Source: Aquila chrysaetos chrysaetos
Lineage: Eukaryota; Chordata; Aves; Accipitriformes; Accipitridae
Length of the DNA: 64,000 nucleotides
Assembly: GCF_900496995.4 (NCBI RefSeq)
Contig: NC_044029.1
Coordinates: 4,960,001-5,024,000, forward strand
Reading direction: 5' to 3'
This document shows, piece by piece, positions 1-64,000 of the stretch. The notes under the pieces are model-generated. The model was not told the origin of the DNA. It did not search any database and saw only the letters and a program-made list of their open reading frames with translations. The first letter of the stretch is position 1. Each line of letters opens with the position of its first letter. Position numbers and translations under genes: made by a program.

Positions 1-2153
1 TGCATTATTCCCCAGAAATGAAAACATAGCTTCAGATGTCAAATGGTACAATTACAGGGGTGAAGATCAGCTACCACAGCCATTTCCAAATGATGCAGTC
101 TGCAGGCAGGGAGATTTTCAGTATTTCAGCCATTCTGAAACTTCGCTTTGAGGGAGCTGGGATGCAGAAGATGCAGATGGTGGATCCAAACAGCTGCAAA
201 AGCAGTGGATCTGCATGTGGATGACCCTCCACCTCCATGTGATCTGCAAGATCTGAAATGAGATCCTGTGTGAGATTGTTTTGGATAAATATGGTGGTCT
301 CTGTTTGTTTGTGTGTGTGCATGTGTACAGGCTGGGATTCTGTGAGGGGCTCTTATGTGGTTTTCTTCTCTTGAAGGTGCTTGTTGTGGGTTTCTTTTGA
401 AAAGGGTTGTCACCAGAAGGAGAATGTAATGCACAGATTTATTTACCACTATTTCCTTACTAAGCTGTGCTACTTGCAGCAGTCTTCTGGGCCCTGCACG
501 CTGCGGTGACACAATATCCTGGGCAAGTCCTCACAGAAGGATGACGTGGGGCTCCCTCTCCCATGTTGCCAGTGTTCACCCTGAGTTCTGTCACCTGGCA
601 CTTGGGCTTGCCTGGCTTTGGGACAAGTGCCCTGTCTGTACCTGCCAATACCCCCCAAAACTGACTTTGCTGGGTCTTTGATGGGCTCTGGCATTTGCTT
701 TAATATGTCTGGGGTTTATGCCAAACCATCCTAGTTCCAATGCATCCAGGTGGAAGGGAAAGAAACTGAATAACCATTGTTTTCTGCTTCGTGAGGCCCT
801 ACTGCATTTTATAAAACCCTTCAGAGATAATTCCCAGTCCAGAAGGGAGCTGACAACTTGCTTCACCATTATTAAGCTAATGCAGTTGCCAAGTCTATTC
901 AGAGGCTTACAGCTACATATGTGCTGATACGCTTTTCTGGACAAAGGTCCAGAAATGCTGGGCTGTGTCTCTGCTGCAGTCTCAAGCACCAGTTCGTATC
1001 TGCTCTTTTTCTCCAGGACCCAAGCTATAACTTAGAAACATCCAAGCTAATGTGGAACATGTTATCTCCACTGCCTACAGCAGTCTAGCTAGGGGAGCAA
1101 GGAGCTCACCGAAAATTTCCTGTCAGAAAAGCAAGGTAAATTAGGCAGCGCTGAGCTCCATGGTGCTGCAGGTTTATGGCTGTCCCTTCCCCAAAGGACC
1201 AAAGTTTGGGTCTTTTCAAACGGCACAGTATTTTTGGGGCTGTCATATCATTACATTGTGATGGACTGTGCTTCTTGCATACTACTGAGAGAAGTATCCC
1301 CTGTTTACACCCGCCTACGTGCCTTTTAAAAGATTTTCTACCCCACTATTGCATATAGTCTCATAGTTGTACATGAGGTAAGACAAGGGCTTTTCTGCTC
1401 TATAGTCTGTGTTGCAGGAAGATGAACTATGTGCAGCTACTTTGATTCTAGACTAAATGCCAAGTCTGATTTAGCATGGCACTTCTTGTATTAGCATTCC
1501 CTGGGACACATGAACCAGTTCCTTTCAGAAATGTTTTTTAATGAATGAAGTTCTGAATATCCAAGTGACTCTTCATTATTCACTGGTACTTTATTTCAGT
1601 AGATGCAGTTTCTGTCAGTATCTCCCTAGCTTTTAAGTGAATGATGTTATTATACCTCCACTTCTTCAGAGGCTCTCAAGATCTGTGGTGAGATCAAAGA
1701 TGTCAACCATCCTGTGATCTTCATTAAAAGGGAAAGACAACAGGGAGAGGGCTGGCTCAGGCAGTGGAAAGATCTTTTAATATCTTTGCCTCTTCAGGCC
1801 ATGATAATGGAGCAATGATTCTCGCTCAGTTAAAGGATGCAGGGTAAGAAGCAGACCAGCGCTGGAATCGGACAATTTGGTAGTTCCCTTCTTTTGCGAG
1901 TGGGGAAGGTCCTTTCCAGAGCATTACAAATTCTTTGTTGCCCCTGCATTTAACAACATTCTAGGGATCCTGATGGGAAGGAACGACCTCGGGAGTGGGT
2001 TTACAGTTCCAGCTGCTGCAAATTTAAGGACAGGATTGCTGGGCTTATAAAGCTATGAGTGAAAAGGAAGTAAAAATATTATCTTCATCAATTCCAGGAG
2101 CAGAAAGACCGAGAACATTTTTCTTAGTAACTCTGCACCTCTGCAGAACAGTG

Positions 2154-2460
2154 TCAGGGCCCTGAGGGCACCCCCAGCCCTGGCTGCCCCCCCCCCCCGC
2201 CTACAGCCCAGGACCCCATTTCATTCATTTCATCTTGGTCCTTGCCCCAGTGATGCTCCAGCAGGGCCGGTCTCCAGCTCCCCACAGCCCTCTCCGTGGG
2301 TCCAGCTCCCCATCCCCAGGCAGGTGCCCAGTGCCCGGGGCTGGGGCTGCTTCGGGTGCCCCCATGTCCCCCCCCGGCAGCCCTGTTCTGGGCTCTGCCC
2401 TGCCACCTCCCATGGGGACCCCCCAGCACCCCATCCCTTGTGGGGCACTGGTGGTTGGGT
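2154..2460. repeat. C-rich low-complexity block with C12 run
   Basis: A strongly C-biased + strand stretch includes twelve C in a row at 2,187-2,198 and many CCC/CCCC blocks. It produces overlapping proline-, glycine- and serine-rich open frames on both strands (60-107 residues), which is typical of skewed base composition rather than coding. The G-rich complementary strand could form G-quadruplexes. Confidence 0.6.
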
Positions 2461-5400
2461 CGCTTTTGCTGGAATTCAGCCAGTGCCTTTCCGAGGGCTT
2501 TTTCCTGGTGCTTTCTCAGATACGTGAATACATCTGAGCTCAGTAAAAATGTTCTTATCTATTATTCAATAATCTCTTCATCTTTCACCTTGCTGCTGGG
2601 TTGCTTTGTAAAACTTTAACAATAAGCTCATTTGATTGAAGTGGAGATAAGGAGTCAGCTCATATGTGTAGATTTTTGCTGGAGAACAGTTTGAGACCCA
2701 TGTGTATTTGGTCTGTCTGCTCGTTTCAAGACCTATAGACACTGCCGTAAGAAGAGGGTGCTTGTTTGTTTCCACAGACATTTTGAGTACGTAACGTAAG
2801 ACAAACATGTTCTTTAACCTTTATTTAAAAATATCTATTGCAAAAGCACTGAGCTCAACTCTAATACCCAGGAATAGCAAATGAGCTGTTCACTAATGTG
2901 AAGCAATGCTCTAAACAGAGTATTTTCATGATCATATTTTTTTCATTTAAATGATTTTTTTTATCAGTGTCAGAATGTTCAGTGAATGTATTTGACAATA
3001 TTCCCTTAAAGAGTTTATGACAGCCACATGTTCGAGGCTGGAAGAGGGGGAGGAAGAAGGAGGGAGTGACCTAATATGAGAAGAAAGAGCAGACCGCAAC
3101 ATCCCCCTGCCCCTGTTATCCTGTTTTGGCTATTACAACACAGTTCTGGTTTTGGAAATACACGGTTTCTTTTTTTGCTCCTGAAAAAAAAAAAAAAGGG
3201 AGTGCATTTTTCAATGTAATTGTGAGAAGGAACTGTCGTTCTCCAGCCTGTGCAACCTGTGTGTGCACTGTGCGCAGGCAGCGTGAGAATGTCCGTCTCA
3301 CGAAGATACTTGTTCCGGAGTGATAAGGGAAGCCGGACTCTAATCCTGGGCATGGTCGTATGTATGCTCTGAAACATTAGGAAATTTCACTACGAAGTAT
3401 CTGAGTGGTTGCCCTAGTACAGATAGGTGGGTACCTGTCACCTGCTGCTGCTTTTGCCACGGAGGTGGTAGATGCGATAGCAGTGGCTTCTCCACGCTTG
3501 CCAAAGAATCTCTTTCATTTAAGATATGCCTCCAGGTTTCCTGGGTAAGCAGGACTGAAAAGTAAACCATCTGTTTCTCAGTACTTCCCTGAATCACAAT
3601 CCTGAAAGAAGGGAGGCTTAAAAGCATTTAAAAAAAAAAGTCTTGTTAATTAAAAATTAATTTAAAATATCTTATTAAGCCTCTTTGGCCTTAACTATAC
3701 TGAGAAAATATACTGATTTAGCACATAACTTGCACAAAACGCAGTTGTGTTTAATAATGTTAGCTTGTCACAAATTTCTGCCCTTGCTCATTCCAAGGAC
3801 AAAATGAAGTTTAACATTGGGATAGTTAGAAAACATTTTACCTCATACATTTTAACACTGCATTTTCCCTGTATAGTGTCGAGCTTAGTTATTCTAATTT
3901 TATCTTCAATAATGGGTTCCTAATTTTATTGTTGTGGCTGTTGTTCCCTCAGGGCATTTGGAAATGAGATTCAGCATTTAAAGAAAACCTTAGCTGTAAC
4001 AGATTTTTAATAATGAAATCAATGAAAAGAGTATTTCTGACTATAAATCCTGAATACTTTAATGTTGATACATGAAGAGTTGCTACTGTTTGTTCAGTGC
4101 TGAGTTTTCCAGCTCTGCTGCATTTAACCGCTTTTTTGTCCCGGGGATATTCTGCGCAGATCTGGAAATCTCCATTCAGAAGGGCCGGTGGTTGACGTGT
4201 TTTCCGCCAAAGCATTTGTCAGATGTGGTAGCGTCCACAGGAAACCTTTCGAAACACAAGAGGACTGAGTAGCCAGTGCAGTGTTATGGCATTATGACCA
4301 AGAAGCTGTTTTAATTTTGAAGCAACAGCAGACGTTTTCTCCGAGATAGAAGTAGGTGCAATTTTTCTTTCACTTATATGGAAAAGTTGGCTACTCCAGA
4401 TCTGGAAGGAGCATGTATATGGCTAGGTAGAACTCTGGGAGTTTCCAGCAGCTGCCTTTCTTCACCTGTGTACAAAGGTGATCGGTATCTTGCTATCTCT
4501 CAGGAGATGGGCTTTTCTACTGGGGAAACTCTTCTCTGGGTTTCCTCACTGACTGCAGCTTGTCTGCTCTGCCCTGTGCCTCCCCAGCATTTTTATCCGA
4601 ACCGTTCAGGGCATCTGGAGCTAAAAGGAAAGCTCTGGAGTAAGTGCTTTGGGATGGCTGGATGCTCACTTCGCCTGATGGCTGCAGCATCAGCAGAGAA
4701 GAATCAGCAAAGGTGTCGGTGGGACCCACACTTGCAGGCTTCTTGATTTACATGTCTGTAGATTACTCAAATAGGATAATGTGTTTAAAAAAGGATTACC
4801 TTGCTGGGTCTTGTTTGCCAAATATCAGCCCGGAGCAAGTTTTTACAGCTGAGATACAATAGCCTGATAGCAATGTTTATGATAGAAATTCTGCCAGCTA
4901 TTTAAAGCCAGCAACACACTGGCCACTTAGTCACTGGAAGACTTTGTTGTCAAAACGACTCTTTCTTTTGCAAATGGCAATATGTTTGGGGAATATTGCT
5001 TGGTGCTTCGAGGAGTAAAAGGCTCCACGCTGCTTAGTGGTTAGCCAAGCAGCCTTGGTCCCCACGCAGCTCTGCCAGTAACAATAACGGCTGGTGCTCA
5101 CACAGCGCTTTTCATCTTCAGACTGGTTCACGGAGCGGGTGGCACCCACTCCTCACAAGCCAGCGGTTGCTGCCAGCTGCAGAGCTGCGAGGAAGGTTGG
5201 CGGTGGTACGTGGGGGACATGCCGCCTGCCACGGCCACATGTAGCTTGAAGAAAAAGCAGCATGTGCCCTAAGCCAGGACACGCAGCACATCCCAGCTCA
5301 GGCACTCGCCAGGGCTACCGCATCGTGCCTGCCTGGAGACAGGGCTCCTCTATCAGGTAAAATAGACAAGGATCTCTTTATTAGGATATTTTTGATGAGA

Positions 5401-7738
5401 AACATGCCCATGAAGCACCAGGGCACTATGGCTTCCTAAACTCTTTTGACTACCCTCTGTGTCACTGTGTGTGGGGGTTTTGTTCCTCTTAGGGCAAATG
5501 CTTTTTGATCCTGATCTAATTTCCCAGACTTGGAGCACTCCTGGGTAAAGAATACCAAATATGCAAAGTTATATAGTGTTTCTACAGTGGTGTTACTGAG
5601 TACCATTCAATGCCCTTGTGCAAAAAAAGTTGTGACGCGGCAAGCTCATGACAGGGGACTTTGCCCTCGTGGAACTGCAGGATAACTTTTCTGCGGATAT
5701 GCCCTTGGGAGATACTCAGAAACGACGGTCTCACGTGTTGGTGTGGACAAAAGCTACCTAGAATTTGGATAAGAAGGAAAATGTATTTGCTGAGCCATTC
5801 TTGGTAACGCAACAGCTTGTACAGTAATGTATTTGTTGTCATTGGCCTGGTTTCAGCAGCAGGGTATGTTCAGCTCATATTCAATCATATAAAAACCCAT
5901 GAAAACTGACATTGTGATCCAAGACCACTGAGCTTCAGCTTACTTGATACATTGCCTGTTTTCAGTTAGGCACAATTTGAAGAAAATTGTTGCCAGTTGT
6001 GTTTCATTAGTGCACCAAAAAAAGGGCTGCATTTTTGTTTTCCAGAAAGTTGCTGAATCACATCACTGTGCAGAATATGTTCCTCAAATGGCCTCTCTCT
6101 AATGATGCAAGGAAAAAAAAAAAGGCAAACCTGTTTCAAAAGATGAAACATGTTATATGGGTTAGCTGAGGAAAAGTAATATTAACTTTTTTTTTAATGC
6201 CTCATGCTGCAGTGTCTGGGAATTGAAGGGCATAGAGTGTTCCTTTTCTCTTTTACTGCTGCATGACTTGTGCTTAACTATTTATGTTGCAGTCCTAAGA
6301 CCTGCTCTCGCTCCCCAGGAGACAAACGCTAAAGTATTATTAGACCTTAGTGTGTGGGGGGAAGAGGTCTTAGTGTAATTTTAATGTATAAATATTGTAT
6401 GCTTTATGCCAGTTCTTAGATTTTTACAGAAAAGTAAGTTAGCTGGTGCACACTCTGGTGGCCAGTCTTTCTACAAAGAGAACTCACAGGTACAAAATGG
6501 TAAATAAGATGTGTATTTGCCATGTATTGCACACCATTTTTTCATTTGTAATTGTTTTTAAGTTGAGAATACATACACTACTCAGTCAAGCATCTTATGA
6601 AAGTCATTGCTCCCACACAGGTATTTTTTACTTGCTAGTCTTTTGATCTCAAAGGCTGAATCTGGGTTTGTTTGATAAGGTCCAGTTTCTGTTAAACTTT
6701 TTTGGTCATAGCTCCCTATCTGTTTCAAAAAGAAAAAGAATAAGAAAATGAAAAAAAATCTTATCCTCTCTTTTGTTGGACTATAATAAACACGGTAAGG
6801 CAAATGCTCCTGGTACAGATTTGTGTCATGCTCAGCAAATGCAATTCTGACTAGGCCAGGCCTTCTGACCTTTCCAGTCGTACAAATAACTACCACTTTT
6901 CTGGACCTACAATACAGGTATACATGGGTTAAAGATTTTTAGAAATTTTTTTGTATGCACATGTAAATTGGAATAAACATAATGTTCAATTCAGGCACAT
7001 AGCCTCTACTGACAATAACAAACTCTTTGATATTTCTGCATATTCTGTCTTCTGAATGCAGTTTTAGCATTGGTTCTGCTTAATACTGCTTCTCTTACGT
7101 TGTCTGCGACATACAGTTATGCATTTTCTAGTTATTCTTTTTGTTCAACAGGAAATGCCAGGCTTTTCTTGCTGCGTTCTTCCCTTACTTCTAGGCAGTG
7201 CTCTATTGCTTCAGCTGTAGGTGTTGGAAGATGAAATTCTGCTCAATTTCCAATCCAGGAAATCCCCATCCTGCAGAGAAGAGGCTGAAGTGCCGGGACA
7301 CCCCAGCAACTGCAGAAGGGGGAAAACACAGAGATTCTTGACTCCTTGTAGGGCTCAAAGTGTGAACGTGAAGAGGAGGGAAGGAGGAAAAGACGGCAGA
7401 TGTGGATCTGCAGCCCTCTCGCCCATGCCCTGGGAGGCAGGTGCTGCTGCTGCTGCTCCCCCTGTTTGCAGGGTAACTCCTCTGGCCCTTGGGACTGCTC
7501 CCCAAGACATTTTCATCCTCTACCTTTGCCTCTCCTTTCTCTCAGGCTCATCACTTAAGGTTGAAAACTCCTGTCACTCAGGAAAAGAAGGCGACCTGCT
7601 CCCTCTATAGGCTTTCCTGGTTGTTGCTATCATGAACCGACCATCCAGGGGATCAGAGCTGCATGCAGGCTTTGAAGGCTGGCAAAAACTCTGGTGTGAG
7701 ACATATTTTGCATTTCTTTTAAATTTAGAGATGATTTT

Positions 7739-7802
7739 TGTGTGTGTATATGTGTGTGAATATGTATATTTGTGTGTGTGTGTATATATATATATATATA
7801 CA
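7739..7802. repeat. Compound (TG)n/(TA)n microsatellite
   Basis: Interrupted TG repeats run into about eight TA units just before 7,801. The antisense open frame rich in alternating Tyr/Ile/Thr/His is a by-product of this repeat. Confidence 0.9.
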
Positions 7803-10800
7803 TTCTCTAACACCTATGTATATAGCTACTTTTTCTGCAGAAGTCACGTATGGAGCAATTTTTACTGTTTAGTTTTAGTCTTTTTTAAACCAATGCGTGA
7901 TCCTTTTGTGTGTGAACTTTCTGTTTGTTAATGGTTTATGATAACACCCTCCTGACTGCATTCTACCTTTATTAGTGGAAGAGATACCATCTGAGCCAGC
8001 AGTTCCGTGAAGCCAGGCACGCTTCCTCGCCAGTGCCTGCTATCCCGACGGCTTTTCTCTCCTCCCCGTCCCAGGGCCCTGCCTCCTCAGCTGCACCAGC
8101 ACTGCAGTTTCTGGCATCCTTCCGGTAAGAAAAGCAACCTGTATTAAGAACAACCCTGTAAATAAAAAAGATTCTTTGTAACTTGGATCAGCTCAGTGAC
8201 CTGATTTACAGCACAGCCCCAACAACAGTTGCGGAGCAGCCTGAGTGTGAAGAAGCAGCCGGAGGCGAGGCAGGGATGGGAGACAGACGCTCCCAAGCTG
8301 GCCTGGCGGCTGAAGTCCCCCTTTGAGAAGCTGCATCTGCCAGCGTACCTTTGCTCTGGCACAGATATCAGAGGGAATTCCCCTGCAGTGCCTGAAATAA
8401 CGCTTTAGGGAAGAACTGACACATCGCTGAGTTATATATTAACCATTATAGATGACCTTTCAGAGAGTGGCAGAGTAACAATCTCACTGAATTACTGATA
8501 AAGAAAAATGGCACTTTTTCCATTATGCAGAGCACAGGTATTAACTCCTAGGAAAAGACTGCCCAGCTCTTTCCGCTAAATTATAGTGTTTTCAGTTCTT
8601 CATACTTTCTTAAACATGAATAAATTGTTCAGATGTTTTCAATGCTAAATAAATGCCTCTGGCTGTTTCTTGTGGAGAGTGGAGGGGAGGAGGCAGGAAA
8701 TGTTTTAGCTAGAACGATGCAGCCATTTTGAAGGAAGTGTCAGAAGAGCAACATACAAGTTTGCCTGACTTACAGAAAAAAATAATCCTAGCAGTCATTC
8801 AGGACTGTGCTCACTTTTCCTTTCCAAGGTCTGACCTTGCTCTGTGTTCAGCATTGTCAGAGATCTGCTGCAATGAAGTTTATGTACTTATGCCACTTAG
8901 GACACAAATTAATTGCTTTAACTTAAGCTTAAAAGCAAAACCCTGCCAGACATGACAAATATGAGTATTATATATCACCATTTAAATGACTAATGATTTA
9001 TTTCTCTTTGAAGCTTCTGGTGAAAGCTGAACCATAATGGTGAAAGAAAAAATAATCTAAGTTACCTAACACCTCACATATGGAATTGATAATGCTCTGG
9101 TTTTTTATGGAATAAATTGCCCTTCAATGGTTATATACATAATGAGGATGATTTCATTTGGTGTCCAATGTGTGCTGTGCATATATTCAGGAGATTTAAA
9201 CTTTTTGACTGAAGATGAGATTTTCACAGAGGGTCCTTCTTTTGGTCAATATATTCCACTATTTAATGAGAAGAAATGCTGGCTGTGTTTAAATTCAATT
9301 GTTTGGTTTTCAAGAGACATTTTTTTGACCTTTAAAACCACAAAAAATATCCTTGTTTTAGACTGAAATATCTTTTTGAATTGAAAAAAGAAAAAAAAAA
9401 ATCTTAATTTTTTTTCCAAAGAACTTCTTACCTCAGTAGTATATATTTGCTTCAAGTTGTATGTTTGGAATTTTATTGTATGGAATTTATGTAGCCAAGG
9501 CTTTAAGCACCCTTACTTAATTAATAATATAAACCAAAATCCCTGTGGTCTTTCTATCAGGAACTCAGCTAAACAGGCACCTACAGACACTCTTTTCCAC
9601 TCCATCATTATGGGAAGCATACTCTGCACTTGACAAGGTGAAATAAGAAGGGGTTCAGGTAATGAAAGGCTCGTAATAAATACCAACCAGCACAGGAGAG
9701 CTGAGGGTAGGCCACGTTCAGGGCAGGATATTGCTGGAATGTGTTTGGGGAGAGAAAGACTGAGAGGGGTTTCTTATCCACCCCTTAGAGCTGCTACCGC
9801 TTCACATGGGTCAGGGTTGTCCTGGGATGTGGAGGCTGCATCTCCTTTCACCCCACCCAAACCTCTTCAAGAAGAGAGAGGTATGAGTAACGGAGAAGAA
9901 GATAAATCATTTTGCTTAAATAGCTGGTGCTGTGGCAGCCAAGGAGGCAACCTGTGACAGAGGAGGAGAGGTGAAAGGCAAAAAGGGATAGCCAGGATTA
10001 GGTCAAAAGAAAGACTAAGCAAAGCAGAGAGAGAAATAGTGAGACAAAGGCTTAGCCCAGGGATGCAGTGTTTCTGTGAAATTGGTAGAATCCAGGATAT
10101 AAGTGTGCTTGGAATAGTCTGGTGGTTATGTTTGGATGCAAGGGCATTGCATGTATACTAGCATTGCAGATATTGAACATCTTTAAGCTGGTGCCAGAGG
10201 TCTGTCACATGTGTCAATTTTGGAATTGCTGCCAGTTTTCTGAGTACAGCGTGTCCAAATGATTATTATGTGAGACTGCAGTTAGAAGCATGCAAAATGA
10301 GTTGCATGGAAGTTATACTTGTGTCTGATATTTGGGCTCTAAGAAAAGGGGAAAGAGCTGTAGGTCTTGCATGTGACAGTTTTGATCATTTTTCAGAAAA
10401 AAAATTGCTTTGTACTTGCCCATAAATTAAACTTGTATCATGATGAAAAGACAGCAACATCAATTTCCACTTGTTAGAAATGTTTTGCATGCAGGCTTTG
10501 GCAACATCAGTTCTCCTCACCAGGAAGAAGACTGTAAGAAGTCCCAGCTTTACCTTTCAGATGGTTATGCCATCATGTTACTGTATTGCACCACCAGGGC
10601 GTTGCAAAGAATGCCTTAAAATGCGGAGCTACCCAAATCTAAAAAGGCTTGGGAGCGGCATATTCTTTACTGTACGCATGACCTCATCTTAAAAGAAAGG
10701 TTATCATTAGCAAACTTAAGATGATGGGAAGTTGGGAGGAGTTGTTATAAATTTCATTTCGGCAACAATATGGTTCAAATAAGAAAAAATACATTATTGT

Positions 10801-13650
10801 CATCGCCCTCTTTGCCAGTTCTACCTATAACCGTTCTTTTTTATTTTAGAAGAGGCAATCATCACAAAAATCAGGATGAACAGATTTTCCACATATGTGC
10901 CAGGGCAACATCAGAAAGTGGTGTGCAGAGCAGCTGGTATTGCTATTCAGGCTGCTCAGCAGGGCCATGAAGATCATGCTCCGGGCTGGATGCAGGCGCC
11001 CGTGACTGCAGGGCAGAGGAGGGAGCTGCCAGTAGCTGCCAGCAGCTGCCAGCAGCCAGCTCTGGTGTGAGACTTATGCAAAGTATGACTAAAACAATGT
11101 CAGTGCTGAATACAGAATTCCCCCATTTCTTTCTTGCTTTAATGAGAAGAGCACTGCAGATGTGAGGACAGGGACAAAAGTAGCCAGTATTTCCTCTCCT
11201 CTCTTTCTACATGTTAATCAGCCGTGGTCATGGGGCACTGGCTAATCCCTCTGGCTGCTGAACTGAGAAAAGAAGATGCTTCTCTTCCAAGTTACTAATG
11301 AATCACCCCTTTTAGTACATAGCATGCATGACTGCATTGTTAAAAGCAGTCTTAATCACTCACTGAGAAAAATGATATCGATCATTTCTCCCTTTTAGTT
11401 GTTAACTGGAAGCCTCAGGAGTTTTGACTCACAGCCTGTGCGCTGCAGCAAGCCCAGAAAGACTTCAGTAGATTTTTAGCTAGTTGTAGGACCCCCTGCA
11501 TCTTATTCTTCCCATCTTCCTAGTATGGCTATGATTTGGAAAAATGATAGATTTCTTGGTTTCATACCTTTTTAGGAATCACTGTTCTGCAGATGGATTT
11601 GGCCTGAACTTTACACCAAAGCTCAAAGAAGAGAAGCATTTTTGGTAGGCAACTGCCTTCTAGCAGAGGATAGAGCAAAACAGCTCCTGGGCTGTAGAAA
11701 CCCACCCTCCATTTTGCCTTTAGCTCTGTAGTGGTGTTGGACAAGCTGCACATACAGCAGTTCACCCTGGTTTACGAGCATAGGACTGTGTGTAACAGTA
11801 CAGTGGAATAGGGAAAAAGAAGTAATAAGAGTAAATTTGAAGGTTTTTGACAGCTTCTTGGAAAGAGGGTGAATGGGTCTGAGGTGAGAAATAAATCCTG
11901 TTGTTGACTAGGAATTGCCAAAGGCAGAGCAAAGTGAATAGGTAAAAAGTTTTCAATGTGACATAGGAAAAAATGTATCTGTAGTTGTTTCAAATGTAGA
12001 CAGATATACTGATAGAGGTACTTGTGTATTAATTGCGTGAGAAGTACTAGACTGAAAGATTGTTACCAGCGCTGAAGGGTCAAGTTTTCAGCTGGTGGAG
12101 AATGCCAAAGTTAAGAGAGCCTGTACCCGCTTAAATCACTCCTCCTGTGTACGTGTGTGTTATAGCATGGCTGAATTTTGTTATTACATCCAATTTATTT
12201 AATTGGATTAGGCTGTCAACTTGTTAATTTCTCCACAAATGCAAAAGAAATGTATGGGGCCTCCATGGAGGAGGGTGTGTAAGGACAGTTCTGTTAGTGA
12301 GTGATTGAAGTACGTTTGCTGTTATCAATGCTTTCTGTTATTTCCCCTAAATAGGCCTTTTTGTTCACTCCTTGTGGAGACCTTCCCCACATGTTCCCCC
12401 AGTTCTGATAGTACATGACGTTGCCGGTCAGCAGGTCCTCTGCTGTCCCACCACAGCCTTCCTTAGCTGCTGGAAAATGGAGTTAGCATCTGTTGCGAGC
12501 AGACACTTAGGAAGCAGGGGGAAGAGGGGAGAAAAGGCACCCGATGAACTAGCGATTGCTTGTGTAACAATTGTGTAATGATGCTAAAAACACATGCATT
12601 ACAAAAGTTCGTCATGTTTGAATGTAGCTGAGAGCAAAGGGGATGTAAAACAACGCTGACGTGCTGAGCGGTCAGGGTGGAGGGAGGAAAACTGTTTGCC
12701 AGGAGATGCCTGAATGCTGAACATGACACGTCCTCGCCTACACTGTCTGCTAAGCTGAGGTTGGTGACATGACATCTCAGTGATTTGTTGGGTGCTGTTC
12801 AACCATCACGGCTTTTTGTAACAGAAGGCATAATATCCTCAGTCTCCTGAAGTCCGCAGCAAACAGGTCTCTTCAAAGAGACCGAGTTCATCCACAGTGG
12901 CTAATGACCTTTTCTTTCCTCAGCAGGCCTTTCTGGCAGCTCAAGCTCCATTCTTGGGGGAAAAGGACAGAAAACACTCCGTCCAGGACTGGTTCAACAC
13001 AGGATTAGGATCCGCTTGCCCACTGCCCAGATGCAGTTAAGTATTTTTTATTTGCTGCTGTGAAACATCAACCACAAAAATACATGTAGTCTACTCATTA
13101 AATGCAAACTGCTAACGACAGTGGGCATAAACAACAAAAGAAATAATCTCCAGATAAATGGTATACTACAACATGCTTCAAAAAGGCACTGGTAATCATC
13201 ATGTGATCTGCCCTTTGGGCTGTGCTGGCAGAGGTGGAAGGGTGGGATAGCCCAGGGATCCTCTGCTTTAGCAGGGACTGCTGGGACACATTTGCTCCAT
13301 CAGATGATAATAGTTTTCTTTCAGCATCTTTGGCCGGCATTGGATGACTGGATTTTTGTTTCTTGGGCTGCCATTGCTGCAAAAAGCATTGCCATCAGCT
13401 GTAGGTTTTAGAAATATCCTTTGGTATATGGAAAGGCAATGGGATTTATTTTGTGACAGAGTCTCACTCCTCTGGTGGGTTGCTTGATAGACGTGGTCAC
13501 TTGATGGAGGCATGCTGCCATGGGGGACAGCTCCTGGGATCTGCCCCTGTGTCAGCCCAGCTCTTGGAGAAAGGTGTAAACCGCTGTGGAGGAAGCAGAT
13601 GTTCCCAGTCGTATCACAGAGAAAGAACAGACAGGAACATATTTTGGAAG

Positions 13651-13655
13651 AAGGG
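13651..13655. repeat. Target-site duplication, left copy (AAGGG)
   Basis: Five bases immediately before the LTR start match the five bases immediately after its terminal ACA (14,245-14,249). This marks a retroviral integration and fixes the element boundaries to the base. Confidence 0.8.
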
Positions 13656-14244
13656 TTTGCTAGTTTCGGCTGGGGTAGAGTTAATTTTCTTCACAGTAGC
13701 TACTATGGGGCTATGTTTTGGCTTTGTGCTGGAAACAGTGCTGATAACCCAGGGATGTTTTCGTTTCTGCTGAGCAGTGCTCGCACAGAGCCAAGGGCTT
13801 TTCTGCTTCTCCTCCCACCCCAGCAGCGAGCAGGCTGGGGGGGGCACAAGGAGTCGGGAGGGGACAGAGCTGACCCCAGCTGACCAAAGGGATATTCCAG
13901 ACTGTATGATGTCATACTCAGCATGCAAAACTGGGGGAAGATGAAGGAAGGGGGGACATTGGGAGTGACGGCGTTTGTCTTCCCAAGTGACGGCTTTGCG
14001 TGCTGGAGCCCTGCTGTCCTGGAGATGGCTGAACGCCTGCCTGCCCGTGGGAAGGGGTGGATGGATTCCTTGTTTTGCTTTGCTTGCATGTGTGGCTTTT
14101 ACTTTGCCTATTAAACTGTCTTTATCTCAACCCACAAGTTTTCTCTTTTGCTCTTCTGATTCTCTCCCCCATCCAACCGGGGCGGGGGGGAATGAGTGAG
14201 TGGCTGCGTGGAGCTTAGTTGCCAGCTGGGGTTAGACCATGACA
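13656..14244 (+). mobile_element. Solo LTR of an avian ERVL-like endogenous retrovirus
   Basis: A 589-bp element is bounded by a 5-bp direct duplication, AAGGG, at 13,651-13,655 and 14,245-14,249. It ends in ACA. It contains an ATTAAA polyadenylation signal at 14,110-14,115, followed by a T/C-rich tract, as expected for R/U5. Where a TATA box would be expected (about 13,918-13,930) the sequence is degraded. I recognise the sequence as an LTR family widespread in non-galliform birds. The 5-bp duplication fits an ERVL-type integrase. No gag, pol or env lies next to it, so it is a solo LTR left by LTR-LTR recombination. Overlapping open frames inside it (about 13,453-14,114) are not genes. The exact family name needs a repeat library. 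Confidence 0.85.
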
Positions 14245-14249
14245 AAGGG
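14245..14249. repeat. Target-site duplication, right copy (AAGGG)
   Basis: Perfect match to 13,651-13,655 on the other side of the solo LTR. Its survival without mismatch suggests the insertion is not extremely old. Confidence 0.8.
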
Positions 14250-17200
14250 CATGCTAAAGATCCCGGCAGATCTGCATTTGGTGGGTTCAAGGCAGGATTC
14301 AGTGAGAGCAGAGATGAAGAAGGAGCCTTGCTGGGGTGCCTAGCTCTGGAGCAAAGCAGAGAAGCCCCTGAGGCTTCCCCAGCCACCACAGGCTGTCAGG
14401 GGGGTTCAGGTTTTATGTGATGACCCTACAGATGCAGAGGTGCATAACTCATAGAGCCGCAAATTCCAGCCATCCTCTGCACTAAAGAGTCAGTGAGAAA
14501 TACTAAATAGTAACTGTACAAAGTTCTAGCCTTTACATAGTTTTGTCTCGGTAGGAAATAACCTGGCCCTTGGCAACTAAAAATGGACAGACCTGTTATA
14601 ATCATCTGGAAATGTTTTCATGATGCAGAGATGTTAAGAGTAGCCAAGCACTTGTTCTTTGTAAGTAAGGTAGCAGACATCAGGAAACCAACTTCTTTAA
14701 TAACAAGCTGCAATTTGAATTCCTTACTGCAACTTCAGTTTAAAATCTCTTTAATATTCTTAAAATCTCTTTCAGGTTAGTAACCTCATTCAGCATCAAT
14801 TTCTGGTCACACCTGAGAGTACCTTTTAATACTTGCTGTTTGTTACATTTGTAAAAATAGGACTTAAACATCAATGGGTCCTTTATAAACATAAGACTCC
14901 TGGATCACTTCAGTAAATTACTTACTAAAACTAATTGCCCATCACTTCACAAAACTACTTTCTCTTTCAGGGCCCTTCCTTGCAAACCCCCAGTGAGGGT
15001 GAGATGGCTCCCAATCTAGTATCCCAATATTTAATGTATAAGATTGTGACTCTCAATGCTTTTTTTTTTTTTTTCCTCCTAGATCCCACATATATCTATA
15101 GGCAGGCACAGGTCTGCTTGCGAGACCTCAGAGCGCAGCCTTTGCATTGTGCACCTGGCGGATTCACTCTGGTTCCCACACTGAACCAAGTCTACTGCTG
15201 TGGCCTCACACACCTCTCTGACAGGTACACGTACACCTTATCTGCCTTTCCATGTCAACAGAGTCCCAAGCTGTGTTTCTACCGAACAGGGACCCCAGTC
15301 CTTAATGGGAATCAAAAGTCGGGATGACCAGAAAAGCCCTGCCCAGTCATGAACCGTGTGTAATGGTTCTTCTCTTTCCTTAGTGTAGACCGGAATACAG
15401 ATTTCAGTGCCTCACTGAGGTCAGCAGCAGAACTCCCACTGTCTGCCAGGGAGCCAAGAGTCCAGCCTTCAATACCTGACACCTATTGGGAGACTTCTTT
15501 GAATGCCTTGAAATGAAACACTGTGAATGCCTGCCCATTTCTTTTTCTGCCTTGGGCCAGGCTATAAAATTAATATCCTGTACAAATTGGGTGTGGACAT
15601 CATGTTACTGGGCAGCTGAGAAATGATGCAGCAGTAGATGACCCTCATCTCCTTCCTAGAGATAAATGACATTTTTAACCTCATATTTTTGCAATTACAC
15701 TGTCAGGTTCTGTGATTATGCTACGTAGGCTTAAAAAGGAAGGATTTTTATACAAATCAGAATTGTCCAATTGCCTACCAAAAAAGGCTTTATTATTCAC
15801 TATGGGAAATCTCTATATTTGATCATAAATGCCTAATATGAATAAAACATGCCAACTTCAGAGAGTACACCTGATTTTCCATTTCTTGCTCATCCAAATC
15901 ACCTGGCAAACTCATCAAGAGATTTTGGTGCACTGAACACATATTCTAGCCAAGTAGATAAACCACCACTGAGACATTTTGCAGGTTGGATGGTTTTAAT
16001 TGGTTTTGTAATCTTCAATCTTAAAAAGATTTTTTCTTTAGAAGATGCTTTTTCTTGCATATTTGGTTCAAAACCTTTTCGAGGCAGAGATGGCCCATGC
16101 TATAGGCTTCTATAATGTATAATATCCAGTTTTGGAGGAGCCATTTCAGTATCATTATAATGCCAAGCTGGAAATAAGGAGTGAACGCTTATTTTCTGAG
16201 CATATGCATCACTGGCATTGCTATTACCATTACAGCTAACAGCCATCTAAGAAAAGACAGGTATAGGGGCCAGGCTGTGGTTACATGGCTTGGTAAATCT
16301 GGCTTCAGAGTACTTAACAGTGGATCAGAAAAGTTACCAGCACAAATAGTAAAACTGCAGGTCTGGTGCAAACATCCTACCTAACAAAATGCTTTAGCAT
16401 TCTTTTAAAGCAGTAACTTCCTTCCAGCCAGCTTTATAAAGGATTTGATGGGGAATTTTTTGCCTCCAATCAACTTACAGTCAACAGAAGGTATAAAACT
16501 GCTTTAACACTACATCCCACACTCTTGTTAGTTCAGAAGATGCAGAAATACAGTGGTGCATGCATATTTGATCCAGATGAAAATTGTATTGTCAGTTGAC
16601 CCAGTAATGCATGTAGCTGGCATTAATGAAAGGGAAGTCCCAGCTGTTGAAGAGTTGATTCTTGAGAACCACATGTAGCATTTCGTCATCCCACAGGAAA
16701 TGCATTTGTTACTTTTTGCTTCATTGACTCCCAGTGCCTCTTTGCCCTAGGCTTTGGTATAGACATTTTATTTTCCATTTATAAATTAGCATTTTCTTTG
16801 TTTACAAACTTTATCTAGTATTTTATGAAATTACAAATCTTACCTGCTCTATACCAGGAAAGGAAGATGATGAATGAAAGGTCCCACTCATTATTCCTTT
16901 AGTGTGAACATTTTAACTTTAAAAAAAAAAAAAAAAAGCTTAACTGAGAGAGATTTTTAATCCTCCTTTGCTTATACCCAAGATTCTTCCTCATGTCTAA
17001 ATCATTACTACAATTGCTACGTAGACAGGTTTGGCTAGTACTGCAAGAAAATTAAGGGCTGGCCAGCCGGGCATTTAGCAGTGTAATACTGTACAGCTTA
17101 AAACCAGCATTTTAGATCTGAGATTCAGTAAACTTCTAATGCTAAAATACAAATCTGGAAGACTTTGAGAAGTTAAGTTTATAATAACAGATGCCATTAA

Positions 17201-19395
17201 GCATTGCATAATTACTGTAAAGCTACAGGAGTATTTGTTTACTATTTTAAGAAAGCCTGTCAACCTCCTTTTATAGTTAAAATTTGCCCTCTTTATTTAG
17301 CAGCCTCTATTCTGACCATTTAAAAATATTTAACTGAATTGCTGATGCAAAGCATGTATACAGTGATTCCAACAAAGCCAACATTTATTGCATCTGATTA
17401 TATACAAATCCATGAACAAATAGCACATTAATTTTCAGAGAGGACAGTGTTTGAATCAGTGCTGTATGGACATTCGTATATTAAAAAAAAAAAAAAAAGC
17501 TTGTTATTACATTTGGTTGGATTTGTGTTTGAAAAAAAGAAAAATCCCACAGACCTTCAGCTTTTTTGCAATTATGCAGAAAGGTGATCAAAAGAATGCC
17601 CATAACCCTATTATTGCTAAATCTTCATACATGACATTGAAAAAATCCATCTTATGCTTCTGGTGTAGCTAGGAGAGTCCTAATAACATTAATTTAAATG
17701 ATCAGTACTATTGGCATCCCCTACAACCTGCATAACTAAGGGCTCCCCCTGCTTATTTCATTTGCATTTCAAGTATTTTGCTGAAAAATCTTTGAAATAG
17801 CCTCAGATGTGCCCAGACTGATGGAGATGTGTCTAAGACCCAAAGACAGAGAAGCTACATATATATATTAGCACATACCAAAGTGAGCAGATAAGTAACC
17901 CCAAAGAATGTGTTCTTTAAAGTATTTGAATTTTACTCTGCAGTGGAATTCCATCAATCCCCTTTCTTGTTCCTATTTACCCATTTTCTTTGACATTTAC
18001 TGGAAAGTGCCTAGGAAACTTGCCAGCAAGAGCTAACGTCTCTGAAGTAACGGGATCAGAATGGCCATGGTATCACCACAGCTTTTTAGGGTGGAATTTG
18101 AAAGTGTTTGTTTTGTGGCAGGCTTTCAACTTTATACAGAATAATTTCTTAGCTGAGGCATTTGGCAAAGTGTTCTGCATGACTCAGCAGCAGTTCTTCT
18201 CCATCTCAGATTTTGGTTATATTAATATCAGGTTTATTTTTTACATGAACTCATACATATTTATGACTTAAGTTCTCTTGCATGCTGCTGGGCTTTCTCT
18301 AGTTCCAGTGCCTGTCTCTCCAGCTACTCCAGCAAAGCTACGTGGCACGTTCCACACAGTGATTCAGTCTTGGGGTGGGTGGGGAAAAATCAGTCACTGG
18401 AGCAATTTTTTGTTGTTAGTAGAGCTAATTCTATTATTTCTGTCTTTAATGGGGGTTACCTGGGGGGAGCTGTGCAAAACCTACAACGCTGAGGTTCTGT
18501 AACACTAGATAGAAGTCATGACTTTGAGCTCTTGGATTTGGTATTAATGCTAGCCACGCAACCTTTATTAGTACACATGCTCGTTACTCATGCAAGTAAT
18601 TGCACTGACTTGAAAGAGGCTTTCTGTAGCACAGGAGCCGGCCTGCAGTCGTCAGCTCTTTGTTATGGACATCATCACAGAGTCAGCCTGGTTCTAAAGT
18701 AGCTGAGCAAACACGCTCACCCTAACACATGCAGGGGGAAGTACTGATGCTCTGGCCAACCCCTTCAGTACCTTGAGTGAAGAATCGATGAGCTGTTATT
18801 TTTCTCTCTAGTGAGAAGGGAATGGGTCAGGAATGATTGGTGACTAGTTCGAACATAGACTAAAACCGCCCTATGGGTTTTGCCTAGCTCCTTAGGGAAG
18901 CAGAGGTGACCTCTTGTGTCTGTCAACGTCCTTCCCCTCTGCTCCCCACCACAAACCTTTTGAACCCATGGGGCAGCTTAAGTCTAGACTGAAAGAGGCA
19001 TAGATGTCTCAAAGGTAGTTACATTTCTTGGGTTTCTGACAAAATTGACGACTGGGTAGAGGTAAAAGGTCTACATTTATGCTACTGGAAAGATCAGCGA
19101 GCCAAGCTGATGTACAGGAGCTCCTGTGCAGCTCTGGACTGACCACAGCACATCCTGTCTCCTGTGTGGTGGGGGCCCTGAGTGGCCTTGGAGAGAAAGA
19201 AGATGGAGTTTCTGTAAAGATGAAGCTGTGGGATATGTTCTTCATGGGAAGCTACACTTCATTTCTTTCACTGCTCATAAGTCATTTGGTTATCATCACC
19301 TAATTGATTGCCAATACATTTACACTAGTAGTAATATTTGACTCTTCTATAATGCTTTTCATCACAAGATTCCAATTTCTTTTCACAGTAGACAG

Positions 19396-19510
19396 GTATC
19401 AGTATTTCCTGTTTTTACAGGTGGGGAGTGTTACTCAGAGGACTAGTTTTGGGCTGAGTACAAAATTATATGCAGTCTCCCAAGCCTTAGACCAGTGCCC
19501 AAGCCACTGG
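19396..19510 (+). mobile_element. Possible ancient MIR-type SINE remnant
   Basis: The segment has the order of landmarks typical of MIR elements: a 'tttacaggtgggga' type block, then a degraded 'ctcccaag', then 'ccttagaccagtgcccaagccactgg' split over the last 30 bases. The middle is heavily diverged. This is recognition from memory; a profile search would be needed to confirm it. Confidence 0.45.
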
Positions 19511-22500
19511 ATAATCTTGATTTGCTAACACCAGTTTAAAACCACCCTAAATATTTTTCCAGGCTAAACACATTTGTTTCCCCTAAAAAAGCTGAGGGGG
19601 AGCCAAATGGTAAATAGTGAAATACTGAGAGTTCAGTCCAAACTGTCAAACTCTTTTGAAGGCAAGATAGATGCTGTCATTTCAATACTCAGCCATTGTC
19701 CGTTTTAAAGTACATTCCTACATAAGTAGTAAGATCAGTAACAAATACAGATTTTCATATTTTGAGAACTCTGAGAAGCCTTTTAGCTGTTCTTAATTGG
19801 GTACCTTAGTTCTCCTATGGCTATTGTGGAGCAGATGTGCCCTATATATACAGGTGGCAGGCAGGGAGGGACTGGCAGCTGCTTTCCTTAGCACTGTCTG
19901 GCAAGGTCCATCTACCCGCACTACATGGCAGTGGCCCATCTGTGCTGCTAAACAGCCCTGCCTTCAGTTGAAAATGCATTTGTGCCCAAATCTCTACTTC
20001 ATAAAACTTCCAAATTTTGTCATACGCTTTTATGACTTGGTGTCTTTGTAAGTCTATGAAGATTGTAACAAAATGTGGAATTTCTGTGGTTTCCAATCTT
20101 TTTCACCCTTTTGACTTTTCGCCTTTATATGTCACTTTTAAAATTAGTTTTTCTTGATGTACTGTGAGTGTCGCTGATGTCTCATCCCAACCATGTAACA
20201 CTTATTTCTCCATATCACTAGTTTCACCAAGAACTTCCCTTTCGTCAAGTGTTTTCTGCCATTGGCCTCTTCAAGCTTATTGGTGCTGCCTGCAAGAATG
20301 ACAGGTTTCAGTTGTAGTTTTTCAGTAAAATGAAGAAAACATGAATTCGAATTGCACTCTGCATACTTTGTTTGCAAATATTTTTCAGGGATAAGCATAT
20401 CAATAGCTGAAACATTCTTCCTTCACAAATTTTCTTTAGTCCAGCCATGTTCTTCTTAAATGACAATTCCTAGTAGGCATTTTGATGAAATGCTGCTTTG
20501 ATTTAGGAACACCCAAATCCCTAATTTTCTGTGAAATACATGCTTGTAAGCCACTTGGAGGAATTTGAAAATCCCAGATGTATGTTTTCTCTTGGTTTCA
20601 GCAATGTTGTAATTTAGGCTGTACAACACTTACTTATGAATTACAGTTTGGCACTTACAATAGCTTGCTTCTTTTTCCAGTCACAAATTTACTAACTTAA
20701 TCTGTTTATGAAATATTAGGTACTTTACCATCATTTTAGAATCCAAACTCCAGGTGGCAGGTTTTCTAAATCATTGAGGATTGAACAGGAGATGATGGCC
20801 ATAATCTTAATCGCTGTATTGACTCCTTGGCCACCATTTCATAAATATGCACAGTAGTTGTTGCATGAATATTATAAACAATTTCCAAAAGCTAACAAAT
20901 TTGCTGTGCTTGTATGAAGTATTTTAAGATAAAATACTTCTTTTGATCAGTAATTTCCATACAGTAAGTTGTATCATTTCTTGGGGCTTGGGGGTGTGGT
21001 GTGTGTTCATATTTAAATCGTGCGTAGAAGCCAGTTTTCTCCAGTACCTCAAACATGGGTTTATTGGAAGAGCTTGGCTGAGGAGAAAAAGGGGAGTTTA
21101 TGGAAAGTTTTAATCTTTGAAGACAGATGGCAACTTTTTAATACTCTTTAATCTTATTATTTCTCTTTGTCTGTTCCATGGTTTGTGATGTGGATTTTTA
21201 ACATGATACTACTTTTACCTGCTAGTTATTATGGTTTTTAACATACCAATCCTTTAAACAAACTGTTTTCAACTAAGTTTCATAGTTTAACTTGAAAGGA
21301 GAGAGCCTCAGAAAAAGATGTGGGTAAATTTGAAAGCTACTTGATGAAAGTACACGAGCAGCATATAGTGACAGTCAAAAATGCACAGTTAAAGAGCTAG
21401 GAAAAAAAAAACAACCACCAGAGGCTGATACCTCTTATAAATACGATACTTAAAAGCAACATCTTGAAAAAATGGGATACTTTTGCAGTGCAGCACATCA
21501 TGAACCCAAGGAGTTTGTGACCAAGAGATTTTGAGGTCAGGAACCTTACATGACTGATAATAATCATCTGTATGAACACTGAAAACATGTAGGACAGTAG
21601 CGCAGAATCTTTGCAAATTTATAGGCCACAAGTCTAAAGTGAGCATATGTGCTGTGAGCATACCACGCATTATTTTCCCTGCCGTTTTATACCAAGTGGT
21701 GGTGGTTCCTTGTGGCCCTCAGTCATGGCTGCAGGCTGCATGGGCGCTCATTCCTATGAGCCATGGTCTAGTAATCATTGCTTTTATTTGGCTATATGCA
21801 TAGCCATTTAAAAAAAAAAAAAAAAAGGCAGTTATCTGTTGGAAGGTCTGAGAGGTGCTGGGCCATCCTGAATACTGCTTGTCCAGTCAAAAGATTGATT
21901 TCAGTTCTCTCCTGAAATAAAGGCATGCTGTCTTCTGTAGGTATGCAAAAGCTTGATGTAGTTCAGACTTCCAGCCTTTGGCTCCTGTTTAGAGGATGAA
22001 GTACCTGCTTCCCGCTGGATTCGGGAAAGTCTTTGCTGTGATTGTAGCGTGAAAGTTTCTGTCACCAATGGACTCCATAGAAAGGCACCTTTTAACCCTC
22101 CTGTCACCAAATCTGTCACAGAGTTTATGAGGCTGGATGAAATGCAAATTTACAACTCCCATGCCTGAGGACATAACCTATATTCGAACAGCCTGAGATT
22201 TCAATATTAGGGCAGCATATGATGCTAATTCATAGGCATTATCATACACACAATAATTAAAACCAAGGACTTCCACTGAAAATGGGACTAATTTAATCTT
22301 TTTTTCCCCTAGATCTCTGTCCCAAGGGTGAATTTTTATGTGCATTCTCTGGTATTTAGTAAAGGCAGTCATGCTGTAGCCTTTCCTTTACAGGTGGGCA
22401 TCAATAGGGTCTCTTTCTTCTCCCTGGCTGTCTATTTACATTTGTAGGAACTTAGTGTCTTTGAGCCTTATCTGGCTCTGTTGTATTTGATTGAAATTGG

Positions 22501-23110
22501 CCAGTGGATTCATATGTTACTGAGGGAATGATGGGTGGACAGGGAGATGGATGCATATGTTCACACAAACATCCACACAAATAAAGGGTCATGAATTTCC
22601 TCGCAAGACTTGTCTAAGAAAATCCTCCTCTGATGCAAGGCTTTTAACTAGTGTCCTCAAATCTCTATCACCCTCTTCTAAGCACTCAGGATTGCTAACC
22701 TAGGAGGGTAAAAAATATGTTGCAAAGATGGGCTGCTTAAGTTACCTGGATATGGCAAATTGAGCACTTCAGCATTCATCGTCTAGGCTGTCACTTGCTC
22801 TTGTTGAAATATCTGGTAAAGGGAGCGAGGTATTAAAATTTGCAGTCATTCAGATTAGATCTACGTCTACAGGCTGCCTAGATATTTAAAGAACTGTACA
22901 GCTGTACAAAACCAATCCTATTCCCATTATTAATCCCATGTATGAAGTTCAGAAACAAACCCAACTGCCAAATTTAAAAGCCATTTCATACTGTGGACAC
23001 GTAAATGAAAATGATGTAATGGATGTGACCAAAGACGTCACCGCTCATCAGCTGAAGCCGTTACCAACTGCGTGTGCGCTCTTAACGCGCCCCAGTTGTG
23101 GACTAAATGA

Positions 23111-23136
23111 CATTAGCATGAAACATTAGCATGAAA
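23111..23136. repeat. Tandem duplication of a 13-bp unit
   Basis: The 13-mer cattagcatgaaa is present twice head to tail, without mismatch. It is probably a replication-slippage product. Confidence 0.85.
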
Positions 23137-23842
23137 CACGCTGGAGCCTGTAGCTGGAGTTCAATCACATAACGCTGCTGTGCCTCGAGCCTTAAGCTGC
23201 TGCAGCCGAATCCTTCTGGTCATGCGCTCGTAACTCACGCTAAGTCTGAGGATTTGAGAGTGCTTAGAAATGTCAACCTTTGAGTAGAAAAATGTTTTCC
23301 ATCTTTGCAGCACAGCTGGCGCTCTGCTATGATATTTGTTCTACGCGGCACAATCAGCCGTTGAAGGGGTTTATTATTTACTTGTGACCCTTTGTCTTGC
23401 ATGCCGTGTGTGAAAGTTGCAGCTTTGGAACAGAACAGGGAACCGTAGCGTGCTGAGCTACGTATTCTGGGGGATACTGGTATTCCAGCAACTCTCCCGC
23501 TACTCCTCATGGGGGTTTTTGCCTCAGCACCTACAGATGCGGATTCTTTCTCGGTTGAACCGGTGTTTTTGGGCCGTACTTCTTTTTTTTGAAGGCCGGC
23601 GTGCGTTTGTGCGAGTGTTTAACAAACACCTCATGGGTCACGCCACGAGGTCGGGGCTCGAAGGCAGCGGCTGCTCCTTCCCAATTCCGTTCCCAGCCCC
23701 TTATCCAAACGATTGCTCTTCAACGATGCTCCTCCGGCGTGCGTTCCTCGGCGCTCTCAATACCGCACGGCTAACGAAACCAACGCGGAGCCGCCTTTGC
23801 GCTTCGCCGAGCCCTCAGCTGCAAGTTCCAAACTAGCTTTAT

Positions 23843-23876
23843 CTTCCTTCCTTCCTTCCTTTCTTCCTTCCTTCCC
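23843..23876. repeat. (CTTC)n microsatellite
   Basis: About eight CTTC units with one interruption form a pyrimidine tract inside the 5' half of the CpG island. GAGA-type factors and triplex formation are known for such tracts, but nothing here shows a function. Confidence 0.9.
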
Positions 23877-24278
23877 GGGGCCAGGGCCCGCTTCCAGAGA
23901 ACGTTGTGAGGCGACAACAGAAGGAAGGAGCCCGGGCCCTCCGCCGGCCGGGCCGCCTCCTCCTCCTCCTCCCGCCCCGGCCTCCCGCTTTTCCCTTCCC
24001 CCGGCTCCCCGCGGCCGGCCGGGCGGGCGGCGGCGGCGGCCCCGTCCCTCCTCCTCCTCCTCCTGAGGCGGGCCGGCGGCGGCCCATTCCCTCCTCCTCC
24101 TCCCCCTGAGGCGGGCCGGCGCCGATCCCGCCCCGGCGCGGTGGCTGCCCCCGCCTCCCCGGCCGCGGCGGCGGCGGCGGCTGCTGCTGCTGCTGCTCCT
24201 GTCACGGAGCGAACGGGCCGCGCCGGGCCTCCTGCGGGGGCGGGAGCTTTCCCTCCTCGGCTTGGCCGCGGTCACCCG

Positions 24279-24281
24279 TGA
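24279..24281 (+). other. EEA1: In-frame 5' UTR stop before the EEA1 start
   Basis: A TGA lies 33 bases upstream of, and in frame with, the ATG at 24,312. Translation in this frame therefore cannot begin further upstream in a contiguous first exon, which supports the chosen start. Confidence 0.85.
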
Positions 24282-24311
24282 GGGGGAAAGGCATCCGGGG
24301 GCTCCGCCACC

Positions 24312-24335
24312 ATGTTCAGGCGGATTCTGCAGCGG
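24312..24335 (+). CDS. EEA1: EEA1 exon 1 (coding part): start codon and MFRRILQR
   Basis: The eight codons read MFRRILQR, the known EEA1 amino terminus (mammals have MFRRILQR or MLRRILQR). The ATG sits in a strong context (gccaccATG), and an in-frame TGA 33 bases upstream closes the frame. The exon ends in phase 0 at a GTAAGG donor (24,336). This is one of the shortest coding first exons and would be missed by ORF length filters. Confidence 0.95.
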
Positions 24336-24666
24336 GTAAGGCAGCGAGAGATCCGCCCCGGCGGCGCTGAGGGCGGCGTGCCGTGCCTTGCCTTGCCGTG
24401 GCGTGGCGGGGAGGTGCCGCTTCCTGGTGCCGGCCGTTCTCCCTTCGGCGGGGGCCGCGGCCCAGCCCGGCCCGGCCCGGCCCGGCCCGTCCTGCGGCGC
24501 GGGGGGAAAGGCGGTGTGTGTGTGGGGGGGGTAGGCCCGTGGCGGCCGCGGAGGCCGTGGGCTCGTCCGCCCCCCCCCGCCGCGGGTGGGTGCTCGGCCC
24601 GACGGTAACGGGACGGGGCCCGCGGGTCGCCGCGCTTCGTCCCCGGGTCGTCCGCCGAGGCTGGGC

Positions 24667-24684
24667 GGGGGGGGGGGGGGGGGG
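24667..24684 (+). repeat. G18 homopolymer in intron 1
   Basis: Eighteen consecutive G lie about 330 bases downstream of the exon 1 donor, among further G runs. A G-quadruplex in the nascent transcript is chemically plausible. The exact run length is prone to sequencing error. Confidence 0.9.
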
Positions 24685-26216
24685 CCTCTCTCCCCGCCGC
24701 CTTCGCCGGTCGCCGCGGCCGAGGGCCGGCCCGCGCTCGGGGCAGGCTCAGGGGATAAGCCCGGCCTGGGGAGAGCCGGCGGCGGCGAGCTGGGCTTCTC
24801 TCCCTGGGGGGCAAACAGGCTCCGAAGGCCGAAAGGCAGCCCGGCGGCCGCCGGCCAGCCGTCCGCCTTGTGTTGGGAACCGGCTTTTCCGGCAGCTCCG
24901 CCTGGTTCGAAAAAACCCAAGTTGTGACAGTCGTTGAGGAAACCCTCCTGGCCTTCCACAACCCTCGCGCGTGGATCTCCGCGGCGGTGCTGGACCGCCT
25001 GGCGGTTCGCCGGCGGCCGGGGTGGAAGCCGTCAAGGGAGGTGCTGCCGGCCAAGGGCAGGTGTCGGCGGTGGTTCTTCCTTGCTGGCGCTGGGCTGGAG
25101 GATGGAACCGAAAAGGGTTGAGTCACGCCGGGCCGGCCGTGGGAAGGCATCTCTCCAGATCCCGCGTCGCAGGAGAGCGGTGTCGTGCCGCAGGCGCTCG
25201 CGGATGGAGGGGGAACCGGCTGCCCCCCGTCTTTTATCCGGCGTTTCTTTCGACGCGCGCTGTCTGCGTGACGCCTCTGTGAAAGGGCGTTTTATTGGAA
25301 ACGCTGGCACGCTTTCCTTGTCTGCCGTGCAAGGGAGCGTTGCTGCGAGAATGAGAGTTGACGGAGGGGAAGAAAGTACGTCGGTGTGCGTACCGCCAAC
25401 TTTTTCAGCGTTGAAGCGTGCCTCAAATTGTTTTTCGGTCGTGGACCCTGAGCAGGTGAAGATCACTCTTAGTCCTTTTGGAGCTTTGTGTTTACAGGGA
25501 AGAACTTCCTTCCTGAAGTTTGATGGGAAGCCCTGCTAACAAGCAGGGAAACTTAGTACGGACCTAATTAAATATTGGCAGTGTTTAACTGGGTGTTTAT
25601 TGATTCTGACAAATAACAGGCTGTCAAGGAAAGCTTCTGTGACAGAGGAAAACTTGATACAGTGCCAAAGGAAATTTGCCCCTAAGTTCAGCTAAACGCT
25701 TCCTATAAAAATCTAAATTCAGTGCAAAAGTTTTCGTGTGTTAGAAACAGCGATCTTCTCTGAAAAGTTCAAACAAATAACTATTCCCCAGTGGCTCCCG
25801 AAAATTACAGGATTACAGCAGAGCCGATTGCCAACAACGGTGAAACAGACTTCTTCCTGCCCAAAAAATAAATAGAGAAATGCCAAGATTTTTAAAAGTG
25901 TTAATCTTCTAATTGGTGCAAATAACTATGCTTTTAAAAATCTACCTCTTATTAAAAGGGCTTTAGGCCTTTTATAAAAGTAGTGATTGCGTGCACAACC
26001 TCATGCATACCTTTTTGACTTAAAATCTGTGGCTGGCAAAGTCTGGAAAAGACTTTTGATGTACTTTGGTGTTAAAAGTGAGCCTTAGCTTGCTGTCAGA
26101 TTTGTTCATAAAGAGCATAAGTATTAAAATCTTTCACGTCTGTGAGGCAGTAATTTGAAGGCCAAGGAACGTCCTCTTGACCCTTTTCTTGTGCATCATT
26201 AATGTAGCTGGCAACG

Positions 26217-26228
26217 CCCCCCCCCCCC
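26217..26228. repeat. C12 homopolymer in intron 1
   Basis: Twelve consecutive C followed by TCCAG. Simple sequence with no sign of function. Confidence 0.9.
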
Positions 26229-29200
26229 TCCAGTTGCTGAAATGTAGTTTCTTATATATGTACTGGGTTTATTATTTGATTATAGGTGATGCCATCCTTT
26301 CTGGCTGGATGGCTAGTCATTACTGGTGATACAACTTGAGTTATGAAAGTATGTTTAAAAAAAAAAAAAGGAATTCTTTGTTGCATTCCTTTTTTTTTTT
26401 TTTGTAACTCAGCTGGCCATCAAGCTGCAAAGGAGGAAGACAAAAGCTACAAAGATACTGTTTATAGTTTTAGTCAGTTATTTGAAATCCTGATTCCTGA
26501 AGTTTTAAAACACGAGATGTTTCTTTTTTATACTTCTTCTGTTCCCTGATCACCTTTTTATTTCTTCCACAGTTGTAATTTCTGTTTTCAAAAGCATCTT
26601 CGTGGTGACTTTGAATGGCATATTTTCCAAATAGAAAGTATTATATACTTGTTACTACTGAACATTGCTCATTTAGTTTTTGAAGTTAGTATCTCCATGC
26701 TGTCTTCAACTAGGTCCTCATTTTAGGTCCTTTCCCTGCAAGCTGTTTCTAAATTTTATGTATGTTTTCAATGTGACATCTCAGGAATCCATCTGTTCTG
26801 TACATTTGCACTCCACCCTCTTTTCATGCATTCTTGCCACTTTTCGGTTTCATGCATTGTTTGTCGTGCTCATCTAGAAAAAGGTAGTCTTTCCCAAAAA
26901 CCATCTGTGTGGAATGTCCAAGACACAACTTTCCTGCCCAGATACTTTGATTTTTGTCAACATATTCTTTAGAGAGCTGTCTTTTCTTTATTGTGTTCAA
27001 CTCTGAAGGCCCTTTGTGGCCATTGTGTCCCCTCTCTGTTGTTCATCTACTACTGGGACAGTGGCTGTTGCCTCTGGTTTCTTAAAGCAGACCTCACTTC
27101 TTATATTTGCAAGATACCAAGACTTGAAAAAAACCGCTTTTTGTAAGGAGGAGGCATTTATTTTCAGCTGGTAGAAAACTGATTACTTTGACCTTCTTCT
27201 GAGCCTTCTTCCTGTCACTCATGTTTTGTAGTGTAGGAGTCATCTGTTGGGCCAGCATGACTACTGTTTACGTTAGTTTTTGTCTTCATTCTTTGTGTTT
27301 AACTGGCTGTCTACAACTGTTAGTGATTGTGCTGTGTTTGGGTGGTAAGATCCTATTGCTCTGTTTCTAACAATGCTTGAATTCTTGGTCTTGAGTCTAG
27401 GTGGAGAACAGGGCTTTGCAGGCATTGCTGCAGCTTGGGTAGTACAGTCGCCTTTTCCCTTACTCCAAGCACAGGAGCAGAGGTATTTATTTGTCTGGGA
27501 TGCATTGTATCTCATGCCTTACCTATAATTTTCTTTTTACGTTTATAATTGCAGGACTCGCTAGATAGTGTATTTACTCAGATGGATGCTGAACTGCAGC
27601 TGTGCTCATGCCCTCCCTGTGAGGTTGAAGGGTCTTCCTGGGCACAAGGTCTGCTTGCGTGGAACCGATGGCACGATGGGAAAGAAAGGTTTTATGCCCT
27701 GTGAACTCAGGAGTCGTTTCATTTTAGAGAGTCATAAAATAGCATCACACTTCTTTAGAAGTAAACAACATTACTGTTCTGTGTTGCACTGTACTCTGTT
27801 TCTAGCACCGAGAGTTGTTTGATAACAAGGGCTTTGGCCTTCTTACCTTCTCATTCTTGTGTCTTTTTTGTTGCTTCAGGACCTTAATACGTTTGGACAA
27901 TAGTACCCTTCTGTAGTATTTAAATCTGTGCTGGGAGAACTGTATAAATTGATATTTGTTCAGACTTTCTCAAGGCTTAACGTATTTTTTCAAAGGTTTA
28001 ATTTATTCTGAATTTAAAACTGCTGAGAAGAGTATCATAACTGAATGGAGCATGGCTATAGACAGTTAAATGACTATGCAAAAATGACACGGTAGCGATC
28101 CATATTTATACTCCATCACTTTAATGGATTAGCTCAACTCATTCATTATATAATTTTCTATTCCTTTTCAGAAAACAAGCTGCAATCGTTGTCATCCTTT
28201 TGTTGTTAATGATGTTTCTTTATATTAGCTTACAGTTTTGTGAAAACACAGAGAACAACATTATGAAGTTTAGCATATTACTTCTACAACTCTAGTGCTA
28301 GTAGTAGAAACATATGCTTCTCCACAAAGTAAACAAATATAACTCTGACAGCTAGGAAAGAAATACGCTGGGTGAGAGACTAATTTTGCATCAGTCTTTC
28401 AACTCCAGGTGTGCCTTTAAGGGTCAAATGTTAATTTTGTAAAAATACATATACAGAAGCCTGTGTGAAAATTTACTTTTCCTATGGGATTCATAAGTCA
28501 TTCTTTTGCTCCCCTGTGTAGTCCAACTGAAAACAAAGAGCATCATTCTAAGTATTCCCTTAGTTCACAAAGTCCAAGTTGTTCGATGTGTTGTGATTTG
28601 ATTATTTTTTTTTGGTGGAACGTGATATAACGGTGGTCTGGGAGCCTATCTTAAACGTGTGTGAACCTATTTGATCATGCAATGATCAATTAAAAGAAAT
28701 ATTCCCAATCCCTCATTCTTTATTTGCCTAGTGAAGGACGTTTCAATTCTATTACAGCCTTGAAAGATAAGTTAATTGCATTTATGATCTTGGTTTCCAG
28801 AACATCCTTCCAAATTTATTTTAACTTTTTCTTGCTAGTCAGTATTACTTTGCAAATGGATGCTATGGGGTGTTTCTCCTGATCTTGAAAGTTACTTAAT
28901 GTCCTCTTTCCTTCCCACCCTTCTTCCCTTTGCATGCCACTCACCAGGAGATGTCCCCTATTTGTACTAAGCTTTCTAAATCTAGCTTGGAAATACGCTT
29001 TCTTGCACGTTGTTTTTTGAAAGGTTAAAGGGATTTTACCAGGTACTGTTTAATAATTTCTGTCTTGTATATTGTGTGTAATAAGACATGCCATGCGGTG
29101 CCTTTTAGTGTGATTATAGCATGTCTGAAGTGTTTTTTAAAGCAAATACTTTAATCAACCACGTAGTAATAACACTGTACTTTTAATATAAGAGCTTTCA

Positions 29201-30299
29201 TCCTGGAGGTTGTAGTAATCTCCAGTTTGTAGTGCTAGAACTAGCAGAACTTAATATGCAAATCTCGCTGTGAAATGCAGTCAACTCTGGGGTGAAATGT
29301 GATGAGCGATTAACAATGCAGAGCAGCGTTGTATAAGAAGTTACGAAATAAAGTGAAGAAAATACTGTGTTAATTGTCTCAGGAGATTCTTGGGTTTGGG
29401 ATGAAATGATTCATTAGGTATGCTGGAAGCATCTGCTCGGGTATTGCAGAAGTGGAAGGTGTATGCTGCCCATCTAAAGATATGGTTGGACCATCTCTCA
29501 TTGCCATTGCCCAGGCTATCAGGTTTTGTTCAGGTTCTCCCTCTGCTCTTGTGTCTTTCTGTCCAAGGCTACGTGAAGGCACATTGTTCAGTTTTTGGAG
29601 CTGAAGAGTGGAACAAGAGTCTTTTTGTAAAGCATTAGTAAAGAAGTGCATATCCATTAATACTGATGCTTTCTCCATTTCAAACCATCCCATTTCTACT
29701 TGTGGATGTAGATGCTGGGACAGACAGGGGTCCAAGTTTCCAGGCTTTCTAGAACAGAACAGCCACCATAGCTAACTGCCATACAAAAGCCTTTTTATCA
29801 TGTTGAGATTTCTAAAGCCTTTTTAAAAATTCCTCTCAGTAAGAAAATGATTCTTATATCATGAAAGTTCAGCTCCTTTATGGAAGAAAGCTTTGACACC
29901 TGACCTCTTCATCTTCCCTTAGGCAGACAGAAGTGTATATATATATCTATATATATCTTCTTTGGATTCTTTGTTCTTGCACAAAATGAGTTCACAAGTG
30001 AGCCTTACCTCTGGGTTGCATGAGTGTGGTTTCTGGATTGCATGGAAAGGGAACTTCTGAACTACATAAACTGAAGAAACCTGTTTATGCAATATTCTAT
30101 TAGATTTTGCAATAACTGTTTAGATGCAATATTCTAACTTATCTGCCTTACTGAGAAACTTGGCTACACCTTACCAGTTGTTTTAGATATTGTTCCTCCG
30201 ACCGTCAATGCACACAATCCATGTCTTCATTAACGGGGTTACTAAACTTGGGTTTCAGAGCTCTCCTGCAGGACGTGGGTTTCTGCAGGGCAGCGCCTC

Positions 30300-31095
30300 G
30301 GAGCTCGCACAACAATTTGGGCGAGAAGGGAGCTCAGGGGCTCTCTAGTCTGAGCTCCTGCTGCAAGCAGGACCAGCTCGGAGATCAGGAGCGGGCTGCT
30401 CAGGCCTGGCCTCGTGCTGGAGAAGCTTCTACTTACGTCCAGTGGGAACCTCTCGTGTTCCAGTTTTTGTGTCCTGTCCTCCCACTGTGCGCTGGTGGGA
30501 GCAGCCTGGCCTCCTCTTTCTGATGACCTCCTCATAGGTGATGGTGGGGCTGCTGCTAGGCCCCCCCAGAGCTGTCTCTGCCCCAGGCTGAGCCAGCCCT
30601 CTTCCCTCAGGGCAGGTACTCCAGCCCCAGTTTGTCTTGGTGGCCTTTTGCTGAACCCGCTCTGGTTTATCAATGTCCTCCCCGGGCTGGGAGAGCCCAA
30701 ACTGGTTGCGGTATCTCAGCGTGGATCAACGTGTGCTGGCCAGTGGGGGATGATCGCTTCCCTTGGTCGGTTGGCCGGGCTCCTGTTAATACCGCCCAGG
30801 GTGCTGGTGGCCCTCTCTGCTGCCAGGGCACGCTGCTGGCTCCTCTTCGGCTTGCTGTCTGACGTGAGCCCCGGGTCCTTTTCAGCAGAGAGGCCTCTTG
30901 CTGCCAGGGATTTTCCTTCCCAGGCACAGGACTCCCCGTTTGTCCTTGTTGAATGGCATGAGGTTCCCGTTGGCCCGTTCCTCCAGCCCATCTAGGTCCC
31001 TCTGAATGGCAGTCCTGCCCTTGAGGGTATCAACTGGTCCTCCCAGTTTGATGTAGTATGAAAACTTGATAAGCGCGCAGCCATGGTCCATGCTG
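30300..31095 (-). mobile_element. Degraded CR1 LINE fragment, antisense to EEA1
   Basis: Read on the minus strand from about 31,095 leftwards, the DNA shows reverse-transcriptase C-terminal landmarks of avian CR1: a LGGPVDTLKGR / AIQRDLDGLEERANGN block (about 30,950-31,060), then a diverged ALAAERATSTLGGINRS region (about 30,770-30,840), then the CR1 3' untranslated type sequence near 30,330-30,420. Several frame breaks separate these blocks, and the usual FADD residues upstream of the first block are replaced. It is an old, dead, 5'-truncated copy. The many open frames on both strands here derive from it. Confidence 0.8.
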
Positions 31096-32905
31096 GGATG
31101 TGCCTTGTTTACGGTCTATATCAGTGACCTGGAGGAGGAGTGCTAATGCCTTCGCTTTGACGTCTTCGCATGTGCATCGTACTCTTTGCTTACGCCCTTT
31201 TTTGCCTCTCCTATTATTAACTTGGAGAGCTCGTGTCACCTTGCCTATTGCTTTTGTATGCTGTACTAGAAGGAAACTATGTTGTGTTCTTATTTTCTTT
31301 AGAAACATAAACCAGCTAAAATAAAAAAGTCACGGGAGTGGGAAAGCCAGCGTATGTTGATCACTTAACTGGTGACACCAGAAAAGGCTGGAATGAGGAG
31401 AGATGGTCCTCTCCTTCACTTACTGTCACCAGCCCTGATAGCTTGCTGCATCACTCCTCCTCACTTCCCCTTGGCCAGTCTTTTCTAAAACTTTTAGCTT
31501 TTCTAAAACTGAACTGCATCTCGCTGGGAATTAAGTCCTTAATCAGTAAACTTGACCTTTTTATTACATATTTTTTTATTTGCTCTGTAATAAAAGGCTG
31601 TTATCTTTATGAAAATTGGAAATAGAACATTCTTTACAAAACAAAGCAGGAAAATGGACTTAATTTTCAAAGTATGGAGAAGCACATGTGCTGCAGGTAT
31701 CTTATAAAAGGTTATATAGCTGATTTGTCTGGAAAAAAAAAAAGGATATATTTGAGCAAGAAAATTCTAAAGCAAATAAGATTTTGGAGACACCAAGATC
31801 TAGAAACTGAAACTGTTTATCTACTTCTGTCCCTCTCTCTGTAGATTTCCATATATATATTTAAAATTCTGTATCTTTAATCCCCCTATATTAAATTAGA
31901 AAATCCCTTATAACATTACAAGTATTTCCAGATGGGCAACAATACAGCAGTAGCATTACTTCATCCCATTTGCAATTGTCGTCATGGAACTGGATAATGA
32001 ACTTCTATTTTTTGTTGAAACTAGGATTGCATATCAGTATTAAGATAATTTCTTTACTGATGTTTGCTTTGAGAATGCTAACTCTTCTGCCATTGGTCAA
32101 GCAGTGGTGTTCTGGAGATGAGTAAGAGAAGTTAAATGAAATTTAAATCAAAGTTACAGTTAAATAATGATTATAAGCTGTGATCCATCTATCCAGATGT
32201 TGAATCATGTAGTTTTTCAAATTTATTTGATTATTTTCTCTAAATCTATAGTTTCAAATCAATACTGTTCTGATTGTCAACATATTCAAAGGAGTTTATT
32301 TTTATAGGTTGTCTTATTGATTAAGATGTTTTAACTTTACTACAGGCTTGCTTTTTGTTTTTATTTTTTCCAAATCAAGCCAGTGTACCTGCTTGCGTGC
32401 TTATTGTATCAGCAGAGTCCTCACTCTTTAGTTTTCTGTCTTTCGATTATTTAAAGGCTTGTTCAGATTGTAGACAAGTTGTCAAGAAAGTGGTATGATA
32501 CTATTTACTGCTTCTGAAACTGTTTAGATTGTAATTTCTAGTGTTTTCCTATTGGATATAGAGACTTAATTTAACATCACATTGAGTGATACAAGGGGAG
32601 AGTTTAGCTTAATTCTTTGTTTTGTCTTGAGCGTTCATGAGAGGAAGTGGTTTAAAGTCCTGGCCTTTGCTTCTGGTGTTTGGTTGTCCTTTGATGCATG
32701 GAGAGTCTTGGATAAAAGCTTTTGTTGAAGCGTTGCACTGAAAATTACGTAATTACTCATCAGTTTGTTCACTTCATTACTCTTTTGGAGGGACAATACT
32801 TCTGTATTCCAGCAAGTAGAAGAGAGGCCTTTACATAGGATACGTACCATGTGTTATTAAATACAATCTGTAGACACTCATTTTTCTCTCCCCCCTCTAT
32901 TTCAG

Positions 32906-32998
32906 ACTCCGGGTAGAGGTGGGTCTCAGAGCTCGGATTCGGATTCATCTGCCACGCCAGGAAATGCCGTGGATGTGAACAACGAAGGCTCCTCCGAG
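32906..32998 (+). CDS. EEA1: EEA1 exon 2: Ser/Asp-rich linker before the Rab5-binding finger
   Basis: Thirty-one codons, phase 0 at both ends, begin TPGRGGSQSSDSDSSATPGN and end NNEGSSE. They match residues 9-39 of mammalian EEA1 in length and most positions. The acceptor is a strong pyrimidine tract ending TTCAG; the donor is GAG|GTACTG, acceptable but not optimal. The segment is acidic and serine-rich with likely casein-kinase-type sites and is probably disordered. Because both junctions are phase 0, a phase-0/0 cassette could be inserted after it without changing the frame (see 36,020-36,142). Confidence 0.95.
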
Positions 32999-35900
32999 GT
33001 ACTGTACACTGTACGTGGGACTGGAGTCTTCAACCTTGGGTGCTGTTGGGAGTAACTTTTGATGCCCTGCCTAAATAAACGAAATGCTGTACTAAATAAA
33101 CAGAAGTGTCATCTTCTAAGAATTGGTTGTTATTTAAATAAAAAAAGGAAGGCTAGGCCATATTTATATGTGACCGTGAATTAGGTTTATCTATCTAAAT
33201 GGTCACAAGCAATTCTTCCTGTAATCCTAGAGATGAATTATTAAAATTAAAAGCAATGAGACATAAGCTTAAGACTCCTCGTTAATAAATCTTTTATGAG
33301 AGTTCCGAAAAATGAGGCTTAACATTTTATCACACTTGTACTCCCTTTCCACCTTGCTTCTGCTAAGCTAAAAATGTATACTGGAAACCACCTCCTCCTC
33401 CTTGTGAAATATCAAACATGTTGGGTTTTGTTTGGTATTGGTGTATAAATCTACCACTTGTAAATCCTACCCTTTTTTTTATGTGCTGTATGCCATGCTT
33501 AACCAGCAGAATAAGTTGTTATTCTTGCTTCAATCCCATATTACAATGTCTTTGGATTTACAGTGTTGTCAAATATTAACTCTGAAAAATGCAAACTGAC
33601 TTCACTGGCTGTTGAAGCTAGTTTGTGCTAATGTAGCCTGATTACCTAGCTTGAAAATGTTTCAAGCTTAGCATACAAATGCAGTGCAAGGTTAATGACT
33701 CCTATTACAGCATTAAAGGGAGCAAAGTGCCCTTTCTTACACTGAATAAAGTGTATGATGACTCAAATACTCCTATGTCTGCTATGATAAGAGATAAGAG
33801 AAACTTTCACTGTGCTGTTTAAAATCCTAATTGTGTTCGATCTGTGCATCTGCTTATTTCTTATTTCTTGAAGCCTTATTACAGTCAGTATGATCAGACA
33901 TTCCTTAATATTTTGCTGCATGTTATACATTTCACGCATTTGTGAGTCCAGATCTGTTTTGTACGTGTATTTACACTGTCCCTGAAGCAAATAAATATTC
34001 GTAAATTGCAGACTAAAATCTCATTACTTTTGTAGTTAATTAAGGCATAAAAATGTGCAATGACATAATTGCTTCTTTCCAAAGTTTGGCTAAAATTGCA
34101 CAATTCTGTTAACACGAGTGCAATATCAGTGACTGTACAGCTGGTGGGTGTCACAAGATACCTCAATACTAATGTAGTAGTATTGTCTTGACATAGGACA
34201 AGCTTTTAAAGTGGTGGTGTGCCTGCACTATTGCACCATTGCTACTGAGTCGAAAATGGGCCAGACCAAAGGCTGGCGTGTCACTTCTGGTTGATACTGT
34301 ATAACATGAAAAAGTATCTTTTAGTTGTCAGTAATTCCACCATCTGTTGCATTAATTACAAGTGGGGTGTTCTCCTTAGCGTACTATTTCAAAAACTATT
34401 TGAAACTGAGCTCTGAAGCTGGTGATGGGTTTTTACTCTCCTGCGATTCACGCGTTACCGCGTGCAACTCAAGCCTTTCTTGTTGGTCTTCCTTTTCCTG
34501 TGCAGCTGGCCTGAGGTGTTGGCTCTCTGAGAGCTTCTCTCCAGGAGCACCGTAGCCAGACTTTGCAGAACGTTTGCTCTCCATTTTATCATTACGTTCC
34601 TGCCTGGTTCTCCAGTATTATGTAAAGTCAGAAATCCAGTTGACTTATTTTCACTCCAGTTTCTTGGCTAGAGTTTCTAATTTGTATTGCTGCAAGATTC
34701 AAATGGAGAATAATTGTTAAATCCGTGCAGATTCTCATGTTTTCTACCTCCTCAAGCCTGGTGGAAATCAGTCCTGATTTTTGAGAATAGTAGTATGAGA
34801 CAAAAGGAGTGGGGAAGTCTGAATTCAAACTGTTCCTTGCTCAAGGAGAGGTGAAGGTCTCCTTTAATCCCATCTGTGGCCGCGTCAGTACTTCAGATCA
34901 CACGTAGACCTGTAGTCCAGTCTAGATACATCTTTTATTCACTGTGCAGTCTGCCCAAGGAGGAAGCGTTTGAACCTATCCTACATTTGTAGCTTAGGTC
35001 CCAGTGCAACTCTGTCTGCAGTACAGGGTTGCTAAATATTCAATGCTTGCAGTGAGTCCACTGGTGTGCTTTACGCTTTCATTAGTGTAATGTGGCTGCG
35101 TTAGCTAGATGTGTGTGCCACAGACATCCTTTTTGGAAGGGGCCTTAACCTTTCCATGCATGCACGGAGGGTTGTGTTCAGTCTGTTCTGCCTGCCTCTG
35201 TAGTGCTCTGCCACCGAGGCGCAGGCATCCTCCGGCCAGCGGCGTGGGGCAGAGCACTTGACTCTCCACCCTGCTTTTTCTAGGGGTTTAAGCATGTAGC
35301 GCGTGTCTTGAAGATGTAAAGCTGTTGTCCTTCAGAAACCAATTTAACTTTTGGCTTTGGTAAATCTCTGGTGAGCATACTGAGGTGGTTTGTTTTTTTT
35401 TTTTTTCATTCTACCAAGGTGGTTTGGTTTTTTTCATTCTACCGAGGTGTTTTGTTTTGGTTTTTTTTTTTTCATTCTACCAAGGAAGGTACGTATTTTT
35501 CCCTAAGTGACCATGCCAGCCAGGCGTGCAGCTGTGCTGGCGCCTAGGCCTCTCCTGCTGCCGCAAACTTGCTTATTAATTTAGAGGGGTATTTCTGCAA
35601 TTTCACCGCACCACTCTTGTCTCTCTCTGTGAAACATCTGAACACCCTTGTGGGAAACTGTGTGATGGATCTGACATGAAGCCTTATAATGGTCCATTCA
35701 CAATTTGTTATGCAGCTTATTCCTCTGTCACATGAAGGGGGTACCAAGAGTGCCAGGAAAACATAGTAGTACGCAGCATGGTGCTAGCCTTTAAAGTGTG
35801 TTTTAGATTTGTTTATTTTCATGTTCTTAATAACTGTTCCTTCTTGCCTTTTCCATGGTATTGATATGTGGTTTGCAAAAACTATCTTTCCAAAAGGAAA

Positions 35901-36019
35901 ACAGACTTTGCTTTTGGTGATTGTAGAGAACCTTCAGCCTAAGAATTTGAACAGCATTTGATTCCAGATCTGCTTTTTTGTCTTTATTAGTTTCTTAAAA
36001 TCAAATATACATTCCACAG
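32999..36019 (+). other. EEA1: EEA1 intron 2, segment before the candidate cassette exon
   Basis: Mostly AT-rich unique sequence without a recognisable exon. It contains a three-unit, T-rich minisatellite at 35,382-35,486. The last 60 bases show a pyrimidine-rich stretch and end ATTCCACAG. Confidence 0.7.
35382..35486. repeat. Three-copy T-rich minisatellite
   Basis: Three units of about 34-37 bases each combine a gaggtggtttg-like block, a T run of 7-14 and cattctacca/cattctaccg. The copies differ by a few substitutions and T-run length, which indicates local duplication. Confidence 0.85.
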
Positions 36020-36142
36020 GGCTTCATCTGTCCACTATGTATGAAAGTGTGTGTAACTCCCACTGATCTGTCTGAACATTACCAGAATGAGCACGCTGGG
36101 ACAGAAGGAAGACAGGAGCTTCGTGACCTCCCAGCTGTTACT
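36020..36142 (+). CDS. EEA1: Candidate cassette exon: second EEA1-type C2H2 zinc finger
   Basis: After an ATTCCACAG acceptor, 41 codons read GFICPLCMKVCVTPTDLSEH, then YQNEHAGTEG and a tail ending LPAVT, followed by a GTGGGT donor at 36,143. The finger spacing is C-x2-C-x12-H-x4-H, identical to exon 3. Positions corresponding to human Phe41, Ile42, Pro44, Met47, Leu56 and Tyr60 are all kept; several of these are known Rab5 contacts. The first nine residues equal those of exon 3 although five codons differ, all silently. Phase is 0 at both ends, so it fits between exons 2 and 3. A second possible donor (TTG|GTAATG, 36,176) would extend the exon to 52 codons with a hydrophobic tail. It could be a genuine alternative exon, or a relic that has lost splicing. 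Confidence 0.65.
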
Positions 36143-36744
36143 GTGGGTCTTGTTTATTTTGTTTCAATAGCTTTGGTAATGGGCTGCTTTAAATGAACAT
36201 ACATCTTTTCTTGTGGCTTGGGTGTCAGCTTTTTAAATTGTTTCATTTGATTCCTTGCTGATACATAATTTGATCTCTTATGCAAGATTCCAAAGTATAC
36301 ATTCAGCAGAAGAATTAATCTGTGTCTAGCTTTCTGGTTTGCAGTTGTCTCTCACATGAAACATTTGCAGTATTGGGAGACTTGCAGTCACCAATGTATT
36401 CTTTTTGAGCAGCTTTTGCTGACTCAGTATAGTGATAAATGTGGTATCGGATCTGGTACATCCTTTGTGAAAAGAAATGTTTCGAGCTCTTATTAGCTAA
36501 CTATTTTTAAAGCAGATTTCTAGTGGGAGATAGGTACATTGGGTAAAAGATGGAACAGAGGACAGGAATATAAAAAATTTAGAAGCTTCTCTTCTTGAAC
36601 ATGTTTAAGAGCCTTATGTATTGCAGCAACATTATAAAAATAATTATAAAAACAATTTTTTACTTAGAATTTTATTGGAATTTTTTATGCCCCCAACAAA
36701 ATGCAAAGCCTGTCTCAGTTAATAGACATTATAAATAGTGCATT

Positions 36745-36830
36745 TCTACATTCTTCCAATTGTGGAGCGTAAAACTGCACAATTAAAACAAAGGGTGCAG
36801 TTTTACACTCCTTAATTGGAAGAATTTAGA
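36745..36830. repeat. Long inverted repeat forming a miRNA-like hairpin
   Basis: Positions 36,751-36,780 pair with 36,795-36,824 at 27 of 30 positions around a 14-nt loop. One of the three differences is a G:U pair in + strand RNA. The pairing continues outward for six more positions (36,745-36,750 with 36,825-36,830) with one mismatch. Stem length, near-perfect pairing and small loop are compatible with a pri-miRNA-like hairpin or a tiny palindromic mobile remnant. I cannot match it to a known miRNA. Confidence 0.8.
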
Positions 36831-39789
36831 TTCTGTAAGGTAACAGCCTCCAGCTGCACTAGGCTATCTGAATTTTTCCTGCTGTGAACCTTCAGAGAGT
36901 AGATTTGACTTCTGGGAGCAGGCAGCTTGCCATGCACAAAATGGGTTTGTATGGAGGTGAAGTTTTGCATTCTTTCTGCAGATGTTACTTTTGTTTAGTT
37001 TTGAAATCAAAGTGTTTATTCTAGGCTGTGCGAGTGATGTGATTTTATTGTGTTTGTTGCTGTATGCATTTGCTAAGTAGTGCTTTTTTCCTTCCCTACA
37101 CTCGCTATGTATTTATTTTTGAAGGGAAAACTTCAAATTGTGGGATGTTATTCCCAAAGATGATGAAAGCCATCAATACGCTGATTGTCCTAGAGTTACT
37201 TGAGATCTCTTTTCAAGGGTGAAGTGTCGTCTGTTAAAGTGAGCAGGATCTGTGGTAAAACTAGCCTGTGCTGCTCTGCTGGAGTGCTGGGGGACCTCCT
37301 CAGAGCCAGGACAACTGGGGACTGGCTTTCGATTGACTCCTCACTGCCTCCTGTTGAAGCAGGGACCATCTGTAGGGCTCTGTTCGTGGTCAAGTCAGCT
37401 TTTTATTTTCTTTATTATCTGGTCACAGTGCAAGTGCCTTACTTGAATAAGCTGTGACTTACCGGTGACAGACTGTGGCATTCCTGATGCAATGGTATCA
37501 GTTGGTTGTGGGATGTGAGCCATCAGAGGTGGTTTGGTTAACTGAAGAAGTTACTCTTTTATTTAAGCTGGGTTGTGTTTAACGTAGTTTCATGGAGCTG
37601 ACTGCTGGTTCTTGCCCACTTTGAGTTTTTGTTTTTTCACCACCACTTACTTGTCAATACTTTTTACTTGTCAATAGCTGATTACAACTTTTTAACTTGA
37701 TTAGAACTTGTGTATTGAGTGTAACACATGAAATGCAAATTCAGTCATTTCTAGCTGTTGCTGTTTCCTGTTGCTAAAGCTGTTCTTCTTGGTACAGTGG
37801 TTAAGTAAATATCTGGAAGAGGTGAGAAACAAAGAATGCAAATATATATGGGGTTTTTTTTTTTCAGTTTGATCTTTTGTTATATCAGCATGCATAGAAG
37901 CATTGAAAAAGTGGGGAAATCTGTTAATTGCTTTCATCATTACTAGTATGTAAAGTTTAAAATACTTGACTACTGAGAAGCTGGTGGATTGTTGATGGAA
38001 ACTGATAGTCTGCATTTGCAGCAAGCGCACTGTGATCCTGAAACAGCAACACAACCAGGGTGTCACCCTTCATTCCATCTTTGCTGTTCCTGGGACAGCA
38101 TTGTAAGAATAATATAACGTTATCAATGTCATTTTATGTAGCAGGCACGTGAAGCATTGCTAAGCTTGGCTTGCTTAAACTGGTGTTTGGCTTTCTGTTG
38201 TGTGTGGATACTACTCTGAAAAGTTCAAATACGTTTTGTTGGAAACAATGCTGAAGAAGCTCCCAAGTTCAGTTTTTTTGCCAGTGCATTCTCCTTCAAC
38301 GTGGAGATAGGATGTGTTGCAAGGCCAGTGTTTAGTCACACTTTGAGAGACCTGAAAAATTGTCACTTGGTTGACAAAAGCATTAGTAGTTTGCTTTAAA
38401 TTTTGCCTATAGCCTTCTTTACTTACCTTTCCACCGATAGAACCTCCTGGCTGATGAAAATTTTAGTAAATCAGATCATTTGCCCCTCTGTTCTCCTTGC
38501 CCTTCCCTCCTCTCCATCCTCCATGCAGTGAGAGTTGGTCTTGTTCTTCAGACAGGTGTCCACACCTGCAGTTTCCGAAGGTGTCTGATGTCCTGTTGTG
38601 GGAAGGGATCCTCGCCACTCACCTACAGCCTTATTTACGGTCTTCCTCTTAAACAGCTCCCTGTGCAGCCCTCGTTTTTCTAACTAGGGGTTGCACCATA
38701 TGATAACTGGTGAAAATGACAGTGAAATACTTTCCCCTGCCCCCTAAACACTGATGAAGCCTTACTTTAAAAGACAAAGGCTTATTCAGCTGCAGGAACA
38801 ACCACCAAGATGTTGGCAAGTCTCCCTGTCCGTATATAGCCAACTCAGCCAAACAAATGCCGTGTGGAAGTCACACGCGTTGCCATGTTCCCAAACAGGG
38901 ACATTGTTCCCCAACTTTCATGTATACAGTGGTGTCAATAACAAAAGCTGTGTGGCTTCTTCTGTTTTGTTTTCTTTTTCCTAAAGGAATGATACATTTC
39001 TAAACCATGTCCAGCATTTCCTGACTGTGTCTGTTGGATGCTCAGGACATCTAAACAGTGAGTCAGTTAGAGAGGCTTAGTTTCAGACTTCCCTTTCCAG
39101 TTTCTCATGAGGCATCCAAAAAACCCACTGTATGATACCCCTGCAATGTTTAGAATATAGTGGCTGTTAATATCTAGTCTTATCTACAACTAGGCTAAAT
39201 CTAAGGCAATTTTTAAACAGGTCTTTTGGGTAGTCCTCATAACTTTCCAGATGTTTAGTAAATATGTATTTCTTGGCTAATAGGAGCAAGATATGACCCT
39301 GATGTTTTCTGAATCGGCTTTTCATAGCAGGATTGCCTAGAGTGTAAATTGGCATACTAGTTGTGCAAAAATGTGGGGTTTTTTTGTCTTTCTTTGAAAA
39401 GACCTCATTCCTTATGGTGTTTTTTTTCCTACTTGTCTCTTATTGTAGATGCAATTGATTGCATCTTCTGTTATTATGGATGCTCTTGGAATGTTGCGGG
39501 CTGGTTTTGCACAGAACATTGTGTCAATGCTTTAATGCTGATATTTTATTCTCTTTGGCTGCTCTTTTAGTTCCTTCTCAAATTAGGTTGTGGCAGCTGT
39601 TTTCACCTTGCTTGCTTTGCACAGGAACAAAAATCGTTGGTTGAGCTACATTAGTACATTAGTTTGCTGCAACATCTGAACAATACTAAGAGAATGAGGA
39701 ATTAGAGATACTGGATTGATTTGACTTAGCTATGTGATGCGACTTTTCTTTAAGAAACAGAGAATCCACTGGATTAGAATTTCTAATTC

Positions 39790-39834
39790 GTGACAAAATT
39801 GTAGTCTTGTAGGTTGTGACAGAATTGTAGTCTT
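39790..39834. repeat. Short direct repeat, 19-bp unit
   Basis: Copies at 39,790-39,808 and 39,816-39,834 differ at one base and are separated by seven bases. A small local duplication. Confidence 0.85.
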
Positions 39835-40249
39835 ACTCATCAATACTAATAACAACAGAAGAGAACTGAACTAGAAATTACGTTGGTTCTATTCTTCTCA
39901 GGAAGAATCCAGCTTCTTTTCTGGGAATACATGGAATCTGCAGTCTGGTATAAAATAAACTGTAGCGAGACACCTTTTTTCTTTTTGTCCAGAAAGTTAA
40001 ATACTTAGTAGTAAAATTGAAATGGACTGCAGGTCTTAATTATATAAAACATGACCTTTTAACCTACTTTTCTAATGATTAAATAGAGATGTTATCTGAG
40101 GAAGCCACTGTCATCTTACTGTTTATGTAAACACAGGGGAAAGGGCTTTTTCTGGTGGAAGGCATGGAAAAAATGTCAACTGTATTTTCCTTTTAACAAT
40201 ATATAAAGGGAGTGGCCTAATTTATTTATTCTTTAACTTAAAATCTCTC

Positions 40250-40253
<4 letters not shown>

Positions 40254-40279
<26 letters not shown>
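40254..40279. repeat. T26 homopolymer in intron 2
   Basis: Twenty-six T follow a (CT)n stretch. It may be the antisense poly(A) trace of an unrecognised retroelement or simple expansion; no flanking element is recognisable. Confidence 0.9.
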
Positions 40280-40281
<2 letters not shown>

Positions 40282-41172
40282 TCAGTATGTAAGACTTCTG
40301 AAATAAATTACAAAATGTGGTCTTGCCCTTGCTGTCTAGGCAGACAGTTTAATCTGCCTCTGAGAACTTCCTGAGGATCCAGTTAATTGTGTCGATATAT
40401 ATTTGGGAAATAAAACCTAGAAACTACTTGATACATCTTTCAGCTCTGAAACATCAGTACGTTTCTGTCCTCTGGCCCTAAGTATATACAGTTCCTAATC
40501 TTCTGTCCTGTAAAATGTTTCAGCCTTTAAATCACTGTAACTGGAGAATATCTGAGTTTTAGTTTAGAGTTACTGTTTAAATGCTGTTGAAGATGCGTAT
40601 CTTCTATCAGGGAAGGTTGTGGAGGTTCACGTGCACTGGGAAAATGTGAATGGTGAATTTAGAATTTTTCCAAATATTCACGACGCACAGAAAATAAAAT
40701 CAGCTCCAGGAAAGTGTTTATGCCTCTGAGCATGTGAACATGCCATACAGCTCTTGAACTTTCAGTTTTTAAACAGGCTGGACTTTATTCACAGCATACA
40801 GCTTATCGTACCAATACAGTTGTGAAAGAGCTGTTAATGTAAGTCTGGATTCTGAGACATGGGCAAACATAGGTCATGGCTGGAAGGTGTTACAGCTCTG
40901 AGCTTGAATCACAGCTATTGCTTTTTCTTTATGCGGCTCACTGAAACAGGCTGTAGGCTTGAGTGCTCGCCCAGTATTTCTGGAAGGTCAGAGACGAAGC
41001 CAGAAACTCGAATTTATTTAAACTTAAAGCTGGGCATGTGGATGCCAAGCATGTTAAAGTGCATACTGGATTTGGCTTAGCTGTCCTATAGCATCTATAT
41101 GGTAGAAGAGTCACTGATCTTTTCCATATGGTACAAGTATCAATTATACTGAAATTCTGTGGAGTTTTTTTT

Positions 41173-41186
41173 GGGGGGGGGGGGGG
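41173..41186 (+). repeat. G14 homopolymer in intron 2
   Basis: Fourteen G preceded by T8 and followed by TGG/TG repeats. It is potentially G-quadruplex forming on the transcribed RNA. Confidence 0.9.
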
Positions 41187-43059
41187 TGGTGGTGTGTGGG
41201 GTGTTTGTTCACCACAGTACTTAAATATTTTCCGAGAAGAGTGTTTGTGGAATAAAACTGACTTCTCAGTGGAAAACAGCAAAGTTCCTTGGTTCTTTAA
41301 GCTTGACTCACGACATAATTGCTGGAATAAAAATTCAAGATGTTGCAGGAGCTCTGTGCGCGCTATCCGTGCTATATGGCTCTTGAACACATACAGCTGT
41401 AGATCAGCAGCAATCATAGCAGCCTGAATGGGACCACTTGTTCACTTCTATGCAGTATTAAAATGGGATTGGAGAATAGACTAGACAGTCATCAGATATT
41501 TCGAGAAAATGCAGAGGAAGCTGGGTAGATATGCCTGTGACTTTCAAACTTAAATAGGGTGCCTTTTTTCTTGGACTTCAACTAGATGAGCAAATCTGAA
41601 TTCCGTCCTGTAAAAACTGTTTTGCCCGTGGGACTGTTCTTCAAGAAGTCATCTTCTTTCTGCCAGATAACTGCAGGTGTTTTGGGTTTTTTTTGTGGAA
41701 AAGGAGCTTTGAATAAAGCAAGCTGTGCTTTCACTCATTAATTGCTTAAGACAAGATTTCATATTAGCTCTACAAAGACCATTTCATTAAAGCTCTGGGG
41801 AAAAAAGAGCAGTTGGCAGATGAAGACAGATTTAATGCATGTATATGTAGGTGTCTCAAGCTCCAGTTATTGATGATGGAGCCCAGGGAGCTGTTATGCT
41901 GACCGTACATATGGTATACACATTTATTAGGTCAGCTGACTAGTTTCTTCCTCCATTAACTGTGTTGAATAGCTCTCCATTGGTAGTGATTGGGGAGTAG
42001 GCACCTACATGTAAATGTTTGATTATTTTTTAAACCTCAAGTGGAAGCCTTCAGCCTGTTGAGGATATATCTTTGAAAATCTTCAATTTTCTTTGCTAGT
42101 GAGTAAGGAAAATACTGCATTTCAAAATGTCTTGTCATACTACACAACTCCGTTACATCAGGTTTGTGCAGAATGGTGAGGAAAAAACCATAACAAGTAA
42201 GACAATATTCTGAGAAGGCTGAAATTTTCAGAAATAGATTTTTATACCACTACCCTACTCCCCCCAGTCCTACAGAGTAATACAAGGAGAACCCAGACAA
42301 ACAGAATCCATTCAGTCCTGTACCTTAATTTTTTTGTTACGTATACTATTTCTGAATCAGTTTTAAAATAGTCTGAGGACTAGGGGGGCTCTTCGGTAGC
42401 CTGCAGTCAGCCTGGCTGTGTGCCATGTGCCTGTGGGTCTGTGCCTCTGCTCCGCTGGGCAGTGTGTTTCGATGTGGGAGGCCAAAGTTCTTCCAACAGT
42501 TAATAGCCCTGTAAATTATATTGGTACAATAAAAATAAATACGGTATTTCTTGTGGCGAGAGTTTCCTTCCAGTGTTGCTTTTGGCATCCTGGCATGCTT
42601 CCCAAAGAATACTGTATTAATGATTCGTACGAATATTAATGTTACCCGAAAGGAATCATTTACCTCGTATGCCTTTTAGGAGAGAGAGCACTGAGAAGCT
42701 TAACTTTATCAGGCCTGAAAGTAAATCTTAACTATTAGAAGGGGAAAAATACCTACAAACATTCTTCTACAGACTTATTTGAAAGTCTGTCTTGAGAAAG
42801 GCAAGTAAAGAAGCCTCTGGTGCTTCCACGGAGTCTGAGATCTTTGGTAAATTTGGCATTATAACTCAAGCTGAGGTGAGACACTTTCCTACAAAACTTC
42901 TATGTAGCAATTTCTGTTCTGCTCCGAGTGAAACTGGTGTGTTTTGGGGTCTTTGCTCTGAGGAAGGCCTGTCCCACCGTGAACAGCATGGTGCTGTGGA
43001 GGTGCTGGGTGCTAGGCATGGCTCACAGGCGTCCACCTGAAAAAGAACATTTCCCTTGG

Positions 43060-43131
43060 GATCAGAAAATTGGGTTTTGAAGTTTATCACCTCTCTCGTT
43101 CTCACTGGAGTGCCTTGACCGCTGGGCCAGG
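43060..43131 (+). mobile_element. Possible MIR-type SINE remnant, 3' part
   Basis: The end of this stretch, 'agtgccttgaccgctgggcc', resembles the conserved 'agtgccttaaccactgggcc' block of MIR-like elements, preceded by a diverged 'attgggttttgaa'. Too short for certainty. Confidence 0.3.
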
Positions 43132-46100
43132 GGCTATTTTGAGCTGTAAATTGTGTGCTGACTCCTAGGGGCTTGTTTGTGCATGTATGTGGGGTTTCGG
43201 TTTGGATTCCTTTTCTTTTTTACCGTTCTTGCTCTGTCTTGCTTCAGCAATTTTGTGGTGATCTTAAGAACTCTTTCCTGATAAAAACTTGTGCATGTGG
43301 TGGTTGTGGTTTTATTTTTATTTTCTGTTAACTGACAGGTGTCTGCAAAATGCTTTGGATTCCAGAAGTTGTCATTTCCTGATGGAAAGATTCTGTATTT
43401 ATAAAAACAAAACCCAACTAATCATCCTTTAACTTCTTTTGGGCTCTTTTCTCCCTATGTAGAGCGAAAGATAAAGCCCAATTAGAAACATCAATTAGGG
43501 AGTTATGAGTTACGATGCAGTGCTGCAGGGGCTGTAAGTGATGTCTTTGCTTTTATTAAATGAAGAATATGAATTGCCTTTCACTTCTCTGTGGCTGTGC
43601 TTTATGCAGAGTAACTCCTAAATGCATTTTAAAATGAAATCTACCAAGTGTCTCTTGGCAAATACAGCCTTTTGAAAAGTGTAACTGTGCATGTTTTATG
43701 TGGTAGCTTCCTTCTTCAAATATAAGAACGTTGCTCTCATACTTGCTGCTTCTGTAAAGGAGTCTGGTAGTTAAGGGAGCCAAGTGCAGACTTACTGGAA
43801 AGGACACCTCACTGCGGTGACCGCTGTCACATCTCATGGTTGTAACTGCACAATCTCCTCTTTATCCAGGGCAGGCGTGGTCCCGATATAGGAATATCTT
43901 GCACTTGATATAAATTCCTGTAAACTAACAAAAATGCCTACAAGATTCAAGCATCTCAGACCATCAGGTTTCTTCCCCTCTTCCTTCTTCTCACACATTT
44001 GTCTTTAGGTTAGTAAAATACACTTTTGCATATATTTTCAAATTCATCTCAAGGTGATGCTGAGAGAGAGATGTTTTTATGACCGTATTTGAAATTTTTT
44101 AAAAAGAGCTAAAGCAAGAGACCCACCAGTTCCAGTCCCCGAACAAGACTGTCACCTGGGGCTAATAGTTGCAGCGTGGGGAACCTTTACACTTCTGTGT
44201 TTTACTGTCTGGTGCCCAGGAAGATCCTGATGATTCTGATTTTCTTACTCTAAAGAGAGCTGAATTAACGCTGCTGTCGTCAGAGTCGACATTTGAATAT
44301 TACCAGCCTGCGAGACGCAGCTGGGTCCTGGGTTTGTGCAGTTTGAGGCTCCGATGTGCGAGCGGTGGTGCCTGCAGCTGCAGGAGCCCGTATTCCTGCC
44401 CACCCCAGCTCTGCGGAGGAAGGATGACGTTTTCCATGGTGAGGATGCCCCGTTGCAGAACGGTGACGTCTTACTCTGTTAGAGCTTGTGCCTCAGACCT
44501 CAAGGAAACGCTGCGTTGGAGTAAGGGCGTGCGTGAGAGCTGTAACCCAGCACTGCCTCCCAACAGCGCCAGATCTCCCAAACGCGAGGCCAGCCGTGGT
44601 CACGGCAGTGCTGGTGGAGAGGCTGGGGCTGGTGGGTGATGCGTTTTTATCCCTCCTTGTGTGAGAGGAAGGGGGTTTCTACCATGAAGAGAGGTTTTGT
44701 CCGTGCTTCCCCACTGTGTCGGTGACAGCACGGCTGCCTCCCCGGAGCTCCTGTCCACCCCGCGGGCTCTCAGCTGCAGCATGTTCCCTTGTCCTTGCAG
44801 CCGTTGCCTTCAGATCTGCCTGCCTGGGAAATCTTAGGCTGGCTTTGCCTAATAATTGAGACGAATGATTGCTGTCCCCTTGGGCTAATTGCGCATGTAA
44901 TCTATTCTTTCCTCTTCTCCAGGGCTCCTCTTTCTGCGGAATAAAACCCAACCACAAAAAAAACCCACAAAAAAAAAAAAAGCGCAAAGAAAACAGATTT
45001 TGCTGTTTAAATGAAAAGAAATAAAGGGCAAAAGGAAGGAGAGGCCAGAGCAATTTTCTACAGTCGTTCTTTCTAGATGCACTTACTGGTGCTATGAGGA
45101 ACATTTGCTTTTCTCTGTGAACAGCAGACCTTCCCATCACTGGGAAACTAAACACAACACTGAGAACTGGTTGGTAGCGTTTCATCCCAAAAGGGTGCTG
45201 TTGCGCTGTCATTGTATGAGACTGAATGCTTTCACCTACTAGGAAAAAGAATCCCTTGCTTTTTGACCCCTCCTATAGTTCATTGCCCTTGCTGTTTGCC
45301 AGGAATCTCCCTCTGGTTCTTTTGCTCAGAGTGACTGTCACTGCCATCATATAATTAAACGCTAATTGTATCAGATGAACATTACCGGGAACCTAGCAGA
45401 TTAACCAATATTCTGTACCTATTTTGGCATGTATACATACATATGAGTTAACTTGGTTTAATCTGGAGTGAAACTGTGCTGATCAATTTTGGAAATAAAG
45501 AAATGGTTGTTGAGGGTAAATGCCTGTTTTCTGCTTAGGAAGGAGTATACTGTTTTGTTTGATCTACTTGCGCCAAAAATTAGTCTTCAATATGATATGT
45601 GGTGGGTTTGACAAGCAACTGTATTCAGTTATTTCTGAAGCACTAAACAAGTAATAGCAGTTAGGAGGTCCCTGTTCAGTGCTCTGGAGCTCCGGCCATG
45701 TTTGAGTAGCTGAATGTGATGGTTCTCCTGAGATAAATCCATGTAAGTGTTTGGTTGTTGAATTCTTAGTGACTAGTGAAACAAAATACTATGAGTGTTG
45801 ACTTAGAAAATGAGTGCTATTGTGGTTATCAACATACACATTCAGTATGTTCATTTTGTGCTAGTATTTAAAGTTTTGTGGCTTGTCTCGTAACATCCAA
45901 ACACAAAGTTAAGAAAAGGAGTGTCGAAACTCTTCATATATCCTTCAGAAATTGTACAGGAGCATATGTTACATGAAGTGTGATAATCCCACAGGAGTAC
46001 TCTCGGATGCTGGAGAGCCTTGCTTTAGCGTTGGAGTGCACTACAATTTATACTGGCATAAGGACCTTAAGGGTAACATATAAATATGCAAAAGTGCATT

Positions 46101-47068
46101 TGAAATTAATTTAAGAAACAGGGACCTTAATTTCACTTACACAAGGTTCTCTCTGCACAGCTTGGAATTACAGGGAGCCTTTAACGTGAGATGAAGTTGT
46201 TGCCTCTCACTCTGAAATGTCTCTCTTTTGCCACCGTGGTGCAAATGGGCTGTAGCGTAAATGGGAATTGGGCTTGGAGTTGGCATGGTAGCCAAATGAG
46301 TGAAGGACCAATATAAAGTCCAGCACTTAAAAGCAGGTGTAATAGGTTGCTAGATAGAATGAGATGGATGGTACTTCTGGTAAAGGGCAATTTGGACACT
46401 CCACAAATGTTTAGAGGTACATAATATATACTGTTTTCATTTATCTGTGTGCTAATGGGTAGAATGAGGGCATTGCTCTCCTAAATTTCGCTCTGGTAAG
46501 CTTGCAGTAAATAAGCTGAAATGAAAATGGATTATTTCTGATTCTTTAGGCTGTAGAGATCTGATTTTCTTGAGGTAGTATTTCTCTGAATTGCATTTAA
46601 TAATTAATAGCCTAAATATGGTGGTAATAGGTATATGAATAGCTGTGCTTTAGAGTGGTTTTTTGTATCTCCTTTTTCTAAGACCAAACTCCAAACCCTA
46701 CCTCCTCTTTGGAAGAAGAATCTGATTTTATGAAAAGTTGTATGGAAAAATATTTTCTTGGGGGGCAGAAATTGCAGAGCAGTCCTTCTGAAATGACTCC
46801 TTATTTTTCTAAATAAAGGTTTTGTTGCTAATATGTAATGCTGTTGGGAAAAACCCCACTGAATAATGAAATACGACTTTTGCAGGCATTTTCTAACTTT
46901 TTCATTGCCAAAACTGTTATCGGAGCACGAAATAATTAGTATGAATCTTAAGAATTGTATTTGCTACCTTTTTGATTTGCAAACAAAATTTAGAATTCTT
47001 TGTAAAAATAAGATGGAAAAACCTAAAACTTTACTTCAAATCTCTCTTTTTTTTTCTTTTTATAATAG

Positions 47069-47196
47069 GGCTTTATTTGTCCTCTCTGTATGAAGTCTCA
47101 TGGATCAGCTGAGGAGCTGTTCAAGCACTATGAAGCAGTTCATAATTCTGGCATTGATTCAACTCATGGAGGGGAAGGTCATCTGTCACCGGAAAG
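47069..47196 (+). CDS. EEA1: EEA1 exon 3: N-terminal Rab5-binding C2H2 zinc finger
   Basis: The exon runs from GFICPLCMKSHGSAEELFKH through YEAVH to HLSPE plus the first two bases of an Arg codon (phase 0 in, phase 2 out). Cys4, Cys7, His20 and His25 of the exon form the C-x2-C-x12-H-x4-H zinc site. This finger binds GTP-loaded Rab5, and Phe2, Ile3, Met8 and Tyr21 of the exon correspond to known contact residues. The tail STHGGEGHLSPER resembles the mammalian linker to the coiled coil. The acceptor is a T-rich tract ending ATAATAG; the donor is AG|GTGCAA. The exon is 128 bases long, with the same residue count as in mammals. Confidence 0.97.
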
Positions 47197-50100
47197 GTGC
47201 AACAGTACTCATTTGTGCATGTGCTTTTGTGTCAGTGTTGAGCTGCTTCTAATTACACTGAAGGCTGTATTAATTTGAACACTTAATTATGTAGTCAAGT
47301 ATTTAAATGTTCATGCCCCATTTCCAACTACAATTAAAAAGCAGCTTGAAACTTACATTGGCTGATATTGATCTGACGATAAATGAAAACCAGATACACA
47401 TGTTTATATTGTTAATTAAGTCACCTGTTTCTCATGCAGCTGACAATGCAGTATTTCAGTCCGGAATGATTCTGAGGAGTGTGGCAGAAAAAATACAGGT
47501 TCCTTCTAATTTCCAGCATAAAGGTGAAATTTCATCTTTTGAAGGTGGGGGAGGACAACCCTGAATATAAGAGAAGGAACCTGATTTTGTCCCTGGGTAG
47601 TAGTTAGAGTACTTACTGGGTAATTACAACATCAGTATTTGCCTAAATAGGTTCCCATATTACCTAGTTATTTGCAAATCTGAGAAGTTTCTGTCTGTCT
47701 CACTAATTGTCCTTCTGTGTTCCAGAAACTCCATGTTGATCTTCAGAAATCTTTTCTAATTTATTTTATTTGACTGTTTGGTCAAAACTGTATTGTTAAA
47801 TATATTCCTAGGAAACATATCAGGTTGTTTTATTTTTGAGAGCAGCGGTATGTAGCAGGAACTGAAAATGTGAAACCGCGGGTGGTCACCTGCTAACGGA
47901 GCTGGCTTCCGCCAATGCTGGGAAGTAAATGGTTCAAACGTTTTGTCGCTAGTAGAAATGTGACTCCAAATGGTAAATAATTCCATTGAAAGAAATACAT
48001 ATATTTATGTAATTAACTCAAGAGAGGGTAGTTCTTCAGTGAGAAGAGTGTGGAAGGTAACATATTTCAGTTGTTACCCGAATGAAGATCTGTATCTCCC
48101 CAATATTGTGCAGAGCTGTCAAGCCAGTAAGAGCCAGCATTAGCAGAGGTCTTGTCTTCATGCATGGATCGGCCCTTCCTTGTGGATAGCTGCCTCCTCT
48201 CCCAGCTGCTGCAACAAAAGGAATTAAAATTAGGGCTTTATATAGGCGAAAATGGTAGGGTACTAGTGAGGCTGTATTGGGTTTCCTATGTGCACATTTA
48301 TTCAAGAATGAGTATTTCTTTTCTGTCTGATTTAAGCTTTTTTGGAGTGATATAACTTAGACCTGAAATGATACTCTTAGTAGAGTAATAACATTCACAT
48401 GGGGGAATTATTGGTCATAACTATATTGTTTATATAGTTTATGAAATATTTATTTTTATGCCTGCAAGTTTCCAATGTCAACCAGATGTTGGCTGGTGAA
48501 AATTATTTATTTTTTTTCCTGGCTCTTGACAGTTTAAGGACAAGTGGTTTTGTTTTCTCTCATATAATTGAAAAAGGGGACAAGGTCAGGGAGTTTGAAT
48601 GGAGTGAAGGGAGTCTGGTGAGAGCTGTTGTGTAACACATGAGCTATTTCTTCCTATTAGTGTGGCATTCTTTAATGTTTCTCGGTTGCATGCTTGCTTG
48701 AGAAAACTCTCATTCAACATAAACATGTTTCTCCAAGACTTGGAATCCTGTATTAAGGAAATATTGCAGCCTGCAGCAGGGAGCCACTCTGTTAGCCATC
48801 TAGGAGTGAAGCTTCCATGTAATTCATGGGACCAAAACTGGGAGGTGAAATTCCTCATTTAGTCAATAGAGAAAGCTAGGTGCTATGAATTACATTGTGT
48901 CCTCTTCCTCCCACCCCCCAGTAAACTACCATGATTAAGTGCCAAGAGTAAATCGGGTAACTCAGGCTATTGGTACTCGGTGCTAGGGTGGAGGCACTGG
49001 CATTACAGGTGGGGAGCGGAGTGGAGCATAAGGAGAAGGTAGTAAGGATTTGCCAGATGGTGAGGCTCAGCTGTGCTGAGAGAAGGAAGGGATTGTAACA
49101 GCCGTAGCAGAAAGGGAGATTTGGTGAGGATTTGGATGGCAGTGAGAAAAACAAACTTACAGTGTCTAGAGTGATCCCTTACACTTTTTTTCCCCATTCA
49201 TTTTCCACTAGTCAGCTAAGCTGAATTTAGTTTTCAGCTTAAAACTGTCAAGCAAAACTGTGTTGGGAATATCAAGGCAACTACTGTAGAAGGGTCCTTA
49301 CTTTACAAACTCTCTCTCCTCCCCTCCTCCTCCCCTCCTCCTTCCCTTCTACTACAAACTATTTTTATACAGCTCAAAACCTTTTATGTGGTACGAAGAC
49401 CAGAGCATCTTAAATGCTTTAGTATTGCAGATCTGGTATATGTTCAGCCCAACTTCAATATAATTAACTGTTTCACCTGCCTGAGATTCTGTTTATAATC
49501 TTAGGTGTGAATATTAGTTGACTTAGTTACTCATACTGGTGAGAAAGCTGCTCCCTCCTCTCCACCCACAACCAGTGTATGGGTTTTGGATTACAGCTAC
49601 ACCTGCCTCAGTAAAGTTGTATTTGCAAACCTCCAGTGAATGTCTCACACAGGCAGAATAATGTGTAAATAGCAGAAAATCTTCCTCTGAAAAAAATTAA
49701 CCTCTCAATGTCCCATGTTTGTTTTGCCGTTAAAAATGGTCCACCCTGGAGTTCTTGCTTCACTGGTTCAAGTGCATGTGTTTCACTTGCTGCTTGATGA
49801 CCCTGACCTGATGTTAATATGCTAGTGTAGACTGAGTCTATTCCTTCCCAGTTTAGCTAAGGAATAGCTTGCTTTGGTTTTTTTTTATCTCCTAAGCATG
49901 AGATAATTTAAAAGAATATCTGTGGGGGAGGGGATAATGCAGCACAGCAGCAATAAAATTGTATAGTATAAAACTGAGTGAATTTATTGGCATTGGCACC
50001 GACACACATATATTCTGTGTACTGCTCAGTGTTGCTGCTGTACAAACAACAAGAAAGGGTATGTTTGCATTATTTTAATGACCTGTGTATTCTAGATTCG

Positions 50101-50829
50101 GAGTGGCTGTATCTCAGTAATGCAACATTATCCTTATATGTATAGTTGTACAATTCTGTAAGGAGACCTGCGATTTAGAAGGATGCTGTCTAAATCAATT
50201 AGTAACAGTAGTAGTTGTGGATCTTGGGCTCTTGCATGGCTGGAGGCTTGAGCACGAAATTTGAGAATTTAAAATCCCAAGGCTTTAAACATTCAGCCTA
50301 TTAAGTGAGTGTGTCCGTGGGACATACTGAATTGCTGTGTGGATGAAAAATTATGTAACTGCGTGTTTCAAAAGGAGTAGGATAGCATGCTGTCTCTTAG
50401 CAGTGTTCTTTTACATGATATGGGAAGTCAAGGAGAATAAACCTGTCCTTTTCATAAAAAGGCATGCAAAACAGTTAAATGTCCCAATGCACAGCTTTGC
50501 TGTTCTGAACTCATGTGGTTGACCTGATGCACCGATTTAGATTTACATTCTGTTTTCATGAGCCTTTTTGCATACCTATTTCTTTACTTATCCAATTAAT
50601 ATGTTTAGCATTTTTCAAGTGATGTGCAAAGTGAACTAAGTATCTATTAATCCAGTTTGTTCCAAGTTTAAAAAAAATTTAAAATAACTATTTATAATTA
50701 TGTAAGTTATATTTATGTAGTACGTGGCTATCACTCCAGTTATTTAGTACATGTTATAAACTGTATGTAATTGACAAAATGTAACCACTGCATATTCATT
50801 TTCTCCACTACGTGGATTTATATATTCAG
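47197..50829 (+). other. EEA1: EEA1 intron 3 (3.6 kb)
   Basis: Unique, mostly AT-rich sequence with a CTCCTCC-type pyrimidine tract at about 49,310-49,350. No repeat element or extra exon is recognised. It ends TATATTCAG. Confidence 0.85.
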
Positions 50830-50884
50830 AGATGAAGTATCACTGCTCCGACAAGAAGTCCAAGACTTGCAAGCTTCGCTGAAG
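50830..50884 (+). CDS. EEA1: EEA1 exon 4: start of the coiled coil
   Basis: The first base completes the Arg codon split with exon 3. The following 18 codons read DEVSLLRQEVQDLQASLK, nearly identical to mammalian EEA1. Hydrophobic residues at heptad spacing (V, L, V, L, L) begin the long parallel dimeric coiled coil that extends from the Rab5-binding head. The donor is AAG|GTTGGA. Confidence 0.96.
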
Positions 50885-51007
50885 GTTGGAAATGTATTTT
50901 ACTTGCACTTGGTTCTTTGTTTCAAATTGCTAAGTGCTCCACTGTCTCAAGCAACCAAATTTACAGTTCTTTCTCCCCCATCTCCTTTTTTTTTTTTCCT
51001 CCCCCAG
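50885..51007 (+). other. EEA1: EEA1 intron 4 (123 nt, frame-neutral)
   Basis: This short intron ends in a T- and C-rich tract and CCCCCAG. Its length is a multiple of three and it has no stop codon in the EEA1 frame, so a retained copy would add 41 mostly hydrophobic residues rather than truncate the protein. Confidence 0.9.
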
Positions 51008-51073
51008 GAGGAGAGGTGGTATTCAGAAGAGCTGAAGAAAGAACTAGAGAAATTGCAGGGGCAGCGGCAGCAA
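51008..51073 (+). CDS. EEA1: EEA1 exon 5: coiled coil
   Basis: Twenty-two codons, phase 0 at both ends: EERWYSEELKKELEKLQGQR then QQ. It matches the mammalian segment in length and in the WYSEELKKELEK core. It is highly charged with heptad leucines, continuing the dimeric rod. The acceptor is CCCCCAG; the donor is CAA|GTAATT. Confidence 0.96.
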
Positions 51074-51911
51074 GTAATTGCTTTAAAATACTTGAAGCAG
51101 GTTTATCATCAGCATTGACATTGAAGATTAATACCTTTTTTGTAAGGCACGTGGCCTGATTTAGTTAGTTCCATAATTTGAATATTGACGTGTTCTTGAA
51201 AACAAAGCTAGCTGTCTCTCCACAATGCAACTGCATACATAAATCTGAAGAACAAAGTCAGAACAGATAATGATTCTTCTATACTACTCCGTACAAGTTC
51301 AGTTCAGACTTTTGCTTCTGTTGGGCTTATTCAGAACTCAGTTTATTAAAGAAAATAAATTGAATGTGGTGTTTCATCTGTTATGAGAAAGGGTGATGGG
51401 GTCTTTCTTGTAAGAACTTTTGGAGAACAGTAGTGTGATTTCACAGATGTCCAGATGAACTGAACAAACAAGGCAAGGCAAATTGTGGTGTGCTGTGCCG
51501 TAAGGAAGCTCTCGCTTCTTTTATTACTGTGAGCTACTTAAATACTAGATTGTCACAAACCTCAGAAATTGCTTTCTGACAGAATGCCTTCTCAGAATGT
51601 ATTTAATGATGTCTGTAACCTCTGTCTTTAGGGCAGATTTCAATATTGAGGAAAGGGAAGGGAGGGGATTGTTACTGGAGTCTTGCAAGTCTGGAAGCCT
51701 GATAGTGTAGTGATACATGAAATGGAAAATCATCTTGGCCTTTTCCAGTTTTCCAGATGTAACTGTTTGAAGTCTGGTATTTTTATACCGCTGTGCAGTA
51801 TTTAAGCACAGAAGTCTTTATTTCCCTGTCTTTTCCAAAAATGGGGTGAGCTTTGGAAGTAGTAGTTTTTATTCCTACTGTCTAATGATGTGTTTATTCT
51901 GTTTTCTTAAG
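51074..51911 (+). other. EEA1: EEA1 intron 5 (838 nt)
   Basis: AT-rich intronic sequence with no recognisable element. It ends in a GTTTTCTTAAG acceptor. Confidence 0.85.
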
Positions 51912-51951
51912 GATTCTAAGTCTGATGGATTGACAACGGCTACATCTGCAG
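51912..51951 (+). CDS. EEA1: EEA1 exon 6: short linker in the coiled coil
   Basis: Thirteen codons plus one base read DSKSDGLTTATSA, corresponding to the poorly conserved EAKPDGLVTDSSA-like linker of mammals. The Asp-Gly-Leu core and exact length match. It interrupts the heptads and is probably a flexible hinge. Donor GCAG|GTGGCT leaves phase 1. At 40 bases it is easily missed by gene finders. Confidence 0.88.
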
Positions 51952-52845
51952 GTGGCTAACATTTTATTATATTAATTTCTGCACTGTTCTGGAATTTCTG
52001 GTTGTTTTTTTTTTTTTTTCACTGTAGCTTTTAGGTTTAGGAAAAAGCACTTTTGGTAAATTTAAGAGCTGGAAAGCTGGAATGGTGCAATTACTGGACA
52101 AAAAGTTCATTGTAAGTGCTTAAGATAGATAGCTCTTGATAGCTGTAGTCTGGAGAAATGTTCCAGAGGCTCGGTGTCTGTAATGTCTAGAAGTGAGACA
52201 GGAGTTCTCCTGACTCTGAAAGCAGTTCTCATGAGTAGTTTTGAACATGGTTTTAATTATTTCATATATTCAAGCGTTCAATACAAGTCTTTTGCTGAGA
52301 AAGACAGTGATAGTTGATACTTAAACTCTAGCATTTGTCAGGGCTGGTTTTATTTAGTGTTTTTCTGTACTGATTGCTAGCAAAGAAAACCATGAATTTT
52401 GGGGGTTTTTTTGGTTTGTTTTGTTTTGTTTTGTTTTGTTTTGTTTTGCAGACCAATAATTTTTGCTCTTTGTTTTTCTCCATGAGGCACTCATGGAATA
52501 AAATTTTCCTTATGTACGCATAAAGTATCGACTGATGATGATTAAAGAGCTTTTAATTGCAGTTCGGGGCTCAGAATTCAGCAGCATGTTGCAGTGATCT
52601 CAAGAGCTATTTGTGACCAGTGAAAACCAATATGTACCTAATCCTGCAGAGTACTCGACTAGTGACAGGTTCCAGCATCATGCTTGTAGATATTTAACTT
52701 CAATAAAGTTGTTCACTTTGCTAAGCTAATTGAGTGTTAGGTGAATTTGGATTATTTATTTCCCTGCTCTGGTTCAGTACGGGTGTGAGTAACTGTGTTG
52801 TCCTAGCTCTTCCAGAAAATAATACTATTCTTTTTATGGAAATAG
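51952..52845 (+). other. EEA1: EEA1 intron 6 (894 nt to the preferred acceptor)
   Basis: It contains a T run near 52,005 and a (TTTTG)n repeat at about 52,410-52,449. The 3' end has three AG acceptors in succession (exons starting at 52,807, 52,816 or 52,846), all in the same frame. Confidence 0.75.
52410..52449. repeat. (TTTTG)n pentanucleotide microsatellite
   Basis: About seven TTTTG units end directly in CAG (AG at 52,450-52,451). This makes a perfect-looking but apparently unused pyrimidine tract plus acceptor about 390 bases before exon 7. Confidence 0.9.
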
Positions 52846-52953
52846 AATCATTAGAACGGCAACTAGAAGAGATCCAAGTAGAAAATTTTAACATTAAGCA
52901 AATGAAAGACTTATTTGAGCAAAAAGCAGCACAACTGGCCACTGAAATTGTGG
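52846..52953 (+). CDS. EEA1: EEA1 exon 7: coiled coil (acceptor uncertain)
   Basis: Two bases complete a Glu codon with exon 6. Thirty-five codons, beginning SLERQLEEIQ and ending LATEIV, follow, and then the first base of an Asp codon. NFNIKQMKDLFEQKAAQLAT is essentially identical to mammals. I prefer the ATAG acceptor at 52,844-52,845 because it is the first AG after a TATTCTTTTT tract and gives a protein only two residues shorter than mammals. Acceptors giving starts at 52,816 or 52,807 are also in frame and would add 10 or 13 residues (including NNTILFMEIE). The donor GG|GTAAGT is near consensus. Confidence 0.88.
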
Positions 52954-53039
52954 GTAAGTATATTAACATGAAGTCTGATTCTGTTCTCTACTTGTACAAC
53001 TTGTGCAAGTGATCATTTATTCAACTTCCTTCTTATTAG
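52954..53039 (+). other. EEA1: EEA1 intron 7 (86 nt)
   Basis: A very short intron with a consensus GTAAGT donor and a TTCCTTCTTATTAG acceptor. Reading through it meets a stop in the EEA1 frame (TGA after CTTGTGCAAG), so retention would truncate the protein. Confidence 0.95.
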
Positions 53040-53161
53040 ATCTTAAATCAAAGTATGATGAAGAAATCAGCCTTCGGGAAAGTGCAGAACAGAAAGTGAC
53101 AAACCTGACACAAGAACTGCAGAAGGAGAGAAGTACAGTGGAAGACTTAAAGACAGAGCTG
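53040..53161 (+). CDS. EEA1: EEA1 exon 8: coiled coil
   Basis: It completes the split Asp codon and adds 40 codons from LKSKYDEEISLRESAEQKVT through NLTQELQKERSTVEDLKTEL. Strong match to mammalian EEA1, including KSKYDEE, LRE-AEQKV and DLKTEL. Heptad leucines are regular. It ends in phase 0 at CTG|GTATTC. Confidence 0.96.
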
Positions 53162-54774
53162 GTATTCACGTCACACTAGTGTTTTTGTTATTTTCAAGTC
53201 AAGGGAGGGATACACTTAAATGCTTGCAAATGCAGTTTGGAGACATCTGTTTGTGGGCTGAAAAAGTTCAGAACACCATTGTTTCTGATCTGTTTCACTG
53301 ACCTACATTTTCAGTGTTTTTCCAGTGAGGAAATGTATGTTGTTTCTGACTTGTATATTAAAATTTACCCTATGTTATATTATAGTCTGCTTGTTTGATG
53401 CTCTAACCTTCAGCAATTTTGCAGAGTATTACACACATAGATGTGCTGTGCAGACCTGTACTTGGAGCAGGCCATTGCTGACTTCCACAGCTGTCTTTAG
53501 GTCACCCTTTTTCCATGAGATGTCATGCTCTGACTGTCCCTGGACAGCTGCATTCATAAGAAGCGCTCAGAGAGGTATTTTGTGACATGGTGGCTGAAAG
53601 GCTGGCAGCTGTCACCACCGTGTCTATGTTAATGTTGTCCCTCTTGCGCTTGGCTGATAATACCAATGTGCGTGTATTCCAGGATTTTTGGCTCCTGGTG
53701 ACTTTTATATACAGCCATGGCTCCAGGGAGCAAGCCCAGTGACTCAGCAGTCGTGCTGCTTCTAAGGAGTAGTGAAGGGGACTTCCTAGTTTCTCCCACT
53801 CAGCCACTGCTTAGCCTGGAGGAAAGTAGGACTCGTTTATCCCTCTTCTTCCTTGTAGTCGGCTGCCCTGAAGGGCTCATGAGTCCCTCTGGCCATGCCC
53901 AGCCATTGGACCTTTCTATTCCTCTCTGTTTAGTTGTTTGTCTTCCTTTCTCCTTCTGCATTCTTACCTTTTCCTGTACCTTTTCTCTTCTAGATGCCAG
54001 CACTCCTTTTCTCTGCTTTGTTTGGTGCCCACTATTGCCTTCCCTCTCTTTTCCCTTTATAGCTTTACATTTTGAGGGATGTTATGGTGCTTTAGATGTA
54101 ATTACCAACAGATTTACCTATGGGTCTGCTATGAGGCATGTATGACAGTACCTTCAAGACATTTCCTTCAGCTGCCCTTTTTTTGTCTGTTCTTGTGGTT
54201 TTCCAAAATAGTTCTTGAAGACAGAGGCAGTATCATTATAAAAGTCTATGTAGCACTGGATTGTTATGTGTCTCAGCCCTGAGATGGGCTTGTGAGTATT
54301 ACAGCAGCAAAGCATATATGGTAATCCGTTCTGTAGAGTAGAGGAGTCAATACAGCCTACTTCTCAGAGTATTGTGACTTCAGATAAATTTCTTGCATGG
54401 ATTCCCTGTCACTTCAGTGTTTTGTCCCAGGGAAGCTTTCCCTCCTGTACCTAGCCATCTACACACATAAAAATTACAGAAATTTAATCTTTGGGACCTT
54501 TTCCCGTTTGTGAGATTTGGTTGAAATCAATCAACAAGTTCAAAGTTTAGCAGGCAAGAACTGACAACCAGCCATTAAATCCTGTTTCCTTTGGGAATGA
54601 TAATTACTTTTCTTTTTCTTTCTTTTTTTTTTTTTTTTTTTGTGCACAGCTATAATACTGTATATGTCACCTTGTCTATAAATAAACGATTTGTAAGATT
54701 TTTAGAGATGACATTGGCACTGGAAGCATGTCTGCCAACAGTGTGTTGCTCACTGCTACTCTTCTACTTTCCAG
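53162..54774 (+). other. EEA1: EEA1 intron 8 (1.6 kb)
   Basis: It contains a GC-richer section (about 53,440-54,010) with an imperfect palindrome around 53,868-53,894, and a T run at about 54,624-54,641. The open frames on both strands around 53,520-54,145 show no recognised domain. It ends CTTCTACTTTCCAG. Confidence 0.8.
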
Positions 54775-54930
54775 CTACAAAGGCCTGGTGTGGAAGATGT
54801 GGCTGTCTTGAAAAAGGAGCTGGTCCAAGTTCAGACACTGATGGACAAAATGACGCTGGAACGTGAGAGAGAATCTGAAAAGCTGAAAGATGAGTGCAAG
54901 CACTTGCAGGCAGAGCAGGCTAACTCGGAG
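54775..54930 (+). CDS. EEA1: EEA1 exon 9: coiled coil
   Basis: Fifty-two codons, phase 0 at both ends, start LQRPGVEDVAVLKKELVQVQ and end KHLQAEQANSE. The VAVLKKELVQVQTLMD and MTLERERESEKLKDEC stretches are nearly identical to mammals; the last ten residues diverge as they do among mammals. Acceptor TTTCCAG is strong; the donor is GAG|GTAATA. Confidence 0.97.
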
Positions 54931-57900
54931 GTAATAATCATACCTAAAGATGTGTGTGCTAGCTTTGCCATGATTTTCATATGAAAATGGAAAATACTAA
55001 TTCATCATGATGAAAAAGCCTCTTTCTTAACTGAATCTTGTAATTTATCTGATAGACATGTTTCTTCATTCCAGTAAATTGCATGATTCTGTCAATATCT
55101 ACCCTCCAAAAGCCCTCATGCTTTTTGTTGCAAAGCCTTTTCTTGGCATAAAAAGTTATTACAAGAGCCCAATAGCAGAGGAAAAAACCTTCTGACAGAG
55201 CTGTGCTCTTTCTACTGGGAGAGAGAAATAGAGCAATACCTGTGTGATTCAAAGACTTACTTCTCTTATTGAGCTACGTGCAGCTAAAAACAGTTGTTAC
55301 TGAAAATAATGGTTTTGGTTAATGTTTGAGTTGAGGTGCCTGAAAATGGATGCTAGTGTGTTAAAATACATAAAAAATTATTAATACAAGGTTGATAATA
55401 ATTTCAGTATTCTCATAGGACGTATATAATTCTTGAACTTACAAAAAATTTAAAAATCTCAAAGGATATTGTAAACTGGTTTTCATTTTTGTTTTTTCTA
55501 GTTCTTACTGTCAAATGGGAGGCCTTTTTACACCTGTTATTTATTGTAGGAATATTTTGTGTGTAAGGTACAAATCTGTTCTGCACACATACCCCCCTGC
55601 CCCGCAATCCACTGCATAATGGCCTCCAAGTGTTGCCTGTTGCTGACTAGAGCAGAAAGTGAGTGACTGCCAGGCCTCACCATGTCCGAAGGTCAAGATG
55701 TCAGGATGTCACCTGTAATCTGTTTCCAGGCAACACCACCTTAGTTTTCCTCTCTTTGTTGCTGCAGTCTAAAGTATGAAAGAAAATCTATTGTTCTCAT
55801 GTTAGTTGAGGTTTTTGTTATTTTATTTTACATTTTTTCTCCATATTTTCCTGGATTTGAACTTCTAAAATTCATCTCATTTAAAAGGGACCTCACTGTC
55901 TACTTGATTTGCAGAATATGCTGGTTTCTTCAGAAGTACTTTGTGAAGGCTTGCCCTGCTTTGGCTGAGTCAGTGGAAGAAGCTTTAAATTGCTGATGGG
56001 AGATTTGAAAACGTTTGTCCATTTTTGCTGTTCTTGCTTATAGAATTGATGATAACTCTGTATTTAAGGAAGCAAAGCTAACTGCCTCTCCCATAGCAAA
56101 TATTCAGTTTTCTTGGTTTTGGTTCCTCTGCTTTTCTACCAGTAACACTTCCGCTTCCGTACAAGATGGAGAAAAAGGGATGCAACAGCTCTGACTTGGA
56201 TCTTTAAGAGGAAACTTTACTCCTCAAACTGTCTCAGATCACTCCTGGCTAAAACCTGTTTGATGTTGTTTACCGTGACAGTGAGGGAAATGTCTGACAA
56301 AGATAATGGCAAGAAATCCTGATAAAAATACAGTATCACCAAAAAGACTTTTGTCCAACATATAATTTATTCTACTGAGGAGTTGGTAAATCCATACCTG
56401 CAGAAGAATTCTCTTGCTGCGTGTTGTTGCACCTCACTGATGTGTTGGTTGGTATAGTTTTACTAATGGATGACTTCACAGTGTAACAGTCTTCACCGAA
56501 GACTGTCAGCTGTGTTTGAGACCTTTTAATTTTGCTCTCCCCCTTTTCCATTTTGCCCTGCCAATGCAGCAATGCCAGCCAAATTTGTCAATGCAGAGCT
56601 GTGGTCCCTAGTGAAGTGGGGTCCTTGCAGAATTCACCAGCTTACGTGAGGAAATGCCTAGGGTTTCTGTAGGACTTCTAGTATCCTCTGTCCTGTTGTG
56701 AAGGATTTCTGACATCTTTTTATTATGGGGTTTCATGTGCCCTAGAATTCAGAACCGCAGTTTTAACTTTCTGTTTCTTCATTTGCACTGCAGAGCTTTA
56801 GAGAAGTGCTGCCTGGCATTATTCTAAACTCCTTAGGGCTTTCCCTCCTGCGCCCCTCACAACAGATATGTTGAGCTCCAGGAATTGTACAAGGGTACAG
56901 TATTGTACTAAACATGAATCTACCATTGTTTTCAAGTTAAAATTATGTATGCCAAGAGCTTCATCAGACATGAAAAAAGGAATATCACAGTTGGAGTTAT
57001 GAATATAATGTGGTTATGTGGCCATGTAAGTTGCTGCATGATTGTAATTTGGTTTTAACTGTGAGATCCCACAACTATGCTGCAGAATTTAAATTTCACT
57101 TCAAAATACTGTCTCTGTAGTCTTTTGTGGTTTTGGATATTTAGTTTTCATGTGAAGATAAAATGACATAGTGACATGGGTGTAACAAAAATCTTTCATC
57201 TTAAAACATCCTCACAGAAGCATGAATTGGTCCTGTTCCCCCAAATTAGGTATGTTTAAGTTTTGACATAACTAGCCATTTTAAAATGTAGCTTTAAAGT
57301 GCAGCCTTTAACAGGAAAAAAGACAAGTGAAGAAGGTTTTTTCAGTACTCCTGGAAGTAACGACAGATTGGGGAGAAGGCTGCATGATCCCCTAGCTGTT
57401 ACGATGTGTTCACATAAGAAGTCTTAGATGTATAGAAGGATTATAAACTATATTGCAGCAATTATAATAATATCAGATGTCTGTGTAGTATCATCAGTAT
57501 GTAGGCTGAACCAGAGAAGACTGAGTTGCTGCGTGGCAGAACATGGTAAGCAGTGGCAGTCTGGTTCTTCTCAGAAGTGTTACTGTCTTCTCTGCTTAAT
57601 TCCAACATATGGCAAGAATAGCCCAGGATGTGTTCAAAATAAAAGGTTTTCTGTTGATGTAAAGTGACACATCAGACATTTAAAAAAAATAAAAATTACT
57701 CAAAGTCATAGTGGTGAAAACTTTTCTACTTTTCTTAAAAATAATGCAATTGTGAAAAGTGTTAGCCATAAGAAAACAAGAAATGGAAGTCCTTCATTGG
57801 CAGAATGGGTACAGTTCTGGCCATAAAAGTTTGGCCATGTTTCATCTCAGCTTTGCTCTTTAAGACCACCTCAAGGGCTGAAAGCGTAAAGTGGTTCTTA

Positions 57901-59935
57901 CGCCATCCTTGGCTATTTTGCCAAGCTGGCTGAGGATACATACGTTAATATTGGTTCCCAAAGTGAGCTGTCTTTAAAATGTTAAATTCATGGTGTAGGT
58001 GAAGAGAATAACAAAGATCACCTTAACCCTATATGAGCATCTTCAAATGCTGCCGGAGAAGGATGTGAAGAATAGTATAGCGCTACAATTGTCACCTAAA
58101 TGTATTCATTGCTGTCCTTTTTTGTTTGTTTGTTTGGTTTGGTTTTTTTTGTTGGGTGTTTATGTCTTATGTCAGAATTGTGCCTGAAGCTGGTGTGGAG
58201 AGATCTCAGATGAATGCTCATTCTGAGCTACTCCTTCCATGTTTAGTTTTTCACTATAGTGACTCCTGCATAGTAAACACATTATGAAAACAGCTGCACT
58301 GCTGTGGAGCTAGGCGTTTCTATGAAGCTCTGCAGATTGGGATTTGTTTCAGTGTCTGATAGATCTTCATAAAATACAGGGCCTAGGCTTGACTGTTAAC
58401 TTGAGTGCCCACAGAATTAAACAAGATGAGTAGATTAAATTATGTGTAAATTTAATAAAGCCAGGACTGTTTTTTTTCCCACTAAGCAAAGGCATTAAAA
58501 ACACCGGAGTACTTCAAAAAAAATTTGAGGAAGTGTGTCTACTAACAACTTTTGTGACTGCTTATTTCCATCTTTCATCCATCCATTTTATTTTTTCTGC
58601 TTTCTAATGGAGACACTTAAATTTGAGGTAATTTTTTTTGAAAGCTTTTTATTCTTATAGTAGATTTCTGTTGTATCAAGATAATTTCAAGAGGTTAAAC
58701 AGATACATTCCTGTTTGCTTATTGGTTCATTAATCATGCAGACACATCAGCCAGACAATATCAGGAATGAATATTCATCCATGATGTATTTTCATGTTAA
58801 GAATGAAATGTAGGATGGGCTTATTGAATTGTGAATGAGAGAAATGTATCTTTATGCATATAAATTACGATTCTAGTTTGAAAGGCTGCAGTGGTGTCCT
58901 TAGCAAGCTTTTGCACTTTTTCTGCATTATATTCTCTCAGTAGTGAAATATTCATACACCGTTTTCTGAGAACATCCTGGAATGTCTGTCTGCCAAAGAG
59001 AGATCTCAGGATGTGTTTTAGCTAATAGGTCTGTAATGAAACAGTCTTGTAAAGCACAGCATTACAGAAAGTCAGAATTAATAACTATATGTAGTCATAT
59101 AATGTGTTCATATGTTCTCTTTGGTCTTCCTTTTTCTGTAGGAAGGTTGTAAATAGTATGTTTATTGTCTACTACTTCTGCTCTGCTTTAGTTCATTCTT
59201 GAATTCAGTATTTATACATTTCTGCTGAAATCTGTGGTTATGAGAACAATAGGAAAGAAAACTTCTTTAGAAAGGTCACTATTATATAGTGTATTCAAAG
59301 TGAGTGCATTCATACACGGCATGCTTTAGGGCAGCCATTGTTACCCATCTAAAGTGCTTTTCTTGTTTGCTTCCATTACTGTATTCAAATACTGTGCAGT
59401 CATTGATATGTTCTGTTTTGTACCAATCCTGTTTAATGGGGTAGTATTGTTCCCCTGATTATGCTGACCAGCAGGGCTGATGTGCCCAAAAGTCACACAC
59501 CAAGTTTGCATCGGATGCCAGACTCACTTCTAGTGCCTTTTCCACTACATTTTCCTTACCAGGGAGGCAAAGATTTTGGCCACGTAACTGCAATGACTTG
59601 GGAGGGTTTCACCTTGAGCTAGAACTGCGATAACAATAAAATCACAACAGATTATCCGTTTCATCAGTTGTGGGCTCAACCTAGCATTCTCTATTGGACT
59701 GGGGCCAATTTTTGTCTTCTGAAGTAGGACATGAATGAATCTCAGCTGGGAAATTATGCTCAGTGGTACTTCTGTAGCTGATGGTGCTCTGAGATTAGTT
59801 TGCAGGTCATTTTTTTATTCAGCTGTTTATCTGTATGCAAGATGCTTTTTATTTTGCTACCAGATATCTTGCTTTTGTTGGGTTACGCATGCAGAGCTTT
59901 GTTTTAAATGTGGATTTTTTTGTTTGTCTGTTCAG
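54931..59935 (+). other. EEA1: EEA1 intron 9 (5.0 kb)
   Basis: AT-rich intronic DNA. A 10-bp inverted repeat (gtgttgcctg near 55,632 and its complement near 55,727) and a possible MIR remnant at 59,462-59,572 are the only structures I note. It ends TTTGTCTGTTCAG. Confidence 0.85.
59462..59572 (+). mobile_element. Probable ancient MIR-type SINE remnant
   Basis: The order 'aaagtcacacaccaagtttgc', a degraded middle, and 'agtgccttttccactacattttcc' (split here for length) follows the conserved core and 3' part of MIR-like SINEs. Divergence is high, as expected for an insertion predating birds. Confidence 0.5.
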
Positions 59936-60052
59936 GCTACCATTAACCAGTTAAGAGCTGAGCTTGCCAAAGGACCTCAGGAGGTAGCTGTGTATGTTCA
60001 GGAGCTGCAAAAACTTCAAAGTTCAGTCAAAGAGCTGGAACAGAAAAACCAG
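59936..60052 (+). CDS. EEA1: EEA1 exon 10: coiled coil
   Basis: Thirty-nine codons, phase 0 at both ends, from ATINQLRAELAKGPQEVAVY to VKELEQKNQ. The AKGPQEVAVYVQELQKL block is diagnostic of EEA1. The donor CAG|GTGAGA is near consensus. It is the last EEA1 exon in the window; the next mammalian exon begins TLTEN or similar, and no such sequence is found to the right edge. Confidence 0.97.
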
Positions 60053-63000
60053 GTGAGAATGCTGTTATTTCCTATGCTTATCAGCTCACATTAAAATGGA
60101 AACACGTCACACATTGCCTTGGGAAGCACTGAAGACTGTAACAAAACACTTCTTGGTGTTGCAGAAGTTGAGAATTTCTTTGCCATTTTGCTTAACACGA
60201 GGGATATCATAATGTACAAGCAAACGCTGTATTTTAACGATCATCACTGTGTTACAACTGAAATCCTATGGGTTGTTATGATTACAGATTTCTAATTGCT
60301 GCAGTTTATGCTTACCTATTATTAAGCAGTATTGCCATCTCACACATTAAAAGAAAAAAGTACCCTTTGAAATATTACGATGTTTGCCTGAAAATCATAA
60401 TTCAGAAGACATATTGAGCTCTCTTCATTGGTTTTCCCGTTTCTTAGCTTTTAGATTGTACTCCTGTCATATTTTCTGGCCATTTATCAGTCATGCACAA
60501 TAGAAAATGGAAATAAATTCCAGAAGCTTCTCAACTTACAAATATTCCTTGAGAGCTTTCATCAAAGCGCTTTGACCTTGCTGTATTTTGTATTTGCATT
60601 AAGAAAGCATATGTTGTGGGGTAATAAATGGAGGTAAGGGAGGAAAGGAGACAAAGAGAAAGATGCATACTGCTTTTTGTTGTGTGTATATATAACACTG
60701 TATCTCAACTGTACATATTACATATATGTATTTACCTGCAACCTTGTCAATCTTGGAAAATAGGAAAGGGCAGAGACCAAACAGTGCGTATTTAATGTAA
60801 TCAGTATTGGAACCGGCGCTGTTTAATATCTTTGTCGGTGACACGGACAGTGGGATTGAGTGCACCCTCAGCAAGTTTGCCGACAACACCAAGCTGTGTG
60901 GTGGGGTCGACACGCTGGAGGGAAGGGATGCCATCCAGAGGGACCTGGACAGGCTTGAGAGGTGGGGCCTCTGCAAACCTCATGAAGTTAAGGCCAAGTG
61001 CAAGGTCCTGCACATGGGTCGGGGCAATCCCAACCACAAATACAGGCTGGGCGATGAGTGGATTGAGAGCAGCCCTGCGGAGAAGTACTTGGGGGTGTTG
61101 GTTGATGAGAAGCTCAACACAACTTGGCAACGTGCGCTCGCAGCCCAGAAAGCCAACCGTATCCTGGGCTGCATCAAAAGGAGCGTGACCAGCAGGTCGA
61201 GGGAGGGGATTCTGCCCCTCTGCTCCGCTCTGGTGAGACCCCCCCTGCAGTACTGCCTCCAGCTCTGGGGTCCCCAACATAGGAAGGACATGGACCTGTT
61301 GGATCGGGTCCAGAGGAGGGCCATGAAGATGATCAGAGGGCTGGAGCACCTCTCCTATGAAGACAGGCTGAGAGAGTTGGGGTTGTTCAGCCTGGAGAAG
61401 AGAAGGCTCTGGGGAGACCTTACAGCAGCCTTCCAGTACTTAAAGGGGGCCTACAGGAAAGCTGGAGGAAGACTTCTTACCAGGGTCTGTAGTGATAGGA
61501 TGAGGGGCAATGGTTTGAAACTGCAAGAGGGTAGATTTAAATTAGATATAAGAAGAAATTCTTTACGATACGGGTGGTGAGACACTGGAAGAGGTCGCCC
61601 AGAGAGGTTGTGGCTGCCCCATCCCTGGCAGTGTTCAAGGCCAGGCTCGATGGGGCTTTGAGCAACCTGGTCTAGTGGAAGGTGTCCCTGCCCAGGGCAG
61701 GGGGGTTGGAACTAGGTGATCTTTAAGGTCCCTTGCAACCCAAAGCGTTCTATGATGATAATCTAATATTAAAGCAGCATTTGCAAAGAATATGAGAAGG
61801 TGCAATTAAAATTCGGTAAATTAAACTTGCCTTTAGTAGCATGACTCTTGGTTTGGCTCATTCAATCAGGTGCAGAACTGAGGTGGCAAGAATTGTCATG
61901 CTGTACTTTTCCGCAGACCAGCAACACTGAATAAAGCTTCTGGCAAAATTATTGCTATACAATAGAGAGCCGTTGCCTGAATATATTGCTACCCCATTAA
62001 CAATGTGGAGTGAAACAGATCGATGCATAAGATAACCATACTTCAAGAGAGTGTCCTCTGCTGTGTCAGGTTAATGCCAAATACCACCTGAGGAATAGGA
62101 AGAAGTGGCAGCGAGCTACTTTTCCTCTTTCAGTTTCAGTGACTTAAAGCAGTTTACAGACACCTCTTTATGCAGCTTTTTGGAAAAGCGATATCCATAA
62201 GAGTGGTATGCTAGCCAAGGAATCTTGGCCCTGGAGGACTTGGACCTAGAATTGGAAAAGGTTGGACTAGCTTCCCAAATAACAGAAATTGCTCCCACTT
62301 CAAACAGTTTGCTGTCCTTGACGAAGCTGTCGGGGAAGCGGGGGGAGCCATTAATGCAGGATAGAATGTATTGCATTTTGATACGTACATCCATTTATAA
62401 TTCCATTGCAATGTGGGAAGATATTTCTGTGCATTGACGCAGAGTTTTTCAAGCTTATGTACAACCTCAAGCAAGCAAGCTGTTTCTTACATTTTCAGGA
62501 GCTATACTGAGAAGAGCAGATGACAAGTAGATAAGATCAGTTCTCTCAGACCAGCAGGAACTGCCTTTCCTTCATTTATAAAACACTGTAATTACAGGGC
62601 TTGGCTTGCCTTGCAGAGGCCAGTAATGTCCTGTAGCCCAGGAGAGACCTAGTGTGTAAAACCAGCGTATTCCCTGAAGTATAAGACTTGCTGTAATTCT
62701 AAACCCATTGCATGTGGGTTTTTTTGTTTTCTTTTAGGGAAATTATGATCCATTATCTACAGGGAAAAATGCTTAGTTTCTAACCTTCTACTGACGTAAC
62801 TATTCTGAAATTTGATCACTGACCTCAGAGTTCGTTCTTTAATGCCTGGCCACTGTCGCTACTGACGTGTATTCCAAGGAGCAGTTATAAAAGAAGGGAT
62901 CAGGGTGGTGTTCCCCCTTGTACCTTGTGAGCTTTGAAGGCTGAGGACTCTTTGTTGAGTCCTGTAACATACTCTCATTTCCTCTTTCTTTTCTGTGGAA

Positions 63001-64000
63001 ATCAAGGCTTGGGAGAGAGAGGTGGCTCGTGCGTGCCCACATATCCCTTGATATATCTGGGATGCAGCTGGGACATGCATCCAAGTAGGAAACACCGCTG
63101 AGTCCGCTGACGTAACCTAAACGACCGCAGCTTGGCAGCTCTGTGGCCCTGAGTCTGCTCACGGGCTTCAGTCCCGCACGGAGGTAGCAGGCTGTCGGGC
63201 AAACCCAGCTCTTCTCTTGCGAAAGCAGCAGTAGCTGTTTGCGGCTCTGGCCGTGCGTGACTGCAGAGGGTGTTCGGCTGCCAGGGGCCGTGGCTTTAAG
63301 CACTGGTATTCATTGCTGTATTGATCGTCAGGCCAGGGAGGAGGAGAGGAGAGTAGTGCACGATGTGGAGCAGCATCTCCAGCTGTGTGTACATGCTGCT
63401 CTTGGTGTCCTTTGGATCGCTTGTAAGGTGATGGGTAAGACGCTTTGCTTCTTTTTGTTTTACATAGCGTTCCTGAAAGCTTCCCAGAGTCTCAGTCTGC
63501 TTCAAGACAACACTAACTGTTTCTCTTCCCCCCCACCTCCTTGAAAATTTAAGTTAGTGCCCTGCACTGTCTCTTCATAAAGTAACTCATAGCAGTTCTA
63601 CGTGACGTGTGGATCTTGTTATGAAATAATAGCAAGATTAATACCTTAGCTCTAACTTGCCCAGCTATGATAAAGAAGGTTCTGTGCTGTGGTGTTATTT
63701 CAGGAACACTATTCAGTTCAAATGTTAATGATCCTGGCTGGTCATTAATGAAAAGAGAATTGCAACTTTATTTTACGTTCTGAGGGTGAAATATATTCTA
63801 AAAGCAGTGGGAGCCTTCCCACTGACTTTAGGAGGGTTAAGAGGGCACCTGGCCTCAGTATGTTCCTTATGTGCTCTATTCCTGCATTTTATATATGCAT
63901 ATATAAAAACTTCTGCATAACGGTAACAGCAACAAGTTGTTTTATTTTTCAAGAAACATTTCAAAATATACTACTGCAGGGCTAGAATTCAATAGCTAGA
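60053..64000 (+). other. EEA1: EEA1 intron 10, incomplete
   Basis: The intron runs off the window. It carries a sense-oriented CR1 (60,805-61,758) and otherwise AT-rich unique sequence; a GC-richer part at about 63,060-63,420 shows short open frames without recognisable domains. No EEA1 coding exon follows in the remaining 3.9 kb. Confidence 0.85.
60805..61758 (+). mobile_element. 5'-truncated CR1 LINE, sense to EEA1
   Basis: A 257-codon open frame (60,807-61,580) reads through the C-terminal part of CR1 reverse transcriptase, including GIECTLSKFADNTKLCGGVD, LGVLVDEKL, AAQKANRILGCIKRS and GLEHLSYEDRLRELGLFSLE. The catalytic FADD box is FADN, so the second Asp is lost. After the frame ends, the matching downstream part continues in another frame (about 61,575-61,700), showing at least one frameshift. 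The 3' end, gttctatgatgat, is the CR1-type terminal repeat. The 5' part of ORF2 and ORF1 are absent, so this is a dead, 5'-truncated insertion, but it is much less decayed than the intron 1 copy. Confidence 0.92.

Follow-up and report, generated by a model that had tools for sequence, protein, structure and literature searches.

Early endosome antigen 1 (EEA1) is a classic early-endosome tether, and the accessible part of one report describes it with one N-terminal Rab5-binding zinc finger, another site for Rab5 close to its FYVE domain, and Rab21 as a further interacting partner (PMC12162657). According to the available portion of another report, the N-terminal finger is needed for Rab22a binding, and residues 1-70 of rabenosyn-5 include a Rab5-binding domain (PMC3521694). 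In excerpts of a cattle study EEA1 appears among the differentially spliced genes, with the exon not named there (PMC8948961); a second cattle splicing study mentions EEA1 in its available part (PMC12237680), and PMC2576459, as far as its accessible text goes, concerns expression. We found no description of a second EEA1 finger, or of an isoform carrying one, in titles and abstract openings of the open literature, and none of a second finger in the available text of PMC8948961, PMC2576459, PMC12162657, PMC5624781 and PMC3521694; human or mouse database annotation may hold one. The finger type and cassette exons are both already known, and one tandem-finger product, a Malurus record discussed below, has already been deposited. 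If a conserved second finger exon does exist in EEA1, the number of fingers, and so the avidity of the tether or its choice of Rab, would be changeable by splicing.

Results

An extra exon within EEA1 intron 2

The window, by which we mean the whole 64,000-nucleotide stretch of DNA analysed, holds on its + strand the 5' part of an EEA1 gene that is recognisable as avian by its likeness to the Merops nubicus record. Within intron 2 lies an extra exon, referred to here as ALT, and the features are as follows (a slash marks an exon boundary).

24312..24335, + strand: EEA1 exon 1 (E1), coding part (MFRRILQR), phase 0 donor
32906..32998, + strand: EEA1 exon 2 (E2), 31 codons, phase 0/0
36004..36020, + strand: ALT acceptor, AATATACATTCCACAG/G, weak polypyrimidine tract, matrix score 4.1
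36020..36142, + strand: extra exon ALT in EEA1 intron 2, 41 codons, phase 0/0, putative second EEA1-type C2H2 finger
36143..36163, + strand: ALT donor GTGGGT, then a T-rich intron start, similar in relatives and read as intron
36143..36196, + strand: read-through frame VGLVYFVSIALVMGCFK, ending at a stop codon (36194-36196), used only if the donor is skipped
47069..47196, + strand: EEA1 exon 3 (E3), 128 nt, phase 0 to 2, with the known Rab5-binding finger
50830..50884, + strand: EEA1 exon 4 (E4); directly after ALT it gives AGA TGA, a stop

An earlier reading of the sequence alone had noticed 41 stop-free codons between an AG acceptor and a GT donor, and the same was read directly here: the boundaries are ATTCCACAG/GGCTTCATCTGT...GTTACT/GTGGGT, and the translation is GFICPLCMKVCVTPTDLSEHYQNEHAGTEGRQELRDLPAVT. 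Splice sites were scored with splice matrices, with E8 left out of the comparison. On these, the ALT donor scores 4.0, much as do the donors of E2 (3.1), E3 (4.0) and E4 (3.7), and lower than those of E1 (9.0) and E9 (10.8), and the ALT acceptor scores below those of E2 (10.3) and E3 (10.0) but not below that of E4 (3.2). A weak acceptor together with a donor level with those of E2 to E4 would fit a regulated exon.

Two further regions of the window are recorded here as side observations. Downstream of the last recognised EEA1 exon, a long open frame at 60801-61577 resembles an avian CR1 LINE reverse transcriptase. At 51909-51956 the frame KDSKSDGLTTATSAGG looks like the squamate EEA1 exon ESKPDGLASAAS (a weak tblastn match, E 1.5); the Merops nubicus EEA1 model (P0007) is without a ESKPDGLASAAS-type exon and has the intron-like residues VIALKYLKQTIILFFF in its place.

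ALT in other species

A full-length search with E1-E2-ALT as query, in a database clustered at 90% identity, picked out seven EEA1 proteins among 70 candidates; six belong to squamates and the seventh to a bird (the Merops nubicus record). ALT is absent from the N-termini of these seven full-length proteins in the clustered database, where the finger of exon 3 comes straight after exon 2; this counts against a form with ALT, though clustering at 90% may hide isoforms. In a short-frame search each of the 11 candidates yielded a protein with ALT sequence, and a profile search returned 33 matches from 336 candidates, 21 of them with ALT sequence at E 2.3e-12 or better. These 21 carriers comprise the 11 from the short-frame search and ten new ones; among the remaining 12 profile matches (E 0.008 to 7.9), which are GFICPLC fingers other than ALT, one is named rabenosyn-5 (P0041). 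Named carriers are the birds Athene cunicularia, Amazona collaria, Bubo bubo, Nothoprocta perdicaria and Malurus melanocephalus and the turtle Chrysemys picta bellii, and the other fifteen are frames from public contigs. A search of viral_contigs with alignment A1 gave 24 pattern matches, none confirmed, and a degenerate DNA pattern gave 0 matches in viral_contigs and 0 in genome_contigs.

Two records bear directly on splicing. The first, P0020, is a deposited NCBI/nr/UniRef entry of 123 residues, named 'early endosome antigen 1 [Malurus melanocephalus]', which consists of exon 1, exon 2, the ALT finger and the exon 3 finger; ALT ends in it exactly where the donor of the window predicts, and the record stops at the end of exon 3. 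The sequence-only reading had proposed that ALT, in phase 0/0, could be included between exons 2 and 3, and P0020 has exactly the product so predicted. The second, P0024, is 96 residues long, comes from contigs no longer than 930 bp and carries E1-E2-ALT without introns, continuing past the ALT donor into the intron. Its N-terminus looks like that of mammalian EEA1, presumably placing it in a group that we call mammal-like on this basis. The lack of introns points to spliced RNA (or a retrocopy of such RNA), so that this contig cluster implies use of the ALT acceptor in RNA, whereas the run beyond the donor indicates that its RNA did not use that donor. The source label 'lgn' presumably denotes Logan assemblies of SRA runs (PMC12424806). 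The E2-ALT junction was thus seen in one intronless contig cluster, and ALT-E3 only in the deposited Malurus record.

Five further frames (P0022, P0023, P0025, P0027 and P0028) have ALT of the P0024 type with an intron-like upstream part, and P0019 holds only the part after the finger. In P0009, P0010, P0015, P0017 and P0018, which are short UniRef records, ALT is joined to other upstream sequence, and in P0017 and P0018 to other downstream sequence too. These outer parts look, in our judgement, like annotation artefacts and probably are such, and we rejected the five records as proof of splicing, taking them as evidence of sequence only. In the owl and parrot records among them (P0009, P0010 and P0017) the ALT finger is joined upstream to MKGDPR or MKGVPGVPGKH, and the window encodes MKGVPRVPGKH at about 35732-35764, some 260 bases upstream of ALT; this junction is probably an annotation artefact as well, but it could be an alternative upstream exon. 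A third type of ALT, MKMC[VI]TATDL..HYQN.H with 42 codons, occurs in P0021, P0026 and P0029.

Consequences of ALT inclusion and the end of the coding part

Inserted between exons 2 and 3, ALT keeps the frame open, and its splice sites are usable (the donor level with those of E2 to E4, the acceptor weak), as expected of a cassette exon. Exon 2 ends in GAG, whose Glu adjoins whichever finger comes next; in the tandem product this Glu precedes ALT, and the exon 3 finger is preceded by Thr instead. The product E1-E2-ALT-E4 stops at once, so ALT cannot replace exon 3, and a mutually exclusive exon swap was ruled out. Reading through the donor in the window gives a 97-residue product and then a stop. 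Therefore, ALT can extend the protein or end it, and never replaces exon 3.

In the most probable of the rival readings, ALT is an alternative last exon and transcripts ending in intron 2 encode a mini-EEA1 of about 97 residues (39 residues, the ALT finger and linker, and a short tail), lacking coiled coil and FYVE domain, which would act as a soluble competitor for Rab5-family GTPases. This would account for the run of P0024 beyond the donor and for the 97-residue frame of the window, and an ATTAAA is present at 36782; however, P0024 could be unspliced pre-mRNA, and the Malurus record joins ALT to exon 3 at the donor. The sequence beyond the donor also argues against it. Compared with the DNA of the window, P0021 is out of frame over 36172-36215 and back in frame over 36216-36234, with a score reached by 0 of 300 shuffles, and P0016 is out of frame over 36166-36189 (p 0.023), while the tails of P0022, P0023, P0026 and P0029 could not be aligned significantly, in frame or out of it (p 0.09, 0.27, 0.28 and 0.16). 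The frame thus breaks past the donor in one relative (P0021) and probably in a second (P0016), and the contrast between a whole-codon ALT and a broken frame downstream points to a coding boundary near the donor at 36142. A hydrophobic tail (VGLVYFV...) is similar in birds and the mammal-like group, and we set aside its candidacy as a conserved C-terminus, given the shifted frame in P0021 and probably in P0016. On balance, we regard a mini-EEA1 as unlikely.

Likeness to exon 3 and origin of ALT

The ALT finger has the C-x2-C-x12-H-x4-H spacing of exon 3, with ligands C4, C7, H20 and H25 and the GF[IL]CPxC start of EEA1/rabenosyn-type fingers, and it is trailed by a 16-residue linker within the same exon. 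It shares 13 of 25 residues with the exon 3 finger. In the first nine codons there are five silent and no replacement differences, and codons 10-25 add three silent differences and 12 replacements. The spacing, the 13 identities and the five silent changes in nine codons had all been claimed from sequence alone, and recomputation bore them out. In tblastn, exon 3 matched ALT at E 6e-6, with all other non-self matches in the window at E of at least 0.47, and a degenerate DNA pattern for CPLCMK found two sites in the window, which are the two fingers (0 of 100 shuffles). Together with the 21 relatives, these two tests rule out a chance open frame. The best Pfam score of ALT, 19.4 bits, is below the cut-off of 27.5, a cut-off that does not discriminate here since the canonical exon 3 fails as well (24.6 against 27).

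When about 2 kb around ALT and exon 3 were compared as DNA, they were alignable over 28 bases only (E 0.002), namely the AG of the acceptor plus 26 bases from the start of the exon; the second-best match (E 0.014) was not collinear. Since the flanks align no further than these 28 bases, any duplication would lie far back in time. The nine shared residues were also put through a simple simulation, with 3,000 trials at each of ten mutation loads. With one copy neutral, an identical protein with five or more silent codon differences never appeared (0 of 3,000 at every load); with both copies constrained, it appeared in 0.1 to 53% of trials.

An origin of the finger in another gene (rabenosyn-5-like), rather than in EEA1 exon 3, would be compatible with a cassette exon and concerns its ancestry only. 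The ALT of the window is about as close to exon 3 (13/25) as to five GFICPLC fingers from other proteins (12-14/25; five of the 12 such matches were compared), which leaves room for this idea, but ALT lies in the same gene, in an adjacent position and the same phase, with the same start GFICPLCMK, and turtle and mammal-like ALT share 14-15 of 25 residues with exon 3. Such an origin is therefore improbable in our view.

Conservation and selection

Position counts cover 20 relatives and the window, with P0019, which begins after the finger, left out of them and of alignment A3, and only 13 rows cover positions 1-7. C4 and C7 do not vary in these 13 rows, nor do L17, E19, H20, Y21 and H25 in all 21 rows. 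The count for M8 is biased, as its ATG is the start of many short frames. Over positions 10-25, each of the four residues in common with exon 3 is one of the five that are invariant out of 16 (p = 0.0027). The length of ALT is a whole number of codons in 18 of 18 relatives with a readable exon end (P0017, P0018 and P0019 left out), with 41 codons in eight and 42 in ten; the latter include the turtle and six mammal-like rows, and the window has 41. The rows are interrelated, and the protein-similarity searches behind them pick up intact frames more readily than broken ones; they therefore give support rather than proof. With this bias, and at the protein level, the pattern supports selection on the ALT protein across species. 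The proposal that an old exon duplication was kept by protein-level selection is likewise supported, ALT being present in birds, a turtle and the mammal-like group. In addition, ALT has constant or near-constant residues of its own, E19 (21/21), D16 (20/21) and C11 (19/21), which suggests that it may have a role of its own rather than being a mere copy of the exon 3 finger.

The same pattern bears on two weaker rivals. ALT could be a poison or regulatory exon, in which read-through or exon 3 skipping causes an early stop and less EEA1, and the sequence is kept for splicing control. Both ALT-E4 and read-through do end early, and the sequence just past the donor is similar in relatives too; however, plain inclusion preserves the frame, and the conserved positions are zinc ligands and those shared with exon 3, which makes this reading very unlikely. 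Least likely of all is a relic exon no longer spliced in, an option that the sequence-only reading had kept, or a conserved DNA element with an incidental open frame: although the acceptor is weak and the spliced records are just two (P0020 and P0024), there are 21 carriers, with ligands invariant where covered and whole-codon lengths in the 18 whose exon end is readable, the finger frame is intact in the 20 relatives covering it and in the window (in a sample biased towards intact frames), and the ALT finger shares 21/25 residues with the window in the turtle and 20/25 in two mammal-like rows, against 22/25 for the exon 3 finger between the window and human 3mjh.

Fold and Rab-binding residues

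In an AlphaFold2 model of the Malurus product, which is poor overall (mean pLDDT 58.7), the ALT finger (residues 41-60) has a pLDDT of about 89, and the known exon 3 finger itself only about 59. Foldseek placed 3mjh, a structure of the EEA1 finger with Rab5A, at rank 9 among many C2H2 fingers (target TM 0.75, rmsd 2.6, 47% identity, E 0.86), with no match below E 0.001; the aligned finger is not printed, and 47% identity to 3mjh fits ALT. By sequence, the best PDB match to ALT is 3mjh (E 0.0026), followed by a KCMF1 finger (E 0.0089). F2, I3, P5, M8 and Y21, presumed Rab5-contact positions, are kept in ALT.

Discussion

We consider it likely that EEA1 has at 36020-36142 a functional cassette exon that is used alternatively and yields two tandem C2H2 fingers on inclusion. 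The probable source of ALT is an ancient duplication of the exon for the Rab-binding finger, which would have occurred before the split of birds, turtles and, judging by the N-terminus of P0024, mammals. Inclusion of ALT between exons 2 and 3 would give an EEA1 with two tandem N-terminal C2H2 fingers, and a dimer with ALT would carry four. The extra finger, placed 16 linker residues upstream at the membrane-distal end of the tether, where capture would take place, would double the distal Rab sites per chain, and the tether would be expected to capture Rab5-family GTPases (Rab5, Rab22a and Rab21) more strongly or with a different selectivity.

The distribution of ALT suggests an amniote-conserved exon, and so a long-kept alternative form of EEA1 rather than a relic. 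More tentatively, amniotes may have kept a splice switch from single- to tandem-finger EEA1 for more than 300 million years, with ALT adapted to another Rab5-family member (Rab5, Rab22a or Rab21) or to another state of one. If this were true, endosome identity would depend in part on how the distal end of the tether is spliced.

Among known systems, the EEA1 exon 3 finger seen in 3mjh is the closest to ALT, with the same GFICPxCMK start, C-x2-C-x12-H-x4-H spacing, L17, H20-Y21 and phase 0 start. It differs from ALT at 12 of 25 residues in the window and ends in phase 2, whereas ALT ends in phase 0, is presumably alternative and has its own conserved E19, D16 and C11. The N-terminal Rab5-binding finger of rabenosyn-5 is of the same type and spacing as ALT (P0041), but it belongs to a different gene, and we saw no linkage between it and ALT. 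As in cassette exons formed by tandem duplication, ALT and exon 3 are adjacent and homologous, and inclusion preserves the frame; the two are not mutually exclusive, since ALT joined to exon 4 gives a stop. Muscleblind, a protein unrelated to EEA1, has RNA-binding CCCH fingers. In Drosophila its isoforms have one or two tandem zinc-finger motifs, so that there too the number of fingers varies within a gene, as described in the available part of PMC3315501.
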